Of a stretch of 62,726 bases of DNA, positions 1 through 62,726 are shown piece by piece; position 1 is the first letter of the stretch, and each line of letters starts with the position of its first letter. The notes beneath the pieces are model-generated. The model ran no database searches and had not been told where the DNA came from. It saw only the letters and a list, made by a program, of their open reading frames with translations. Both the position numbers and the translations under genes were made by a program. Source of the DNA: Thermoproteota archaeon (GTDB lineage Archaea > Korarchaeota > Korarchaeia > Korarchaeales > Korarchaeaceae); NCBI GenBank assembly GCA_027491435.1, contig JAOZFG010000034.1:1-62726 (forward strand), written 5' to 3'.

Positions 1-271
1 CCTTACGTGATGGCGAGGCGAGAGTCAAGTTAGTCTAGAGATCATAAGGAGGCTTGGTTTCGACGTCTTCAGCAAGCTTTGCCTGCTAACGGCTGGGAAG
101 GCTTCAGTTCACGTCATAACTTCGTCAACCACATGTTCAGAGGGAGCCAGTACCTCGTATCAGCCTGATGGCGAAAGTGCTCATGCTGGTGGTCAAGTGG
201 AGGTGGCCTTAAGTTGACAGCACCCTATTCGCCATATGTTAATTTAAACTTTATGATATAGCGCCGCGAAT
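1..271. other. Degraded region, no intact gene
   Basis: No convincing gene is present. One plus-strand frame stays open from about base 22 to 219. Its first part (residues resembling EIIRRLGFDVFSK) is faintly like the start of HicA/YcfA-type toxins, but it has no start codon and the rest does not continue the family. With the toxin-antitoxin remnants downstream this may be an eroded toxin gene; that is inference only. Confidence 0.3.
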
Positions 272-523
272 TTAGCAATCTCTAGAGGACAAGTACTTTT
301 CCCTCTTTGATGATTTAAACGCTGTTATTACCAAGGCGTAATCACCTTCCAGCCTGTAAACGACCACAAGCGCCTTATCACCTATATCCTTTATTGCTCT
401 AACCACTTCTCCCCTGATCGCTTGATCAGGGGATTTTATGCACCCTTCCACCTCTTCCTTGCTTATCCCTCTTTGAGCCATCCTCTCTAGGGCGTGAAGC
501 GTGTATCTTATCCTATCCCTCAA
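272..523 (-). CDS. DUF4258-family small protein, probable toxin partner
   Basis: An 83-residue protein with the DUF4258 signature: a helix HALERMAQRGIS, then a beta-rich half ending in ALVITAFK. Members are small, RelE/BrnT-like in pattern, and are often encoded beside DUF2283 proteins, so they are widely suspected to be toxins; activity is not established. Its start overlaps the stop of the upstream DUF2283 gene by 4 bp, so the two are co-transcribed and translationally coupled. No truncation is visible. The family match is by motif recognition; the toxin role is inferred from context. Confidence 0.75.
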   Translation of the reverse strand: MRDRIRYTLHALERMAQRGISKEEVEGCIKSPDQAIRGEVVRAIKDIGDKALVVVYRLEGDYALVITAFKSSKREKYLSSRDC

Positions 524-741
524 ATTTTCGCCACACTCTCCACTCCTTCTCTGATTATCTTATCTAAATCCACGCCTGACCTAGAGAAGTTGATAATCTC
601 CAGCCCTACTATTTCTCCTCTCTCATTCAGATCCACGACTATTCCCTCTTTTAATTCAACAGAATCTGAGACCTTACCCTCCCTCAGCCTTATGTACAGG
701 GCATCAGCCACCCTATCGTAAGATACCTTCAACTCCTCCAT
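520..741 (-). CDS. DUF2283-family protein, probable antitoxin partner
   Basis: A 73-residue protein with the DUF2283 pattern: YDRVADALYIRL near the start, then a central stretch with GIVVDLNERGEIVGLEI. It is the first gene of a two-gene operon with the DUF4258 gene (4 bp overlap). A minus-strand TATA-like box (TTTATTATTA, about 757-769) lies roughly 22 bp upstream of the ATG, which suggests a leaderless mRNA. The pairing is seen in many archaea and bacteria and resembles a toxin-antitoxin arrangement, but which partner is toxic cannot be told from sequence. Confidence 0.75.
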   Translation of the reverse strand: MEELKVSYDRVADALYIRLREGKVSDSVELKEGIVVDLNERGEIVGLEIINFSRSGVDLDKIIREGVESVAKI

Positions 742-820
742 CGATCATGCTACCCAGTATAATAATAAAGTCTTCACACAGGGTGCTGTCAACCTGAGGT
801 TGTTTAAGCAAGGGACTCCG

Positions 821-1162
821 ATGTCATATGGGACTGAAAGAGAACTTTCAACCCGTAGAGACCCCCTTGCTCAGGAACGTACCTATCCTTGGATTTTATA
901 TACAGAGTATTTATACCGATATCGCAGGAAGTACAGCACCATAAGGGTGAGGAAGGAAACGAAGAAGCTGCTGGAGAGGGCTCTCGTCAGAATGGAAGTC
1001 AAGCTTGGGAGAAGGCTCACCATGGACGAACTCCTCAGGATCCTAGCGACCGAACCTCCAAGGAGAAACCTGAGCGAGCTTACATGGTTCCTCAGAAATC
1101 CGGTAAGTGATGATAGGAAGGAGAGGATGTTAGAGGACCTAGGGAGGCTGAGGAGGGAATAG
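821..1162 (+). CDS. VapB-like ribbon-helix-helix antitoxin (orphan)
   Basis: The C-terminal 75 residues match archaeal VapB-type antitoxins: a beta strand STIRVRKET, helices with KKLLERALVRMEVKLG and LTMDELLRILA, then a charged toxin-binding tail rich in Arg and Glu. The start is uncertain. 821 is the only in-frame ATG, but a TATA box (TTTATATA, about 895-902) lies inside the frame and suggests transcription starts near 925, which leaves only a GTG at 947 that would clip the strand. The matching toxin downstream (1190-1620) is wrecked, so this antitoxin is now an orphan. Confidence 0.6.
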   Translation: MSYGTERELSTRRDPLAQERTYPWILYTEYLYRYRRKYSTIRVRKETKKLLERALVRMEVKLGRRLTMDELLRILATEPPRRNLSELTWFLRNPVSDDRKERMLEDLGRLRRE

Positions 1163-1189
1163 TTGGTGAAGAGGTTGGAGGGAAAATAA

Positions 1190-1620
1190 GTGAACGAAAG
1201 GAGCTACGCTGTTGATGTGAGCGTCCTCTTGGAGATAACCTTCGGCCAGCGATCTAGCCGATAAGTAATCTCTTGAGATGAAGGGGGAGATCTATTTCCA
1301 TGCAACGACGATCACCCTCTCTGAGGTCAGTACTATGCAGACACCCTGGAGGGATGAAGCCGAAGTGAGGGTGAGGAAGCTCTTGAACTCGGGCGTTATC
1401 CCTGTGGAGAGCGGTGATTAGCTGCGGGTCTTGGCCTCGGATTGCAAGTGCGCCCTTCCGATAAGCCTGGGTGATTGCTTCCTCTCTAGGGAAGGTGCTG
1501 GGTATCACTCACCTATTCCTCAGAATCGAGAGGGAGTTCGAGAACAGAGTGGGGCTGATGAGGGAATGGGTGAGAAGGGACATCGTGTTCGTGGATGATG
1601 TATTGCGACACTCGGATTAG
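1190..1620 (+). pseudogene. VapC-type PIN toxin pseudogene
   Basis: Conceptual translation in shifting frames rebuilds a PIN-domain ribonuclease. A GTG at 1190 begins a segment reading YAVDVSVLLEITF (first acidic residue of the PIN fold) and stops at 1263-1265. A second frame from about 1275 reads GEIYFHATTITLSEV, hits a TAG near 1423, then continues LRVLASDCKCALPISLGDCF, the typical PIN region with the later acidic residues. A third frame from about 1496 reads to a TAG at 1618-1620. Two frame changes and an internal stop make it inactive. It lies 28 bp after the VapB-like gene, so this was once a vapBC pair. Confidence 0.7.
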
Positions 1621-1990
1621 GAACGAACCGCCTAGAGATCTTGTCATTCAGTTGTCCCCGCGAATCATGGCCGCTAGATCCACGGAATAGAACGTCAGAG
1701 GTGCTAATGCTCTTTTTTAACTAGTTTCTGAAGTTTTCTAGCTCCGTTCTCCAAGGTCCAGCCTTCCATCATACTCATCGCACGCTCATGGAAATGCTCT
1801 TATCGTTGAAATCGTCTACCAGCGGATTGCAGGTAAGATAACTACAGTAAGAAAGGAACCGAAGTCCTCCTCAGGGAGGTAAGGAATTCCCTACACCTAG
1901 CAGGGGGCCCTTTATTCTGGAGGGAGACTCAGAGGTCGTAATGAGGGCCCTAATACTGAGGTTGAAGAGCGAGATTATCCAGAAGATAGT
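1621..1990. other. Gene-poor stretch with short gene remnants
   Basis: No intact gene. On the minus strand 1704-1799 encodes a 31-codon open tail (residues such as ERAMSMMEGWTLENGARKL) ending in TAG. It has no start, is preceded by a stop, and looks like the C-terminus of a deleted gene. On the plus strand about 1938-1996 reads EVVMRALILRLKSEIIQKI, possibly the end of an antitoxin belonging to the PIN remnant that follows. Both are weak calls. Confidence 0.3.
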
Positions 1991-2267
1991 TTGCAGGTGA
2001 GGGGGGAGGAACTGAAGTCTAGAGTTGATCGCCGGGGGGTGCTCTACACTAGTGTGCTGTTAGATTACTTGAGGGGGAGCCAGCGAGGAATCGACGAACT
2101 CTTCAGCAGGATAGGTAAGGGCGAGTTCAGGGCGTATCCAACCCATGTAACGCTTCCAGAGGTGTTTACGTGGCCTAAAGAGTTTATAAGGCGATAATAT
2201 CGGACCCCAATGAGAAGGCTTTGAAGTAAGTGGATTGGTTGGTCAACCCGAGGGATAGCGTTAAATG
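1991..2267 (+). pseudogene. PIN-domain toxin remnant
   Basis: A 68-codon open frame from a TTG contains the first half of a PIN domain: GVLYTSVLLDYLRG (Asp of the active site), a helix, then THVTLPEVF. It stops at 2195-2197. In the next frame the family pattern continues (about 2196-2265: SDPNEKALK, stop, VDWLVNPRDSVK, stop). The rest of the domain is missing, so the toxin is truncated and frameshifted. It is the second dead PIN gene in 1.1 kb. Confidence 0.5.
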
Positions 2268-2447
2268 AGGGCTTGAAAAGGGTTCCTCACAAGCCCTTCA
2301 ACCTGTTCGTTCTCTCGGGAGCAGAAACACCCCCTTATGAAATGAGCCACGCCTTAGAATACGTCAGGGCCTTTCCCCTGATGGGGGCAGGCGTTATAGC
2401 CCCAGTCGGCAGGGAAACCTTATTAATGTTGAGGGGGTTAGCGGACA

Positions 2448-2846
2448 ATGCCCCTAAGGGTGTACTACGCTACCTCCGTGAGAGGGGCGGGAAGGGACTT
2501 GGAAGCTACCAGGAGGGCCATTCAGACGATAAAGGAGATGGGACACGTAGCCTTAACCGAACACCTGGCGGGAAGCGACGAGTCTTTGAGCGATCGACAG
2601 GTTTACCAGAGGGACATGAGCCTGCTAGAACAGGCTGACCTCTTAATTGCTGATGTGACCTTCCCCAGCCTGGGAGTTGGCTTTGAGATATGCAAGGCGA
2701 TCCAGCTGGGTAAACCGGTGTACCTTATCGCCAGGGAAGGGGTCAGGGTCTCCAAGCTCATAGCCGGGGTCGCTGAGGTCAGGAGGTACTCCAGCCTGGA
2801 GGAGATGTCCGCCCTCATCGAGGACATCCTTACGTCATTCGCCTAA
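2448..2846 (+). CDS. Nucleoside 2-deoxyribosyltransferase / DNPH1-like nucleotide N-glycosidase
   Basis: A 132-residue protein of the nucleoside 2-deoxyribosyltransferase superfamily, closest in size and pattern to 2'-deoxynucleoside 5'-phosphate N-hydrolases (DNPH1/Rcl). It begins with a strand and the loop YYATSVRGAGRD, which in DNPH1 binds the nucleotide phosphate. The core LLIADVTFPSLGVGFEI carries the catalytic-type Asp and the Glu, followed by KPVYLIAR. Such enzymes cleave or exchange the base of deoxynucleotides, so a nucleotide salvage or sanitation role is likely. A TATA-like box centred near 2422 sits about 26 bp before the ATG, supporting a leaderless start. Confidence 0.8.
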   Translation: MPLRVYYATSVRGAGRDLEATRRAIQTIKEMGHVALTEHLAGSDESLSDRQVYQRDMSLLEQADLLIADVTFPSLGVGFEICKAIQLGKPVYLIAREGVRVSKLIAGVAEVRRYSSLEEMSALIEDILTSFA

Positions 2847-2936
2847 TCTTTATTTTACAATAATGAAACTTTCATGGGCGGAGAACTTCCGATCTTCGAA
2901 TATTTTATTGCGATAAAAGGAATCTGAATGGCAAAC

Positions 2937-2949
2937 TTTATTTATAACG
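2937..2949 (+). promoter_or_regulatory. TATA box for the citrate/2-oxoglutarate operon
   Basis: An AT-rich element reading CTTTATTTATAAC lies about 30 bp upstream of the first gene of the 2976-8281 operon. Spacing predicts a transcript start near 2970 and a very short leader. No clear operator repeat is seen. Confidence 0.5.
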
Positions 2950-2975
2950 GGGTTTGACCATTGCCGTAAGGTGAT

Positions 2976-4241
2976 GTGACGATGGTGGAAGTGCCCGTCA
3001 CTACCTCAGGCATACCAAGGTTCGGAAGGAGGAAGGTGGATCACGAGCTTTACATCACCGACACCACCCTCAGGGACGGTCAGCAGGGGAGCAGGCCCTT
3101 CTCCTTCGAGGAGGCCGTGGCCATCTACGATTTGCTGGTGGAGCTGGACAACGGGAGTGGGGTTATAAGGGATATAGAGCTCTTTCCCTACACGGAGAAG
3201 GACAGGAGGGTCATAAGGGAGATTAAGGACAGGGGGACCTATCCCAGGCCGATAGGTTGGATAAGGTCTACGGTCAACGACCTCAAGCTGGTTAAGGAGG
3301 TCGGCCTGGACACGACCATCCTGCTGGCCTCGGTATCCGACTATCACATTTACTACAAGCTCGGGATGGACAGGGAGAGCGCTAGGAGGAAGTACCTGTC
3401 GGTCATAGAGGAAGCCCTGAGGATGGGCCTTCAGGTTAAGGTGGCCCTTGAGGACATAACCAGGTCTGACGTTTACGGGTTCGTGATGCCATTCCTTCAG
3501 GAGGTGATGAGGCTAACTGAAAGGTACGGGGCCAAGTTTCACATAAAGATAAGCGACACCCTCGGCCTGGGGCTGCCCTTCATGGAGGCCCCCTTGCCCA
3601 GGAGCATTCCCAGGTTAATTAGGTTCTTGATTGACGACATGGGCGTTGACAGCGAGGGCATAGAGTTCCACGGGCACAACGACTTCCACCTAGTAATAGC
3701 AAACCACTTGGCCGCTTGGGTTTACGGGGCATCTTTGAGCAACTGCACCCTCCTGGGGATAGGGGAGAGGGCCGGCAACTGTCCACTAGAGGCGATGGCC
3801 ATATTCTACGACCAGCTCAAGGGAGGGAGCCAGTTCAACTTCAGGGCTTTGCCCAAGGTAAAGGAGCTTTTCCTGAGGATGGGCTTCAACGTGCCCGAGT
3901 TCTACCCCCTGCTGGGAGACAACGCCTTCAAGACGAAGGCAGGGATACACATAGATGGGCTACTCAAGAACCCCCAGATCTACCTGCCCTTCGACCCTGA
4001 AACTGTGATGGGCGTTCCCTACACCGTGGAGGTTACCCCCTACTCTGGAAGGGCTGGCCTGCTCTTCTGGATGGTCAAGAAGTTCGGAATAAAGGATTGG
4101 AAGAAGTACAAGAACGATGAGAGGGTGGACATGGCTTATCGCGAGGTGCTTAGGAAGTTTGAGGAGGGTAGGAAGGAGCCCTTAAAGGAGGATGAAGTTG
4201 TCAGGATAGTCTTGAAGTACATCCCCGAGCTAGTAAGGTGA
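2976..4241 (+). CDS. Re-citrate synthase (DRE-TIM metallolyase)
   Basis: A 421-residue member of the homocitrate/isopropylmalate synthase superfamily that looks like Re-citrate synthase (the Clostridium kluyveri type), not LeuA or a homocitrate synthase. It has DTTLRDGQQ at about residue 29, and then blocks I recognise from Re-citrate synthase: SVSDYHI (119-125), the ITRSDVYGF block (161-169), HGHNDFH (232-238, metal-binding His pair) and GERAGN (263-268). It lacks the C-terminal LeuA regulatory domain. Predicted reaction: acetyl-CoA + oxaloacetate to citrate. Genes for aconitase and isocitrate dehydrogenase follow with overlapping ends, which fits citrate as product. GTG 2976 and ATG 2982 are both possible starts; AAGGTGAT at 2968-2975 favours the ATG. 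Confidence 0.8.
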   Translation: MTMVEVPVTTSGIPRFGRRKVDHELYITDTTLRDGQQGSRPFSFEEAVAIYDLLVELDNGSGVIRDIELFPYTEKDRRVIREIKDRGTYPRPIGWIRSTVNDLKLVKEVGLDTTILLASVSDYHIYYKLGMDRESARRKYLSVIEEALRMGLQVKVALEDITRSDVYGFVMPFLQEVMRLTERYGAKFHIKISDTLGLGLPFMEAPLPRSIPRLIRFLIDDMGVDSEGIEFHGHNDFHLVIANHLAAWVYGASLSNCTLLGIGERAGNCPLEAMAIFYDQLKGGSQFNFRALPKVKELFLRMGFNVPEFYPLLGDNAFKTKAGIHIDGLLKNPQIYLPFDPETVMGVPYTVEVTPYSGRAGLLFWMVKKFGIKDWKKYKNDERVDMAYREVLRKFEEGRKEPLKEDEVVRIVLKYIPELVR

Positions 4242-5488
4242 GCGAATTGAGCATGACTTTAAAGGTGCTCGGCGAAAAGGCGGGGAAGAGCGTTGAAGTA
4301 GGGGAGTACCTGGTACTGGACGTGGACCTGGTCTACGCACACGACGGGACGGCCCCCCTAGCTATAGACGTCATGAAGGATGAGTTCGGAGTTGATAAGG
4401 TCAAAGACCCCTCTAGAGTGATCTTCGTGATAGATCACGCCGCCCCAGCCCCACACGTGGAGGCGGCATTCCTGCACGTCAAGATGAGGGAATTTGCTAG
4501 GGAGCAAGGGATAAGGATCATGGAAGTTGGAGAGGGAATAAGCCACCAAGTGCTGCCTGAGAAGGGGTTCGTGAAGCCCTACTCCTTCATAGTAGGATCT
4601 GATTCCCATACAGTCACTCTGGGCGCCTTTGGGGCCTTCGCAACCGGAGTTGGAAGTACGGACGCTGCTATAGCCATGATGACCGGCAAGCTCTGGGTGA
4701 AGGTCCCCGAGCAAATGAAGGTCGAGCTCACCGGCTCCCTTAACGACGGGGTAATGGCTAGGGACGTCATACTCACCGTGATAGGGGATGTGAAGGCTGA
4801 TGGCGCCAACTACATGGCTGTCGAGTTCGTCGGAGATGGCGTGGCTGAGATGAGCGTTGACTCTAGAATGGTGCTGAGCAACATGACCGTGGAGATGGGA
4901 GCCAAGGCCGGACTAGTAGAGGTGGACTCGAAGACCTTGGATTGGCTCTATGAAAGAGGGGTTAGGGGAAGGGAGCTCCACCCAGACGGGGACGCTGAGT
5001 ACTCAAAGGAGCTGAGCTACGATTTGGGCCTAGTGGAGCCCGTAGTTTCTCTACCCCACAACGTCGATAACGTTAGGCCGGTAACTGAGGTGGAAGGCGT
5101 TGAGGTGGACCAGGCCTTTATAGGCTCCTGCTCCGGGGGAAGGTTTGAGGACTTCTACCAGGCGGCCAGGGTGCTCAGGGGGAGGCAGGTTAAGGCGAGG
5201 TGCATAGCAGTTCCGGCGTCGAGACACGTGTACCTGTCCCTCTTGGAGACGGGAATAGCCTCAGAGCTTATAAAGGCCGGCTGCACCATAGGCCCGCCTA
5301 CCTGCGGGCCCTGCATAGGGGCGCACATGGGCATACTCGGCCCCGAGGAGGTGGTGGTCAGCACTTCAACCAGGAACTTCCAGGGAAGGATGGGCCACTC
5401 CACCAGCAAGATATACTTGGCCTCTCCAGCCACAGCCGCCGCCTCAGCCGTAAAAGGGGTGATTACTGATCCGAGGTCGTTACTATGA
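4238..5488 (+). CDS. Aconitase/homoaconitase-type hydro-lyase, large subunit
   Basis: A 416-residue iron-sulfur hydro-lyase large subunit of the LeuC/homoaconitase type. Cluster ligands are visible as C298 (IGSCSGG) and the C356/C359 pair (PTCGPC). GSDSHT (120-125) and the Thr/Ser-rich NFQGRMG region are also typical. With the small subunit encoded next it should carry one [4Fe-4S] cluster and isomerise citrate to isocitrate through cis-aconitate. The family fold alone would also allow isopropylmalate or homocitrate; the neighbours (Re-citrate synthase before, isocitrate-type dehydrogenase after) argue for citrate. The GTG start overlaps the previous stop by 4 bp (GTGA). Confidence 0.85.
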   Translation: MSELSMTLKVLGEKAGKSVEVGEYLVLDVDLVYAHDGTAPLAIDVMKDEFGVDKVKDPSRVIFVIDHAAPAPHVEAAFLHVKMREFAREQGIRIMEVGEGISHQVLPEKGFVKPYSFIVGSDSHTVTLGAFGAFATGVGSTDAAIAMMTGKLWVKVPEQMKVELTGSLNDGVMARDVILTVIGDVKADGANYMAVEFVGDGVAEMSVDSRMVLSNMTVEMGAKAGLVEVDSKTLDWLYERGVRGRELHPDGDAEYSKELSYDLGLVEPVVSLPHNVDNVRPVTEVEGVEVDQAFIGSCSGGRFEDFYQAARVLRGRQVKARCIAVPASRHVYLSLLETGIASELIKAGCTIGPPTCGPCIGAHMGILGPEEVVVSTSTRNFQGRMGHSTSKIYLASPATAAASAVKGVITDPRSLL

Positions 5489-5976
5489 GGGGCAGGGTCT
5501 GGAAGTTCGGGGATGACGTGACGACCGATCACATAATCCCGGGAAGGTTGAAGTACAAGGTTAAGGACATCCAAGACATGAAGAAGTACGTCTTCCACGA
5601 CGTCAAGCCGGAGTTCGCCTCCCAAGTCAGGGAGGGGGACTTCATAGTGGCCGGGAAGAACTTCGGATACGGGTCAAGCAGGGAGCACGCCGCCAGGCTC
5701 CTCAAGGAGGTGGGAATTCAGGCGGTAATAGCCAAGTCCTTCGCCAGGATCTTCTTCAGGAACGCCATAAACGTGGGCCTTCCGGTCATAGAGGCCGAGG
5801 TCAGGGCCGAGGAAGGTGACTTGCTGGAGCTGGACATGGCCTCTGGCTTGATAAGGAACCTGACCACAGGGGAGGAGTTCAGGTTCAGGCCTTTCCCTGA
5901 GCCGATAGCTGAGATACTCAGGGAGGGAGGGATAGCGTCCTACTACAGGAAGAGAGGTAAGTTCCCATGGGACTGA
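5485..5976 (+). CDS. Aconitase/homoaconitase-type hydro-lyase, small subunit
   Basis: A 163-residue swivel-domain subunit of the LeuD type. It opens with DDVTTDHIIPGRL and contains the substrate-binding block FGYGSSREHAA. In this family a short loop near residue 22 helps set substrate range. Here it reads GRLKYKVKD, unlike the YLR-type loops I associate with archaeal isopropylmalate isomerase and homoaconitase small subunits, which is compatible with a different substrate such as citrate. It overlaps the large-subunit stop by 4 bp (ATGA) and the dehydrogenase start by 10 bp. Confidence 0.85.
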   Translation: MRGRVWKFGDDVTTDHIIPGRLKYKVKDIQDMKKYVFHDVKPEFASQVREGDFIVAGKNFGYGSSREHAARLLKEVGIQAVIAKSFARIFFRNAINVGLPVIEAEVRAEEGDLLELDMASGLIRNLTTGEEFRFRPFPEPIAEILREGGIASYYRKRGKFPWD

Positions 5977-6995
5977 AGGTTGCCGTGATAAAGGGCGATG
6001 GGGTAGGGCCTGAGGTCGTGGAACAAGCCCTTAAAATCCTAGAGCTCCTGGACGTCGAGATCCTTGAGGTTAAGGCGGGCAAGTCCTACTTTAGGGAGAC
6101 GGGCAGGCCCATACAGGAGGACGGTCTTGACTTAATAAGGGAGAGCGACGCCCTGCTGAAGGGGCCTATTGCAACTCCCACCAAGGGGAAGACTTACCCC
6201 AGCGTAAACCTCCTCATAAGGAAGGAGTTCAGGTTGTACGCCAACATAAGGCCATTCCAATCGTTTCCTGGGTATTCCTTAAGGGAGATGGACTTGATCA
6301 TCGTCAGGGAGAACTTGGAGGGGCTTTACTGGGGGGAGGAGTACCTGGAGGACGGCAGGGCCGTGACCCTTAGAGTAATCACGGAAGAGGGAGCTGAGAG
6401 AATAGTGAGAAAGGCTTTTGAGCTGGCCGTTAAGGAGGGCAGGGAGAGGGTGACGGCCATCCACAAGAAGAACGTGCTAAAGAAGGGAGACGGCCTATTC
6501 CTGGACGTCTTCTACAGGGTGGCTGAGGAGTACCCCGTGAAGGCAGACGACTACATAGTTGACGCCGCAGCTTACAGGCTCGTCAAGTTCGACAACCCCT
6601 TCGACGTGATGGTAACTCCCAACCTCTACGGCGACATACTCTCAGACGTGGCCGCCGGCGTGGTTGGCAGCTTGGGCCTTTGCGGTTCGGCCATGGTGGG
6701 CGATTCCTTCGCTGCCTTCGAGCCCATACACGGGACTGCAGAGGACATAGCTGGAAGGGGGATAGCTAACCCCATAGGGACCTTCCTGGCCACGGCGATG
6801 ATGTTGGACTGGCTCTCCTCAAAGGACGAGAGGGCTGGTCGCCTGTCAAAGGCCTTAAAGGATGGGATTAGGTATCTTCTAAGGGAGAGGCTCGTCACCC
6901 CTGACCTGGGCGGAAAGCTTAAGACTTATCAGGTTACCAACCACTTACTTGACTTTATTAGGGGTTCCTATGGAGCTGAAGGGCGTGGTAATTAG
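5967..6995 (+). CDS. NAD-type isocitrate dehydrogenase (beta-decarboxylating family)
   Basis: A 342-residue beta-decarboxylating dehydrogenase. The substrate-recognition helix reads SVNLLIRKE with S79, N81 and R85, the Ser-x-Asn pattern of isocitrate dehydrogenases; isopropylmalate dehydrogenases have Leu residues there. R95, R114, Y121, K168, D199, D223 and D227 match the catalytic and metal-binding set. After HGTAE comes D260-I261, the pair that marks NAD rather than NADP use in this family. Predicted reaction: isocitrate + NAD to 2-oxoglutarate + CO2 + NADH. It is short, like archaeal LeuB-size enzymes. Together with the three preceding genes it completes acetyl-CoA to 2-oxoglutarate. Confidence 0.82.
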   Translation: MGLKVAVIKGDGVGPEVVEQALKILELLDVEILEVKAGKSYFRETGRPIQEDGLDLIRESDALLKGPIATPTKGKTYPSVNLLIRKEFRLYANIRPFQSFPGYSLREMDLIIVRENLEGLYWGEEYLEDGRAVTLRVITEEGAERIVRKAFELAVKEGRERVTAIHKKNVLKKGDGLFLDVFYRVAEEYPVKADDYIVDAAAYRLVKFDNPFDVMVTPNLYGDILSDVAAGVVGSLGLCGSAMVGDSFAAFEPIHGTAEDIAGRGIANPIGTFLATAMMLDWLSSKDERAGRLSKALKDGIRYLLRERLVTPDLGGKLKTYQVTNHLLDFIRGSYGAEGRGN

Positions 6996-7665
6996 GGATC
7001 ACAGGCTTATCGCCCTGGGCGTCGAGCTGGAACCCAACATCAGAACTTTTGAGGAGCTAATTCCCGTCCTCAGGAACCCTGAAAGAGTGGACAGGCTCTC
7101 TGCCGCCTACTACATGTATAGGGACCTCCCACACCTCAGGGGGAGTTGGGCCCGCTTCGACTTAACTTTAATCCCCCACTGGGTGGTGGGGGACGAGCAC
7201 TCTAAGACCCACGGCCACTACCACCTCCCGGGGGCGGCTGGCATACCTTTCCCTGAAGTTTACCAGGTCTTCAAGGGGGAGGGGCTGTTCCTACTTCAGA
7301 AGTGTGAAGGGCCCATGGTAGAGGACTTCGTCTACTTGAGGGGGAGGCCAGGTGACGTTATAATAATCCCCCCATGGTACGGGCACGTAACTGTTAACCC
7401 GGGTCCGGAGCCCCTCCTAATGGGAAACCTGATCTACAGGCTCGTCAAGTCCGACTACGAGCCCTTCAGAAAGTATAGGGGGGCTGCCTTCTACTACACC
7501 CTGAACGGATTCGTCAGAAATGAGAATTACGAGGGGAACGTGGAGCCCAGGGAGGTCGAGCCCTTCCACGAGGAGAAGCCGATAGTAGACTTATTCCTGG
7601 AGAACCCATCGAGCTACGAGTGGCTGAGGAGACCAGAGCTTTTAAGGGGTAATCCCCTTGAGTGA
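6970..7665 (+). CDS. Archaeal cupin-type phosphoglucose isomerase
   Basis: A cupin with the metal-binding signature of archaeal phosphoglucose isomerase: THGHYH at about residues 81-86 and PEVYQVFKGEG shortly after, then the second cupin motif around IPPWYGHVTVN. It interconverts glucose 6-phosphate and fructose 6-phosphate with a bound divalent metal. The start chosen is the ATG at 6970, preceded by AGGGG and overlapping the dehydrogenase end by 26 bp; a TTG at 6949 would add seven residues. Length (231) is a little above the roughly 190 of the Pyrococcus enzyme. Its place behind a citrate operon is unusual. Confidence 0.85.
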   Translation: MELKGVVIRDHRLIALGVELEPNIRTFEELIPVLRNPERVDRLSAAYYMYRDLPHLRGSWARFDLTLIPHWVVGDEHSKTHGHYHLPGAAGIPFPEVYQVFKGEGLFLLQKCEGPMVEDFVYLRGRPGDVIIIPPWYGHVTVNPGPEPLLMGNLIYRLVKSDYEPFRKYRGAAFYYTLNGFVRNENYEGNVEPREVEPFHEEKPIVDLFLENPSSYEWLRRPELLRGNPLE

Positions 7666-8281
7666 GGGCCTCCTTTCCGTCATCTGGGACTTCCTCAGGA
7701 GGAACACGACCAAGGTTTACGGGAAGGGCAATTGGGTCGAGAGCGCCGTGAAGGAAGGACTGGCCACCAAGGAGGAGGTTACAGTACCCGTTTGCAACGA
7801 TAAGCTGGCGGTGGTTACCCTCCACTGCCCAGAATGCGGGTCCTCCAAGCTCAAGGAGATTCCTGTGTGGGCTCACACCTGTGGCGAGCTAGTTTACGAG
7901 AAGCCCAAGTGCCCTAAGTGCGGCGAGGTTCCGATGGAGGAGCTTGCCTTCCTGGGCATGGGGTTCAGGTGCGTGGAGTGCGGTTCGCTCATAAACTTTC
8001 CAGAGGTCAGGACCGAATGCGGGGGGCTCAACCCTAAGATAGTTCCCGTGTACGAGCTCACATTTGAGGGTAGGTCCCTGATGCTCGCGGTTAGGAGGCT
8101 TATGGACTCAATCCCGGGCCCAAAGGCGGAGTTCGTCTGGATAGACGGCCTCCCTATAGAGATACTGGTACCCCCGGACGAGGCCTACCTGGTCTCGGAC
8201 GGGAGCGAAATTCACAGGTTCAGGGAGTCTTTGGCCAGGGACATGGGCTTTAAGGTCAAGGTACTCTCAATTTCACCCTAG
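7658..8281 (+). CDS. Zinc-ribbon protein, possibly TackOD1-like
   Basis: A 207-residue protein of unknown function with three Cys-rich knuckles: CPECG near 52, AHTCGEL near 66 followed by CPKCG near 80, and CVECG near 103 with a further lone Cys in TECGG. The HTCG-then-CPKCG-then-CxxCG order reminds me of the TackOD1 metal-binding output domain described from thaumarchaea, but I cannot confirm this. The C-terminal 80 residues lack Cys and look like a mixed alpha/beta domain. The TTG start overlaps the previous stop, so it belongs to the same operon. No catalytic motif is visible; a metal-binding regulator is one guess. Confidence 0.6.
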   Translation: MSEGLLSVIWDFLRRNTTKVYGKGNWVESAVKEGLATKEEVTVPVCNDKLAVVTLHCPECGSSKLKEIPVWAHTCGELVYEKPKCPKCGEVPMEELAFLGMGFRCVECGSLINFPEVRTECGGLNPKIVPVYELTFEGRSLMLAVRRLMDSIPGPKAEFVWIDGLPIEILVPPDEAYLVSDGSEIHRFRESLARDMGFKVKVLSISP

Positions 8282-8352
8282 GGGACTTACTTCCCGCCCT
8301 TCGAGGTCAGCTGTATGGGATGTGCTTAAGATAGCGGCGTGGTACCTCAGAA

Positions 8353-8397
8353 AGCGTCAGCTTACTCCCGACGCTCCCGGTTAAGGAAAGTCTTTTT
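8353..8397 (+). terminator. Possible terminator after the citrate operon
   Basis: AGCGTC (8353-8358) can pair with GACGCT (8370-8375), and a T-run (TCTTTTTT, 8391-8398) follows about 16 bases later. The T-run is the usual archaeal termination signal; the hairpin may be incidental. Confidence 0.35.
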
Positions 8398-8442
8398 TAA
8401 GAAAAGTCCTAGCTTGACATTAGGTCTACACATTTAACAAAG

Positions 8443-8454
8443 AGTTTATAAATT
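8443..8454 (+). promoter_or_regulatory. TATA box of the MFS gene
   Basis: GTTTATAAATTA centred near 8448 lies about 27 bp before the ATG at 8475, the spacing expected for a leaderless archaeal transcript. Confidence 0.55.
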
Positions 8455-8474
8455 AATAACAAGTTAGGGATAAG

Positions 8475-9662
8475 ATGTATAAACTGGAGCATTTTAACAG
8501 GGATCTCAAGATCATGCTCATATCTTCAGTCCCAGCGGGCATAGCCTTAGGCATTTACTACGCGGTGTGGGTGCTCTACCTGAAGGCCGCCGGCTTCGGT
8601 AGCTCGGTGGTGGGGGCCTTTGTCTTCCTGGAAACGTCGGTTTACTCAGCCCTGATGATACCGTTCGGGATGGCGTCCGACAGGTATGGGAGGAAGGCCC
8701 TCGCCCTATCTGGCTACTTTATCTCTTTGACCTCAACAGTTCTGCTGGCCCTCTCCACCAGCCTGGCCCTGATATACGCTTCAGCAGTCCTTAGTGGCTT
8801 AGGAATGGCTCTGTCAGTTCCAGTAGGATCTGCTTGGTTCGCTGACAAGTCTGAAAACGTTTACGAGGAGGCCTTCAGCCTGTCCTATGCCATTAATCAG
8901 GGTTCCATGGCCGTCGGCAGTTTCATGGGGTGGATACCTGAGATCATGCACGGTAGGGGGATGGATTACCTCCAGGCCTACAGGTGGACCCTCCTGCTCG
9001 TAGTGGCGCTCTCAGCCCCTTCCCTACTCCTGCTAACCCTAGTTAAAGAGGGCAGGAGGGGGGAGAGGGTTAGAGCGTCGAGGATGTTCTCTAACTTCAA
9101 CCTGAACGCTTACATACTCCTTACCTTGCTTTCAGGGTTGGCCGGGGGTTTTCTAGCCCCCCTGATAAGTTACTACTTTAGCGTTAAGTACGGGGTGGAG
9201 AGCGGGCCCATAGGGACCATGTACACAATCATATATTCCCTTTCAACTATTGCCTACTTCCAGGCCTACCCGGTGGCTTCAAGGCTTGGATTAGTTAAGA
9301 CAATCCTCTTGGGCCAATCCCTAGCCTTAGCCCTGACGCCCTTGTTAGCTCTATCGCCCTCCTTCACGGTCGGGGGCCTCATATACGTGATCAGGTACCT
9401 GTCTCTCAGATTAACCTCTCCCCTCACCAGCTCGCTCCTGATGAAGATAACCCCTGCAGAGTACAGGGGGTCCATCTTCTCCGTTTACGAGTTTAGCTAC
9501 AGGATGCCCTACTCGATATCCGCAGAGCTGGGTGGCAAAATGATGGAGCAAAACCTGGACCTGCCCGTCTACGTTAACGCTACAGTAAAAGGGCTTTACG
9601 TATTAGGACTAGCCTGGCTCCTCAGGAGGCTTAGGAGAGAAGGTTTAACTGATGTCTCCTGA
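8475..9662 (+). CDS. MFS transporter
   Basis: A 395-residue integral membrane protein with about 12 hydrophobic segments and the major facilitator signature between helices 2 and 3 (GMASDRYGRKA, residues 69-79). A basic loop (EGRRGERVRASR, about 192-203) separates the two six-helix halves. Substrate cannot be inferred. The gene stands alone behind its own TATA box and is followed after 16 bp by a PQQ-type propeller gene in the same direction. Confidence 0.85.
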   Translation: MYKLEHFNRDLKIMLISSVPAGIALGIYYAVWVLYLKAAGFGSSVVGAFVFLETSVYSALMIPFGMASDRYGRKALALSGYFISLTSTVLLALSTSLALIYASAVLSGLGMALSVPVGSAWFADKSENVYEEAFSLSYAINQGSMAVGSFMGWIPEIMHGRGMDYLQAYRWTLLLVVALSAPSLLLLTLVKEGRRGERVRASRMFSNFNLNAYILLTLLSGLAGGFLAPLISYYFSVKYGVESGPIGTMYTIIYSLSTIAYFQAYPVASRLGLVKTILLGQSLALALTPLLALSPSFTVGGLIYVIRYLSLRLTSPLTSSLLMKITPAEYRGSIFSVYEFSYRMPYSISAELGGKMMEQNLDLPVYVNATVKGLYVLGLAWLLRRLRREGLTDVS

Positions 9663-9678
9663 AGTATGAGGGGGTACC

Positions 9679-10215
9679 ATGTCGCTCGTGTGGAAGTTCC
9701 CCGGAGGTTATAGAAGCTTAGACGTGGGCGAAGCTGGGGTGATCATCTCAGGCTCTGGAAAGGTCATGCTCGTCAGTGAGACCTCCTCCATAAAGTGGAG
9801 CGTCGAGGGCGACTTTCACCTGGCCAGGGTTTGGGAAGGTTGTGTCATGGCAGCTAGAGGGAAAGAGGTCTTGTGCTTGGCCGTGGAGGACGGCTCAGAG
9901 ATATGGAGGAAGGAGTTAGAGGGGAAGGTGAGCTCAATCGAGTTAGGGGAAAGGGCTTACGTTGGCACGGAGTCTGGCAAGGTTTACGCGTTCAACAAGG
10001 CCGGCAAGGTGTTGTGGGAGTACGAGGCTGGGAGTAAAGTTAAGGAGATAAGGGTTAGGGGGAAGGTTTACGTGCTAACCGATGAAGGGCTTCTCTGCCT
10101 CAGCGAGGAGCCGCCAAAGCCCTTCATGAGCTTTCAACCTCCTGAGCAGGAGAGCCCAGAGGAGCTCTCTGGGGAGGGTGAGTGGATCCCGGGAATGGAC
10201 GGTATCTACGGATGA
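9679..10215 (+). CDS. Small PQQ-like beta-propeller protein
   Basis: A 178-residue soluble protein made of about four PQQ-type propeller blades: repeated units such as LAVEDGSEIWRKEL and AFNKAGKVLWEYEAG, each ending with a Trp-containing strand. This is too few blades for a closed propeller, so it may dimerise or be a partial propeller. There is no signal peptide. The last 92 bp (including a Pro/Glu-rich tail of about 30 residues) overlap the 3' end of the convergent membrane-protein gene. Function unknown. Confidence 0.65.
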   Translation: MSLVWKFPGGYRSLDVGEAGVIISGSGKVMLVSETSSIKWSVEGDFHLARVWEGCVMAARGKEVLCLAVEDGSEIWRKELEGKVSSIELGERAYVGTESGKVYAFNKAGKVLWEYEAGSKVKEIRVRGKVYVLTDEGLLCLSEEPPKPFMSFQPPEQESPEELSGEGEWIPGMDGIYG

Positions 10216-11452
10216 AGGTCTCCAGCAATGAGAAGTAGCCGGTTGCCGTCCCCAGGGCGAGTATGATGAGGCCCGCCTCTAGGATGGGAATCCACTGGTT
10301 GTTGTAGGGGTTTGGGGAATACTTGCCGGGGCCGCTGGCTAGGGCATAGAGATTGGCTCCCAAGGAGGCCACAAACATGCCCGCTATGGAGAGCCACCCA
10401 CCTAGCCTTCTGGCTTCAAACCAAGCCAGGGCCGTGACTAGAACAGCCACACCCCAGAGGCCGAGCAGTATGTGCCAATGTCCCACGTTATAGGCCAGCT
10501 CTGCCCAGTCCCAGGCCTCGTCCCTGAAGGGAGGGTTGAAGATCAGGGGCTTCCTAAGGCTCATCGCCACTAGGGCTCCAGGCACAGCCACTGAGGCCCA
10601 AATTATCAAGTTCATGGCCAGGAACTCCCATCGACTCCTGCTGAAGTTGAGAGAGGCCAGAGTGGTGGCTGCGATCAGGAGCAAGGCCGCTGGCGTGATG
10701 ATCAGGTGGGCCACTTTGCCTACAGGCCACACCAAGAAGCTGGCCACGGCGGTGACAAGTTGACCGATGCCTACCAGGTAAAGGGCTCTCTTTCCCCGGT
10801 ACCCCATAACCTTGGCCGCTACTAAGAATGCCAGGGTTAGGGCTAGCGATATCATCGCATGTTCGTGAGCTGTTAAGGCCCTCCAGAAGGCGTTTTCCTC
10901 GACTAGGTCTGGGTTAAACCTGGCAGCCCTGAGAGCTTCCACGAACTCCTGCCTGTGCCACATGAAGCTGGATCCAAGCCAACCGCCTATCACGCCCCCA
11001 ATCAGTAAAAGAAGGGTTGTCAGAGCTATATTCCAATCCACCAAGTCCTTAGGCCTGAACTCCGTGAGGAAGGTTAGCCCCGACGTGAAGAGCGTTGCCA
11101 GGCCCAGTATGAAGAGACCGTGCCACTCAAAGCCTCCCAGGTAGCTGTAGCCCATTCCACCGGCTGCCGTGAGGATAGCTCCCAGGGTAAGGGACTTAGC
11201 CTGCCTCTCAGCTACGGGCAGGGCGGTCATGGCTAGGAGGACTGCGAAGATCGAGTGATAAACGAAGGTCACCCTGGCCAAGAACTCGGGCGGGGCGTCA
11301 ACTTCAGCAGCCCCTAACTCGGGGTTAAACCTCCTCTTTACAGGCTCCTTTATCCCTAAAAATGACCTGACACCAGCCATGGGAGGTGAAAGGAGCACCA
11401 TGTAGGAGAGCATTAAGACCAGGATCGTGGACAGCAGCAGGTAAGCTTTCAT
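10124..11452 (-). CDS. 12-helix membrane protein with heme-copper-oxidase-like His pattern
   Basis: A polytopic protein with about 12 transmembrane helices. Histidines lie where heme-copper oxidase subunit I has them: helix 2 (FVYHSIFA), helix 6 (TAHEHAMISLA) and an H-x-H in helix 10 (VGHWHILLG), with a long loop between helices 1 and 2 as in NorB-type enzymes. The paired CuB histidines expected in helix 7 are absent. I read it as a distant or degenerate member of that superfamily, possibly heme-binding; this is tentative. Start: a minus-strand TATA box (11478-11489) predicts transcription from about 11455, so the ATG at 11452 (MKAYLLL) is preferred over upstream ATGs. The 3' end overlaps the propeller gene. 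Confidence 0.5.
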   Translation of the reverse strand: MKAYLLLSTILVLMLSYMVLLSPPMAGVRSFLGIKEPVKRRFNPELGAAEVDAPPEFLARVTFVYHSIFAVLLAMTALPVAERQAKSLTLGAILTAAGGMGYSYLGGFEWHGLFILGLATLFTSGLTFLTEFRPKDLVDWNIALTTLLLLIGGVIGGWLGSSFMWHRQEFVEALRAARFNPDLVEENAFWRALTAHEHAMISLALTLAFLVAAKVMGYRGKRALYLVGIGQLVTAVASFLVWPVGKVAHLIITPAALLLIAATTLASLNFSRSRWEFLAMNLIIWASVAVPGALVAMSLRKPLIFNPPFRDEAWDWAELAYNVGHWHILLGLWGVAVLVTALAWFEARRLGGWLSIAGMFVASLGANLYALASGPGKYSPNPYNNQWIPILEAGLIILALGTATGYFSLLETFIRRYRPFPGSTHPPQRAPLGSPAQEVESS

Positions 11453-11477
11453 AATGACCCGAGTCATATAACTGGGC

Positions 11478-11489
11478 TTATATATTAGC
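11478..11489 (-). promoter_or_regulatory. TATA box of the 12-helix membrane protein
   Basis: On the minus strand this reads CTAATATATAAG. Its centre is about 30 bp upstream of the ATG at 11452 and downstream of the longer frame's first ATG, which decides the start. Confidence 0.55.
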
Positions 11490-11543
11490 TTGGAGTGGAA
11501 ACGATGCCTCATCGAATTTAAGTTCTGAATACCTGATCAGAAG

Positions 11544-13010
11544 GTGGATCCTTCCAAAGAGTACGAAGATGAGGTTAGAAGGTTAAGCTCTTTGCTCAAG
11601 CTTGATCCCGAGAGGAAAATTACGCCCAGAGTGGGGGAGGTAGAGTGCCCCTCCCTGGACGGCGAGATCCCATCAGTCAAGAGGAGCTTCATCAGAATGT
11701 TAGCCATCTCCTCCTTCATACCGGTTGAAGCTGATCGGGTAAAGCAGGTTCACGACTTCTCTTGGGCCGTGGCTGGGGTGAGTCAGGACCTCTGGCAGAG
11801 GTGTAGGGAGGTTCCAAGGGGGCCGTTCCACGATTACGACCCCTACGCCCTGCTGTCCCTCCTACCTGGAGATCAGGTGATCAAAAGCCTAAGGTCCTTC
11901 ATCCTTTACCTGAGGGCCTCAGCCTCCTCAGGCTCCCTGGACTTTCCCTCCATGTACGCCTTCCTGTTAAGGTCGGTGAACAGGAGGGTAAAGCTCACCA
12001 AGGCCGACAGGGCCTTCCTTAGGTACGTTTCCCGAAATCCCCGCTGCTTGGACGTTGACATAATAAGGGACCTGAGGCTTACCAGGCCCACGGTCTCCAG
12101 GGTTAGGAAGAAGCTAACAACCCTTGGCTACCTCTTCGGCCCCCATATAGTCAACCTAGCCAAGCTGAACCTGACCTTCCTGGTGGCCCTGGTGCCCAAC
12201 GTCAAGGGGTACAGGGAGGCCTTCTGGGAGTTCCCCTTCACCTATCACCAGGTGATACCCGCCTCCTCCAACGCAAGTTCTCACGTGTTCCTGGTTTTTC
12301 CCAAGGACGGGATAGCCCACCTTTCGAAGAACCTTCTAGATAGAGGAATTAAGGTTTACAGGGTTGGCCTCTACGTCCAGAACTTGTCGGTGGATCCCGT
12401 AAAGGACGTTATGGAATTCATGCTCTCCTCCTACGTTAAGGAGCCTCACAGGGTGTCGCCTCAAGCTGACCCTGATCCGGTGCCCCCCAACTCCCTTGAC
12501 TTGAACGACCTAAAGATATTGAACGTCGTGCTAGCCTATGGGAGGCCTGAAAAGGGCGAACTTTACAGGATGAACGTTGAAGGCATAAGGTACAGGCTGA
12601 AGAAGTTGAGGAGGATGGGGCTTCTCATCAGATCCTACACGCTCCAGCTACCAATAGGGTTGGAGAAGGTGCTTATTAGGGTGAACTGTCCCGAGCTTGA
12701 GGATGTGGGCAAGCTCTACAACGTCCTGAACAGGGTGTCTAGCTTTGTGATAATCTGGATCACTAGGGGGGAGGACAAGGCCTGCCTAGCCTTGGCCATG
12801 CCCAGGGTCGAGGGGAAGGGGGACTTCTTGAGGGCCCTCAAGCTAATATACGGGGACGGGCTCGAGTTGGCGGAGGATTTCTTGGACATACAGCCTGGTT
12901 GGAGAATTCCGATAAGCTTGTGGATAAAGGAGAGGTCCTCATTTGACTGGAAGAAGCCGCTTGATGATTTACTGAATAAACTGGACGAGCAGGCGCGGAA
13001 TTTCAGTTAA
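11544..13010 (+). CDS. Large transcription regulator with two winged helix-turn-helix domains
   Basis: A 488-residue protein starting at GTG with two separated wHTH units: residues about 152-197 (LTKADRAFLRYVSRN then RLTRPTVSRVRKKLTTLGYL) and about 325-370 (LDLNDLKILNVVLAY then NVEGIRYRLKKLRRMGLL). Each is followed by an alpha/beta stretch, as in an Lrp/AsnC-like duplication. The N-terminal 150 residues are helical and unknown. A weak TATA-like element (GAATTTAAG, about 11514-11522) sits about 26 bp before the GTG. It is divergent from the 12-helix membrane gene, so it may regulate that gene; this is inference from position. Confidence 0.65.
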   Translation: MDPSKEYEDEVRRLSSLLKLDPERKITPRVGEVECPSLDGEIPSVKRSFIRMLAISSFIPVEADRVKQVHDFSWAVAGVSQDLWQRCREVPRGPFHDYDPYALLSLLPGDQVIKSLRSFILYLRASASSGSLDFPSMYAFLLRSVNRRVKLTKADRAFLRYVSRNPRCLDVDIIRDLRLTRPTVSRVRKKLTTLGYLFGPHIVNLAKLNLTFLVALVPNVKGYREAFWEFPFTYHQVIPASSNASSHVFLVFPKDGIAHLSKNLLDRGIKVYRVGLYVQNLSVDPVKDVMEFMLSSYVKEPHRVSPQADPDPVPPNSLDLNDLKILNVVLAYGRPEKGELYRMNVEGIRYRLKKLRRMGLLIRSYTLQLPIGLEKVLIRVNCPELEDVGKLYNVLNRVSSFVIIWITRGEDKACLALAMPRVEGKGDFLRALKLIYGDGLELAEDFLDIQPGWRIPISLWIKERSSFDWKKPLDDLLNKLDEQARNFS

Positions 13011-13430
13011 AACCGTCGAAGTGAGCTAAGTCGACGTCACACTTTAAAAGGGATCAGCGGAGGGGGGCCTGTCCCGCGGGCGACCTGGGACGGGAGCTAC
13101 ACCACTTGCTCCCTTGAGCCCCTCGACAACTGCCAAGTGTCAGTAAAAAAGTTGAGGGAGTTACCCCCCTAGGCTACTGAGGAGGAGGACAGGGTGGAAC
13201 TAGCGGTGTACCCTCCATTTTTTACCCTGAAGGTGGGTCATGGAACCCGCCAATTTGGATAATTATCTTCGAGATCTCGCCCTAAATCCGGATTTCCTTA
13301 GGGTTAATTTGGTTATATGAGCTCCTATGAACCAGGATCTCACGTAAAAATTTATCCTGGTCAGGAGGCTGACGCTGGGCGACGACATGCCCCTCTAAAT
13401 AAAATTCCCAATGTGCTTCAGGTTTATCAC
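13011..13430. other. 420 bp between convergent genes; contains a candidate ncRNA
   Basis: No open frame of note. The left third is G+C-rich, has a TATA-like element and can fold (see 13060-13160). The right two thirds are ordinary, with T-runs (for example 13218-13223) and a TATA-like TTTATC stretch near 13350. The region is unusually long for this compact genome. Confidence 0.4.
13060..13160 (+). ncRNA. Candidate structured non-coding RNA
   Basis: TTTAAAAG at 13043-13050 could act as a TATA box. Downstream, CCTGTCCC (13069-13076) can pair with GGGACGGG (13087-13094), and GGGAGC (13092-13097) pairs perfectly with GCTCCC (13108-13113). GAGGGG near 13060 can close the whole with CCCCTC (13119-13124), which is followed by an ACA. 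A competing stem uses CAACT (13127-13131) and AGTTG (13150-13154). It is not a tRNA. The closing stem plus ACA recalls H/ACA RNAs, but the pocket geometry does not fit well. Family unknown. Confidence 0.3.
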
Positions 13431-14948
13431 CTAAACGCTAACGAAGAAGGCCTTCTCCCTTATCCTGTTAATTAAATCGCTTATCCTATCCCTGTAATCA
13501 TCCATAACCATTTTGTAGGCGGGATGATCCCAATTTATCTCGTAAATTCTCACTCTGGGCTTTCCCACCCCTCTTCTCCTGACTTCGCTCTCCTTTATCA
13601 CGTCCCTGGTCATTAAGTCTGTGAGGGCCTTCCTCAGCTTAACTGGACTGTTTTCATGACCGCACTCCATTAGAGGTTGGAGCTCCATGGCTGAAAACCC
13701 AATTCCCTTCTCCCTGTCCGCCATCTTCTCGGCGGCCACCTCTACCTTTCCCTCACACCTCTTTCCGAACACGATCTTAGCGAGTTCGCCCAGGATTACC
13801 TTGAAGGCCTTCTCCTTTATCAGCTTGGCCTTCCTGCCCCTCATCCTGTAGAACCTAGAGCACGTGATCATGTCCACCTCCCTCTTAAGGGCGAGGAGGG
13901 AGAGCAGATCTCTCAAGTAGGAGTCCAGCTGAAGGACCAGGAGCACATCTGGGGACCTACCTGATAGCACCATGGAGGCCACCTTGATCAGGTGGACCTG
14001 TTGAGGGTCAACGTCCAAAGGAATTGGGGCGTTAAGGTAGTAGGAGTGATAAGCTTCATCGATGCCCAGGGCGTTGTACACCCTCCAGTAGATCATCTCA
14101 AACGATTCCAGGTCCATGGAGCCCAGGGAGAGGAGGACGTGGGGGTTCAGGAATATCAGGCCCATCTTGACTGGCCAAATCCCAGACCATATGTGAGAGT
14201 TTTCTAAGAAGACTTTGAGCCCTAAGGCCAGGTCCACCGCCATCCTGGCGACTCTCCTCTTCTTCCTCCTGTAAGTGTGGAAGTTCCCCTCTTTCTGACC
14301 TGAAGGGACGAAAAAGGGCAGGACGAATCCGTCCCTGGACACGTAGATCTCTTCGGGAACGTAGTCCTTCCTCACCTTCACGTTGACCAGGACCCTCTTC
14401 AAGGGGGCGACTAACTCCTTTATCACGACCTCGTCCAGGGGATAACCCATTACCATGGCCCGCCTGTACTCCTGCTCGTCCAGCTCTATAACTGGGTAGA
14501 CCTCGGAGAAGTAGTGGGAGGCCTTCTCCAACTCCTCCCTGACTACGTTATCTGCCTTCATGGCTTTCTCTATCCTCGCCTTGACGCTCCTGATTATCCT
14601 CCTCCACCCTGCTGATGTTTCATCCAGGTTATTCAGGACGTTTAAAGTCACCCTGTAAGAGGTGAGGCCGAAGCCATACCTCCTGACCTCCAAGACGGGA
14701 ACTTGGTTGGACAAGAGCCCGTGCTTAGCTGGCACTAGGTCCAGGCCGGACTTATCTAAGCTGAACCTGAAGTACGAGCAATGATCCTTTAGGACCTTCA
14801 AGTCGAATATGCTGGACCTCCCTACCCTTTCAGAGCACAGCTCCTCCATCCTCTCGCTTTCCCAAGTTGGAGATTCAACTTTAGTGGGGTTGTAAGAGAG
14901 GTAAACCCTGGCCAGCGTTAGGACTATCCCTTTAACCTCCATCTCCAA
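13431..14948 (-). CDS. Unknown 505-residue protein with C-terminal winged helix
   Basis: I do not recognise this family. It is soluble, with no signal peptide or membrane segment. The middle has a basic helix (YRRKKRRVARM, about 228-238), then a hydrophobic block with GLIFLNPHVLLSLGSM. Residues about 405-475 look like a winged helix: two helices ending KLRKALTDLMTRDVI, then a basic wing RRRGVGKPRVRIYEI. The C-terminal 30 residues are helical. A DNA-binding role is plausible. It stands alone between a long convergent intergenic region and the AOR gene, and an AT-rich promoter-like stretch lies just upstream of its ATG. Confidence 0.5.
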   Translation of the reverse strand: MEMEVKGIVLTLARVYLSYNPTKVESPTWESERMEELCSERVGRSSIFDLKVLKDHCSYFRFSLDKSGLDLVPAKHGLLSNQVPVLEVRRYGFGLTSYRVTLNVLNNLDETSAGWRRIIRSVKARIEKAMKADNVVREELEKASHYFSEVYPVIELDEQEYRRAMVMGYPLDEVVIKELVAPLKRVLVNVKVRKDYVPEEIYVSRDGFVLPFFVPSGQKEGNFHTYRRKKRRVARMAVDLALGLKVFLENSHIWSGIWPVKMGLIFLNPHVLLSLGSMDLESFEMIYWRVYNALGIDEAYHSYYLNAPIPLDVDPQQVHLIKVASMVLSGRSPDVLLVLQLDSYLRDLLSLLALKREVDMITCSRFYRMRGRKAKLIKEKAFKVILGELAKIVFGKRCEGKVEVAAEKMADREKGIGFSAMELQPLMECGHENSPVKLRKALTDLMTRDVIKESEVRRRGVGKPRVRIYEINWDHPAYKMVMDDYRDRISDLINRIREKAFFVSV

Positions 14949-14992
14949 GGGAGAATAATGAAATAATTTTTACTTTTCGGTCCAAAAAAGGT

Positions 14993-16840
14993 TTAGGAGG
15001 GGAGCACACCCATCTCCTCCATTCTGTCGGCTACTTCCTTGAGGCCCAGCCTCTCCAAGGTTTCCCTGGTGGGCCTGCCCTTGACCCAACCCCTAACCTT
15101 GTAGTATTCCGGCAGCATCTCGCCGAGCCTAGCTACCTGTCCCTTAGACGGGCCGGAGGGTATGGGTACCTTGGTCAGCCTGTCGGGCAGGGTGTCGTAC
15201 TCCTCACCGTCGCCGAAGGCCATGGCGTTAAAGGCCCTCTCAGCGTTGTATATCCTCTCGCCGACCGTGCGGAACTCCTCCACGCTCATGTCCCACCCTG
15301 TAACTGCGCTGACCTGGGCGGCTAGCTCCTTGTCCCAGTAGGCGAAGGTTACGAACTTGCAGACTACCATGCTGTCTAGGGCCGCGAACACGTCTTGGAA
15401 CTCCTTGAGCAAGGGTGCCTTCCCTTCAGTGGAGGTAGGGTCAAGCTTCTCGGGGACTCCCAGTATCTCGGGAGATATCATGTAAGCCCTGAGGTGACAC
15501 CCTCCCCTGTTACTGGTAGCGTAGCCCAAGGCGTGCCCCTGCACTCCCCTCGGGTCGTAGGCCGGGAGGGATTGTCCCCTGACCTGCATGGAGATCTCGG
15601 GCATCCCATACTTCTTGGCCAGCCTGTAGCCTCCCATCGATATGTCGTCGCCTATCCCGCTCCTATAGGCGGCACGCCAGGTCATCTCCACCAGGGCCCC
15701 GGCGTTTCCAAAGTTCAGCTCGACGCCGTCCAGCACCTCCTTGGGTATCTTGCCCTTCTCGTAGAGCTCCATGGCCACTGCTATCGCGTTACCCGTCTCT
15801 ATTGTGTCCATTCCCAGCTCGTTGCATAGGAAGTTGGCCTTGGTGACCGCGTCCAGGTCACCGACTCCGGTGTTTGCGCCTAGGGCCCAGACGGTCTCGT
15901 ACTCAGGACCGTCCCCTTCCCCTTGGAAGGGCTTCCTAGTCCTGGTGTACCTGCCGCAAGCTATTATACAACCCCAGCAGGGTTGTTTTTTCACTAAAAT
16001 CTCAGCGGCTATCCTCTCACCGCTTATGTTCTCTGCCTCCTCGAAAACAGCTTCCTGGAAGTTTCTGGTCGGGAATATTCCGGCCTGATTTATTATGTTG
16101 ACCAGCACCGCGGTCCCGTAGTTGGGTAGGGCCTCGTTGGTCACTCCACTTGCCTTTTTCTTCTCCACAGCGTCTCTTAGCACTTCCTGGAACTTCTCCT
16201 CGTCCCCTATTGGTACCTTCATGCTCCCCACGGCGACTATAGCCTTAAGCTTCTTGGAGCCCCACACAGCCCCATGGGCTCCCCTCCCCGCTGCCCTGCC
16301 CATGTCGTTTATTATGGCTGCTAGGAGGGAGAGGTTCTCGCCGGCAGGCCCTATGGCTGCGACCTTAGCGTTCTTCCCGTGCCTCTCCTCCAAGATTCTG
16401 GTAGTGTGATGGACGTCCTTACCCCAGAGGTCCTTAGCGTCCCTTATTTCAGCCTTTCCTTCCTCAAGAACCACGTAAACAGGTTCCTCGGAGGCACCCT
16501 CTATTATCAGGAAGTCGAAACCGGCAAACTTGACGTAGGGCCCAAAGTGTCCGCCGGACTGGGAATCGTGAACCGTGTTTGTAAGGGGCGACTTGGTTAC
16601 GCTAACCCACCTTCCAGCCTCTAGTCCAGCGGCTACCCCCGTCACCGGGCCTGTGAGGACGAAAGCCTTGTTGTCCGGGCTTAGTGGATCTACTCTGGGG
16701 TCAACCTCCTTCAGCATTAAGTAGACCCCAAGCCCCCTGCCTCCAATCCACTGCCTCATAACGTCCTCGGGCACCAGGTCAAAGGTGTTCTCAACCTGAA
16801 CCTTGCCCTCGGTGAGGTTAATACGGGCGTACTTACCCAT
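14993..16840 (-). CDS. Tungsten-type aldehyde:ferredoxin oxidoreductase (AOR family)
   Basis: A 615-residue AOR-family enzyme that oxidises an aldehyde to the acid with ferredoxin as acceptor, using a tungstopterin and one [4Fe-4S] cluster. Taking the ATG at 16840, the cluster cysteines fall at 288, 291, 295 (CWGCIIAC) and 494 (SMVVCKF), the positions I recall for Pyrococcus furiosus AOR. GGRGLG, TKSPLT and GRGAHGAVWGS are further signatures. A perfect GGAGG four bases before this ATG decides the start over an upstream TTG. It is divergent from a MoaD-like gene, a partner often found near AOR genes. The natural aldehyde is unknown. Confidence 0.9.
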   Translation of the reverse strand: MGKYARINLTEGKVQVENTFDLVPEDVMRQWIGGRGLGVYLMLKEVDPRVDPLSPDNKAFVLTGPVTGVAAGLEAGRWVSVTKSPLTNTVHDSQSGGHFGPYVKFAGFDFLIIEGASEEPVYVVLEEGKAEIRDAKDLWGKDVHHTTRILEERHGKNAKVAAIGPAGENLSLLAAIINDMGRAAGRGAHGAVWGSKKLKAIVAVGSMKVPIGDEEKFQEVLRDAVEKKKASGVTNEALPNYGTAVLVNIINQAGIFPTRNFQEAVFEEAENISGERIAAEILVKKQPCWGCIIACGRYTRTRKPFQGEGDGPEYETVWALGANTGVGDLDAVTKANFLCNELGMDTIETGNAIAVAMELYEKGKIPKEVLDGVELNFGNAGALVEMTWRAAYRSGIGDDISMGGYRLAKKYGMPEISMQVRGQSLPAYDPRGVQGHALGYATSNRGGCHLRAYMISPEILGVPEKLDPTSTEGKAPLLKEFQDVFAALDSMVVCKFVTFAYWDKELAAQVSAVTGWDMSVEEFRTVGERIYNAERAFNAMAFGDGEEYDTLPDRLTKVPIPSGPSKGQVARLGEMLPEYYKVRGWVKGRPTRETLERLGLKEVADRMEEMGVLPS

Positions 16841-16994
16841 ATACCCTCCTTTAGGCAAAAATTATCACCTTTGTATCAAGGGAGGTCATAGCAATTAAAG
16901 TTTGCGTTGACACTTGGGAATATTACGTAACAGCTATACGTTATTCACCAAGGTAAGAACGCATGATTATATTGTTAAAGCGTTCAGATGGTAG

Positions 16995-17255
16995 ATGCCA
17001 AGGGTTAGGGTGAACCTGTTCGCCCAATTCAGGGAGCTTACCGGAGTTAAGCACGTGGAGCTAGAGCTTAAGGAGGGGGCCACCGTGATGGACATGTTGA
17101 GGGAGATAGAGGAGAGGTACCCCAGGATGAGGGGCAGGCTCACCTCAGAGGGAGCTCAATACGTCCTGATGAAGGGGGGACAGTGGCCTAAGAAAGAGGA
17201 TAGGGTAGAGGACGGGGACGTCTACGCCCTGTTCCCCATAGTGGGAGGGGGTTGA
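16995..17255 (+). CDS. MoaD/ThiS-like ubiquitin-fold sulfur carrier
   Basis: An 86-residue beta-grasp protein ending in the diagnostic GGG, where the terminal Gly is thiocarboxylated in MoaD and ThiS. MoaD donates sulfur for the dithiolene of molybdo- and tungstopterin. Its position divergent from AOR suggests it serves tungstopterin synthesis for that enzyme. FAQFRELTG near the start and FPIVGGG at the end are typical. A TATA-like element (TTATATTG, about 16967-16974) lies about 25 bp upstream of the ATG, so the mRNA is likely leaderless. There is no MoaE, MoaB or MoeA here. Confidence 0.88.
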   Translation: MPRVRVNLFAQFRELTGVKHVELELKEGATVMDMLREIEERYPRMRGRLTSEGAQYVLMKGGQWPKKEDRVEDGDVYALFPIVGGG

Positions 17256-17447
17256 TCAGGAGGCCATGAAACCCGCTTCAATAAAGCTAAGAGCCCCTAA
17301 ATTAACTAAAGCTTTGTTCGAAGGAGCGCCGGGCTTTCCCAGCTCAGCTACAAATTAACGTTAAAACCCTCAGCCAACATTCCTAAAAAGGGCTTATAGC
17401 TTAGACGTAAATCCCTAATACAAATGAAGTCACAAGACTGGAAAAAC

Positions 17448-17457
17448 TTATATTATA
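17448..17457 (+). promoter_or_regulatory. TATA box of the giant surface-protein gene
   Basis: TTATATTATA lies about 28 bp upstream of GTG 17481. The 225 bp between the MoaD-like gene and this start hold no other gene. Confidence 0.55.
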
Positions 17458-17480
17458 CTATTGATCGATGATCCTATGGT

Positions 17481-20400
17481 GTGCAGGAGGTAGTTTATTT
17501 GATAATTCAATTGACTAGGAGATCTAGAAGAGATTCTTTTCTTCTCGTTGTCACAGCGTTGCTGTCCTTAACTATGATCTTCGATTCAACGTTGTTACAT
17601 GTGTCCGCACAACCACAACCCGAGTTATCCACAGATAAATTACATTACAGCCCCTTCCCTGATAAAGTCGTCGCTTTATGTTTTATCCTTTCCAACAGCG
17701 GTAGCGAGAGCGGGTTTAGGCCCGTAATCGAGCTAGTAGTTCCAGTAAATATAACGTTTCAGGGAGCCTCTTTCTTAGATAGCCCAATAGACTACGCAAC
17801 ATATACGATCCCTGATACGGGAAATTTAACGTACAACGTGGGCCGCTACGAGAGAACCGTAACTGGACAACCAGGTGCCGAAGTGGTCGTCTTGATGCCC
17901 CCTATAAATAACGTGCCGGTTGGGGAGCAAACCCCTGCCGTCTGTGCAGACCTTCTAGTGACGAAGGACGCCATTATAGGCAAAGACTACCTAGTTAACT
18001 CAACCTTGATATTCGCCTACGGCACGGATCCTCTTGATAACCCTAACGTGGATCCGCCTCAGGTGAGTTCACCTCTTCAGGTTACAATCACCCCTTCACT
18101 CATTAAAGTTAGGAAAGGTTTAAGCGGGACTTGGTCGGCTGATGTAGTTCCAACAGGACCCAACTACGCCTTTAACTACACTATAACGGTTTCTATGGCA
18201 GCTGTAAACTTCACTGATCTTATAATAAAAGACATGTTGCCTGAGGAAGCCATATACGTCAGGCTCGCTGAGGTAAAAAATATAACGAGTGGATCTGAGA
18301 TAACAGACTATGATATAATTGAGGAACCTTCTCCCGGCCAGTACGGCGGCAATCTAACCCTGAGGATTCCCAGAGTAATCGGCAATTCGGGGGACACCAT
18401 AGAGGTTAAGGTCACCATGTACTTCCCGTTCTACGACAAGAATGGCGCAGATCTGATAGGGTTTGACGCTCCTAAAGAGGTTAATAACGAAGTAGACGTC
18501 ACAGTCAGCTATAAGGGTAATCCAGCGTCGGCCACTAACCAGTCCAAGATTATGGCTAGCTCTATGACCTACCATAAAGGAGTTGAGATATACAGGGACA
18601 ACTATGCCCCTAACCTCTCAAGGTATGACATTTTAGAGTACACGGTCACCTTCTGGCTTTCAGACTACTACAACGTCTCTGTAATAACTTTCAATGATAC
18701 CTTGGGAGACGGCCAAAAGGTCTTGACTAATATGACCCCTGTGTTCCACGTGACCAACGGAACGCACGACTTCTCTGGACAGTTCTCTCCAGGCTCATAC
18801 ATATTCTCGCCAGATCACTCGGGCCCCGATGGGAGCACTCCTCTCTTCTTCAACCTGACCAAGGCCTTAGAGGATCAAGGAGTGCTAGGGGATCTAAGAG
18901 GAGGGATGGTAGGCAATGAAAGCTGGTCCTACAGCGGAGGGGACTTCAGATCACCCTTTGGAAGGGGCAGAACCTGGGGCTACATAAAGTTCTGGGCCTA
19001 CGTTGAGAAGGAGTATAGCTCTACCGTGCCTAGTGGCGATCAGGAAATTGACTCTGGAGACGTGTTGAGGAACGAGGTTATCATGACTTCGGAGTACTCG
19101 GACACGTCCACTGTGCCCCCGGATATAGGTCGCACCACCTCCCTCTCCATAAAGAGGCCTGTAGTGGAGAAGAGGATCGTCTACGTGAATGGAGCCCCTC
19201 CCACTAACCCAATTTACGTTAAGGCGGGCGATAAAGTAACCTACGAGCTAAAGGTGTACATCCCCACCGCCAACGCTGACGAGTTGGAGATAAAGGACAT
19301 GATCCCCCTGCCCGTGTTTAGGGTTGACTATGACAAATATGGACAAACCCCCTTCTACGACGGTCAGCTCCCGACGACCACGATACCGCCTCCTCCAGGG
19401 GAGTGGGCCATAGGCAGCGAGGATAACGTCACCTCAGTCACGGGTATACAGCCGACCCTGTCCGTGGACGAGACCAGAAACGAGCTAATTTTCAGTTACG
19501 GCAGCCCGATACATTCAGGAAACAATACACTTCTCGTGGTGGACATCCTTTACACCTTCACGGCCACGGATGATCCCTACGACGACCTCCTAGACTTAGC
19601 CAACCTAGTAACCATGAAATATAGTAACTCATTTAACGTGTTCACCTCTAAATCTTCAGAAACATTGGTTGCCACTTACTCACCGAGTCTAACTTTAAGT
19701 AAAGAGGTGGTCTCCTCAACCCAGGGAACTATTGAGAACGGAGACTTACAAGGGGCCGACGCCGGCGATACGGTCACCTTCCAGGTGAACGTGACTAACG
19801 TTGGACACAACGATGCTCACGACGTGGTAATAAAAGATGTAATACAGCCTCCCGGCGCAGGCTATTTACAAGATCTCCAGAATTTACACGTTTACGGGTG
19901 TGACGGAACTACTGAATGGGAATCCTCAACTTACACCCTAACCATAAGCCCCTCAAATGATAACCCGGAGGAGATCACCCTCTCCCTAAACGATAACGTG
20001 ATCTTGTCCCCTGGCTCGTGCATAGTGTTGAGGTATGACCTCACCCTCGCCCAGAGCGTGTACCCACTACAGGATTTGATCAACAATGGAAGTGTCGTAA
20101 GCTACTCTTCCATGGAAGGAGGCCAGAACTTCGTAGATCCTAATGATCCACTTACAGATGACGCCAAAGTCACTGTAGCCCAGCCGTCCATTGAGAAGTA
20201 CTTATTTTCCACTGATCAGAGCTTCACGCCCGACGACATCCTTGCCGTGGGCGAGGAGGCCGTCTTCGGCATCAGAGTGACCCTGCCTGAGGGAACTACA
20301 TCAGGCCTCGTTGTTAACGATACCTTACCGGAGGGTTTCACATACGAGTCGGTGGAGTTGGATTCAACTGGATTCGGGGGCAGTTTGCCCACCTACTCAG

Positions 20401-23400
20401 TTAACTACGATTCTAGCTCAAGGAACGTCACCATAACCTTCTCCGGAGATGCAGTCGTTAATAACAACAACGACCCTGGGGACAACTCCTTCCTGATAAA
20501 AGTGCACTCCAGAGTGGACAAGGACTCTGGATGGATCCCGTCAGCTAGCACCTGGGCCAGGACCAACAGGGTTAGCGTGGACTGGGATGGGAATCCCGGG
20601 ACTGAGCTGACGTCCACCTACGACGTGGAGGTGGCGACTCCGAAGGTCACTGTCACCAAGACTTTCTTCAACGAGGATTACACAACCATATCCAGCAAGG
20701 ACGCAGGAGATAAGGTGATAATGAGGGTTGAAATAGTCAGTGAGGGGGCAGCTGACGCATTCGACATTGAACTAATTGACGACCTAACTAACGTTCATGC
20801 AGACCTAGCAACCTTCGCTGAGGAAAGTAGAGCTGTCCCACCGGGCACTACAGTTTCATGGACAATATCATCTGGAAATTTGATCATTCAGGTGGATAAG
20901 TTGAGAAACATCACGGAGGATCTCTCCAACAGGAAAGTAACAATAGACTTCTCCTTCAATTTAGATGACCAGGTGGAGGCTGGGGAGACTTACTCCAACA
21001 CCATAAACTACGAGTATACCACGTTGCCAGGGGCCGACAGTTACGAGAAGACCTTCTCTGGAACCTATGCCGAGGATTTGAAGATAAAGGATCCGGAACT
21101 TGAGAAGGAGGTTCAGTCGTCATCAAACCCAGACACCTCCGGCGAGGATCTGGCCATAAGGGAGGAGGTCATCTTCCGCATAAAGGTGACCCTGCCTGAA
21201 GGTAACTTACAGGACATGGTGCTAGAGGACGTGTGGCCACAGGGCTTCGGTTACCTAGACCACACGATAGACGACACAACCCTGAACGGGAACTTGCCAA
21301 CCCCAAATCAAGTAGTAGATGAGGTTAACAGGAAGCTCAGGTTAGAGTTCAACGGTCTGACCCACGTTAACGCAGATAATGACCCAAACAACGATTACTT
21401 CTACGTAACTCTGGCCTTGAAGGTGCTGGACGACCCCAGCAACGTAGGATACCCGAGTAAAGGGGAGAAAATAAATCAAGTTTCCCTTTATTGGGACGTG
21501 GATAAGCAGGCAACGGCTCAAAAGGCAGTGTATGTGGTGGAACCTCACCTAGTTTTATCAAAGGAGTTTAATACCACAGTAGCTGACGCTGGTGACTGGG
21601 TGGAGGTCACTTTAACCCTCACCAACAATGGAAACAGCCCAGCTTACGAGGTAAATGTATCAGACGTGCTGAGTGGGGATGTGTTCGACCTCAACACAGT
21701 TACTGAGGTGTCAACGCCAGCTGGCTTCACTTACGACTTTGACGTGGGTACTGGGAAGGTGAGTTACTCAGGAAGCCGGGTAGATGTAGGGGAAACGTTC
21801 ACTTTCAAGTTCGCCGCCAAGCTTAGGGATGACGTGACGACCCTGTCCAGCTACAACGACGTAGCCCTCGCTGAAGGGAGCAGTATGCCCGATCACCTGG
21901 AAGGTGAGAGGACTTACCCAGCTGAAGGTTCGGCCACCCTAGACGTAGGCGAGGCGATCTTGAGCAAGCAACTAGTAGACACCAGTGAGCCTACTGAGGG
22001 CAATGAGGTGACCGTAGGGGAGATTGTGATCTACAACTTGACGGCGTCTGTGCCAGAAGGCACCCTCAATAACGTGACCTTCTACGACGTATTGCCAGCC
22101 GATTCTAACGCGCTCATGTCATTCATGAACGCCAACATAACGACTAATAAGGCGGGAGTATCCAGCAGCGAGGTCACTCTCACCCCTGGCTCCTGGACCG
22201 AGATAACGCCGACGCAGACGGGCAACGTGCTGGCCTTCTACCTGGGTGACATAACCAACACCAACGACGACGTGGAGCAGGAGACCATAACCGTTAGGGT
22301 GAAGCTACTCGTGCTTAACCTACCCGAAAATCAAGCAGGTAGTAAACTCGTCAATTCCTTCAAGATAGGGTACACCAACTCCTCTAACGATTACGTGTAC
22401 AGCGATGAAGTGCAACATACTCTGACAGTCGTTGAACCTCAACTCTGGTCCGTCCTGACCGCTGACCCGATAACGGTCGGCTGGAGTGGTGACGAGGTCG
22501 TGCTCCAGTTTAACGTGACCAACTTGGACACAGCTACCTCGAGCACTGCCTACGATCTTGACATATTATCGCTGCTCCCTCCAGAGTTCTCCGACCTCCA
22601 GGTGCTGAACATCGACTCTTCAAACGCTGGCCCTGTAGTTGACTCGTCCACCTCTGGCGAGCTGAAACTGCACTCATCTTACCTCCAGCCAGGCGGGTGG
22701 ATCAACGTAACCTTCAAGGTGGTGCTCCAACCTAACGCCATATTCGGTCAGAGGATAGAGATAGAGGCCTGCGCCAACGGTACAACCACTCCAGGAAGTA
22801 AAGGAAGTTGGAACGAAATTCCTGGTGATCCAGGAGAGCAGAACGGAGAGAGAATCGGGAATGGGGTCTCGCCCAATAACATAAGGACCTGTGATCCAGC
22901 GTCGGTCACCGTAGGCACTCCCAACGTCGACAAGGACGTCCTAACCCCTAAGGTTAGGTACGCTCCAGGAGATATAGTTAGGTACCAGATAACGATAGGC
23001 ACGCCGAAGGGATCCACTAGCGACCTGAAGATTACTGACACCCTGGCAGAGGGACTTCTCTACTCCAACGATCTGGACGTGGAGGTGCCGAGTGGCGTCA
23101 CGATCTCCAACACGCCAGGGGAATTGCCGCCCTTCTTCTCTCACACTGACACTGGAACCACTGAAATCTTGGTTTTTGACTTCGGCTCCTTCACCAACTC
23201 GAACAGCGGAGGTGTTAACTCCTACATAAGGTTCACCGCCACCGTGGAGGATAAAGCTGGCAACGTGGATGGAAAGGTCCTGAGCAACGAGGCGCTCCTC
23301 ACTTATTTGGACAGCGACTCCAACGAGAAGGACGTAGGCCCTGTAAGCGTGACAATCACGTTAGGTGAGCCTGAGCTGAGCGATCTAAATAAGGTCAATC

Positions 23401-25844
23401 TGTCAGACCTGAGAGGAGGGCAAGTGAGCTGGTTCCTGCTCAGTTTCCGTAACTCAGGAAGTACAGCTGCCTACGACACGAACGTGACGGACGTGTTACC
23501 TCCGGAGCTCAGGGGAGATGTTCCCGAAGTAAGCTACGTGAAGATAGGGAGCAGAACTTTAACTGATGGTGACTATGAAGTTAACTATTATGAGTCTAAC
23601 GGCACCCTTAAGATACACTTCATCACGCCTAGCGAGGACTCTAACGCGAGGATAGAGCCTGGCGAACCTGTGGAAATAAAGGTAGGCGCTAGGGCTCTCC
23701 CACACGTCCCCTTAAGTTACGGGGCGGTGAACTCGTTTACTTTGAAGTACTCATCAAGGCCAGGGTCAGCTGATGAAGAGAGGAGCTACTCAGCCGGGCC
23801 GTCAAGCGTTGTGATCTATTCCCAGGACCCTGCGGTTAGCAAGATAGTCCTATCAACTGAGACTCCGCCTCCAGACCCAAGCGACTTAACCAGGAGCAGG
23901 GCCACGGTTGACGAGATCATCATGTACAACGTCACCTTCAAGATGCCTCAGGGCACCTGGGCTGAGGATGTGGAGTTCCACGACACTTTACCCGATGGGT
24001 TAGAGGTAATAAACGCTACAGCTAGGGGGTTAAATGCTACAGGTTTAATTACAGGGACCGCTAGCGTTACGGAGGCCAGTGGAAGGTATTACGTCACTGC
24101 CACCTTTGGTAAGTTGGTGGATGCTGAGGTAAACGTCACGATCTACGCAAGGGTCAATTACTACTACTCCGGTGGAGCTCCAGTTAGAGCGGGCGACTTA
24201 CTGATTAACGGCAACGAAACTAACCCGAGCTATTACTCCTGGAGCAACGGAATCGAAACTAAGAGGAAGGACAGCAACGAGGTAATTACCGAGGTAGTAA
24301 AGAGCGAAGCTAATCTGACCATAAGAAAGTCGTTCAACCCCAAGCTGCTCAGGTTCGGCGACGTGACCGTGGCCACTATAACGGTGGTGAACAGGGGTAA
24401 CGGAACCTCATATCAAACAGTCCTACAAGACGAGTTCTGCAACAGTTTTGAATTTCTAAACGCCAGTGTAGATCCAGATAGCGTGGCCGGAAACGTGTTA
24501 ACCTGGAACATAGGCGAACTGAGGCCCGGAGAAATGTGGACAGTTGACGTTGCCTTTAAGCTGTCCTCGTGTGACTGTCTAAACAACAACGCCACAGTGT
24601 CTTACATCAACCCAGGTGATCCGTCAACCGTTAAGGAGGTGAAGGCCAACGACAGCGTGGACGTAGTTAAGGAGCTGGACTTCATTAAGTTGGCTGAACC
24701 TGAAAACCTGAAACCAGGTGACGCAGTGAAGTTCAGCTTGTTAGTACATAACCCAACGTGCATGGTGGTCGATAAGCTAAACTTCACCGATAAGCTGCCA
24801 GAAGGGCTCACTTATATAGCTGGAAGCTCTAAACTGAACGGCACGGAAGTGAATCCCAACGGGTCTAAGTTGACGTGGAACGCCTCCCTTACCCTAAACC
24901 CTGGCGAATCTTACTTGCTGGAGTTCTTCGCTAAGGCCTCCCCAGGCATTAGCGGGGAGTTAATCAACCTCGCACTAGTACAGGGAATAGGAGATGGCTT
25001 ACTAGTGGAGGCTAACGATACAGCTTCAGTCAACGTGAGGGGGGAGAGGGGCAGGGTCCTCTTCTCCAAGAAGAGCTATTCCAGGGACGTCAAAGTAAAT
25101 GACACGGTGAAATTCACCATAACTGTGGTAAACAGATGGAACGCCCCGATAACGGATATAGACGTGTGGGACGTGCTCCCCTGTTGCATGACCTTTGAGA
25201 GGAGTCTCGGCCCAGAACCTGAACGCCCAAGCGGGCTTCCACCAGGTACAGTAGTTAGAAAGGCAGGAAATGTCTCAACCAACGCCTTAAAGAGGTGTAG
25301 CGGGGAAAGAATACTGAAGTGGCACATAGATTGGATGGACCCAGGGGATAGCTTTACTATAGAGTTCGAGGCCAAAGTTAAGTGCTCCGGTTTGCTGAAG
25401 AACACCGCAAAGATCTTCTACAAGACGGAAGGCGGCCTTAAATGCTCCGGAAGATCTGACGCGCTGGTCTACAGCTACTCATCCCCAGTCATAGTGAAGA
25501 GGAGCACGGGCCGAGTGTCAAAGATAGGGGGCACTACAGTTCATCAAACTCCTGGGGAAATATCAACTGAGGGCGAGAAGGCGCCTATCGCCAAGGAAAA
25601 CTCCACTCAAGTAGAGGAAAAGAGTACTGAGGTAAAGGAAGTGGAGGCCAAAGAAACCACGACGCCTAAGGAAACAGCTAAGGGAGAAGCTCAGGTAAGT
25701 GAGAAGACAACTACTTCCAACAAAGAGGAAGGGCGTAAAGAGAGCTCATCTCTACCAACTTCCTGGCTAGCATTCTTGTTAGCAGTTGCCTTCATAGCTC
25801 TGGCTCTCTACTTAACCTTGAGAAGAAGGGGCTTTGGGCAGTAA
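17481..25844 (+). CDS. Giant cell-surface protein with about 16 Ig-like (DUF11) repeats
   Basis: A 2787-residue secreted, membrane-anchored protein. A basic N-terminus and hydrophobic helix (about 20-40) form a signal peptide ending near VSAQ. Then come about 16 units of roughly 150 residues, beginning near 206, 363, 559, 737, 905, 1055, 1206, 1357, 1493, 1653, 1815, 1963, 2118, 2277, 2399 and 2525. Two types tend to alternate: one with AGDxVxxxxxVTNxGxxxAYDVxVxDVL, the other with VGExVxYxxxxxxPEGTxxxxxxxDTLPEG. Both match the DUF11/isopeptide-type repeats of surface adhesins. A Glu/Lys/Thr stalk (about 2690-2750), one transmembrane helix and RRR end it. Dozens of N-x-S/T sites suggest heavy glycosylation. 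Either GTG 17481 (leaderless) or TTG 17499 (GGAGG 8 bases upstream) could be the start. Likely an S-layer or adhesion protein. Confidence 0.85.
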   Translation: MQEVVYLIIQLTRRSRRDSFLLVVTALLSLTMIFDSTLLHVSAQPQPELSTDKLHYSPFPDKVVALCFILSNSGSESGFRPVIELVVPVNITFQGASFLDSPIDYATYTIPDTGNLTYNVGRYERTVTGQPGAEVVVLMPPINNVPVGEQTPAVCADLLVTKDAIIGKDYLVNSTLIFAYGTDPLDNPNVDPPQVSSPLQVTITPSLIKVRKGLSGTWSADVVPTGPNYAFNYTITVSMAAVNFTDLIIKDMLPEEAIYVRLAEVKNITSGSEITDYDIIEEPSPGQYGGNLTLRIPRVIGNSGDTIEVKVTMYFPFYDKNGADLIGFDAPKEVNNEVDVTVSYKGNPASATNQSKIMASSMTYHKGVEIYRDNYAPNLSRYDILEYTVTFWLSDYYNVSVITFNDTLGDGQKVLTNMTPVFHVTNGTHDFSGQFSPGSYIFSPDHSGPDGSTPLFFNLTKALEDQGVLGDLRGGMVGNESWSYSGGDFRSPFGRGRTWGYIKFWAYVEKEYSSTVPSGDQEIDSGDVLRNEVIMTSEYSDTSTVPPDIGRTTSLSIKRPVVEKRIVYVNGAPPTNPIYVKAGDKVTYELKVYIPTANADELEIKDMIPLPVFRVDYDKYGQTPFYDGQLPTTTIPPPPGEWAIGSEDNVTSVTGIQPTLSVDETRNELIFSYGSPIHSGNNTLLVVDILYTFTATDDPYDDLLDLANLVTMKYSNSFNVFTSKSSETLVATYSPSLTLSKEVVSSTQGTIENGDLQGADAGDTVTFQVNVTNVGHNDAHDVVIKDVIQPPGAGYLQDLQNLHVYGCDGTTEWESSTYTLTISPSNDNPEEITLSLNDNVILSPGSCIVLRYDLTLAQSVYPLQDLINNGSVVSYSSMEGGQNFVDPNDPLTDDAKVTVAQPSIEKYLFSTDQSFTPDDILAVGEEAVFGIRVTLPEGTTSGLVVNDTLPEGFTYESVELDSTGFGGSLPTYSVNYDSSSRNVTITFSGDAVVNNNNDPGDNSFLIKVHSRVDKDSGWIPSASTWARTNRVSVDWDGNPGTELTSTYDVEVATPKVTVTKTFFNEDYTTISSKDAGDKVIMRVEIVSEGAADAFDIELIDDLTNVHADLATFAEESRAVPPGTTVSWTISSGNLIIQVDKLRNITEDLSNRKVTIDFSFNLDDQVEAGETYSNTINYEYTTLPGADSYEKTFSGTYAEDLKIKDPELEKEVQSSSNPDTSGEDLAIREEVIFRIKVTLPEGNLQDMVLEDVWPQGFGYLDHTIDDTTLNGNLPTPNQVVDEVNRKLRLEFNGLTHVNADNDPNNDYFYVTLALKVLDDPSNVGYPSKGEKINQVSLYWDVDKQATAQKAVYVVEPHLVLSKEFNTTVADAGDWVEVTLTLTNNGNSPAYEVNVSDVLSGDVFDLNTVTEVSTPAGFTYDFDVGTGKVSYSGSRVDVGETFTFKFAAKLRDDVTTLSSYNDVALAEGSSMPDHLEGERTYPAEGSATLDVGEAILSKQLVDTSEPTEGNEVTVGEIVIYNLTASVPEGTLNNVTFYDVLPADSNALMSFMNANITTNKAGVSSSEVTLTPGSWTEITPTQTGNVLAFYLGDITNTNDDVEQETITVRVKLLVLNLPENQAGSKLVNSFKIGYTNSSNDYVYSDEVQHTLTVVEPQLWSVLTADPITVGWSGDEVVLQFNVTNLDTATSSTAYDLDILSLLPPEFSDLQVLNIDSSNAGPVVDSSTSGELKLHSSYLQPGGWINVTFKVVLQPNAIFGQRIEIEACANGTTTPGSKGSWNEIPGDPGEQNGERIGNGVSPNNIRTCDPASVTVGTPNVDKDVLTPKVRYAPGDIVRYQITIGTPKGSTSDLKITDTLAEGLLYSNDLDVEVPSGVTISNTPGELPPFFSHTDTGTTEILVFDFGSFTNSNSGGVNSYIRFTATVEDKAGNVDGKVLSNEALLTYLDSDSNEKDVGPVSVTITLGEPELSDLNKVNLSDLRGGQVSWFLLSFRNSGSTAAYDTNVTDVLPPELRGDVPEVSYVKIGSRTLTDGDYEVNYYESNGTLKIHFITPSEDSNARIEPGEPVEIKVGARALPHVPLSYGAVNSFTLKYSSRPGSADEERSYSAGPSSVVIYSQDPAVSKIVLSTETPPPDPSDLTRSRATVDEIIMYNVTFKMPQGTWAEDVEFHDTLPDGLEVINATARGLNATGLITGTASVTEASGRYYVTATFGKLVDAEVNVTIYARVNYYYSGGAPVRAGDLLINGNETNPSYYSWSNGIETKRKDSNEVITEVVKSEANLTIRKSFNPKLLRFGDVTVATITVVNRGNGTSYQTVLQDEFCNSFEFLNASVDPDSVAGNVLTWNIGELRPGEMWTVDVAFKLSSCDCLNNNATVSYINPGDPSTVKEVKANDSVDVVKELDFIKLAEPENLKPGDAVKFSLLVHNPTCMVVDKLNFTDKLPEGLTYIAGSSKLNGTEVNPNGSKLTWNASLTLNPGESYLLEFFAKASPGISGELINLALVQGIGDGLLVEANDTASVNVRGERGRVLFSKKSYSRDVKVNDTVKFTITVVNRWNAPITDIDVWDVLPCCMTFERSLGPEPERPSGLPPGTVVRKAGNVSTNALKRCSGERILKWHIDWMDPGDSFTIEFEAKVKCSGLLKNTAKIFYKTEGGLKCSGRSDALVYSYSSPVIVKRSTGRVSKIGGTTVHQTPGEISTEGEKAPIAKENSTQVEEKSTEVKEVEAKETTTPKETAKGEAQVSEKTTTSNKEEGRKESSSLPTSWLAFLLAVAFIALALYLTLRRRGFGQ

Positions 25845-25846
25845 TA

Positions 25847-25872
25847 CCTCTTTTTAATTTTTCTCTTTTTTC
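25847..25872. terminator. T-rich terminator after the surface-protein gene
   Basis: Three T-runs (CTTTTTAATTTTTCTCTTTTTTCC) follow the stop by a few bases, the common archaeal termination pattern for a plus-strand transcript. Confidence 0.5.
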
Positions 25873-25962
25873 CTTGAAACTATATTACTTATTAATCATT
25901 ACAGCCCAGCTTACCTAGAAAAAGTGTGATAAAGATAAGCTTGGCTTGATCATTAATTTTCC

Positions 25963-26973
25963 CTAAGCATGTCCGAGTTTCCTCATGGCTTCCCTTATAG
26001 TTTGTATATCAATGGCTGTCTCAGCTATGTCCAAGCTGTAGCCCAATATCCTATTTATGCTGTTCACGATGATCTGGAACCTTGACTCAACAAATTCCTC
26101 CTCCCTCATTAGCTTGGCGGCCTCGTCAATAACCTTGGCCGCCTTAGAGGCAAGCTCTGCATCCGGGTTCAAGAAGGCCTTTGAAGATTCGTCAAATAGC
26201 TCCTTAGCATTTCTGAACTCATCTACCAGGTGATCGGGGATCTCCTGGCCTTCAGAAATTAGGGAAGCAGATCTAGCCGATATGATAGATACATGATCGG
26301 CTATTCTCTCCATAGATTTTACGGCTAAGAACATATAAGGGGCCTCAGCAGCTGTTTCTATCCCATACTCTTTTACCGAAATTGGGTTAATAAGTATACT
26401 GGTAATCTGCTTCACCACAAATAGGTACAGCTTGTCGACGAGCTGATCCTGATCTATCACGCTCTTTAGTACTATGGCATCTCTCTTATCCATGCCCTCA
26501 ATGGCGTCATCCATCATGTAGTATACCCCCTCGTAGAGTTTGAAGATAGCATCCCTTAAGTCTATACTTTCCTCGTCGATAACGGAATAAAATGTAAAGG
26601 AAAATCTGCTCTCCTTAAGCACACTGAATCCTAGAATCGACGACTCTAATATTCTTCTTACATTCATCGCGAGCTCCCTATCCTTGGGATCGAACCTTAG
26701 GGTGAGATTGGAGAAGCCAGCTAGGTAGGCTGCTATTACCCTCCTTATCAGGCTTCCTAAGTCATCTTCTTCAATAAAAATTTCTTTTGACAGAGACTTC
26801 TTCTCCCTGCGGTAACTCGCATAAATTTTCAACGATCCATCCGATAGTATTTCTATATATAATTTTGATCCCTTATTCAATCTTAAAGATTTGACCCATT
26901 CCTTAGGTAGCGATATCGTATATGTAGTCCTGCCGGTGAGCTGGAGATTTCTAACGTAGAGCTTCCTCCGCAT
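25963..26973 (-). CDS. phoU: PhoU-family phosphate regulator with AbrB-like N-terminus
   Basis: A 336-residue archaeal PhoU. Residues 1-50 form a SpoVT/AbrB swapped-hairpin domain (RNLQLTGRTTYTISLPKEWV, then LNKGSKLYIEIL), which likely binds DNA. The rest is the all-helical PhoU fold of two three-helix bundles, with acidic metal-binding positions in ERIADH (near 237) and similar segments. PhoU modulates phosphate uptake; the DNA-binding domain suggests the archaeal form represses transcription directly. It is divergent from pstS, so the shared 103 bp region is the likely target. A palindromic TATA (ACTATATAGT, 26990-26999) is its probable promoter. Confidence 0.85.
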   Translation of the reverse strand: MRRKLYVRNLQLTGRTTYTISLPKEWVKSLRLNKGSKLYIEILSDGSLKIYASYRREKKSLSKEIFIEEDDLGSLIRRVIAAYLAGFSNLTLRFDPKDRELAMNVRRILESSILGFSVLKESRFSFTFYSVIDEESIDLRDAIFKLYEGVYYMMDDAIEGMDKRDAIVLKSVIDQDQLVDKLYLFVVKQITSILINPISVKEYGIETAAEAPYMFLAVKSMERIADHVSIISARSASLISEGQEIPDHLVDEFRNAKELFDESSKAFLNPDAELASKAAKVIDEAAKLMREEEFVESRFQIIVNSINRILGYSLDIAETAIDIQTIREAMRKLGHA

Positions 26974-26989
26974 AACCCCACCTACTTAC

Positions 26990-26999
26990 ACTATATAGT
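26990..26999 (-). promoter_or_regulatory. Palindromic TATA element between phoU and pstS
   Basis: ACTATATAGT is a perfect 10 bp palindrome about 21 bp upstream of the phoU ATG. An AT-rich block at about 27008-27030 may serve pstS. Confidence 0.4.
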
Positions 27000-27076
27000 T
27001 TACTGCTAAAACTATTTTTACATACATAAATGTTAAGAAAAGCACGTAGTTCTGGACATAGCCAAGGTGGCGAGGT

Positions 27077-28216
27077 ATGAGAACGAGCTACGCGCTAGCG
27101 ATATTTATCGTAGTGCTAGCGGGACTAGGATATCTCTTTTTCCTTACAGGAAAAAACCCATTTGGAAGCCCTGGTCCTGCTCACCCACAAACCGTTACTA
27201 AGACGGGCCCCGTGACAAGCAAGAAGGTCAAGCTCTTAGGTTCAGGGGCTACGTTCCCTTACCCTCAGCTAGCAGCTTGGCTAGACGATTTCCACAAGAA
27301 GCACCCAGATATAACCATAAGCTATAATCCGATAGGAAGCGGAGCTGGGCAGAAGCAGTTCTTCTCTAGGTTGGTGGACTTCGCCGGCACAGACCCGCCC
27401 GTAACCAGGGCTAAGTGGCAGGAGTGGAATGGCAAGTTCGTGCAGATTCCATACCTTCTTGGAGGCGTGGTTATAACTTATAACTTACCTGAACTTTCAG
27501 GTCATGAACTTAAATTAGATGCCGAGACAATAGCCCTGATCTTTAAAGCTGAAATAAAGTACTGGGACGACCCCAGAATATCGTCACTGAACCCTGGAGT
27601 TAAGCTCCCCCATAAAAAGATAATAGCAGTCCACAGGTCTGACTCGAGCGGGACCACGAACATATTTACTTTCTTCCTACACAAGGCTGCCCCTAACGTA
27701 TGGCCTAAGAGCCTAGTTGGCAAGACCATAGAGTGGCCTGTGGATGGGGCGGGGAATGGCCTTGGGGGAAAGGGGAACCAAGGCGTGGCCCAAATAATCT
27801 TATCAACTGAGTACTCAATAGGTTACGTGGAATTAGCTTATGCCTTGGAGAGTAAGATGCCGGTAGCCCTCATAAAGAACAGGGAGGGCAAATTCGTCAG
27901 ACCTACTACTGAGACCACAACAGCCGCTGCCGTTGGAGCCCTATCTTCCCTACCGAAAACTCCCCTGGACGACTTCAGCGAGGACCTAAATGCTGTGATA
28001 TTTGCCCCTGGCGAGAACGCCTATCCACTGACGGCCTTTACACACCTTCTCTTCTACACAAAGTACGATGACCCAGATAAGCTGAGGGCCATAAAAGAGT
28101 TCATAAAATACGTGAATACCGAGGGACAGGATAAGATAGTACCGGGCTATGCCCCTATACCAGAGGAACTTAGGAAAATCAACCTAAAGGCGTTGGAAAT
28201 AATAGAGGGGCCTTGA
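27077..28216 (+). CDS. pstS: PstS-like phosphate-binding protein
   Basis: A 379-residue periplasmic-type binding protein tethered by an N-terminal hydrophobic helix (5-24) and followed by a Thr/Pro linker. Phosphate-site motifs are clear: GSGATFPYP (about 56-64), NPIGSGAG (85-92), FAGTDPP (103-109) and RSDSSGTT (about 188-195). It should capture inorganic phosphate outside the cell. A GAGGT sits just before the ATG. Oddly, no permease or ATPase (PstC, PstA, PstB) follows; a T-run (about 28226-28235) and a gap come next. The transporter must be elsewhere, or the protein serves as a sensor. Confidence 0.88.
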   Translation: MRTSYALAIFIVVLAGLGYLFFLTGKNPFGSPGPAHPQTVTKTGPVTSKKVKLLGSGATFPYPQLAAWLDDFHKKHPDITISYNPIGSGAGQKQFFSRLVDFAGTDPPVTRAKWQEWNGKFVQIPYLLGGVVITYNLPELSGHELKLDAETIALIFKAEIKYWDDPRISSLNPGVKLPHKKIIAVHRSDSSGTTNIFTFFLHKAAPNVWPKSLVGKTIEWPVDGAGNGLGGKGNQGVAQIILSTEYSIGYVELAYALESKMPVALIKNREGKFVRPTTETTTAAAVGALSSLPKTPLDDFSEDLNAVIFAPGENAYPLTAFTHLLFYTKYDDPDKLRAIKEFIKYVNTEGQDKIVPGYAPIPEELRKINLKALEIIEGP

Positions 28217-28464
28217 ACCCTCCTTAACTTTTTTCAACATAAATTGTACATGAACTCAATTCAGAAATCATGCTACAATACACAGCGTGAAGGCGGGGTG
28301 ATACTACTTACAAGAGGGATCTTCAATTCACCAACGTAAAAGGGCTTTAATAAGCTCTAGTTATCCCTGATCCCCTCTATTGCCTTAAAATTCTTGGTCT
28401 TGTGACCGTGAGAAATTTAACTAAACTACGGCTAACTTATATTATAGCCTGGGCTATAATAGTT
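28217..28464. promoter_or_regulatory. Intergenic region with terminator and ATPase promoter
   Basis: AACTTTTTTC (28227-28236) follows pstS and is a likely terminator. CTTATATTATA (28436-28446) is about 24 bp before the ATG at 28465 and lies inside the longer frame beginning at 28402, so it rejects that longer start. Nothing else is seen. Confidence 0.5.
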
Positions 28465-29790
28465 ATGACTCGAAAATTCGTGGACAGGGAGTATGAGCTC
28501 TCCCTCCTAGAGGAAAGCTGGTCTAAAGGGGATCGCCTAATAATAGTGTATGGCAGGAGGAGGGTAGGTAAGACAGAGCTTCTTAAGCGCTTTATGAGGG
28601 ACAAGCCCTCCATCTACTACCTTTGCTCCTTAAGGAAGCTACCTTACAACCTGAAGAGGTTTTCAAGCAAGGTCTCCAAGTTCCTGGGCATTCCTGAAGT
28701 CACCTTCTCGAGCTTTCAAGACGCCTTCCGGGCCCTCTCGGGGAAAAGGGCCCTGGTCATAATTGACGAGTTCGGTTACCTTTTGAGGGATGATCCCGGG
28801 GTGCTCAGCGACTTTCAGGAGGTGGTGGACGAAATTCTGGACTCGGTAACCTTGGTGCTCTGCGGCTCAAGCGTCTCCATGATGGAGTCCCAGGTATTGG
28901 ACGTCAAGTCCCCCTTGTACGGGAGGGCGGACAGGTACCTTAGGGTGGGGCCCTTCAAGCTGAAGCAGCTGGTGGAGTGGTTCCCTGGCTCCAGCTCCGA
29001 GGACCTATTCAAGGTTTACGCCGTAACCGGAGGGGTAGCCAAGTACTTGGAATTCTTCTCTGGAGTTAAGGTTGACGAAGAGGTGGAGAGGAACTTCTTC
29101 GACCCGACCTCCTTCCTTTACATGGACGCCCTGAACCTGCTCTCTGAGGAGCTCAGGGACTACACCACTTACGTCCAGGTACTGGAGGCCATAAGCTTGG
29201 GATACAACAGGGTGACGGAGATAGCTAACTACGCCTTCCTCCAGCCTAAGGACGTTCACTTCTACCTAAAGGTGCTGTCCTCCTTAGGGATAGTCCGAAG
29301 GATCGTGCCAGTCCTAAAGCCAAAGAGGTACAGAAGGGGGATTTACGAGATAGTTGACAACTACTTTGACTTCTGGTTCGGCTTCGTGGCTCCCTTCCAG
29401 TCAGAGATCGAATCCGGTTTCCTCGAGCCGGTCAAGGAGAACTTCAGAGCGAAGTTTCCGGCTTACCTTGGAAGGGTGCTCGAAAGGGAGATTAGGGGCT
29501 CTATCAGGGAGCTGCTCCCCTTCAGGGTCAGGGAGTCAGGCAAGTGGTGGCACAAGGACTTAGAGATAGATGTGGTGGCCTACGGCGATGACATTGCCTT
29601 CATAGAGGTTAAGTGGTCCAGGATAACCTTGAGGGAGGCCAGGAGGATCCTGGACAAGTTAGTTGAGAGGTCTGAAGCAGTTAAATTCCGAGGTGAGAGG
29701 TACTACGGGCTAGTGGCCAGGGAGGTCGAGGGCAAGGAGGAGCTCAGGGGGGAGGGGTTTTTGGTCTACGAGCTTGACGACCTGTTGTAG
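28465..29790 (+). CDS. Archaeal AAA+ ATPase with C-terminal DUF234 nuclease-like domain
   Basis: A 441-residue ATPase of the expanded archaeal family with AAA plus DUF234 domains. VDREYELSLLEE begins the ATPase; Walker A is GRRRVGKTEL, Walker B is ALVIIDEFGYL, and sensor-type SSVSMMES follows. After a wHTH-like segment, the C-terminus (about 300-441) has the DUF234 pattern, including EIDVVAYGDDIAFIEVKW, a PD-(D/E)xK-like D...ExK arrangement. The biological role of this family is unknown; mobile or defence functions have been suggested. It is a single gene with its own TATA box, apparently intact. Confidence 0.85.
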   Translation: MTRKFVDREYELSLLEESWSKGDRLIIVYGRRRVGKTELLKRFMRDKPSIYYLCSLRKLPYNLKRFSSKVSKFLGIPEVTFSSFQDAFRALSGKRALVIIDEFGYLLRDDPGVLSDFQEVVDEILDSVTLVLCGSSVSMMESQVLDVKSPLYGRADRYLRVGPFKLKQLVEWFPGSSSEDLFKVYAVTGGVAKYLEFFSGVKVDEEVERNFFDPTSFLYMDALNLLSEELRDYTTYVQVLEAISLGYNRVTEIANYAFLQPKDVHFYLKVLSSLGIVRRIVPVLKPKRYRRGIYEIVDNYFDFWFGFVAPFQSEIESGFLEPVKENFRAKFPAYLGRVLEREIRGSIRELLPFRVRESGKWWHKDLEIDVVAYGDDIAFIEVKWSRITLREARRILDKLVERSEAVKFRGERYYGLVAREVEGKEELRGEGFLVYELDDLL

Positions 29791-29866
29791 GAACGTGATG
29801 CTGAGGGGCTTAAAACACACCATTTCGCTTGGGAGCCATGTCCCGGCTGATTTGACCCACGATATC

Positions 29867-31198
29867 TCAGGGCCTTCTGACTTCCAGTACCTCCAGCTTG
29901 GCCTCCATTTCGTCGTAGTAAATGTTTCCCCCGTCCCACTCAGCCTCGCCCCTCTGGCTGTCAACCGGGTCTGACCTGAAGTGCTCCTTTGGCGGGTCGA
30001 ACGGGTAGTTAACCTCCGAGTTAAAGGCGAGCCTGTAACCCTCTATCCCGCCGAAGTAAAAGTCCCTCCTCCACTCCTCTCCATCCCTGGGATGGCCGAA
30101 GCTCGGGTCTACGTAAATCCAGCCTAACGGCTCCAAGTAAGCCTGAGCCCAATCGTGCATCCCCCAGCTCACAGGGTTGGCGTACCACCCGGACTGCCAC
30201 CTGGCAGGTATCCCAGCAGCCCTGAGCATCGTTATCAAGAGGATCGCCTGAACTCCGCAGTCCCCTCTCCTCTTTCGGAAGATGAACTCGCTTATGTTGT
30301 CGAAGAGGGCGTAATCGTGGACATAGGTGTACTTAGTGTTGCCTATCACCCAGTCCCAAATCCTCCTCGCCTTAGTTAGGGGACTGTCGGCATCTGCTGT
30401 GAGGGAGCTGACCACTTCCTTCAACTCCTTGGAGAAGGTGATGTGGGGCACCCTCTCCTCCAGGTGACGGAGCTCAGCCTTCCCCTCACCTCCCGAGTTG
30501 GGGGCCCTGGGCTCCACTAACGCCTCGTACTCCACCCAGGCCTCGGCCCCGTCCTTCCAGGTCACCTCAAAGTAGGCAGTCCTCTGGGGGTGATCCTCGC
30601 TGGAGATGTAGGGCTCATCGCTGTAGCTTATTACCCTCACCTCCGGGTGGAGGGGGCTCACCCTCGGTATCGGAAGCCATATCCTGACTCTCTCCCCTCT
30701 AGGAACGCCGCCTTTCACTTTGAGCGAGGCCCTCACCCTGAAGGTTAGGGAGGTAGCTTCGCCCCTCATGACCTTAAGGGCCCTCTCCCTGAGGGCCTCC
30801 CTGGCCCTCCTCCTGACCCCGTTTTCCTCCTCGTACCTTCCCCTGAGGGAGGGGCAGAGCCAGACCATGTTGGGCAGGAACCTCTCGAAGACCCTGACTT
30901 CGCCCTCTAGCCTTATGTGGTCCACGCATCCAGATGAGAGCAGTTGCCTGAACTCCTCCCTGTCCAATCCTTCAATCCTCCTAGCCGCCAGGTTGAAGGC
31001 TTCCTCCTCGTCATAAGGATACTGGAGGGGCCACCTCCTTAATCTTTCCAGCTCAAACTCTAGCCTCCTCCTGTAGCTTCCCTCAGCTGACTTGAGCAGC
31101 TCCTCAATTTGAAACCTGGCCTCCGAATGCTTTCCTTCCCTTATAAGGGCTTCCAGATCTCTCGGAAGCCTGTGGACCATGAAATCCAGGACGTTCAT
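29867..31198 (-). CDS. Transglutaminase-like cysteine protease-fold protein
   Basis: A 443-residue protein with a helical N-terminal half, a beta-sandwich-like middle (about 150-245) and a transglutaminase-like domain (about 265-400). The triad is visible: Cys in RGDCGVQAILLITMLRAAGI, His in GMHDWAQAYL and Asp in WIYVDPSFG. There is no signal peptide or membrane segment, so it is probably cytoplasmic. Archaeal members may act as proteases or peptide-modifying enzymes; the substrate is unknown. It stands alone; its 3' end faces the AAA ATPase gene with a 76 bp gap. Confidence 0.8.
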   Translation of the reverse strand: MNVLDFMVHRLPRDLEALIREGKHSEARFQIEELLKSAEGSYRRRLEFELERLRRWPLQYPYDEEEAFNLAARRIEGLDREEFRQLLSSGCVDHIRLEGEVRVFERFLPNMVWLCPSLRGRYEEENGVRRRAREALRERALKVMRGEATSLTFRVRASLKVKGGVPRGERVRIWLPIPRVSPLHPEVRVISYSDEPYISSEDHPQRTAYFEVTWKDGAEAWVEYEALVEPRAPNSGGEGKAELRHLEERVPHITFSKELKEVVSSLTADADSPLTKARRIWDWVIGNTKYTYVHDYALFDNISEFIFRKRRGDCGVQAILLITMLRAAGIPARWQSGWYANPVSWGMHDWAQAYLEPLGWIYVDPSFGHPRDGEEWRRDFYFGGIEGYRLAFNSEVNYPFDPPKEHFRSDPVDSQRGEAEWDGGNIYYDEMEAKLEVLEVRRP

Positions 31199-31622
31199 AT
31201 TGGAGTTGAGTGGTGGTTATCTAAAAACCCCTGGGGATGTGGGTATGTTATAAACGTAGGGGGGTCACCTAATTACCTTCGAGCTTCTCGCTCGAACGGG
31301 GTTGGGCACAGGAAATGCAGATAAAAGTTTGGTAGAGCAAGTAAAGGCTGCTTTTAACAGTAAGTAGCTCACTACACAGAACCTCACTTCTCACAACCTT
31401 TGCTCCTCTTCCTGCGTTGTCAACTTACTTGATAACCTTGAGCTCGGATCCCAAGTAATGTTCATAGTTATAATGGTTTGCTCAGTTAGATTTGAAGTCC
31501 TTCCCAAGCTAGGCCAGCAGAAGTTCTTAAGTTGTAGCACGTACCCATATTTTCCAAATAGCCGTGCTACTTAGGAATAAACGGAAAATTCCTTTTTATA
31601 CCACACAATCACTTTGACCACA
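31199..31622. other. 424 bp intergenic region with one hairpin and a promoter
   Basis: TTCGAGC (31278-31284) and GCTCGAA (31290-31296) form a perfect 7 bp stem with a 5-base loop; its role is unknown and it is not part of a recognisable tRNA. TTTTTATA (31593-31600) is the likely TATA box for the gene at 31623. No open frame of interest. Confidence 0.35.
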
Positions 31623-32141
31623 ATGAGGGTTTTATCTGAGATCTTCACCGATAAGGGGAGCTTTACCCTAGTGGAAGGCAGATTTAAAGTTCTGCACGAG
31701 ATCCCCCTTAGGAACACACTCCTCAGGACTTTTGACGGGCATGAGCACCTCCACAACGTAGCGGTGATCTTCAAGGACGGGAAGAAGGAGGAGATTATAG
31801 GGGAGGTGGATCTAATACTTTATCAGAGCATAAAGCTGACTTTCCTCCACCTGTTTGAGTTTAAGACCAGATTAAGTACTAAAGTAGCTAAACAAGTAGT
31901 GAAGCAGGTGAGAAGGGCGTCTATCATAGCTGAGATGGTCAGAGTATGGTTGAACAGCCTGGGGATGGAGGTAAAGAAGTGGAGCTATACAGTGCTCGTT
32001 AGGGGTGAGGTGGAGAGTGCGGTGCTGAGATACTTGATTGAGCGATCTATAGGGGTCATCACTTGGGATGAGCTCACCGAGGAGGGGAAGAAAATCCTAA
32101 GGAAAATCCCCAAGAGGGAGTTCTCAGAGCTTAGAGGTTAG
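31623..32141 (+). CDS. Small PD-(D/E)xK nuclease-like protein
   Basis: A 172-residue soluble protein. The middle reads GEVDLIL, then 11 residues later LFEFKTR, the D...ExK arrangement of PD-(D/E)xK nuclease folds, followed by helices with KQVVKQVRRASIIAEMV. The C-terminal part has SYTVLVRGEVESA and a helical tail. The TTG at 31614 is rejected because a TATA box is centred 26 bp before the ATG at 31623. No partner genes are adjacent (both neighbours are on the other strand), so it is a lone gene. Nuclease activity is inferred from the motif only. Confidence 0.5.
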   Translation: MRVLSEIFTDKGSFTLVEGRFKVLHEIPLRNTLLRTFDGHEHLHNVAVIFKDGKKEEIIGEVDLILYQSIKLTFLHLFEFKTRLSTKVAKQVVKQVRRASIIAEMVRVWLNSLGMEVKKWSYTVLVRGEVESAVLRYLIERSIGVITWDELTEEGKKILRKIPKREFSELRG

Positions 32142-32229
32142 GGGAGTCGGTTACCCCTGGGGCAATCACAATTCAGTCTGGGATGGCTTCGTCATCCTCC
32201 CCGGTTAACTACCAGAACCATTGATAACC

Positions 32230-32847
32230 TTATCGTAACGCCTCCAGAAGCTCCCTTATTAGAACCCCCTCCCTCAAAGATATCTGGCCTGGAGCTACTG
32301 GCCTGTCCAAGTAAGTGTACAGTAGGGGAGCCCCCAGAAGGGCCGAAGCCCTCCTGCTGAAGGAGCCCAACTCTCCCATGGCGAAGGCTATCAGCCTATC
32401 CCTGTACTCGCTCCCGTAAAGGCCGAGCACCCTGTACCCGTCCTCAACGCTCCTTGCCATTGTGACGACCTTGATCAGTTCGGCCTTGGACAGCTCTCTA
32501 ACAACTTCCATAAGCTCCTCCTTCGATGGGGTGCCCGAGAAGTCGTGCCAAGATCCTATCACCCCCTCCCCGCTGACCTCCGATAAGTACTCCAGCTCCA
32601 CGTCCAGGTAGGCGACGGACCCCCTGTAGCTCAGGAGCCTCTCCAGCTCTCCATCGGTCATGATCCCCTTGCCTCCATGCCTCCTGCTCCTGTAGGTGAG
32701 CAAGATCCTGTCAGAGTGGCGCCAGGGAAACTCGTCTTGGTCTGGGACCTTGCCCCAGATGAGGTCCGCCCTAAGTTCCACTAGGTCAGCTTCCTCCAGA
32801 GCTTTATCCAGGTCTAAAGACTGGAGGCTCACCACCACCTTAACCAA
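32230..32847 (-). CDS. aroD: 3-dehydroquinate dehydratase, type I
   Basis: A 205-residue TIM-barrel enzyme that dehydrates 3-dehydroquinate to 3-dehydroshikimate through a Schiff base. The catalytic His is in GSWHDFSGTP and the Schiff-base Lys in AELIKVVTMA; VELRADLIW at the start and the closing loop VAPGQIS are typical. It overlaps the ADH synthase gene by 8 bp, so the two are co-transcribed and work in the same pathway. The 3-dehydroquinate synthase that would link them is not in this window. Confidence 0.92.
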   Translation of the reverse strand: MVKVVVSLQSLDLDKALEEADLVELRADLIWGKVPDQDEFPWRHSDRILLTYRSRRHGGKGIMTDGELERLLSYRGSVAYLDVELEYLSEVSGEGVIGSWHDFSGTPSKEELMEVVRELSKAELIKVVTMARSVEDGYRVLGLYGSEYRDRLIAFAMGELGSFSRRASALLGAPLLYTYLDRPVAPGQISLREGVLIRELLEALR

Positions 32848-33619
32848 GGAGCTCCACCGCCTCTTCCGGCTTCATTCCCTTGTATATTATCCCCCTGATA
32901 GCCTCCAGGAACTTACCCGGATCATCCCTCTGGAAGACGTTCCTCCCGAAGGCTATGCCCGCAGCTCCAGCCTGAACGGCGTCGTAAACCATCTTAAGGA
33001 CGTCCAGGTCGCTACTGACCTTGGGGCCTCCAGCTATTACCACTGGGACGTGCACCCCGTTAACCACTTTCTCAAAGCTCTCCCTGCTACCCGTGTAGGG
33101 AACCTTCACTATGTCAGCCCCCAGCTCGGCCCCGACCCTGGCCACAAGGGCTATCTTCTCTGGGTCGTACTTGTCCTTGATGTTGGGCCCTCTGGCGTAC
33201 ATCATGGCCAGCAATGGAACTCCTAGCTCGTCAGCCTCAGCGGCCACCTCTCCTAGCTTCCTAAGCATTTCCGGTTCGCTAGGCTCTCCCCCAACGTTGA
33301 CGTGAACGCTTACCCCTTCAGCCCCCAGCCTCAGGGCCTCAAGCACGTCCCCAACCCTGACTTTGTGGTTGGGCTCCGGGCCGACGTAGGTGCTGGCAGA
33401 GAGGTGCATCATCACCGAAACATTGGGGGGCTCCCTCAACGCCTTTATCGAGCCCTTATGAAGCACCACGCAGGTGGCTTGCCCCTCAACCCTCTTCACC
33501 GCTTCCACTATGTTCTCTATTCCCTTTATCGGTCCATCAGTCACCCCGTGATCCATAGGGACGCAAATCATCTTTCCTTGAGGCATTAACCTCGCTAACC
33601 TCACCTGCTTGCCCCACAT
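32840..33619 (-). CDS. ADH synthase (2-amino-3,7-dideoxy-D-threo-hept-6-ulosonate synthase)
   Basis: A 259-residue class I aldolase of the DhnA/archaeal FBA family. MDHGVTDGP, the Schiff-base Lys in DIVKVPYTG and VVIAGGPK are present. Archaeal members next to aroD make the precursor for the alternative route to 3-dehydroquinate; the overlap with aroD is the reason for this call over fructose-bisphosphate aldolase or LsrF. Its promoter is probably the AT-rich stretch near 33645-33660. Confidence 0.85.
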   Translation of the reverse strand: MWGKQVRLARLMPQGKMICVPMDHGVTDGPIKGIENIVEAVKRVEGQATCVVLHKGSIKALREPPNVSVMMHLSASTYVGPEPNHKVRVGDVLEALRLGAEGVSVHVNVGGEPSEPEMLRKLGEVAAEADELGVPLLAMMYARGPNIKDKYDPEKIALVARVGAELGADIVKVPYTGSRESFEKVVNGVHVPVVIAGGPKVSSDLDVLKMVYDAVQAGAAGIAFGRNVFQRDDPGKFLEAIRGIIYKGMKPEEAVELLG

Positions 33620-33668
33620 AGAGGTCCCAGCACAGCCCCTAACAGTACTTATTGTTTATCCCTGCGGG

Positions 33669-33711
33669 CCGCCCTGCAGTAGGCGGAGGACGTTTTTCAG
33701 CTAAAAAACGT
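33669..33711. other. Two adjacent hairpins between divergent genes
   Basis: CCGCC (33669-33673) pairs with GGCGG (33682-33686), and ACGTTTTT (33690-33697) pairs with AAAAACGT (33704-33711). The 250 bp region between aroD/ADH synthase and the AbrB-like gene is otherwise very AT-rich. These could be a small RNA, a terminator or a regulator-binding element. Confidence 0.3.
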
Positions 33712-33910
33712 TCGACTTCAGGCCAATCACTCAACTCTTAATTTCACATTTACATACTAGGCTGTTATCACCAACATATAATTAACATAACTGATTTATT
33801 TATAAAAAATATAACTTAAAAATTTTTATCAGAAATTAAGCTAACGAAAAGTTTAAATATGATAAATGCTAGTCGCGCGTGGAGCCTCTTTTCGGGGGGT
33901 GAGACGTTTG

Positions 33911-34072
33911 ATGGTGAGGCTAGGGAGCAAGGGGTTACTCAGGATACCCATGTACCTGTTGAAGGAGCTCAACCTCAAGGAGGGGTCGGTCCTCCACCTG
34001 GAAGTTGAGGATGGCAAGATAGTCCTCAGGCCCAGGATAGCCAGGGCCAACTGCACTGGTATGGTGGGCTAG
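33911..34072 (+). CDS. AbrB/SpoVT-type DNA-binding protein, antitoxin-like
   Basis: A 53-residue swapped-hairpin protein: VRLGSKGLLRIPMYLLKEL, then LKEGSVLHLEVEDGKIVLRP. Such proteins act as transcription regulators or VapB/PhdB antitoxins. The ATG at 33911 is chosen because GGGGGGTGA (33894-33902) lies 8 bases upstream and TATA (TTTAAATAT, 33852-33860) predicts a start after the earlier ATG at 33866. No toxin gene follows in the same direction; its stop overlaps the ancestral stop of the opposite-strand ATPase pseudogene. Confidence 0.7.
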   Translation: MVRLGSKGLLRIPMYLLKELNLKEGSVLHLEVEDGKIVLRPRIARANCTGMVG

Positions 34073-35371
34073 GCCCTGGCTTCCCCTCCCGTCAACCACT
34101 TCCAGATGGGAACTACTTTTATCTTGCACCTCTCCAGCAGAGTCTGCTCCTCATCCCAGGTGACTACCGTTGCTTCCTTAATCCTGAGCTCCGGCTGTTA
34201 GGAGGGAAATAAACGCCTTGAGAAGTTTTTGTTGCTTCCTTAATCCTGAGCTCCCTACATGCTTCTAACACTTTCTTTAGGTGGACGTGCTCTAGCTTAA
34301 GGGTAACTTCCACCAACTCAACGGGCTTGCCTGCACGTCGGACCACGAAGTCCACCTCACGGCCAGATTTAGTGACGTAGTATGAAATCTCCTCCCCCGG
34401 TCCCCTAGACCTCCTCTTCAGTTCAAGATAGACCGAGTTCTCCACTCTCCTGCCCAGATCCATGACCGAGCTGAAGACGTTAGATATGGCCACATCCACA
34501 AGGTAGACTTTCTTTGGGGAGATTCTCCTTATCCTCTCTGATGCGGAGCTCCTATACACGGTGAATATTAGGAAGGCTTCCCTCATATACTCCACGTAGT
34601 TTATCAAGGTCTTGGTATCTACACTAACCCCCTGGGCTTTTAACAACCTCCTCAGAGAGTTCCAGGTCACCAGATTGGAATAGTTGGAGAGTACGAAGTA
34701 GACACGTCCCTAAACTCGCTTAAATCCCTTATACCGTGCCTTTCTATCACGTCCCTGTAAAAGATAGTCTCAAGCAGTGAGATCACCTTCTCTCTGGACC
34801 TGAAGAGCCAGACCTCAGGAAATCCTCCCCACTTCAAGTAGTCGTTGAGGAGAGACCTTATCCTCCCCCTCTCCCTGAAGGTCAAGCCCTTAGAGCTTGC
34901 CACCTCTCTAAAGGAGAGGGGGAGGAGCAACTTTGAGCTGTAGCGTCCCCTAAGCTGGGTAGGTATCTCGGATGAATGAAGGGCTGAGGATGAGCCGGAA
35001 ACGTAAAGATAGAAATCTTTGACGTCGTGAAGCCAACGAAGCTTTCTACCCCAGTCCGGCCACTCCTGAACCTCATCCAGGAAGAGGTGAACCCTCCCTT
35101 CAGGATACTCAGCTCTAACCATCTCAGCAAACTCCCTAGCCTCGACTTTTCTGACTAGTGGTTCATCAAAAGGTATATAGAGAGCCTGTCCTCCCTTATC
35201 CAAGATGGATTGAGCTAATTTCAGCATGATGAAGGTCTTCCCAACTCTTCTAGGTCCTATGACAGCTATTATGTCCGGGAACGATTGAGGAAGGGAGAAA
35301 TCTCTGGGAACCTCCTGGACGTACTTTAGGGAGCCAAGGTACTCAAGGGTGAGCTCCTTTAGGAAACCCAT
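34069..35371 (-). pseudogene. AAA_14/DUF4143-type ATPase, broken twice
   Basis: The N-terminal part has Walker A (GPRRVGKTF), Walker B (VHLFLDEVQEW) and the sensor GSSSALHSSE of AAA_14 ATPases; the C-terminal part has the DUF4143 nuclease-like pattern (REVDFVVRR, then VELVEVTLK). A frameshift at about 34701-34709 separates the halves; the next frame restores VYFVLSNYSNLVTWNS. A second lesion, a 62 bp insertion at 34193-34254, breaks the tail: without it the frame reads EATVVTWDEEQTLLERC and stops at 34069-34071. The original promoter TATA is at 35391-35398, giving a leaderless ATG at 35371. Related proteins are common in archaea, with unclear function. Confidence 0.8.
34169..34254. repeat. 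24 bp perfect direct repeat flanking a 38 bp insert inside the ATPase pseudogene
   Basis: Copies at 34169-34192 and 34231-34254 are identical over exactly 24 bases and differ on both outer sides. The unique 38 bp between them (34193-34230) is not part of the ancestral reading frame. Deleting one copy plus the insert restores the gene, so this is a target duplication made at insertion. The dimensions equal those of a CRISPR repeat-spacer-repeat unit. Confidence 0.9.
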
Positions 35372-35390
35372 AGACTTATACTCCACAGAT

Positions 35391-35398
35391 ATATAAAT
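35391..35398 (-). promoter_or_regulatory. TATA box of the broken ATPase
   Basis: Minus-strand ATTTATAT centred about 24 bp upstream of the ATG at 35371. Confidence 0.5.
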
Positions 35399-35704
35399 AG
35401 TTTGGATTGGTAGTCAATAGAATTAGTCAGTAATGTTGGTCAGTCCAACCGAGGTTTAGCTGCTCTATCAAGCGGAGGGCGATCTGTAGGGCTTGCCCTG
35501 ATAGATTCTATGGGATAGCCCTGCAGAAAATTTCTCTCATACCCTTCATAGCTTAGGGTAGATTTCCCAAAGGAGCTTAGGAAAAGTCCTCGAAAGCCCT
35601 CAGGTGGTAAGAAATGCAGGAGAACTGCATAGTTGGGTTCGCTGAGTACTCGTCCAACAGCTGTTCCCCTGTGCCTGTCATTCCCTTAACTTTCACTTCC
35701 TTAT
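35399..35704. other. Intergenic region, no gene seen
   Basis: About 300 bp without an open frame of interest. AGGGCT (35488-35493) can pair with AGCCCT (35517-35522). I cannot identify a dif site for the adjacent XerA, although one would be expected somewhere in the chromosome. Confidence 0.3.
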
Positions 35705-36487
35705 TTAGCTCCCCATTATCCTGCGATAATCCCCTTCCACAAGCCCTCCTACCAAGTCTAGGTAGACTTGGGTGGTGTTCAAGTTTGAGTGGCCCAGTAT
35801 GGCCTGTAAGGCCCTTATGTTACCTCCCCTCAGAAGGTAGAGTATGGCGAAGCTGTGCCTGACCTTGTGGGGCGAGGAGTTGAGTGCCTGCTTGACCCAC
35901 CTCCTAATTGTTCTATCAGACCTGGGGAATACCCTTTCACCCCCGCTCACCGCCTTAAGCTCCCTCAAAACGCTGGCAGTATAGTCGGTGAAGTAAACGA
36001 CCCTGTCCTTCTCACCCTTCCCCCTGACCAGGGCTTTCCTGGCCTCCAAGTCGATCCGATCCCAGGTCAGGGAGACGAGCTCGCTGACCCTGACCCCTGT
36101 ATCAGCTAGGAAGAGCAAGGCAGCCTTCCTGATAAGGGGCAAGTCCTTAACAGCTTCCCTCAGGGACTGAACTGACTCTAAGAGCTCCCTGCTAACCCTG
36201 GGCTTTGGAGGAGGAGCCCTCATGCTCTTAGCTAGTCTTCTAACCTCCTGAAGGAGGTCTTGTCTGCCAGCGACTTCAAAGAGGCGGACTAACCTCCGGA
36301 GGTAGGTCCTCAGGGTGATGGGCTTCACCCTCTCCTGCATCAAAGCTACCCAGGCCCTCAAGTCAAGTGGGGTCAGCTGGTCCAGGGGCTTAAAGCTCAG
36401 GAGGGACCTGAACAGGCCCTCGTACTTTTTCCTGGATAGGGGCGAGAGCCCGGCGAGGGCCGCCTTTATCAGCACGTCCTCTTCCAT
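35705..36487 (-). CDS. xerA: XerA-type tyrosine recombinase
   Basis: A 260-residue tyrosine recombinase, the usual size of archaeal XerA, which resolves chromosome dimers at dif. The N-terminal SAM-like DNA-binding domain covers about residues 5-90. Catalytic residues are R133 (ADTGVRVSEL), K157 (GKGEKDR), H207 and R210 (PHKVRHSF), H233 (ILGHSN) and the nucleophile Y242 (TTQVYLD). The ATG at 36487 is preferred to a TTG at 36490 because a shared TATA element is centred 27 bp upstream. No integrase-associated att duplications are seen, so a housekeeping role is more likely than a mobile element. Confidence 0.85.
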   Translation of the reverse strand: MEEDVLIKAALAGLSPLSRKKYEGLFRSLLSFKPLDQLTPLDLRAWVALMQERVKPITLRTYLRRLVRLFEVAGRQDLLQEVRRLAKSMRAPPPKPRVSRELLESVQSLREAVKDLPLIRKAALLFLADTGVRVSELVSLTWDRIDLEARKALVRGKGEKDRVVYFTDYTASVLRELKAVSGGERVFPRSDRTIRRWVKQALNSSPHKVRHSFAILYLLRGGNIRALQAILGHSNLNTTQVYLDLVGGLVEGDYRRIMGS

Positions 36488-36507
36488 CAAACTTTTTGGA
36501 AGCCGCC

Positions 36508-36520
36508 CTTTAAATTTTAG
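36508..36520. promoter_or_regulatory. Shared, near-palindromic TATA for xerA and dihydroorotase
   Basis: CTTTAAATTTTAG reads as a TATA-like box on both strands. It is 27 bp from the xerA ATG on the minus strand and about 22 bp from the dihydroorotase ATG on the plus strand. Confidence 0.45.
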
Positions 36521-36535
36521 AGGGTTGCCTTCCAG

Positions 36536-37744
36536 ATGGCCTGCATCTCAGGGAAGGCGTTCGTCGGAGGCAGGTTCCTGGACCTGTTCATCCGCTTCTC
36601 TGAAGTTATAGAGAGGATCAGCCTAGTGAAGGAGCCTGGTTGCGACGAGGCCTATCTAATACTGCCCGGCTTTGTTGACCTTCACGTCCACATGAGGGGG
36701 CTCAATCAGAGGCACAAAGGGGACTGGGGCTCTGAGTCGCTGGCCGCCTTGCACGGGGGCGTCACGGTGGTGGCGGATATGCCCAACAACGATCCCCCGA
36801 TAAGGGATCGTGGTTCCCTTGAGAGGAAATACGAGGAGGCCTCAAAGGAGAGCTACGTGGACTTTCTTTTCTACACCTTAGCCCCATTCCTTCCGGAGGA
36901 CCCTATAGTCGTAGGTGTGAAGGTTTACCCAGAGCAGCTCTACGACCTGACCCCCTTCAGGAGGTCTGGGGAGCTCGGGAAGGAGCTAGTGGTGCACGCC
37001 GAGGACCCTGAGGTCCTCAAGCTCGGGGAAACTGTAAACAGCCCGGATTATCACTGGAAGGCTCGTCCCGATTCGGCTGAGCTAGTGGCAGTTGAAAAAG
37101 TCGTCGAGATGTCCAGGCTGACCGGAAGTCGTCTTAGGATAGCCCACGCCTCCCTTCCCGACTCAGTAATTACTGCTAAGAGAGCTGGCTCCAAGGTTGA
37201 GGTGACCCCGCATCACCTCTTTTTCTCTAGGGAAGACGTTAGAGGGCCCCTAGCCAAGGTGAATCCCCCGTTAAGGTCTGATGAGGACGTATCAAGGCTG
37301 ATGAAGCTGGTTTCCTCCGGTTCCGTCGACTTCCTGGTCACGGATCACGCCCCTCATTCCAGGGAGGAGAAGTCAAGGGATTACGAGGAAATGCCCCCGG
37401 GAATTCCCTGGCTGGACGTAATGGCCCCCTTCCTGCTCAGCAAGGTTAAGGAGGGGTTCCCAACCATAATACTGGAGATGTACTCATCTGCTCCTGCCTC
37501 CCACATGGGGCTGAACAGGGGGACCATCGCCCCGGGGATGCTCGCCGACCTAGTTGTGCTTTCCAAGGAGGAGTGGACCGTCTCTGAGAGAAGCCTATAC
37601 ACAAGGGCCGGAGACTCCCTGCTCATGGGCAAGAGACTGCCCTACAAGGTCGAGAAGGTCTTCCTGAGGGGAGAGTTGGTGTTCCACGATGGGCCGGTGG
37701 ATGGGCCCAAGGGGGGCTTGGCAAACTCCAGGGGGTCACTCTAA
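36536..37744 (+). CDS. pyrC: Dihydroorotase
   Basis: A 402-residue amidohydrolase that closes carbamoyl-aspartate to dihydroorotate in pyrimidine synthesis. Metal and substrate motifs occur in order: DLHVHMRG, MPNNDPP, KVYPEQLYD (where the bridging carboxy-Lys is expected), HAEDPEV, RIAHASLPDS, TPHHLFF, NPPLR and TDHAPHS. The end has the usual GTIAPGMLADLVVL. The other pyrimidine genes are not nearby. Its stop overlaps the convergent PIN gene by 9 bp. Confidence 0.88.
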   Translation: MACISGKAFVGGRFLDLFIRFSEVIERISLVKEPGCDEAYLILPGFVDLHVHMRGLNQRHKGDWGSESLAALHGGVTVVADMPNNDPPIRDRGSLERKYEEASKESYVDFLFYTLAPFLPEDPIVVGVKVYPEQLYDLTPFRRSGELGKELVVHAEDPEVLKLGETVNSPDYHWKARPDSAELVAVEKVVEMSRLTGSRLRIAHASLPDSVITAKRAGSKVEVTPHHLFFSREDVRGPLAKVNPPLRSDEDVSRLMKLVSSGSVDFLVTDHAPHSREEKSRDYEEMPPGIPWLDVMAPFLLSKVKEGFPTIILEMYSSAPASHMGLNRGTIAPGMLADLVVLSKEEWTVSERSLYTRAGDSLLMGKRLPYKVEKVFLRGELVFHDGPVDGPKGGLANSRGSL

Positions 37745-38155
37745 GCTGAAATCCCTAACGTGTTTAGCCCTACCCCCCACCTTCCTCAAGAGCTTCTCAT
37801 CAGCTGTATAGGCTACTGTGCCTAAAAGCTCAGCTAAAGCTACGTACGAGGCGTCGTAAACGGTTACCCCCTTCCTCATAGCCACCTCCAAGGTTTTAGA
37901 GGAGAGTTCACCTGAGAGCTCGTGCAGGGTAAACTGGAAGTCATCCATTATCTCAGCTACTCGTTTAAGCTCCTCCTCTCCAAAGGCCCCTGAGTACTTC
38001 AGGGCGTTTAACACCTCATAGGGAAGCAGGCTGGGAGCCTCTAGATCGACGACCCCTGATGCGTAGGCCTGTTTTATAAGCCTTGCCTCGCGGCTGTACT
38101 CCTCCTCCACGAACCACTTAACCACTACAGAGGCATCTACAACAATTCTCTCCAT
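37736..38155 (-). CDS. VapC-type PIN ribonuclease toxin
   Basis: A 139-residue PIN domain. Acidic active-site residues are seen in VVDASVVVKWF (Asp), LPYEVLNALKY (Glu) and TVYDASYVALAE (Asp), with YTADEKLLRK (Asp) at the end. VapC toxins cleave RNA, often tRNA. The gene overlaps the upstream antitoxin by 19 bp, the usual toxin-second order. Unlike the two PIN genes at the left edge, this one is intact. Confidence 0.88.
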   Translation of the reverse strand: MERIVVDASVVVKWFVEEEYSREARLIKQAYASGVVDLEAPSLLPYEVLNALKYSGAFGEEELKRVAEIMDDFQFTLHELSGELSSKTLEVAMRKGVTVYDASYVALAELLGTVAYTADEKLLRKVGGRAKHVRDFSLE

Positions 38156-38385
38156 CTTCTTATCTCCCTCGTTGAATTCCAGTCTCTAACCCTCCTAGAT
38201 AAGGTTTCAGATTTCAAGGCCGCCTTCTTAATCCTAGAAAGGTCCTTTTCACGCCTCTTCTCCTCCTCCCTCCTTATTGTATCTATTATGGCCTGCCTGA
38301 CTACCTCGCTCCAATTTACGTGTTTAAGCTCATCCATCTTCCTCTTGACTTCCCTATCTATTCTGAAGCTGACCACCACAGACAT
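38137..38385 (-). CDS. VapB-type ribbon-helix-helix antitoxin
   Basis: An 82-residue protein with the MetJ/CopG-type start SVVVSFRIDREVKRKMDELK, then NWSEVVRQAIID, and a long basic/acidic tail that should wrap the toxin. It is first in the vapBC operon. A TATA (CTTATATT on the minus strand, 38408-38414) is 26 bp upstream of the ATG at 38385, indicating a leaderless mRNA; the preceding TTG is therefore not used. The short inverted TACG/CGTA elements between TATA and start (38389-38407) could be an autoregulatory operator. Confidence 0.85.
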   Translation of the reverse strand: MSVVVSFRIDREVKRKMDELKHVNWSEVVRQAIIDTIRREEEKRREKDLSRIKKAALKSETLSRRVRDWNSTREIRRWRELL

Positions 38386-38441
38386 CAACTAGTAATACGT
38401 GTGCGTAATATAAGTATGACCCTCCAAAAAAAGGGGGAGGG

Positions 38442-39572
38442 TTAGTCCTTGAGCAGCAGGTAGAAGAGGGCGGCCATGGCCAGCAGTAGAGGCACCAGCA
38501 TCACGGCGGTTATGGTGTAGAGCTCGGGCACGTTTGCGAGGCTGTTCACGTTAGTGGTCAGGAGGGCGTTCTTCAACAGGTCAGGCAATTTGTTAACGAC
38601 CTCTGGCTGAGCCACGAAGTACGGGAGTTGGCTGTGCATGTTTAGCATTTCCCCAGAGGCCACGGTCAGCAAGGCCAGGGGGCCTACGGCCTTGACGTAG
38701 TTTAGGTTGAACTCCCCACTGTAGAGGGAGTAGGCTAAGAACAGCTGAGCTAAAACCAAGACCATTTTGAGTATGAACAGCCAAGTAAAATCTAGCTTTG
38801 GTTTCATTCCCACGAGGAATCCGAACACGTTAGCGAACTTGTAGGGAGTTGTGAAGTAGAGGACTATAGAATACCAGGTCCCGAACACCAGCATTAGCAC
38901 TAGAGAAGTTAGTCCATACTTTAAGTTCAGCCTGACCAGCTTCATGTACCTTTCATCCTTGCTCTTGTGATACCTCAACCCATAGGCAGTAACTAGAACC
39001 AAGGAGCCCGCTGCCAAAGCTCCGAATATGCTCTTTAGGTATAGAGGCCACAGGGTTGGGTTCATCAGGGCCTCTCCAACGTCCAGCATCGGTTTAGGCT
39101 CTAGCTTGAGGCCAGCAGGGTAGTTAAGGAAGGCGAAAACTGCCCTGAACCCTAAGGGCACCAGGAGGCCGGTTAGGGCCAGAAGGGCTCCCAGCAGGTC
39201 ATGGAGCTCGTTGGATATCTTGCCCCAAAGGTACCAGTAGGACACTATGGAGAAGAACCTGAGCACTATCATTAGGATTGCCAGCCCGAAAGGAACCCAG
39301 GTCAGGTGTCCTGCAAGCCCTATAAATTGGGGGTAGAAGCTAAGCAGTATGACGGTAAAGGCCGTTCCAAAGACGCCTGCAACGGCGTAAGTAGCTGCGT
39401 AGTATCTCATCAGGTATTTTGCCCTCTCTACCAGGAATTCGTCGCCCTCTTTAGTGCCCTTCCACTTCATCCATGGTATGAAAATGCTCAGGGCTATGTC
39501 CAGGTTGACCAACACTATGTGAACGCCGAAGGTTAGGGTTATCAAGGTGGAAACTGGAAGTGGGGCCACCAT
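38442..39572 (-). CDS. CydA'-like second subunit of an archaeal cytochrome bd-type oxidase
   Basis: A 376-residue membrane protein with 8-9 helices that resembles its neighbour CydA rather than CydB. The N-terminal four-helix block aligns by eye: His in helix 1 (FGVHIVLVNLD), GVFGTAF...LSFYPQF, FGLAILMIVLRFFSIVSYWYLWGK and an H after it. The CydA quinol (Q) loop and the GRxPW motif are missing. This matches the CydAA' type reported from archaea, in which CydB is replaced by a CydA paralogue. It starts 6 bp after the CydA stop with AGAGGTGATG upstream. Confidence 0.7.
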   Translation of the reverse strand: MVAPLPVSTLITLTFGVHIVLVNLDIALSIFIPWMKWKGTKEGDEFLVERAKYLMRYYAATYAVAGVFGTAFTVILLSFYPQFIGLAGHLTWVPFGLAILMIVLRFFSIVSYWYLWGKISNELHDLLGALLALTGLLVPLGFRAVFAFLNYPAGLKLEPKPMLDVGEALMNPTLWPLYLKSIFGALAAGSLVLVTAYGLRYHKSKDERYMKLVRLNLKYGLTSLVLMLVFGTWYSIVLYFTTPYKFANVFGFLVGMKPKLDFTWLFILKMVLVLAQLFLAYSLYSGEFNLNYVKAVGPLALLTVASGEMLNMHSQLPYFVAQPEVVNKLPDLLKNALLTTNVNSLANVPELYTITAVMLVPLLLAMAALFYLLLKD

Positions 39573-39578
39573 AGATCA

Positions 39579-41171
39579 TCACCTCTTCCAAAGGAACCAG
39601 TAAACTGCTAGCACTAAAGCCACTAGTATTGCTGTGAGGTACAAAGCCACCCCAACTAATTGCCAAGCAGGAGGAGGATTTATTGTGAGTTCTGTTTGAA
39701 CGTCCATGATCCCGTATATGGCCCATGGTTTCCTACCCATTTCTCTAACACCCCATCCTAAGAAGCTAGTTAGCTGTGCTATTGCTGGAGATATTACCAA
39801 AATCGTAAGAAGCCACTTAGGCACTTCTGTCTTGAAGAAGGCGTAGAAGGTCGCCAGCAAGGCAATTAAACCTAGCAACACACCAAGCCCTATCTTAGTG
39901 TAGTACAGGTAGTGAATTATTAGAGGTGGTCTGAAATTAACGTCTATCTTATCGTATATTGGTAACTTAGCGTTTGGATCGCCGTAAGCCATCATAGGCA
40001 TCAACTGTTTCTCGACAAGGTCTTTTAACCCTATCAGCGATGGTAAAGTCGTTATACTCGAACTGGTCCCCTCCATGGCTGCGAACTTTTCAGGGTTATG
40101 TTTAGCTACAGCCACGCCCATCTCATGTCCGGAGATCATCCCTTGATAAGCTATGGCTAGCAGAGCTACTACAGCAGCGAATTTAAGAGATCTCATGAAG
40201 AACTCCCTGTCAGGGGATTCGGGCATCTTAAGGAGCCTTAGCGAGTAGCCCCCCATTATTGTGAAGGCTGACACAGCTATTGCTGCCCCTATTACGTGGA
40301 AGAATGTGGCTAGATACCCACCTGATAAGAACGTTATCATAAAAGTTCCAGCGTTCATGACGGTAGTTGCAACTATTTGATCTATGACTGTTTTGAGAGG
40401 TAACCCGGATACGGAGGACAAAGCCTCTTTTTTAATAACCAAAGCCAGGGTGCTCTCTCCTACAGTCTTGCCCGCAAAGGCTTCGCTCATTAAGGTTCTA
40501 ACGAGACCTGAGGGTAAGATTACTTTGACGAAGCCATCTCCAGTTCCAAGTACGCTTGCACCTACGGACTTTAAAGCGTTTACATCTATTACCTTAGCTA
40601 ATTCAGTTGGAACGAACAGTAAGACTTCTGGAGGAGCCCATTTGCCCGATATGGGGTCATATCTAGCTAAAACGTTCACAGGAGCTTGCATGAAGGAGTT
40701 GACGCTGAGAATCATTGCTGCTGAGTACCAAGCCCCTGCAAATGCTAGAATACCCACTAGCAGGTGTACTTTAGGCGGAAGTTTGTCCTCAGCGTAGAAG
40801 TACATGTAGATAAAAGCTACTTCCATGAGGAAAGCAAAGACCTCCATGTAAAGGGGGAAGTATATGTACCTGCCGGCAGCCTCGGTTAAGTTAGGCCATA
40901 GCAATACCAAGCCAAACTCTGAAGCGGTCCCAGTAGCGGCTCCTACAGCAAATACCATGACGAAGCCTTTGGCTAGCGTCCTCGATAGTCTCTTCCACTG
41001 CTCATTTCCCGTCTTCATCCAGATGGCCTCAGCTATTACTGCCAAGAAGGGGAGACCTATTACGTACTGTAATATGAACCAGTGAACCTCTATTCCTATC
41101 ATGGAGAGCAACCTTTCCCAGCCTGCCGGGTAACTGGAAAGCCATTGGGAAATTAGACCAAAGGGATCCAT
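39579..41171 (-). CDS. cydA: Cytochrome bd-type oxidase subunit I (CydA)
   Basis: A 530-residue protein with about nine membrane helices and CydA landmarks in order: His in helix 1 (IEVHWFIL), GTASEFGLVLLWPN, SVNSFMQAPV, a long soluble loop (the quinol loop region), HNPEKFAAMEG and GWGVREMGRKPW. It should oxidise quinol and reduce O2 at low concentration without pumping protons; in archaea other functions for CydAA' have been discussed. The ATG at 41171 is chosen because minus-strand CTTATATTAG (41201-41210) is a good TATA and homologues begin near here; an upstream ATG at 41252 would add 27 residues. Confidence 0.85.
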   Translation of the reverse strand: MDPFGLISQWLSSYPAGWERLLSMIGIEVHWFILQYVIGLPFLAVIAEAIWMKTGNEQWKRLSRTLAKGFVMVFAVGAATGTASEFGLVLLWPNLTEAAGRYIYFPLYMEVFAFLMEVAFIYMYFYAEDKLPPKVHLLVGILAFAGAWYSAAMILSVNSFMQAPVNVLARYDPISGKWAPPEVLLFVPTELAKVIDVNALKSVGASVLGTGDGFVKVILPSGLVRTLMSEAFAGKTVGESTLALVIKKEALSSVSGLPLKTVIDQIVATTVMNAGTFMITFLSGGYLATFFHVIGAAIAVSAFTIMGGYSLRLLKMPESPDREFFMRSLKFAAVVALLAIAYQGMISGHEMGVAVAKHNPEKFAAMEGTSSSITTLPSLIGLKDLVEKQLMPMMAYGDPNAKLPIYDKIDVNFRPPLIIHYLYYTKIGLGVLLGLIALLATFYAFFKTEVPKWLLTILVISPAIAQLTSFLGWGVREMGRKPWAIYGIMDVQTELTINPPPAWQLVGVALYLTAILVALVLAVYWFLWKR

Positions 41172-41548
41172 GATCAGACCCCACTGGAGAATGCAACGTT
41201 CTAATATAAGGATTACCTTCAAACCCGATGCTTTCATCATTAGAATATTCATCTTTACACTTTTAATAAAATATTTTTGGGCAAATTTCCGATTAATTTA
41301 GATATATTCCGACTAGAACCGCGCCTATTCGACGTAACCTTAACGGTATTTCGATATAAGGCGACCTAAAAAGATGCGTATGTTAGGGACAAATTAGTTT
41401 GTAATTGAAGAGAATATCTTCGACGTTATAACGACTATTTTGGTCTACATGAACCTTTTATATAGATTATCGTTCACATAGCAGGGGATATTAGTTTATA
41501 TAATTGTTCTAATGTTAATCTTTTTATTTAAGGCCAGTCAGTTAAGTT
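41172..41548. promoter_or_regulatory. Divergent promoter region of cydA and an anchored propeller gene
   Basis: About 380 bp, strongly AT-rich. It holds the cydA TATA (41201-41210, minus strand) and several plus-strand TATA-like boxes: GATATAAGG near 41353, TTTTATATAG near 41456, GTTTATATAATTG near 41494 and TTTTTATTTAAG near 41521-41532, the last being nearest to the ATG at 41549. The spread suggests several transcript starts. No gene is seen. Confidence 0.4.
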
Positions 41549-42694
41549 ATGGCATCAAATTATGGTGAAGATAAGAGGCCCGTGGTGACCGAATGTAAGT
41601 GTGGAGGGACTTGGATCTCGGTCATTACCCTTATAGTGGCCTTAATAATACTGATACTGCTTCTCCAATGTTGTGGATTCAAGTTCATAGTTGAGGGAGG
41701 CAGGGAGAAGACTGTCACAATAACTGCCGGGTCCCCTCCACCTGAGACGGTCACCTACACCAGCACCGGGCCGGGCGGAGTTGTCACCTACACCAGGACC
41801 GTCACCACAGGGTATACGAGGACCATTACCCAGACAGGGCCCACTAAGACAGTCACTAAGACCGAGACTCAAACTTCAACCACCATGCCAACCTTCACAG
41901 CGACCTTCACGAAGCCCCCTGAGATTTATGAGTGTAGGGAACCCAAACCTTCAGTTTTAGACTTTGAAACTAAGAGCAAAACAATTTGTTACTCGGACAC
42001 CCGGTACCCAGGTTCAAGAACCGGGGGCAAGATTGTCTGCATGTTCCCAAACGATTTTAAAGAATCCATAGTTATGTTCGAGACTAATGAGGCAATAAGC
42101 AGCTTTGATATAAATGGAGGAACCCTATACTACGTAGATTGGAATAGAAATTACATATACAAGGTTGATAACTTCTTCAACAAGAACTCCAAGCCCACGG
42201 CCATCTACAGGCACAGCACCTACGTGAGGGCCGTTAGAGTGGGGTTAGATGGCAAGATATACTTCAGCGAGAGCGATGGGAGTAAGGGAAGCATATACGT
42301 GCTGGAGGGGGGAAGGGCCACCAAAGTCCTAGTGGTCAGCGGACCGTTCAGGTTCTCGGGCTTCTTCGACTTCGATGACAGCGGAAACATATGGATTTCA
42401 ACAGGTGAGACTGGCTACCTCTACGCTTGGACCGGAAGCCGCTGGGAGTTCAGGTACAAGAGCCCGGGCGACTCAGTTTACGGCTTCTTCTTTCTCAAGC
42501 TGGGGACCAGGAAGGGGGTGTGCCCAGAGCTAGTTTACGCCGCTTGGACCGGGAAAGTCGTGTGGACCATACCTGGTGGGAGCTACAGGAAGGAGATAAA
42601 GACGATCCCTTACGACCCCAACGCCTGGATATCTGACGTCAACTCGGTTGAGTTAGCTAAAATCTACAGTTTAGGAGAGGGGCAGCCCGGTTAG
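41549..42694 (+). CDS. Membrane-anchored beta-propeller protein
   Basis: A 381-residue protein: short cytoplasmic tail with CKCGG, a transmembrane helix (about 24-44), a Thr/Ser-rich linker of about 80 residues (repeated TVTYT/TRTVTT-like units, probably glycosylated), then an extracellular beta-propeller of SMP-30/NHL type, with blade strands such as GKIYFSESDGSKGSIYVLEG and GNIWISTGETGYLYAW. Two cysteines (EYECREP, TICYSD) could form a disulfide. No catalytic residues are evident. A surface sensor or binding protein is likely; the ligand is unknown. Confidence 0.65.
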   Translation: MASNYGEDKRPVVTECKCGGTWISVITLIVALIILILLLQCCGFKFIVEGGREKTVTITAGSPPPETVTYTSTGPGGVVTYTRTVTTGYTRTITQTGPTKTVTKTETQTSTTMPTFTATFTKPPEIYECREPKPSVLDFETKSKTICYSDTRYPGSRTGGKIVCMFPNDFKESIVMFETNEAISSFDINGGTLYYVDWNRNYIYKVDNFFNKNSKPTAIYRHSTYVRAVRVGLDGKIYFSESDGSKGSIYVLEGGRATKVLVVSGPFRFSGFFDFDDSGNIWISTGETGYLYAWTGSRWEFRYKSPGDSVYGFFFLKLGTRKGVCPELVYAAWTGKVVWTIPGGSYRKEIKTIPYDPNAWISDVNSVELAKIYSLGEGQPG

Positions 42695-42754
42695 GTGCTG
42701 TCACCCTCATTTTTACTCAGTAGCCTTTTTAATGGTTTGAAGTAGTTAGCTTGG

Positions 42755-43057
42755 ATGAATATGCTAGATCTGTACTTAGAGGTTAAGGAGGTTAGAAAGA
42801 TCCCTCAGGGAATACAGCTCGCGTTGGGAAGGCCCGCGAGCGTTCAGGAAGTGCCAATGCCCGAAAGTGAAGAGGAGGCGATGATGTACCAGATGATCAG
42901 GGCTATGGAGAAGTACGTGAAGATACCGGTGATGGCGGTGACCGTGGAGTCGCCTATTGTAGCCACAATAACCCTCACGGAGGAGGAGTACCATAGCTTA
43001 GGCAAGCCCACCGTTGGGGACGTGCTCAGGATAGCTCTGAGCAGGGGCGAGGGTTAG
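42755..43057 (+). CDS. Unknown 100-residue protein
   Basis: A small soluble alpha/beta protein. Features: a strand YLEVKEVRKI, an acidic Met-rich helix (PESEEEAMMYQMIRAMEKY), strands VMAVTVE and IVATITLTEEEY, and a conserved-looking end GKPTVGDVLRIAL. Size and ending made me think of arcadin-1 of the crenactin system, but this is only an impression. TATA-like TTTTTAATG (about 42724-42733) is about 26 bp before the ATG. It overlaps the next gene by one base (TAGTG). Confidence 0.45.
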   Translation: MNMLDLYLEVKEVRKIPQGIQLALGRPASVQEVPMPESEEEAMMYQMIRAMEKYVKIPVMAVTVESPIVATITLTEEEYHSLGKPTVGDVLRIALSRGEG

Positions 43058-44082
43058 TGTCCTCCCCCTTCCTGTTACTGTTGCTTCTGACCCTCACAGG
43101 TGGCTTCGTCAGGTTCGCCGTAGCTGACATCAACGGAGACGGTTCTTTGGAATTCATAGCCTATGATGGCCGATTTCTGAAGGCCTTCTCCCAATCGGGA
43201 GAGGTACTCCACAAGTGGAAGTATAAGGTGAGTAGCGGGATCGCTGTAGCGGACCTCGACGAAGACGGCATGGAGGAGCTAATATTTGGGACTGAGGATG
43301 GGAGGCTCCTGGCCGTAAACTCTGATGGTAAACTTTGGTCGGTGAGGACGGGAACTCCTGTCGTTGCTAAGCCCGCAGTAGGTGATTACGTGGTTGCAGT
43401 GGACTTCAGGGGCGTTCTCTACTTCATTAAGGGCGGTGAGATCGTCAAGAAGATGAGGATGCTTGGCTGTTGCTGTCACGTTCAGAACCCTCCTGCTCTA
43501 GGAGATCTGAACGGAGACGGCGATGATGAAGTTGTAGTGGCCACAGATCCCGGGAGGGTCTTTATCATATCGGAAGGCAGGGTCTCCAGGAACTTCACCC
43601 TGAGAGGGTTCCCCTCCAAGCCCAAAGTTGTGAACGGAACCCTCTACCTGGGGACTAGGGGCCTCATAATGATTGGAAGTAGGAAGGTGGAGCTCGAACC
43701 TGACGAGTACCCCTTGGACTACGGGCCAGAGGGCTGGGTGAGCACTAAGAGGGTGGTATATCGGGGTAAAGAGGTTTTCAGGGGCGAGGTCAAGAGCGGG
43801 GTTATTCACCCGCTGCCCGTCTTCGTCGCCGGCGACGGCCTCTACTTTTACAACGGCTCCTTGGTCAAGGTGGATGAGGGAGACTTCCTACTCTACACCA
43901 GAGGGGACAAGGTGTTTGCCCTCTCCAGGGAGGAGTTTAAGGTTCACGTTTTAACCCCGCCCCAGAGGATCGAAAAGTCACCTGAAAAAGTCGAGACGCC
44001 CCTCGCAAAGGAGGTGGATTACTGGCCCCTCCTGCTTCTTCTACCGCTGGTTGTAATCCTGATCAAGAGACGGCCTTCCTGA
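43057..44082 (+). CDS. Secreted FG-GAP/VCBS-type repeat protein with C-terminal anchor
   Basis: A 341-residue surface protein. It starts with a signal peptide (SSPFLLLLLLTLTGG) and ends with one transmembrane helix (YWPLLLLLPLVVILI) plus RR. Between them are FG-GAP-like blades with calcium-loop motifs: DINGDGSLEF (about 24), DLDEDGMEEL (about 68) and DLNGDGDDEV (about 152). A CCC cluster (about 141-143) is unusual for a surface protein. The GTG start overlaps the upstream stop, so it forms an operon with the 100-residue gene. A role in adhesion or envelope monitoring is likely. Its 3' end overlaps the convergent moxR-like gene by 20 bp. Confidence 0.7.
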   Translation: MSSPFLLLLLLTLTGGFVRFAVADINGDGSLEFIAYDGRFLKAFSQSGEVLHKWKYKVSSGIAVADLDEDGMEELIFGTEDGRLLAVNSDGKLWSVRTGTPVVAKPAVGDYVVAVDFRGVLYFIKGGEIVKKMRMLGCCCHVQNPPALGDLNGDGDDEVVVATDPGRVFIISEGRVSRNFTLRGFPSKPKVVNGTLYLGTRGLIMIGSRKVELEPDEYPLDYGPEGWVSTKRVVYRGKEVFRGEVKSGVIHPLPVFVAGDGLYFYNGSLVKVDEGDFLLYTRGDKVFALSREEFKVHVLTPPQRIEKSPEKVETPLAKEVDYWPLLLLLPLVVILIKRRPS

Positions 44083-45109
44083 CCACCTCTAAACCCTCCC
44101 TTATCACCCTGTACCTGGCAGAGAACCTCCCGCCCTCCTCCTCGTACTCCACCACCTTCTCCAGCCTCGGCACGACCCTGTGGTTGAAGGCGGGGAAAAG
44201 CATGGCGTTCACGTCCTCCTTCCTCACCTCCCCCCTCCCGCTCAGGTAGGCCCAAGCCTTGGAGAGCTTCAAGAGGTGTATCCCTCCTCTAGGGCTAACC
44301 CCTAGCTCGAAGAACTCCCCGACCTGTGGCAGGAACTCCGGCCTGGTCAGCCTGGTGAGCAGGGTGACGTGCTCCAGCACCTCCTCGCTCACCTTCACCC
44401 TGACCACTTCGTCCTGAGCTCTTATCACGTCCTCTGGGTCGGCCACCTTCATAACTTCTTGAAGGGGCTCCTCAATCCTGCCCTCATGCAGCTTGAGGAT
44501 TTCCCTCTCCTCCTCCACGCTCTCAGGGTAGCCCATCACCACCCTGGTCACGAACCTGTCAAGCTGGGCCTCCGGGAGTGGATAAGTGCCCTCCTGCTCC
44601 ACCGGGTTCTGTGTGGCCGCGACGAAGAAGAACTTCCCCCTGGACCGATCCTCCAGAAAGTAGGTCTTGTTCCCTATTGTGACGCTCCTCTCCTGCATCG
44701 CCTCCAGCAGGGCCGACTGGGTCCTGGGAGTGGCCCTGTTTATCTCGTCGGCCAGCACGAAGTAAGCGAATATGGGCCCGAGCCTAGGCTCGAAGTCCCT
44801 GGTCCTGGGGTTAAAGACCAGGCTTCCCGTTACGTCTGAGGGCATTAGATCAGGGGTGAACTGGATCCTTGAAAAGCCAGAGAACTCGACTCCGTTTACA
44901 GTAACCTTTTCCCCCAGCAGCCCAAGGGACTTGGAGAGGGCCCTCACCAAGGTTGTCTTCGCTATTCCCGGAACTCCCTCCAGGAGGACGTGTCCCCTGG
45001 CCAGCAGGGAAGCCACTACTATCTTCTTCTCCAGCCTATATCCTATGACCGACCTGTCCAAGGCCTCCAGGACCTTCTTTATCCTAGTTAGTGATGATGA
45101 AGTCCCCAA
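44063..45109 (-). CDS. MoxR-family AAA+ ATPase
   Basis: A 348-residue MoxR ATPase. Walker A is GVPGIAKTTL, Walker B LADEINRATPRTQSALLEAMQE, then the sensor ATQNPVEQEGTYPLPEAQLDRF, an unmistakable MoxR block. MoxR proteins work as chaperones with VWA proteins in assembly or metal insertion. DUF58 and two VWA genes lie just across the divergent promoter, so a joint system is likely. It overlaps the upstream gene by 26 bp. Confidence 0.92.
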   Translation of the reverse strand: MGTSSSLTRIKKVLEALDRSVIGYRLEKKIVVASLLARGHVLLEGVPGIAKTTLVRALSKSLGLLGEKVTVNGVEFSGFSRIQFTPDLMPSDVTGSLVFNPRTRDFEPRLGPIFAYFVLADEINRATPRTQSALLEAMQERSVTIGNKTYFLEDRSRGKFFFVAATQNPVEQEGTYPLPEAQLDRFVTRVVMGYPESVEEEREILKLHEGRIEEPLQEVMKVADPEDVIRAQDEVVRVKVSEEVLEHVTLLTRLTRPEFLPQVGEFFELGVSPRGGIHLLKLSKAWAYLSGRGEVRKEDVNAMLFPAFNHRVVPRLEKVVEYEEEGGRFSARYRVIREGLEVVRKAVS

Positions 45110-45953
45110 CCTTCTTCACCTCCGACCAAGGGACGTCTTCGTAGAGGTCCTCCCCCTCAACTTTGACCACTTTATCAGAGAGCTCGTCCAGGACCTCCTG
45201 AGGGGCCTCCATCTTCTTCAGGACTTCCTTCACCTCCTCATATCTCTCCGCCGAAAGCTTGGGCTCCTTGTAAGGGTCAGCCAGTCTGGTAAGCTCCTCC
45301 ACCAACTCCCTGTAGCCCTTCCTCCTGAGCCAGGTGATGAAGGGGAGCCACCTTATCACCTTAGAGGACCCTTTCCTGGAGTAGACCCTGACGCCCGGGT
45401 GTCCAAAGCCTATTACTAGTTCACCGGCAATGCCCAGGATGCCCCTTTCCCTGCTCAGAACCACCTTCTGTCTGACCATATCGGGAAGGGGGTTCTCAGG
45501 CCTCATCAGCGGTTCCATCCCCCTGTACCACACCTCCCTCGGGGTGTCCAGAAGTATCACCCTGAGCTCCCTCCTCACGCCCTCATACTCCACTGTGAGG
45601 TCGTCCACCCACTTGACCTCCGAGACCGGAACCTTGGCCTTGAGCACTTTTACTTCGGCGCTATACACCTTCTTGGGGAGCTCTATCCCGTGATCTCTGG
45701 CCACGCTCACCATGCCCTCCAAGGGGGCGTCGGGAGGGAGGGTTATGCCCTTGCTCTCAAGCCTTATCCTCAGTTCCTCAACGTCTACGGTGCTCTCTCC
45801 CACTCTTACAGGCATTTCCACCAGGAGGAAGGGCCCTTCCTCCGTGAACTCGGCCCCTCCACATAAGCCGTAGTGTAAGCCATCCGAGTCGACCACCTCG
45901 TAGCCAACCAGCTCCTCTGGCGTGAAGAACCTCTCTTTTAGCTCGGACCTCAT
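45084..45953 (-). CDS. Unknown protein with PRC-barrel-like ends
   Basis: A 289-residue soluble protein, first in an operon with moxR. Its beginning (LVGYEVVDSDGLHYGLCGGAEF) and its end (DVPWSEVKKVGDFIITN) look like PRC-barrel beta segments, the small barrels found in ribosome maturation and archaeal cell-division proteins. The centre has two further beta-rich stretches and basic patches (RKGSSKVIRWLPFITWLRRKGY). Function unknown; constant linkage with moxR would suggest a substrate or adaptor. A TATA on the minus strand (about 45974-45984) is 26 bp upstream of the ATG. Confidence 0.5.
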   Translation of the reverse strand: MRSELKERFFTPEELVGYEVVDSDGLHYGLCGGAEFTEEGPFLLVEMPVRVGESTVDVEELRIRLESKGITLPPDAPLEGMVSVARDHGIELPKKVYSAEVKVLKAKVPVSEVKWVDDLTVEYEGVRRELRVILLDTPREVWYRGMEPLMRPENPLPDMVRQKVVLSRERGILGIAGELVIGFGHPGVRVYSRKGSSKVIRWLPFITWLRRKGYRELVEELTRLADPYKEPKLSAERYEEVKEVLKKMEAPQEVLDELSDKVVKVEGEDLYEDVPWSEVKKVGDFIITN

Positions 45954-45985
45954 ACAATTTTATGGGTAGACCTCCCTATTATAGT
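45954..45985. promoter_or_regulatory. 32 bp divergent promoter of the MoxR/VWA cluster
   Basis: Plus-strand AATTTTATGG (about 45955-45964) is 27 bp before ATG 45986. Minus-strand ACTATAATAG (about 45975-45984) is 26 bp before ATG 45953. Each TATA abuts the start codon of the other gene, so the two transcription complexes would compete for the same 32 bp. Confidence 0.55.
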
Positions 45986-46789
45986 ATGTCATTTTGTAAG
46001 AGGGTGAGGTCAGAGCTCAGGGCCGGGCTCAGCCGGTCGGCGAACATGGCAGTTGGCGAGTCCCCTGTTGACGTCGTGGGAATTGGGCTTGAGTACCTAG
46101 ACCTGAGGGAGTACAGATATGGGGATGACGTGAGGAGAGTTGACTGGCGTGCTTCAGCCAGGAGCGTTGACGAGAGGTTGTTCGTTAAGGTTTACAGGGT
46201 TGAGAGGAGGGTTCAGGTTAACCTGGTGGTGGACCTCACCTCCTCAATGGGGTTCAAGGAGAAGCCCCTTATCCTGGCCAGAGCGTTGGGCTTAGTCTTG
46301 GGCTTGGCCTCCAGGCTGAAGGACGTTGTAAGGCCTGTGGTGCTGGCTGACAGGGTGAGGGTGTACCCACCCATGGAGGGGGAGAAGGCCTCATACCTGT
46401 TGCTCAGGGAGGCCTGCTCGGGGTTTAAGGGTGGCTTAACCCTGGGCGCGTTGAAGTTTAGGGGGAGGAGCGTCGTATTCACCGACCCAGCCCAGCCTTT
46501 GGAGGAGGTGAGAAGAGCCAGGGGGATGGGCGCCTCCCTCTTCCTGGTGGCGTCTAAGGGAGAGTTGGGCCTGCCCGTCAGCGGAGCCGGGGCGGTAGGG
46601 GACCTGGAGCTCGGGTTAAATGAGTTCTACGATTTAAACGAGTTCAGCACGGCAGTCAGGGTGCACCTGAACTCCATGAAGGCTTTGCTAGGGGACAGGG
46701 GAGCTTTGCTTACAGAGGACACTGTAAGAAGGCCCCTAAGCGTCGCCCTGCCCTACGTGAGGTGGACTAGGGGAGGTGTCCCCCATTAG
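45986..46789 (+). CDS. DUF58 protein
   Basis: A 267-residue DUF58 protein with the diagnostic LREYRYGDDVRRVDWRASAR (about 53-72), followed by a VWA-like fold: NLVVDLTSSMGF has the D-x-S/T-S-like metal-site start. Such proteins accompany MoxR ATPases. There is no N-terminal membrane anchor, unlike many bacterial members. The ATG at 45986 is chosen over one at 45962 because of the TATA spacing. It overlaps the next gene by 14 bp. Confidence 0.85.
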   Translation: MSFCKRVRSELRAGLSRSANMAVGESPVDVVGIGLEYLDLREYRYGDDVRRVDWRASARSVDERLFVKVYRVERRVQVNLVVDLTSSMGFKEKPLILARALGLVLGLASRLKDVVRPVVLADRVRVYPPMEGEKASYLLLREACSGFKGGLTLGALKFRGRSVVFTDPAQPLEEVRRARGMGASLFLVASKGELGLPVSGAGAVGDLELGLNEFYDLNEFSTAVRVHLNSMKALLGDRGALLTEDTVRRPLSVALPYVRWTRGGVPH

Positions 46790-47642
46790 GCGGGATGGCA
46801 AGAACGTCCTGATATTCGCCGGCTTGCTAGCCCTCCTGCTGGCCATTTTCGCCATCACGCTTATCCCCGAAGCTGAGGCAAAGTACGACCTTAGGGAGCT
46901 TCCAGAGGACTTCATCCGGGCAGTTCACGGCCTGAACCTGAGCGTGAACTCCCTTCACATGAAACTGGACACTAGGGCCCTTGCCGAGGAGATGGGCTCC
47001 CTGGCCAAGAGGTTGATGAAGGTCCACGAGGAGGGGCTCTTCAAGGGCAAGTTGGGGAAGTTATTGAACGAGGCCTCCCTCTCCTACTCCAAGGTGGCTG
47101 AGGCTGCCAGGTACGTTAGTGAGCTCTCCTCCGAGCTCAGGGAGAAAAGGGACGAGTTGAGCCTTATGTTCAGTTACCTGGAGAACTGCAGCGTTGAGGA
47201 GGCCAGGGACTTAGTCGAGAAGCTGGAGCTAGAGAGCACCCTGGAGAAAGCCTCTTCTGCCTTGAACGCCCTGAATCAAGTTAATGAGACCTCTTTACTA
47301 TCAGAGGAACACAGACGCGTTTACAACGAGTCAGTTCATAAGGTGAAGAAAATTTACGATATGTTGGTGGAGCTGATCAAGGTCAGGGATCTCCTGAGTG
47401 AGGAGGACCCCAAGGTGTTGAGGGAGCTCTGCCTGGCCAGAAAGCTGGGCAGGAGGCCTGATCCCTCCCTATCATACGGGAGTGCCTTATCTAGGCTACG
47501 ACAGTTGGACCCAAGCTCTGGGTACGACTACGCTTTCCAGATATACCAGGTCAAGTCTTGGCTTAAGGGAGCTCGGTGCAGGGGTTCAAGTGGCAGAGCT
47601 GGCTCAGGCGCTGGCACCTGGTACCCGGAGAGTGACGATTGA
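46776..47642 (+). CDS. Membrane-anchored helical protein of the MoxR/VWA cluster
   Basis: A 288-residue protein starting at GTG. One transmembrane helix (about 11-28) is followed by long alpha-helical, coiled-coil-like segments (about 36-210) rich in Leu, Glu and Lys, and a Gly/Ser-rich tail. I recognise no family. Lying between DUF58 and the two VWA genes, with overlapping ends on both sides (14 and 4 bp), it is probably a structural part of the same complex, with the helical part outside the membrane. Confidence 0.55.
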   Translation: MSPIRRDGKNVLIFAGLLALLLAIFAITLIPEAEAKYDLRELPEDFIRAVHGLNLSVNSLHMKLDTRALAEEMGSLAKRLMKVHEEGLFKGKLGKLLNEASLSYSKVAEAARYVSELSSELREKRDELSLMFSYLENCSVEEARDLVEKLELESTLEKASSALNALNQVNETSLLSEEHRRVYNESVHKVKKIYDMLVELIKVRDLLSEEDPKVLRELCLARKLGRRPDPSLSYGSALSRLRQLDPSSGYDYAFQIYQVKSWLKGARCRGSSGRAGSGAGTWYPESDD

Positions 47643-48505
47643 TGTTCCAGAGGCCTGAGCTATTGATCCTCTTAGCCTTGATGGTGCCCCTCCTGTTACT
47701 TCACAGGAGAGCGGCCCTCAGGTTCAAGTTCGCATTGAAATACTTCGACTATTCCGGGGACCATCGACTCCGACTGACCGTTAGTTCAGCTAGGCTACTG
47801 GCCCTCCTCCTCATCGTGATCTCAGCAGCTACGCCAGCGTTTAAACAAACTGTTAAGGAGGAAGTCCCTCTGGAGATGGCAGAACTCCTCTCCGGGAGGC
47901 AAGTCCTCCTGGTCATAATGGTAGACGTCTCCAAGAGCATGATTGGAAGGTTGGATAGGGTGAAAGCCGTTCTGAGCGAGATGAACTACCCCAACACCAC
48001 AGTTCACCTGGCCACCTTCTCAGGTAAGGTCAGGCCAGTGTACAGTGGGACGGCGGAAGGGCTAGCGTCTGTACTCCCAAGCCTGAAAGCTGGGGAGAGG
48101 TACACGGCCATAGGGGACGCCCTGGTTTACGCCAGGTCCTATGCCCTTGGCTACCCGCTGCCCTCGGCGGTGATCCTGTTCTCAGACGGCAGGCAGAACT
48201 ACGGGAGCGATCCCCTCAAGGTGGCCAGGGGTTACGGAGTGCCTTTAATAGTGGTGGCCGTTGACGAGGTCAACGTGTTAGGCCAAGTAGCGGCACTGGC
48301 CGAGGGTAAGATTTACAGCTTAGAGGACTTCCCAGCGGATTACAAGCAGTTCGCCAAGGAGCTCATGTTGAGGTCTAGGTACTTAGCGTTGAAGGCTAAG
48401 GGAGAGGCATACGTGGAGAGGGAGGTTCTGGACTACTTCCCCACCCTCCTGGCGCTAGCCCTCTCCCTGGTGACCTTCATAATATCCCAGGGTGACGGGC
48501 TTTGA
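47639..48505 (+). CDS. VWA-domain membrane protein (BatA/BatB-like), first copy
   Basis: A 288-residue protein with two N-terminal hydrophobic helices (about 8-22 and 51-66), a VWA domain with the metal site VDVSKSM (DxSxS) near 98, and ATFSG and LFSDGRQ carrying further metal-site positions. A last hydrophobic helix closes it (about 268-285). This is the Bat-type layout. It overlaps the neighbours by 4 bp on each side. Confidence 0.82.
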   Translation: MMFQRPELLILLALMVPLLLLHRRAALRFKFALKYFDYSGDHRLRLTVSSARLLALLLIVISAATPAFKQTVKEEVPLEMAELLSGRQVLLVIMVDVSKSMIGRLDRVKAVLSEMNYPNTTVHLATFSGKVRPVYSGTAEGLASVLPSLKAGERYTAIGDALVYARSYALGYPLPSAVILFSDGRQNYGSDPLKVARGYGVPLIVVAVDEVNVLGQVAALAEGKIYSLEDFPADYKQFAKELMLRSRYLALKAKGEAYVEREVLDYFPTLLALALSLVTFIISQGDGL

Positions 48506-49467
48506 TCGAGTTCGAGAACCCCTACGTGCTCTTGCTCATCATCCCAGCTTGGGCCCTACTTCTCTGGGGGCACAAGAGTTTTCTATACTCGAAGATTTAC
48601 TCCTTAAGGAACCCCATGGCTAGAGTGGTCAGGCCTAGAAAGCTGAAGAGGCGAAGGCTTGGGACCCTGGCCCTAAAGCTGGCCGTGTCCGCCCTACTAG
48701 TGATCAGCCTCTCCGGACCTTATTTAATCAGGACTAAGGTTGTGGAGAAGGAGCTTACCAGCGAGCTAGAACAGGTGTTGAAGGCTGGAAGGCCTGCTGT
48801 CGTAATCTGCCTTGACGTCTCGGGGAGCATGGCCGACCCCTTCCCCGGAGGTGTAAAAATACAGGTGGCTAAAGAGGTGATTAACAGGTTTCTGGACCTA
48901 ATACCTGAGGGGGTGGACGTGGGGCTAATAGCCTTCTCCCATTCGGTGGTGGAAGAGGTGGCCCCTACTGAAGATAGGTCCCTGGTCAGGGAGGCGTTGG
49001 CAAAGCTCAAGGCTGAAGGAGGGACCATGTACACCTACCCGCTCACCTCAGCTCTTAACTACCTAATGGCCTACAGGGTGTTGAACCTCTCCACGATGGT
49101 GATCTTCGTGACCGATGGAATGCCAGGGGATCAGTACAGGCCACTCCTCCAGAAGTTCGTTAAGTGGGGAGTTCCCATATACACGGTCTACATAGGCTCC
49201 GGTCAGGGCGCCTCGGAAACCGAGTTCATGGCCTCTAAAACTGGAGGGAGGATGTTCACAGCTGAAAGCGCTGATGAGCTCAGGGCCATCTTTCAAGATC
49301 TGGTCAAGGAGGCTAAGAAGCTTAAGGTTAAGTCTCAGGTCAGGCTTAAGTTCCGAAAAGAGGTTAAGGTGAGGGAACCCCTATCCTGGATGTTCTCCTC
49401 CCTAGCGGCCCTTCTCTTCCTTGCCCTTTCGTTTAAGAGGTACCAGATTTCTAAGCTTACTCCTTAG
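48502..49467 (+). CDS. VWA-domain membrane protein (BatA/BatB-like), second copy
   Basis: A 321-residue paralogue of the preceding gene. Helices at about 8-22 and 55-72, a VWA domain with LDVSGSMAD (perfect DxSxS) near 99, GGTMYTY and VTDGMPG completing the metal site, and a C-terminal helix. The two VWA proteins probably pair, and MoxR would act on them. The 3' end overlaps the convergent ABC-linked gene by 66 bp. Confidence 0.85.
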   Translation: MIEFENPYVLLLIIPAWALLLWGHKSFLYSKIYSLRNPMARVVRPRKLKRRRLGTLALKLAVSALLVISLSGPYLIRTKVVEKELTSELEQVLKAGRPAVVICLDVSGSMADPFPGGVKIQVAKEVINRFLDLIPEGVDVGLIAFSHSVVEEVAPTEDRSLVREALAKLKAEGGTMYTYPLTSALNYLMAYRVLNLSTMVIFVTDGMPGDQYRPLLQKFVKWGVPIYTVYIGSGQGASETEFMASKTGGRMFTAESADELRAIFQDLVKEAKKLKVKSQVRLKFRKEVKVREPLSWMFSSLAALLFLALSFKRYQISKLTP

Positions 49468-50088
49468 GCCAGAATACTCGTCCTTGTTGTAGTAGTAGTG
49501 GACTACGACCGTTACAGCCCCTATGGCCGCCGCGTCGAGGGCCCTTATCAACTGGTTCCTGGAGGGCCTTATGTAGGCTTCCAGAGAGGCGACAACGTCT
49601 GGAATGATGTAGGGTTGATTCCCCCTCTTGGACCTGACCACTGTGATCAGGGTCACTTCCTTACCGGTGGGTATGGGAAGGGCGCACTCCCCCTGTAATA
49701 GGTCGCAGGACGCCACCTCATTAGCTTCAAGCGTCTTTATCAGCCTCATGAACCCTCCCTCATCCCTGAGCTCATTGCGCACAACCTTATCTACCTTAGA
49801 GTTCGGGCTCAGGATCAGGTAAGCTCTTGCGAAACTGGGCTTAATCGGTTGAGGCCTCATCGCCGGAATTTGTACCCTAACCCTGTAGCTGTACCCTTCC
49901 ACCTTCTTGACCTCTATTGGCCCGTTTATCATGACGTCTATTTGGTCCCCTCTCAGGGTTGAAGTTATCACCGGCGTTCCCCCGTAGAAGCCCCAGTAAG
50001 AGGTGACGGTCTGACCGCTCATAACCAGTAAGACTGCTAGAGTGGCCAGGCCAGATATTAGGATGGCCAACCCAACTTCCCTAAGCAT
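49402..50088 (-). CDS. Membrane protein linked to an ABC exporter
   Basis: A 228-residue protein with an N-terminal transmembrane helix (about 5-24), an external beta-rich domain of about 150 residues with two Cys (VASCDLLQGEC, possible disulfide), a hydrophobic stretch near 185-200 and a basic tail. I recognise no family. The ATG at 50088 overlaps the permease stop (TAATG) with GAGG upstream, so it is the third gene of the ABC operon; a longer frame from 50172 is rejected. It may be the external partner of the exporter. Confidence 0.55.
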   Translation of the reverse strand: MLREVGLAILISGLATLAVLLVMSGQTVTSYWGFYGGTPVITSTLRGDQIDVMINGPIEVKKVEGYSYRVRVQIPAMRPQPIKPSFARAYLILSPNSKVDKVVRNELRDEGGFMRLIKTLEANEVASCDLLQGECALPIPTGKEVTLITVVRSKRGNQPYIIPDVVASLEAYIRPSRNQLIRALDAAAIGAVTVVVHYYYNKDEYSGLRSKLRNLVPLKRKGKEEKGR

Positions 50089-50846
50089 TAGCTCCTCACC
50101 TCCATCCTGTACTTGGCGTAAAGGAGGGTAAGGCCCCAGGACGCTAGGGCTATCAGGACGGTCGCAGGCCAAGGGGAGCTATTAATCGGGAGCATAGTGC
50201 GATAGGAAGGGTAAAAGGCCAGCATGACCCGGAGCAGAGGCGTGGCTCGCTGATGGGGGGGCACCAAAGTTATGGATATAGCGAACAGGGAGATCATCGG
50301 CAGGAAGTAGTACAGGATCAGGCCTACTATTATCGCCTTACCTCTGCCCCTAAAAATGGAAGAAATCAAGAAGAGCAGAGAGCCCAGCTCAAATATCTCC
50401 AGGATCTTCAAGAATATCTCCCTGAACTTCAGGGCCTCCACCAGGCTTGGGTTTATTATCAGCAAGGGGATCAGTATGCTGAGGAAGTATATCAGGGTGG
50501 TGGTGACCAGAGATGCAAGCATCCAGGAGAGGACGTAAGAAGTCCTGGAGATGGGATGAGAAAGGGCTAGGGTGACCCCCCCGCTCAGAAGCTCCTCTGA
50601 GTACGTGGCGACGGCAAATATAAGAGTTAAGGAGAGAAAGAATGATGTGAAGTTTAGGAAGAACATGTCCAGCCCGCCCATCGCAGTGGGCCTCACCCTT
50701 ATGGATGCGGAGGCGTTCAGCAGGATGAAGGAGTGTATGGGCACTATTATCAGGACGGTAATGACCAGGGACAACACCACGATTCCGTGGACGTAACCCT
50801 GGTAGATGCTTATCTCCCTAAACTTTCGCCTTAAGGACCCTCTCAT
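50088..50846 (-). CDS. ABC-2-type transporter permease
   Basis: A 252-residue protein with six hydrophobic helices and, between the second and third, the ABC-2 loop GGVTLALSHPISRTSYVLSW, typical of exporter permeases paired with CcmA-type ATPases. The start is uncertain: the ATG at 50846 overlaps the ATPase by 29 bp; another ATG at 50855 is three codons earlier. The exported substrate is unknown. Confidence 0.8.
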   Translation of the reverse strand: MRGSLRRKFREISIYQGYVHGIVVLSLVITVLIIVPIHSFILLNASASIRVRPTAMGGLDMFFLNFTSFFLSLTLIFAVATYSEELLSGGVTLALSHPISRTSYVLSWMLASLVTTTLIYFLSILIPLLIINPSLVEALKFREIFLKILEIFELGSLLFLISSIFRGRGKAIIVGLILYYFLPMISLFAISITLVPPHQRATPLLRVMLAFYPSYRTMLPINSSPWPATVLIALASWGLTLLYAKYRMEVRS

Positions 50847-51732
50847 ACATGTCACCCAGCTCCGACCCGTGATGGTTTAGCCCTGTTATCCCGTAGGCCT
50901 GCCTAAGCTTCTCAAGCTCATTTATCAGCTCCTCCCTCATCCTCCCATCCACCTTCACAATTACCCCTTCCCGAGCGAGCTCCACGCCCCTAACGTAATC
51001 TAGGGAGATCAGGTGTCTAGCAAGCTCTCTGCTCCTCCTAGCCCTAACCTCGTAGCTGCTGATGACTCCGTACCTCTTGGCAAGCTCGTCCAGTGGGCCC
51101 CAATCCAGGGTAACGCCCCCTCCTATGAATATGGCGTAGTCACACACTTCCTTGAGCTCTGGAAGTATGTGGCTAGATATCAAGATGGTAACGCCCAGCT
51201 CCCTCTTTAAGAGCTTAATCAGCTTGAGGATCTCCAACCTAGCTAGAGGATCGAGGTTTGCAGTTGGTTCGTCAAGCAGAAGCACTTCAGGATCTCCTAG
51301 AAGGGCTTGGGCCAGGCCAAGCCTCTGAAGGTAGCCCCTAGATAGGGCCTCAACCCTCTTATCTAGGTATCCAGTGATGCCCGTCAGCTTAGCTACCCTC
51401 TCAACTTCCTCCATCCCGTAGCCTCTAAGCTTGGCCAGGTACTTAAGAAGGGTCTTCACAGTCACCTTAATGGGATATATGGGAACCTCGTGAAGCACTC
51501 CCAGGGAGCTTCTCACCTCCACCTCCTGCTCCCACGGGTCCATTCCCAGGACCCTGACTTCTCCCGCGTCCCTCCTAAGGAGCCCCACCAGGACCTTTAT
51601 GGTTGTGGTCTTCCCGCTCCCGTTGGGCCCCAAGAAGCCAGCGGTGCTTCCCCTGGGTAAAGAGAAGGTCACGTCCTTAAGGGCCTCAAACTTGCCGAAC
51701 CTTTTCCTTAACCCCTTAACCTCTATTATCAT
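50818..51732 (-). CDS. ABC transporter ATP-binding protein (CcmA type)
   Basis: A 304-residue ATPase. Walker A GPNGSGKTTT (about 35-44), signature LSRGYLQRLGLAQAL, Walker B VLLLDEPTANLDP and the switch His in ISSHILPE are intact. The C-terminal 90 residues form the usual CcmA extension. It is the first gene of a three-gene exporter operon. The operon start lies about 40 bp from the V4R-wHTH regulator's end, on the same strand, so it may be co-transcribed with or controlled by that regulator. Confidence 0.9.
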   Translation of the reverse strand: MIIEVKGLRKRFGKFEALKDVTFSLPRGSTAGFLGPNGSGKTTTIKVLVGLLRRDAGEVRVLGMDPWEQEVEVRSSLGVLHEVPIYPIKVTVKTLLKYLAKLRGYGMEEVERVAKLTGITGYLDKRVEALSRGYLQRLGLAQALLGDPEVLLLDEPTANLDPLARLEILKLIKLLKRELGVTILISSHILPELKEVCDYAIFIGGGVTLDWGPLDELAKRYGVISSYEVRARRSRELARHLISLDYVRGVELAREGVIVKVDGRMREELINELEKLRQAYGITGLNHHGSELGDMYERVLKAKV

Positions 51733-51773
51733 CGGCCTTTTACATCGGGAAGAAATTTAAACATTTTCATAGG

Positions 51774-52475
51774 TTATTGGAGGTCTGCCAGGTAGAATTC
51801 AGTCATGTTCCCCTTCCTCCTCTCCCAGACCAGGCCCACCCTCTCTAGGACGCTTAAGTGCCACCTAAGCGTGCCCAAGCTGAGGCCCAGGTCCCTTGAC
51901 ATCTGCCTCAGGTGGGCCCCGGGGTTAACCCTCAGGTACTCTATTATGGCCTGCCTGGTTGAGTTAGTCTCGGGGATCTCAAGGGGCTTAACCACCAGGT
52001 AACAGTCAAAGTTAGAGCAGCAGCTAACCTGCTCAACGTAGACGGGCCTCCCCAGGTGATTTGACAGGAAGCCAGCCAAAAAGCCCCTCATGAAGTTACA
52101 GCCCCTGGTCTTCTTGACCTCCTCGCTGGACTCAACCCTCACCATTATCTCTTCGCCCATCCCTTCGAACTTAACGTCCTTAGCCACTCCTAAAGATTCT
52201 ATAACCGCCTTCAAGCCAGATAGGGGATCCGAGAGCTTCGTCAACTTCTTTGCAATCCTCTCCCCTAACCTGAGGCCGAACATGTATATAAGGAGGCCGC
52301 CCTCAGGGCTTGAGCTTTCCACCAGGGTTATTAAGGTGTAGCAAGCGCTCTTCAGCACACTAGAGGGCTGTTCCCCTAGCACGTCCTTGAGGACGGCCTT
52401 TACCTCCTCAGCCAATCCGGTCCCCTCTTCCCCAGCAGCAGGAGCTTTTAGACTTTCTAGACGTTTGTGCCACAT
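51774..52475 (-). CDS. V4R-like sensor with C-terminal winged helix
   Basis: A 233-residue regulator. The central region matches the V4R (4-vinyl reductase) ligand-binding pattern: a Cys in RGCNFMRGFLAGFLSNHLGR, then VYVEQVSCCSNFDCYLVVKP. The four cysteines could bind a metal, an Fe-S cluster or a small ligand. Residues about 168-230 are a winged helix (LRQMSRDLGLSLGTLRWHLSVLERVGLV with a basic wing). It is divergent from the DsrE-like gene over 38 bp and upstream of the ABC operon on its own strand; both are possible targets. Signal unknown; redox or sulfur is a guess from the neighbour. Confidence 0.65.
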   Translation of the reverse strand: MWHKRLESLKAPAAGEEGTGLAEEVKAVLKDVLGEQPSSVLKSACYTLITLVESSSPEGGLLIYMFGLRLGERIAKKLTKLSDPLSGLKAVIESLGVAKDVKFEGMGEEIMVRVESSEEVKKTRGCNFMRGFLAGFLSNHLGRPVYVEQVSCCSNFDCYLVVKPLEIPETNSTRQAIIEYLRVNPGAHLRQMSRDLGLSLGTLRWHLSVLERVGLVWERRKGNMTEFYLADLQ

Positions 52476-52513
52476 CAGTTATTAAATACTTTTTCATATT
52501 ATACAGGGTCAAT
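52476..52513. promoter_or_regulatory. 38 bp divergent promoter of the V4R regulator and DsrE-like gene
   Basis: Minus-strand TATAATATG (centre near 52500) is about 25 bp from ATG 52475. Plus-strand TTATTAAATA (centre near 52485) is about 29 bp from ATG 52514. The two promoters interleave. Confidence 0.5.
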
Positions 52514-52975
52514 ATGACTAACAAGCTCATGATAGTGGTCAGCAAGGGAACCCTGGACATGGCCTACCCTCCCCTGATCTTGGGGCAGATAGCCGCAAGC
52601 CTTGGGATGGAAGTGGGCTTATTCTTCACGTTCTGGGGGCTAGACGTCATAAGGAAGGATAAGGTGGACAAGCTCAAAGTATCGCCGGTGGGCAACCCTT
52701 CCATGGGAATGCCCAACATCCTGGGGATAATACCTGGCATGACCGACCTGGCGACGTGGATGATGAAGAAGAAGGCAGCTCAGATAGGCATGAAGCCCAT
52801 CAGGGAGATGATAAAGGAGTGCAAAGAGTTAGGAGTTAAGTTCTACGCCTGCTCTAACACCATGGAGATGATGGGCCTGAAGAGGGAGGACCTATTGGAT
52901 GAAGTTGACGACGTGGTAGGGGCCACAGCCTTCCTTAACATGGCCTCTGAGGACTCCATAGTCATGTTCATATAA
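52514..52975 (+). CDS. DsrE/DsrF-like (DsrE2-type) protein
   Basis: A 153-residue protein of the DsrE superfamily, close to the DsrE2 group: VVSKGTLDMAYPPLILGQIAAS is split by strands, FTFWGLDVIRK (about 38-48) is a hallmark, and ACSNTMEMMGL (about 111-121) carries the conserved Cys. Such proteins carry persulfide sulfur or act in peroxide- and sulfur-linked redox reactions. There is one conserved Cys and no TusA or rhodanese neighbour. Divergence from a Cys-rich regulator suggests a sulfur or redox response. Confidence 0.8.
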   Translation: MTNKLMIVVSKGTLDMAYPPLILGQIAASLGMEVGLFFTFWGLDVIRKDKVDKLKVSPVGNPSMGMPNILGIIPGMTDLATWMMKKKAAQIGMKPIREMIKECKELGVKFYACSNTMEMMGLKREDLLDEVDDVVGATAFLNMASEDSIVMFI

Positions 52976-53011
52976 CCTAACAATTTTTTATTGAAACTGT
53001 CCAGTTCCCGG

Positions 53012-53947
53012 ATGGCCATGAGGTTCGCGGTCACCGGTGGGGCCGGGTTCATCGGGAGCAACTTGACAGCCAAACTGCTGTGCGAGGGCCACAAGGTATA
53101 CGTGGTGGACAACCTAACGACCGGATCTCCGGAGGTGGTCAAGCTCCTCAAAAGGGGAGGGGCTGAGTTCATACAGGGCAACGCTTCCAAGGCCGCCGAG
53201 CTACAGGTAGACGGGATATTTCACCTGGGAATGCCTTCAAGCTCTCCCATGTACAAGGAGAACCCGGAGCTAGTGGTTGAGGTGATGCAGGACTTCGTCA
53301 GGATAATGGAGAGGGCTAAGGAAGGTGTTAAGGTGGTGATGGCCTCAACCTCATCCCTCTACAACGGGCACGAGCCCCCCCATCACGAGGACCTGCCCGT
53401 CCTAGTTACCGATTACTACACCGAAGCCAGGTATTGGGCCGAGAGGTTGGCCCAGGTTTACAGGCTATTGCACGAAGTTGAGTACGTTGCGTTAAGGTTG
53501 TTCAGCGTTTACGGGCCCAATGAAAGGCCTAAGGGGAGGTTTGCCAACGTCCTCTCCCAGATGATATGGGCTGGCCTGGAGGGAAGGCCCTTCGTAATAT
53601 ACGGGGACGGGAGCCAGACCAGAGACTTCGTTTACGTGGAGGACGTGGTCGATGCCTTCATCAAGTCCATGGAGAAGGACGTCAGTGGCGTCTTTAACGT
53701 GGGGACAGGAAAGGAGACCAGCTTTAACGAGCTCGCGGCCAAGATAAGGGAAGTCACGGGTCTAAATCTGAAGCTGGAGTACAGGGAGAACCCCATAAAG
53801 AATTACGTGTACAGGACTGGGGCCTCCACCGTTAGGGCTGAAAAGGAGCTTGGGTTTAAGGCCAAGGTCACCCTGGAGGAGGGGATAAGCAAGGTTTACC
53901 CAGTGTACAAGGAGGGAAAGCTGGAGTTCATTTGTAAGGTGGTTTAA
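53012..53947 (+). CDS. NAD-dependent sugar-nucleotide epimerase/dehydratase
   Basis: A 311-residue extended SDR. The Rossmann motif TGGAGFIGSN is at the start; STSSLYNGHEPP, LRLFSVYGPNE and GDGSQTRDFVYVEDVVDA are typical of the GalE/RmlB group. The usual catalytic Tyr-x3-Lys reads YTEAR here, with Arg in place of Lys. The start is set at ATG 53012, about 26 bp after an AT-rich box (TTTTTTATTG, 52982-52991); an earlier TTG is rejected. With the flippase-like gene 21 bp downstream it probably serves glycan synthesis for envelope or protein glycosylation. Confidence 0.82.
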   Translation: MAMRFAVTGGAGFIGSNLTAKLLCEGHKVYVVDNLTTGSPEVVKLLKRGGAEFIQGNASKAAELQVDGIFHLGMPSSSPMYKENPELVVEVMQDFVRIMERAKEGVKVVMASTSSLYNGHEPPHHEDLPVLVTDYYTEARYWAERLAQVYRLLHEVEYVALRLFSVYGPNERPKGRFANVLSQMIWAGLEGRPFVIYGDGSQTRDFVYVEDVVDAFIKSMEKDVSGVFNVGTGKETSFNELAAKIREVTGLNLKLEYRENPIKNYVYRTGASTVRAEKELGFKAKVTLEEGISKVYPVYKEGKLEFICKVV

Positions 53948-53968
53948 ACGGAAGAGGCTAAGGAGGTA

Positions 53969-55402
53969 GTGCGGGGAGGGCTCTGGCTCTCCCTGAGAAC
54001 AGCCGTGAACACGGTGGTGGGGCTTCTCTACTGGCTCTTAATGTCGCTCGTCATAAGCCCAGAGCAAGTGGGCATGGCCAGCGCCGTCGTGACCATGTAC
54101 ACCGTGGTGACCGGCATCTCCTTCTTGGGGATGCCCTCCGCCCTGCAGAAGTTCATAGGCTCATCTTTGGGAAGGGGCGATAAGGAGCACGCCGATAGGC
54201 TATTCTGGAGCGCCTTGACCTTCCTAACGCTTATAGACTTGCTAGCTGGTTTAGCGTTCATGGTCTTAGGGACCTACGGAATTTCGATCATCTCCTTTAG
54301 CCCAGACATGATGGTTTACACGGGCCTGCTCACCTGTTTAGGCTGGTCAGCTATCCTGGACTCGTTGCTCATTGCCCACCAGAGGGTCAAGGCTAACTCC
54401 CTCTTCAGGATTGCAGGCAACGTGGTCAGGCTCATCTCGGGACTAGCCCTAGTGTTTATGGGAATGGGGTGGTTGGGCGCTGTTTTAGGCTACCTCTTGG
54501 GATTTTTGACCGCCGCCCTAGGGATTAGCCTCTACTCCATTAGGATCATCTCCCTCAGGTCGCCATCAGCCAGGTGCGTCTTTAAGCTCTTGAAAGCCGG
54601 TGTCTCAATATACTTACCCAACGCCATAAGGTTGGTTGGACAGCACGCCAGTGTCTTAGCCGTCTACGGGGTGGGAGGGGGATTTGAGACGGGCCCCTAC
54701 TACATGGCTTACATGGGGGCTACGATAGCTATCATGTTCAGCAACATGCTCTTCTCCTACCTAATCCCGGTATTGAGTAGGATGGAGGTAAGCAGGAGGG
54801 AGGAACTGGCGTACAGGGTGACCAAGCTCGGGATGCTCCTCACCTCCCTAATAGCCGCTGAGCTCTTCTCCTTTCCTGAGTTCTTCCTGGGCTTCCTGGG
54901 AAAGGGATACCTGGTAGCTTCCACCCCCTTGAGGATACTGTCCCTAGCAGCTACCCTCTCCTCCCTCATCTTCGTCTCTAGCGTGGTGACCTTCGTTAAC
55001 GACAAGTACCTGTACACCCTAAGCATAGGGCTAGCCTCCAGCGTCCCCAGGCTAATCCTCTACTTCTACTTGGCCCCTGCCATGGGGAGCGTTGGTGCCT
55101 CCCTGGCCTTTCTAATAGGGGCCGTTATAGGGATTGCGTTCTCGATGTACACCCTTCACAGGATAGGCTTCCGCCTGATTAGGAAGGACGTTCTCATCAT
55201 TTCCTTCTCTCCATTTGTAGTGGGCGCCCTGCTTTCCCTCACCTGGCCGCCTTTAGGCGTCCTGTTAATCCCGATCGTGACCTTGTTCGCCTTCATGAGG
55301 GCTAAACTGTTGAAAAAAGGGGAAATTAAGTTGGTGGTGGAGACCCTCGCCCCAGGCCTGAAGGTTCCGAGCTGGCTTGTCCAATTCGTTTTCGGCTCAT
55401 AA
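53969..55402 (+). CDS. Polysaccharide flippase-like membrane protein (MOP superfamily)
   Basis: A 477-residue protein with about 12-14 hydrophobic helices, matching lipid-linked sugar flippases (Wzx/MATE-like). Helix 1 begins GLWLSLRTAVNTVVGLLYWL and EQVGMASAVVTMY follows in the first loop, as in this family. The GTG start is preceded by AAGGAGG. It lies downstream of the epimerase and probably moves lipid-linked glycans across the membrane, for example for the surface proteins in this window with many glycosylation sites. Its end overlaps the convergent small membrane gene by 6 bp. Confidence 0.78.
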   Translation: MRGGLWLSLRTAVNTVVGLLYWLLMSLVISPEQVGMASAVVTMYTVVTGISFLGMPSALQKFIGSSLGRGDKEHADRLFWSALTFLTLIDLLAGLAFMVLGTYGISIISFSPDMMVYTGLLTCLGWSAILDSLLIAHQRVKANSLFRIAGNVVRLISGLALVFMGMGWLGAVLGYLLGFLTAALGISLYSIRIISLRSPSARCVFKLLKAGVSIYLPNAIRLVGQHASVLAVYGVGGGFETGPYYMAYMGATIAIMFSNMLFSYLIPVLSRMEVSRREELAYRVTKLGMLLTSLIAAELFSFPEFFLGFLGKGYLVASTPLRILSLAATLSSLIFVSSVVTFVNDKYLYTLSIGLASSVPRLILYFYLAPAMGSVGASLAFLIGAVIGIAFSMYTLHRIGFRLIRKDVLIISFSPFVVGALLSLTWPPLGVLLIPIVTLFAFMRAKLLKKGEIKLVVETLAPGLKVPSWLVQFVFGS

Positions 55403-55759
55403 CATCCTCGCTATTCCCAGCACTATCAGCACAATTATGTTAAGAATCCAGGCAACTACTGAGATGAGGATTGCATGCCCCCAGCCCACGTTAAACCAAG
55501 ACTTGAGCAGGAGCAGCCAGAGTATCAAGACAACTATTCCCAATATCAGGCGGCTTAACGGAAATCTGAAGAGGGCTAGCAACACTTTGTTGAATATGAA
55601 GTCCACTATGGCCCAAACTATAGCTAAGCCTAGCACTGAGATGAACGGCTTCTCCTTCTCCTTAGGGAGCACAAATATCTGGGCCGCCCATATAACGACT
55701 GCCGAAACGATCAAACTTATGATGGCCCTGAAGAGGGCAGCAATAGTCAACGCTACCAT
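55397..55759 (-). CDS. Small four-helix membrane protein
   Basis: A 120-residue hydrophobic protein with four predicted helices (about 5-27, 40-62, 67-86 and 94-117) separated by short loops, one with KEKEKP. I recognise no family and see no conserved charged or Cys residues inside the helices. It is a single gene facing the flippase-like gene. The 200 bp beyond its start hold only the promoter of the next operon. Confidence 0.55.
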   Translation of the reverse strand: MVALTIAALFRAIISLIVSAVVIWAAQIFVLPKEKEKPFISVLGLAIVWAIVDFIFNKVLLALFRFPLSRLILGIVVLILWLLLLKSWFNVGWGHAILISVVAWILNIIVLIVLGIARML

Positions 55760-55933
55760 ATGTCATTGGGAAGCCCTTTCATTTAACCCTTTGCTGACCC
55801 TCCAGTACTAGTTCAGGGACGGGCCGCAATAAAGTTGCTGTGTGATTATAAGCGCTTTGAGAGGGGCCTCCAGGCCCTCCACTAACAACCTTATCCAAGA
55901 GGGTCAAGATCTGCAAACGTGACAGCGCCGGGA

Positions 55934-55942
55934 AATTAATTA
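55934..55942 (+). promoter_or_regulatory. TATA-like box of the acyl-CoA ligase/lyase operon
   Basis: AATTAATTA centred near 55938 predicts a transcript start at about 55962-55966, right where the ligase beta subunit should begin. Confidence 0.45.
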
Positions 55943-55960
55943 GTTTTCAGTGTCTTACGG

Positions 55961-57163
55961 CTGGGTGATAGCAGGGCCAAGCTTCTGGAGTATCAGTCCA
56001 AGGAGATCCTCCGTGATTATGGGATTCGAGTTCCTAGGGGCGTAGTCTTGGATTCCCCTAGGGAGGTGGATATGGGGCCTGTTTACATTAAGGCACAGCT
56101 TCCATTCACGGGCAGGAAGTCCGTGGGAGCTGTAATTAGGGCGGAGCCCCACCAGGTTAAGGAAGTGGTGGAAAGGCTCCTCTCCTCAGAGTTTAGGGGC
56201 TTCAGGCCTAAGAAAGTGTTGGTGGAGGAGGCCGTCCCAGTAATAGCTGAACTGATGGTTGGTGTGACCGTAAACTACTCCAGGAAGGTGAAAGGGCCCG
56301 TAGTAGTTGCCTCGCCATCAGGTGGAACTGGTGTAGAGGAGAGGGAAGCTTTAAGTGTGCCTGTAAACTACTTGGAGGGCCCACCCGACCTCACCGATAA
56401 GCTCAGGGAGATGGGCTTTCCCAGGGCCGAGGAAGTGAACAGGATAATAGAGAAGGTTTACCAGATTTTCGTGGACTACGACGCTAGAAGCGTTGAAATC
56501 AACCCTTTAGCCTTAACTCCGGACGGGTTCGTGGCCCTAGACGCCAGAATAGACCTGGACGATCACGCCCTCTTCAGGCATCAGGTTAGGGTAGAGGTGC
56601 CCAAGGACTTAAACAGAGATCCCACAGAGCTTGAGCTAGCCATGTGGTACTGGGACGAGGTGGATCCAAGGGGAACGGGCTACTTCATACTCCTACCCGT
56701 GGAAGGCGAGCCCTACGTTGGGTTTCATGGGATAGGTGGAGGAGGGGCCATGCTGGCCGCGGACGCTTTGATTAGGAAGGGGGTAAGGATAGCGAACTAC
56801 GCAGACACTAGTGGGGACCCACCAGCGTCCAAGGTTTACAGGGTGATAAGGACCATCCTCAGCATCCCGGGGATCAGCGGCTACATAATGATGGGCAGCG
56901 TAATGGCTAGCCAGGAGCAGTGGCACCACGCCCACGCCCTGGTCAAGGCCTTCAGGGAGATGCTCTCAGACAGGAAGGGCTTTCCTGCCCTGATCCTGCT
57001 GGCAGGTAACAAGGAGAGGGAGAGCCACGAAATAATAAGGAGGGGGCTTAGGGGCCTTCCAATAAGGTACGAGCTTTACGGCAGGGACTACATCTACGAG
57101 ACCGATTACATAGCTGAGAGGATGAAAGTCATGGTGGAGGAGTATAGGGAGGGGATGTCATGA
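55961..57163 (+). CDS. ATP-grasp acyl-CoA ligase beta subunit (SucC/MtkA-like), unusual start
   Basis: About 400 residues of the succinyl-/malate-CoA ligase beta family. The homologous N-terminus AKLLEYQSKEILRDYGIRVP is encoded from 55976, but no ATG, GTG or TTG precedes it in frame after the stop at 55937-55939. Possible explanations are a CTG start at 55961 or a one-base error near a GTG at 55965. The first ordinary in-frame start, TTG 56048, would delete the N-terminal ATP-grasp strand. Motifs: VEINPLAL and ALDARIDLDD (Mg-ATP site), then IGGGGAML and ANYADTSGDPPASKV, matching the C-terminal domain that receives the phosphate and contacts the alpha subunit. It would form an acyl-CoA from a carboxylate with ATP; the acid is unknown. 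Confidence 0.75.
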   Translation: MGDSRAKLLEYQSKEILRDYGIRVPRGVVLDSPREVDMGPVYIKAQLPFTGRKSVGAVIRAEPHQVKEVVERLLSSEFRGFRPKKVLVEEAVPVIAELMVGVTVNYSRKVKGPVVVASPSGGTGVEEREALSVPVNYLEGPPDLTDKLREMGFPRAEEVNRIIEKVYQIFVDYDARSVEINPLALTPDGFVALDARIDLDDHALFRHQVRVEVPKDLNRDPTELELAMWYWDEVDPRGTGYFILLPVEGEPYVGFHGIGGGGAMLAADALIRKGVRIANYADTSGDPPASKVYRVIRTILSIPGISGYIMMGSVMASQEQWHHAHALVKAFREMLSDRKGFPALILLAGNKERESHEIIRRGLRGLPIRYELYGRDYIYETDYIAERMKVMVEEYREGMS

Positions 57164-57423
57164 TCTCATTTAGGACCAGGACCGCCACCGTTAGGATAAA
57201 CTTGGACGAGTGTGTCGCTCCCGATTGCGGCTTCGCCTGCGTAAAGGCGTGCAGGCTGTACGGTAGAGGAGTTCTAAAGATAGAGAAAGGAAAGCCGGCG
57301 ATGGCCGTTACAGAGGAAGAAGCCGAGAGGATAGATAACGAGTGCCTAGCCTGTGAGATCCACTGCTACTGGTATGGAAGCGGGGCAGTTTCAGTCATAG
57401 TACCTATGGAGGTGCCCCCATGA
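57160..57423 (+). CDS. Small iron-sulfur protein (7 Cys) within the ligase operon
   Basis: An 87-residue protein with C18, C23, C27, C31 (DECVAPDCGFACVKAC) and C62, C65, C69 (NECLACEIHC). The spacing differs from a regular 2[4Fe-4S] ferredoxin; it recalls FixX-like ferredoxins, where one cluster is kept. One or two clusters are possible. It lies between the genes for the beta and alpha ligase subunits, overlapping both by 4 bp, so it should be made in equal amounts. A redox protein in this position is unexpected, as the ligase reaction needs no electrons. Confidence 0.65.
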   Translation: MISFRTRTATVRINLDECVAPDCGFACVKACRLYGRGVLKIEKGKPAMAVTEEEAERIDNECLACEIHCYWYGSGAVSVIVPMEVPP

Positions 57424-58298
57424 TAGGTGCAGACACCAGGGTATTAGTTCAGGGGATAACTGGCCGTACGGGCGAGTTCGCCACAAGGTACATGCTCGAG
57501 TATGGAACTAGAGTTGTTGGCGGCGTCACCCCGGGCCGGGGAGGGAGGAAGGTTTGGGGCGTACCAGTCTTCGACACGGTCTCTGAGGCAGTGGAGAAGG
57601 TGGGGCCCATTGACGCCTCGGTTGCTTTAGTCCCTCCCTCTCACATAAAGGAGGCCGTGCTTGAGGCCATAGATTCTGGGATAAAGTTAATACTGGTTCC
57701 CACGGAGAGGGTTCCCCTCCACGACGCCATGTACTTCCTGGCCTACGCGGAAAGGAAGGGTACCAGGGTGATAGGCCCCGGTTCCTTCGGAATTATAAGG
57801 CCGGGGGAGGCTGTGATGGGGTGGGTAGGCGGCTCCCTGGAGCTATCCAGGGAGGCGTTCAGGCCCGGGATCGTGGGGGTCATATCCAGGAGCGGAGGCC
57901 AGACGACCACCATATCCTGGGCTCTAAGCCAGGCTGGTCTGGGGGTCTCCTTAGCTGTACACGTGGGCTCAGAGCCCCTGGTCGGCACTACAGAGTACGA
58001 CGTCCTGGAGTTCATGGGCAAGGACGATAGAACCAAAGCGGTGGTCATATTCGCTGAGATAGGAGGGGTTCAAGAGGAGGAGGCCGCCGAGCTCATTAAG
58101 GAGTATGAGAAGCCTGTAGTAGCTTATGTGGCTGGAAGCATGCTCCCCAAGGGGATGAGATTCTCCCACGCTAGCGCCATCGTTGAAGGGGATAAGGGAT
58201 CGGCTGAAAGCAAGATAAGGGCCTTTAAGGAGTCGGGAGCTTTGGTTGCGTCCTCCCCTAAGGAAATCGTCGAGCTGGTTAGGAGGTCGGTAAAATGA
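57420..58298 (+). CDS. Acyl-CoA ligase alpha subunit (SucD/MtkB-like)
   Basis: A 292-residue alpha subunit. An N-terminal CoA-binding Rossmann fold has VQGITGRTGEFATRYM and GGVTPGRGG; the middle has GPGSFGIIRPGE; the phospho-histidine loop is RFSHASAIVEGDKGSAESK, corresponding to the GHAGA loop of SucD with one Gly replaced by Ser. It pairs with the beta subunit encoded at 55961. Family members include succinyl-, malate- and citryl-CoA synthetases. The CitE-like lyase next door favours malate, citrate or citramalate over succinate. Confidence 0.85.
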   Translation: MIGADTRVLVQGITGRTGEFATRYMLEYGTRVVGGVTPGRGGRKVWGVPVFDTVSEAVEKVGPIDASVALVPPSHIKEAVLEAIDSGIKLILVPTERVPLHDAMYFLAYAERKGTRVIGPGSFGIIRPGEAVMGWVGGSLELSREAFRPGIVGVISRSGGQTTTISWALSQAGLGVSLAVHVGSEPLVGTTEYDVLEFMGKDDRTKAVVIFAEIGGVQEEEAAELIKEYEKPVVAYVAGSMLPKGMRFSHASAIVEGDKGSAESKIRAFKESGALVASSPKEIVELVRRSVK

Positions 58299-59155
58299 TG
58301 AGGTCACTACTTTTCGTCCCGGCCAACAGCTGGAGGCTTCTCCTAAGCTCGGTCAAGTCTGAAGCGGACGCTGTCGTTCTAGACCTGGAGGACTCGGTCC
58401 CCATAGGGGAGAAGGAAACTGCCAGGTGGTTCGTCAAGGAGTTCCTTAGGGAGGTTAGAGACAGCTATAGGGGTAAGGTGTTCGTCAGGGTGAACGGGAT
58501 CGAGACTGGCCTCACAGAGGAGGATTTAAAGTACGTGGTCAACAGGGGCTTAGATGGGCTCGTCCTCCCTAAGGCGACCGCTGAGGGCGTGGTCAAGCTA
58601 ACTTCAATGGTCAAGCCTTTAGAATCTAGCGAGCTGAGGTTGCCCGTGATCCCCCTACTAGAGACCGCTAGAGGGGTCCTGGAAGCCAAGGAGGTCGTGT
58701 CACTGCCTAGGGTTCGAGCCTTGGCCTTTGGTATGGGCGATTACCTGAGGGAGCTAGGCTTGGACGTGAACGTGTCGGACCAGGAGTGGGAGGTGCTCTT
58801 CGCCAGGTCAATGGTGAGTACCTCGGCGGCCATGGGAAACGTCCCAGCCATAGACACGCCGTTCCTGGGGCTTATAATAGATAGGGAGGGTGTGAGGAGG
58901 CAGGCCCTGATAGCTAGGAGGCTGGGCTTCAGCGGGAAGTTCGCCATCCACCCATCGCACGTTCCGGTGATAAACGAGGTATTTACCCCCTCTGAGACCG
59001 AGGTCAGGGAGGCTGAGGAGATAGTTAGAGCCTACGAGGAAGCGGTAAGAAGGGGGCTAGGTGCCACCTCTCTGAGGGGGATGATGATAGACAGAATGAA
59101 TTACGAGAGGGCTAAGAGGTTGTTGAGGGAGGTAAGCGAACTTGACGGCGGTTGA
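58295..59155 (+). CDS. CitE-like acyl-CoA lyase (HpcH/HpaI aldolase family)
   Basis: A 286-residue TIM-barrel lyase of the CitE/malyl-CoA lyase group. RSLLFVPANSWRLL and ADAVVLDLEDSVP begin it; the Arg in FVRVNG, metal-ligand Glu in PLLETARGV and Asp in FGMGDYLRELG are present, and IHPSHVPVINEVFTP precedes the C-terminal helix that covers the active site. It cleaves a 3-hydroxyacyl-CoA such as malyl-CoA, citramalyl-CoA or citryl-CoA to acetyl-CoA plus an oxoacid. Size fits the short CitE-like type. It overlaps ligase alpha by 4 bp and the PrpD gene by 14 bp. Confidence 0.85.
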   Translation: MMRSLLFVPANSWRLLLSSVKSEADAVVLDLEDSVPIGEKETARWFVKEFLREVRDSYRGKVFVRVNGIETGLTEEDLKYVVNRGLDGLVLPKATAEGVVKLTSMVKPLESSELRLPVIPLLETARGVLEAKEVVSLPRVRALAFGMGDYLRELGLDVNVSDQEWEVLFARSMVSTSAAMGNVPAIDTPFLGLIIDREGVRRQALIARRLGFSGKFAIHPSHVPVINEVFTPSETEVREAEEIVRAYEEAVRRGLGATSLRGMMIDRMNYERAKRLLREVSELDGG

Positions 59156-60392
59156 GGAGTTAGTTCAAAGCGTCTGGAACATGGAACCCAGTGAAGCCTC
59201 CCTGAAGGAGGCGTTAAAGGCCCTTGTTGATACGGTAAACGTGGCCATCCTGGGCTATAAGAGGTCGAAGGAAGCCAGGTCCTTTGCCGACTCCTTCGAC
59301 TGTACGGGCGAGGCGCTGGTCCTGGGCAGGTGGTCCAAGGCCTGCCCCACGGTGGCGGCCATGGTCAACGCCTTCTTAGCCCACTCCCTGGAGTACGATG
59401 ATTGGTTGAGGGCTGGTTACGTGCACGCCGGAAGCGTGGTTGTGCCCGTAGCCCTAGCGCTGGCTGAAAGCTGGGACGACCTGCTCAGGTCCCTGGTGGT
59501 GGGATATGAGGTCGCAGCTAGAGTGGGGGCGACCTTGGGGAGAAGTCACTATTCCAAGTGGCACACCACCAGCACAGCAGGCTCCTTCGGAGCTACGGCA
59601 ACGGCCTCAATGCTCATGGGCCTCAACGAAGAGGAGACGTCCCACGCACTTTCCATAGCTGGCTACTACGCCTCGGGCCTCTGGGGCTTCATATCATCGG
59701 GCTCCTCAGTTAAGCCCTTCAGCCCAGCCCATGCGGTCTTCGTAGGGATGAACGCAGCTAAGCTAGCCTCTCTAGGCGTTAGGACCAACCTCAGGGTCTT
59801 CGAGGATGAGAGGGGTGTTTGCGCTAATATGTCCGGGGAGTGCAACTTGGAGAAGTTGACGGAGCCGGGCTGGGATTATGCGATCCTTTTAAACGGGTAC
59901 AAGCTGTTCCCTACCTGTAGGCACACCCACACGGCAATAGCTGCTGCCCTATCCCTTAAAGGTGAATTCTCCGAGGTTCAGGTCCTCACCTTCAAGGAGG
60001 CGTTGAGGATAGCCAACATAAGATCTCCCAGGACTGTGGAAGAGGCTAGGTTTAGCACCTCCTTCCTCGTCTCCCTCGCCTTAACTTACGGCAAGGTGGA
60101 CCTGGACTCAATAAAGAGGGGGCTTAAAGACCTTAAGGTGATGAGGCTGGAGGACAGGGTGGTGGTAATGGAGGAGACAGCCCACACGGCAAGCTATCCC
60201 GAGGAGCAGCCGACCACCGTTAGGGTTCTAACGGAAAAGGGATGGCTGGAGAGCACCGTCATAATCCCACCTGGCGATCCAATGAACCCGGTGATCTTAG
60301 AGGATCTGCTAAAGAAGGTGGAAAATGAGTTCACCAGAAAGCTGGTGGAACAGGCCGAGGAAGGAGGAGCCCTTAGGCTTTCACCTCCCTGA
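59142..60392 (+). CDS. MmgE/PrpD-family protein
   Basis: A 416-residue protein of the family containing 2-methylcitrate dehydratase, cis-aconitate decarboxylase and related isomerases. Active-site blocks: AHSLEYDDW and the following HAGSVVVP, GSSVKPFSPAHAVFVGMNAAKLA (Lys and His) and FPTCRHTHTAIAAAL (His). The TTG start overlaps the lyase. Its reaction here is unknown: it may dehydrate a hydroxy-tricarboxylate, decarboxylate cis-aconitate to itaconate, or epimerise the acid that the ligase and lyase process. Somewhat short for the family (usually about 450-480). Confidence 0.82.
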   Translation: MTAVEELVQSVWNMEPSEASLKEALKALVDTVNVAILGYKRSKEARSFADSFDCTGEALVLGRWSKACPTVAAMVNAFLAHSLEYDDWLRAGYVHAGSVVVPVALALAESWDDLLRSLVVGYEVAARVGATLGRSHYSKWHTTSTAGSFGATATASMLMGLNEEETSHALSIAGYYASGLWGFISSGSSVKPFSPAHAVFVGMNAAKLASLGVRTNLRVFEDERGVCANMSGECNLEKLTEPGWDYAILLNGYKLFPTCRHTHTAIAAALSLKGEFSEVQVLTFKEALRIANIRSPRTVEEARFSTSFLVSLALTYGKVDLDSIKRGLKDLKVMRLEDRVVVMEETAHTASYPEEQPTTVRVLTEKGWLESTVIIPPGDPMNPVILEDLLKKVENEFTRKLVEQAEEGGALRLSPP

Positions 60393-62238
60393 CCTCGCTG
60401 AGCTCCACCCTGCCATTCCCGTTCAGGTCCCTCCAGATGAGGTGGGTGACGGGCCCAACCTCCCTTGAGGATAACCAGAGCAGGGCAGCCCTGGTACCGT
60501 ACCTAGTGAGGCCTCCAGCCCAGACGAACCTGAAGTTCCCGCACCCCTTAACTAGGATGAGGGCCTCATCCTCCCTCCCGTAGCTGGCTTCCCTCAAGTT
60601 GAAGGGGTAGGGCCACCAGTTGACTGCAGGCCCCCCAACGAATATGAAGGTTGTAGCTAAGGAGGAATTTCTGAGGCCAACCCTGTCCACCGGAGATGGG
60701 GCTATGTAGATGGCCCCCTTAACAGTTAGCGAAGAATTCGACAGGTTGGAGAAGCTTAGGTATAAGGTCTCGGGGTACGTGCTGGCGTTCTTAAGAGACC
60801 AGTCATCAAAAGAAAACACGAGCCCGAAGTTCCTAGCTCCAGAGAGGCCGAGCACGTTATCCCACACGTCCACCACACAACCGTTAAGGGAGAAGTTCAG
60901 GTGTATCAGGCCCCCGGTATCCTCGCCCTTTACGTCGAACTCGTAGAAAGGCGGTTCATCACGGGGCTTTATCAGAACGTCATACCCTGGCCTCTCCTCA
61001 GGTATTACGTCAAACTGCACTCCCTTCCTGAGAAGTTCTTCCACCACCTTCCTGTACTCAGCCATGTACTTGGTGTCGGTCATGTCGTATGGCCCGTAGA
61101 CGTATGTGTCCACCCTGTCCCTTAACCTGTAGGAAAAGACCACAGCTACCCTAGCCGTGGACTTTTTAACGCCTGTGAGAGCCCAAACCAGCTTGAAGGC
61201 CTTTTTCCTGAACCCCTCTCCCACAGTGCCCGTCATGTAACAATCGGCGTTCGTCTCGAAGAATCCGTCGGCCATGGACAGGATTATCCCCAGCTGCCTT
61301 CCCGAGTCTACTGGGTCTGCGCCGTAGGTTAGAGGGATCATCACCTTAGAGCTGGACCTGACGTACTTGAGCTGAGCCACGAAGTGGGACCACATTGTGA
61401 AGTTGGCTTCCCTGAACCCCTTACACGGAGGTCCCACCTCGGGCACCTGGTATCCGCCGTAAAGGGAGGGCTCGAAGGCCAGCTCATTTCCCCAGTCTGT
61501 GGCGGAGCTTTCCACCAAGACGGGCACGTTAACTGAGGATGCTAGGTACCTGAGGTAGTCGGCGACGACTTGATGCCTCCACTCCATCCAGTCCCAGAAG
61601 GCTGGCCCCTCTAACTTTTTAGGGAGGTCGTGTCCATACCTGGATCTGAAGTCCTCAACGCCCCAAGGGGAGGCGTCAGGCCACAAGTCTTCCTTGTCCT
61701 CAGACAGGTAAGAGGGCATGTGGGGGACGTCCAGCCATATACCGTCGACTCCAGCCTTCTCCAGGTCTATTAGCAGCTCTTTAACCTTCTCCCTGTGAGG
61801 GGAGAGAGGAGACATCCAGTTTGAGTACTCGCCTTCCTCCAACCAGAAGAAGTCAGCTTCCCTCCAGGAAGCTGCGACAGGCCTTCCGTCAAGGGACCTC
61901 TGAACCCAGCTTAGGACCCCGTCGCTTATCACCTCTAAAGAGGGCACGTAGACCACCACCTTCAACCCATGAGCGTGAGCCCTCCTGACGACCTCCTTAA
62001 CCAGCTCTAGCTTATAGCTCCTATCTCCGTAGAAAGAGGACTCGTGGTTTAGGTCGACGTCTAGCTCTATCACGGAGACGCCCTGTTCCCTAAGTTTTAC
62101 CATGTCGGGTATGTCTTCAAGGGATTCCACGTAGACTGAGACTACCCTGGCGCCTACAAGCCAGCTCTCCTCAGCGCTCAAGGAATTGATAGAGAGTAAC
62201 CACAACGTTAGTAGAGCTAACCCTTTGCTGTTAGCCAA
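60373..62238 (-). CDS. Secreted glycoside-hydrolase-like TIM-barrel protein
   Basis: A 621-residue exported protein. A signal peptide (about 5-22) is followed by a TIM barrel (about 30-330) with RAHAHGLKVVVYVPS, VDGIWLDVPHMPSY and VPVLVESSATDWG, where Asp and Glu residues sit at barrel strand ends as in GHL/alpha-galactosidase-like hydrolases. Residues about 360-440 resemble the class I amidotransferase-like domain found in some beta-galactosidases, followed by beta-rich domains. The last residues include DLNGNGRVELSEV, an EF-hand/dockerin-like calcium loop. Catalytic residues cannot be fixed. It overlaps the PrpD gene end by 20 bp (convergent) and the next gene by 22 bp. Confidence 0.6.
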   Translation of the reverse strand: MANSKGLALLTLWLLSINSLSAEESWLVGARVVSVYVESLEDIPDMVKLREQGVSVIELDVDLNHESSFYGDRSYKLELVKEVVRRAHAHGLKVVVYVPSLEVISDGVLSWVQRSLDGRPVAASWREADFFWLEEGEYSNWMSPLSPHREKVKELLIDLEKAGVDGIWLDVPHMPSYLSEDKEDLWPDASPWGVEDFRSRYGHDLPKKLEGPAFWDWMEWRHQVVADYLRYLASSVNVPVLVESSATDWGNELAFEPSLYGGYQVPEVGPPCKGFREANFTMWSHFVAQLKYVRSSSKVMIPLTYGADPVDSGRQLGIILSMADGFFETNADCYMTGTVGEGFRKKAFKLVWALTGVKKSTARVAVVFSYRLRDRVDTYVYGPYDMTDTKYMAEYRKVVEELLRKGVQFDVIPEERPGYDVLIKPRDEPPFYEFDVKGEDTGGLIHLNFSLNGCVVDVWDNVLGLSGARNFGLVFSFDDWSLKNASTYPETLYLSFSNLSNSSLTVKGAIYIAPSPVDRVGLRNSSLATTFIFVGGPAVNWWPYPFNLREASYGREDEALILVKGCGNFRFVWAGGLTRYGTRAALLWLSSREVGPVTHLIWRDLNGNGRVELSEVREVKA

Positions 62239-62552
62239 GCTAAGGCACCCACCAAGATGGAGAGAACTACTAGGATAGCGTGGGATGCCGTGAAGTAGAG
62301 GGGCTTAGAGAAGTCTAGAGCGGCGTCTAAGACCCTAGCGGCGTTAAAACCTGCCACCCATGCTAGAGGGATCTCAGACCACCTAACCGCTCTAAGGTAA
62401 CCGAAGGACAGGTAACAAAGGGCCAATACCACGTTCTCAGCCAGCAACCACCACAGAGGGTTGTGAAACACGTAAATCAACAGGACGTCTTGAACCAAGT
62501 AACCTGCCGTTAACAGGAGGGACAGGTACTTCAACGCCTTTGACGGAGACAT
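62217..62552 (-). CDS. Small membrane protein, four helices
   Basis: A 111-residue hydrophobic protein with four predicted helices (about 8-27, 32-52, 60-78 and 86-107). No family recognised. It precedes the secreted glycosidase-like gene with a 22 bp overlap, so they are one operon. A minus-strand TATA (CTTATATCG, about 62572-62580) is about 24 bp upstream of the ATG. Confidence 0.55.
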   Translation of the reverse strand: MSPSKALKYLSLLLTAGYLVQDVLLIYVFHNPLWWLLAENVVLALCYLSFGYLRAVRWSEIPLAWVAGFNAARVLDAALDFSKPLYFTASHAILVVLSILVGALAWLTAKG

Positions 62553-62589
62553 AAAATAGCAAGGTGTTGCACGATATAAGTTTATCGCG

Positions 62590-62613
62590 AACCAAAAAGG
62601 AGGGGAGGGGAGT
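62590..62613 (-). terminator. Pyrimidine-rich terminator after the partial gene
   Basis: On the minus strand a C/T-rich run ending in CCTTTTTGG directly follows the stop at 62614-62616, a plausible archaeal terminator. Confidence 0.35.
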
Positions 62614-62726
62614 TCAGCCGGCGGGCTTGGGCAGCCCTACCGGCACCACGACGACGGGCTTGACGGTGACCTTGGTGGGCGGCTTGGTGGGCTGTATTCC
62701 TATGACTATCACTGCCGGGGCGTTGT
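62614..62726 (-). CDS. C-terminal end of a gene running off the window
   Basis: The frame read on the minus strand is open from the window edge to a TGA at 62614-62616. It encodes about 36 residues of a Pro/Val/Lys/Thr-rich tail (AVIVIGIQPTKPPTKVTVKP, ending VGLPKPAG). High third-position G+C and the terminator behind it support coding. The family cannot be told from this tail. Confidence 0.55.
   Translation of the reverse strand, partial: NAPAVIVIGIQPTKPPTKVTVKPVVVVPVGLPKPAG

What the first reader, a model, noticed from the sequence alone, without database searches (positions are those of the whole stretch)
34169..34254. Possible scar of an off-target CRISPR spacer integration inside a protein gene
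A perfect 24 bp direct repeat (34169-34192, 34231-34254) flanks a unique 38 bp insert (34193-34230) within an AAA_14/DUF4143 ATPase gene. Deleting one repeat plus the insert (62 bp) restores an open C-terminus ending at 34069-34071, so the 24 bp was duplicated on insertion. Ordinary insertion sequences and casposons duplicate shorter sites and leave longer inserts. Cas1-Cas2 integration duplicates a whole repeat-length target, and many thermophilic archaeal CRISPRs have 24-25 bp repeats and spacers of 35-42 bp. Seen: the repeat, insert and frame repair. Known: off-target spacer integration has been described. Inferred: that this is such an event.
Basis: partly seen in the sequence, partly recalled or inferred. 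Interest (0 to 1): 0.85.

Follow-up and report, generated by a model that had tools for sequence, protein, structure and literature searches.

The report
CRISPR spacer inserted in wrong place
In the genome of an archaeon related to Korarchaeum, a 38-base piece of unknown DNA sits inside an ordinary protein gene between two perfect copies of the gene's own 24 bases, exactly the dimensions of this organism's CRISPR memory units, which is best explained as a natural mis-insertion by its CRISPR recording enzymes.

Summary
A perfect 24-bp direct repeat (34169-34192, 34231-34254) flanks a 38-bp insert (34193-34230) near the 3' end of an AAA_14/DUF4143 gene. In all four aligned homologues the site is empty, and the duplicated 24 bp is ordinary coding DNA, so this is a 62-bp insertion with a 24-bp target-site duplication. 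The insert has no second copy in the genome and no match beyond chance in 60 relatives or public collections.

The window lies in the genus of Candidatus Korarchaeum. The same assembly holds two type I-A adaptation modules (csa1-cas1-cas2, one with cas4) and CRISPR arrays whose repeats are 24 bp and spacers 35-40 bp (mean 38), so the scar has the dimensions of one repeat-spacer unit. Both attacked strands begin with G, as type I-A Cas1-Cas2 prefers. In about 600 kb of this genome no other non-array repeat has this form.

Off-target spacer integration by Cas1-Cas2 is the best explanation (about 0.87). Not shown: the source of the insert; four bona fide spacers also found no match, so that silence means little. 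Off-target integration is known from E. coli and, from memory, a few natural cases. This is a clean new member of a known kind.

The parts
34169..34192 (.). first copy of the 24-bp direct repeat (target-site duplication); ancestral coding sequence of the AAA_14/DUF4143 gene
   Evidence: homologous 24 bp in four relatives
34193..34230 (.). 38-bp insert, spacer-sized, unique in the genome
   Evidence: no match beyond chance
34231..34254 (.). second copy of the 24-bp direct repeat
34164..34670 (-). C-terminal ORF of the interrupted gene (DUF4143, PF13635); ends at a premature stop caused by the frame shift of the 62-bp insertion
34667..35386 (-). N-terminal ORF of the same gene (AAA_14, PF13173), separated from the C-terminal ORF by a 1-bp frameshift near 34702
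34069..34168 (-). displaced original C-terminal codons (VVTWDEEQ...WKWLTGGEARA*), back in frame when the flanks are joined

Best explanation
This is the scar of an off-target (non-canonical) spacer integration. A type I-A Cas1-Cas2 complex of this Korarchaeum-genus archaeon, loaded with a 38-bp prespacer, attacked the two strands of the AAA_14/DUF4143 gene at points 24 bp apart, as it would at the two ends of the first CRISPR repeat. Each 3' end of the prespacer was joined to one strand, and fill-in and ligation of the two 24-nt single-stranded gaps copied the 24-bp target on both sides of the insert. Shown: the duplication, the empty ancestral site, the matching array dimensions, and the presence of the adaptation genes. 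Inferred: that Cas1-Cas2 was the agent, and that the 38 bp came from a mobile element.
For: (1) 62-bp insertion with a 24-bp perfect target duplication, and an empty gap-free site in G008, G006, G001 and G022. (2) The genome's own arrays (contigs C4 and C15) have 24-bp repeats (23 invariant bases plus one that varies in the C4 array) and 35-40 bp spacers; the pooled mean of nine spacers, two of them from a second small array, is 38.1. (3) Two adaptation modules: csa1-cas1-cas2-cas4 next to the C4 array, and csa1-cas1-cas2 with cas3, cas5a and cas6 on C43. (4) The only structure of this form outside arrays in about 600 kb sampled of this genome; the other spaced repeats of 15 bp or more outside arrays and leader DNA have offsets that are multiples of 3, as in repeats within proteins. 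(5) Both attacked strands start with G at +1 (7.2% of window positions do), matching the C/G preference at +1 measured for S. solfataricus Cas1-Cas2 (PMC5815122) and the G preference at off-target sites in S. thermophilus (PMC6895254). One of the two sites also has the preferred C at -2. (6) Purified type I-A Cas1-Cas2 integrates at many non-CRISPR sites without host factors (PMC5815122), so the activity exists.
Against: No source for the 38 bp was found, so its spacer-like origin is unproven. The target resembles the leader-repeat junction only weakly: 12 of 30 positions in the better orientation, reached by 4-5% of window positions. It is one event in a fragmented assembly (43 contigs, 2.54% contamination), without read-level proof. 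The arrays and cas genes lie on other contigs of the same bin.
Confidence: 0.87

Rival explanations
1. Repair of a staggered double-strand break: a break with 24-nt overhangs was filled in and joined with a 38-bp filler.
For: It would also give a duplication flanking foreign or filler DNA. The gene already carries a second lesion, so it may tolerate damage.
Against: It does not predict 24 and 38, which are the array dimensions. The insert is not templated by the chromosome, and no similar filler scars of other sizes appear in about 600 kb.
Confidence: 0.07
2. Remnant of a transposon, casposon or other mobile element that excised or decayed to 38 bp, leaving its target-site duplication.
For: A target-site duplication is present.
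Against: Casposons duplicate 14-15 bp (PMC6977970). 24 bp is long for insertion sequences (general knowledge). No inverted repeat within the insert was reported, and there are no copies in the genome or relatives.
Confidence: 0.02
3. attL/attR repeats of a tyrosine-recombinase element that later lost its interior; a tyrosine recombinase gene lies 0.3 kb beyond this gene (35705-36490).
For: Recombinase gene nearby; att cores can be about 24 bp (general knowledge).
Against: Only 38 bp lie between the repeats, the recombinase is outside them, and the 24-bp core has no other copy in the genome.
Confidence: 0.02
4. Assembly or sequencing artefact (chimeric contig, adapter or primer).
For: The genome is a 43-contig assembly with 2.54% estimated contamination, and a second frameshift lies in the same gene.
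Against: A core 20-mer of the insert has a single, partial match (27/38) in 257 billion bases of GTDB genomes, so it is not a common adapter or vector. An artefact would not be expected to produce a perfect target duplication of array length.
Confidence: 0.02

Closest known systems
Off-target / non-canonical spacer integration by Cas1-Cas2 (Nivala, Shipman and Church 2018, Nat Microbiol 3:310; cited in PMC11788318 and PMC9456107; the paper itself is not held)
   Same: A spacer-sized fragment inserted outside any array with duplication of a repeat-length target. PMC11788318 states that overexpressed Cas1-Cas2 gives integrations into non-array regions. Putative natural cases in Yersinia pestis and Sulfolobus islandicus are from memory.
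   Different: Here in a Korarchaeum-genus archaeon with type I-A modules, inside a protein-coding gene, with homologues proving the empty ancestral site.
Canonical type I-A CRISPR adaptation (Sulfolobales, csa1-cas1-cas2-cas4)
   Same: Repeat length about 24-25, spacer length about 35-41, G/C at +1.
   Different: No leader, no CRISPR repeat sequence, a single unit only, inside a gene.
Casposon integration by casposase (Cas1 homologue)
   Same: Cas1-type strand transfer with target duplication.
   Different: 14-15 bp duplications and gene-carrying elements with terminal inverted repeats (PMC6977970).
Ectopic spacer acquisition within arrays (S. thermophilus, S. mutans)
   Same: Integration away from the leader end.
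   Different: That occurs inside CRISPR arrays (PMC8047081); this is outside any array.

Membership tests
Off-target Cas1-Cas2 spacer integration | Insertion outside a CRISPR array, with proof of an empty ancestral site | tested here: met
   four homologues lack exactly the 62 bp
Off-target Cas1-Cas2 spacer integration | Target duplication equals the host's repeat length | tested here: met
   24 bp against 24-bp repeats on C4 and C15
Off-target Cas1-Cas2 spacer integration | Insert length within the host's spacer range | tested here: met
   38 bp against 35-40 bp
Off-target Cas1-Cas2 spacer integration | Adaptation genes in the same genome | tested here: met
   two csa1-cas1-cas2 modules
Off-target Cas1-Cas2 spacer integration | Site matches the intrinsic Cas1 preference (+1 G/C, -2 C; leader-repeat-like) | tested here: inconclusive
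   +1 G on both strands; -2 C at one site; overall junction similarity at the 4-5% level
Off-target Cas1-Cas2 spacer integration | Insert derives from a mobile element next to a PAM | tested here: inconclusive
   no match, but genuine spacers gave none either
Casposon | 14-15 bp duplication, terminal inverted repeats, casposase gene | tested here: not met
   24-bp duplication, 38-bp insert without a gene (for the definition)
Functional CRISPR array | Conserved repeat, several units, leader | tested here: not met
   one unit; the repeat is gene sequence with no similar copy elsewhere

The most novel reading that the evidence does not exclude
The scar is one of several products of unusually loose adaptation in this lineage, where off-target integrations seed new CRISPR arrays. 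The three-copy array on contig C15 (575-722), whose 24-bp repeat is found in no other genome searched, would be an older such founder that went on to gain a second spacer.
Probability: 0.08. Interest if true: 0.75.

Novelty: new member of a known kind. Interest (0 to 1): 0.52.

Why it matters
Cas1-Cas2 fidelity in nature is known mostly from overexpression and test-tube work. A clean chromosomal scar with an ancestral empty site and matching array dimensions suggests that archaeal type I-A machinery also mis-integrates in the wild, as an insertional mutagen and a possible seed of new arrays. The signature (a repeat-length perfect duplication around a spacer-length insert, checked against the genome's own arrays and against relatives) can be searched for across genomes to measure how often this happens.

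Tried and rejected
The insert was searched in phage records (best hit E = 0.1, 30 of 38 bp at 87%, Staphylococcus phages: chance), plasmids (none), IMG/VR with three sub-patterns (only chance 18-mers, 21-22 of 38 bp alike), GTDB genomes (one chance 20-mer in a Synergistaceae MAG, 27/38) and 60 related genomes with up to 3 mismatches (only itself). Resemblance of the target to the CRISPR repeat was tested and is weak. A leader shared between the main C15 array and the C15 mini-array was sought and not convincingly found. Rfam found nothing in the window. PMC5832444, the key precedent, is not held.

Full report
What is there. The window contains one perfect 24-bp direct repeat, GTTGCTTCCTTAATCCTGAGCTCC, at 34169-34192 and 34231-34254, with 38 bp between the copies. 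No other place in the window matches it within 3 mismatches, and none is expected. In 40 Markov shuffles of the window the longest direct repeat within 300 bp was 15 bp. The repeat lies near the 3' end of a gene on the minus strand that encodes an ATPase with an AAA_14 domain (PF13173, E 8e-30) followed by DUF4143 (PF13635, E 2.5e-16).

It is an insertion with a target-site duplication. When the two flanks are joined in a script, the minus strand reads RELRIKEATVVTWDEEQTLLERCKIKVVPIWKWLTGGEARA and stops at 34069-34071. Homologous genes in G008, G006, G001 (same genus) and G022 (same family) align through the site and lack the 62 bp. The 24 bp is ordinary coding sequence in them (for example AGAACTGAGGATTGGAGAGGCGAC in G008). 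So the 24 bp was duplicated when 38 bp entered. As 62 is not a multiple of 3, the insertion shifts the frame and replaces the last 32 codons by a short unrelated tail. The gene also has a separate 1-bp frameshift near 34702, which is either a real second lesion or a sequencing error.

Which organism. The genus includes G009, a single contig of 1,590,757 bp, which I recognise from memory as the genome size of Candidatus Korarchaeum cryptofilum OPF8 (lineage). The window's own assembly, G000, is 1.64 Mb in 43 contigs, 99.46% complete with 2.54% estimated contamination.

Array dimensions. G000 has two arrays with the repeat GAATCCCGAAAAGGGGATTGAAAG, of which 23 bases are invariant and the last base varies in the C4 array. 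On C4 (10202-10538) there are six copies with spacers of 39, 40, 36, 39 and 39 bp. On C15 (38-183) there are three copies with spacers of 39 and 35 bp. A second small array on C15 (575-722) has three copies of a different 24-bp repeat and spacers of 39 and 37 bp. The nine spacers average 38.1 bp. In G009 the repeat is 25 bp, and 33 and 49 of 118 spacers are 38 and 39 bp. The scar's 24 + 38 falls in the middle of these values.

Adaptation genes. C4 carries csa1, cas1, cas2 and cas4 immediately beside its array. C43 carries csa1, cas1, cas2, cas3 and cas5a, with a weak cas6 match. The two Cas1 proteins are 34% identical. C15 carries cas6 and cas3. I call the modules type I-A by Csa1 (TIGR01896, PF06023) and Cas5a (TIGR01874).

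Control survey. In about 600 kb of G000 (the window plus stretches of C4, C5, C15, C16, C24 and C43) the only spaced perfect repeats of 20 bp or more were CRISPR arrays, the scar, and repeats whose offsets are multiples of three, as expected inside coding sequence. In 440 kb of G009 outside the main array there were a few such repeats and tandem repeats, and none of scar form. So the structure is not a common by-product of repair in this genome.

Fit to Cas1-Cas2 chemistry. Cas1-Cas2 joins prespacer 3' ends to the 5' end of the repeat on each strand. S. solfataricus type I-A enzymes prefer C or G at +1 and C at -2 and, without host factors, integrate all around a plasmid (PMC5815122). S. thermophilus off-target sites favour G (PMC6895254). 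At the scar both strands have G at +1 (7.2% of window positions do), and one site has C at -2; three of the four preferences are met (15% of positions do as well). Similarity to the genome's own leader-repeat junctions is 12 of 30 in the better orientation, reached by 4-5% of positions. This is consistent but weak.

Source of the insert. No second copy in G000, none within 3 mismatches in 60 relatives, nothing beyond chance in phages, plasmids, IMG/VR or GTDB genomes. Four genuine spacers from the same genome also had no exact 20-21-mer match in IMG/VR, so the reference collections do not seem to cover this organism's mobile elements, and the failure carries little weight. The near-absence of its core 20-mer from 257 Gb of genomes argues against an adapter or vector.

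Alternatives. A staggered break with 24-nt overhangs plus 38-bp filler would look the same but gives no reason for array dimensions. Casposons duplicate 14-15 bp (PMC6977970), and no copies of the insert exist. A tyrosine recombinase gene is close (35705-36490), but an att-flanked element of 38 bp without its integrase is implausible and the core has no other copy. An artefact cannot be fully excluded without reads.

Place among known things. Off-target spacer integration in vivo was described by Nivala et al. 2018. The paper is not held here; PMC11788318 and PMC9456107 cite it for integrations outside arrays. From memory, the work was in E. coli and also lists putative natural cases in Yersinia pestis and Sulfolobus islandicus. 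The present case is therefore a new member of a known kind. Its strength is the documented empty site and the dimensional match. I found no earlier report from this archaeal lineage, but most subscription papers could not be searched.

Noticed in passing
G000 contig C15, L125:575-722: Three copies of a different 24-bp repeat (forward GAAGTCATTTAGAAATAATGAAAT) with spacers of 39 and 37 bp, about 390 bp from the leader end of the main C15 array; the repeat is found in none of 24 other genomes searched within 3 mismatches. Its leader-repeat junction (TCG|GAA) matches that of the main array.
   Followed up: partly
G000 contig C15, L125:752-850: Two copies of GCTTACTTGATAAAATC(n3)CTTTCTAAA 68 bp apart in the DNA next to the mini-array, possibly leader elements or degenerate repeats.
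   Followed up: no
window 34700-34710: A 1-bp frameshift splits the AAA_14/DUF4143 gene independently of the 62-bp insertion; the gene may be a pseudogene.
   Followed up: partly
L042:10832-11338 (G009): In the large G009 array a block of four consecutive spacers occurs twice in tandem, an internal array duplication.
   Followed up: no
G000 contig C4, array 10202-10538: The last base of the oriented repeat varies in pairs along the array (G, G, T, T, A, A; listed from the cas end), as if the terminal repeat base drifted or is set at integration.
   Followed up: no
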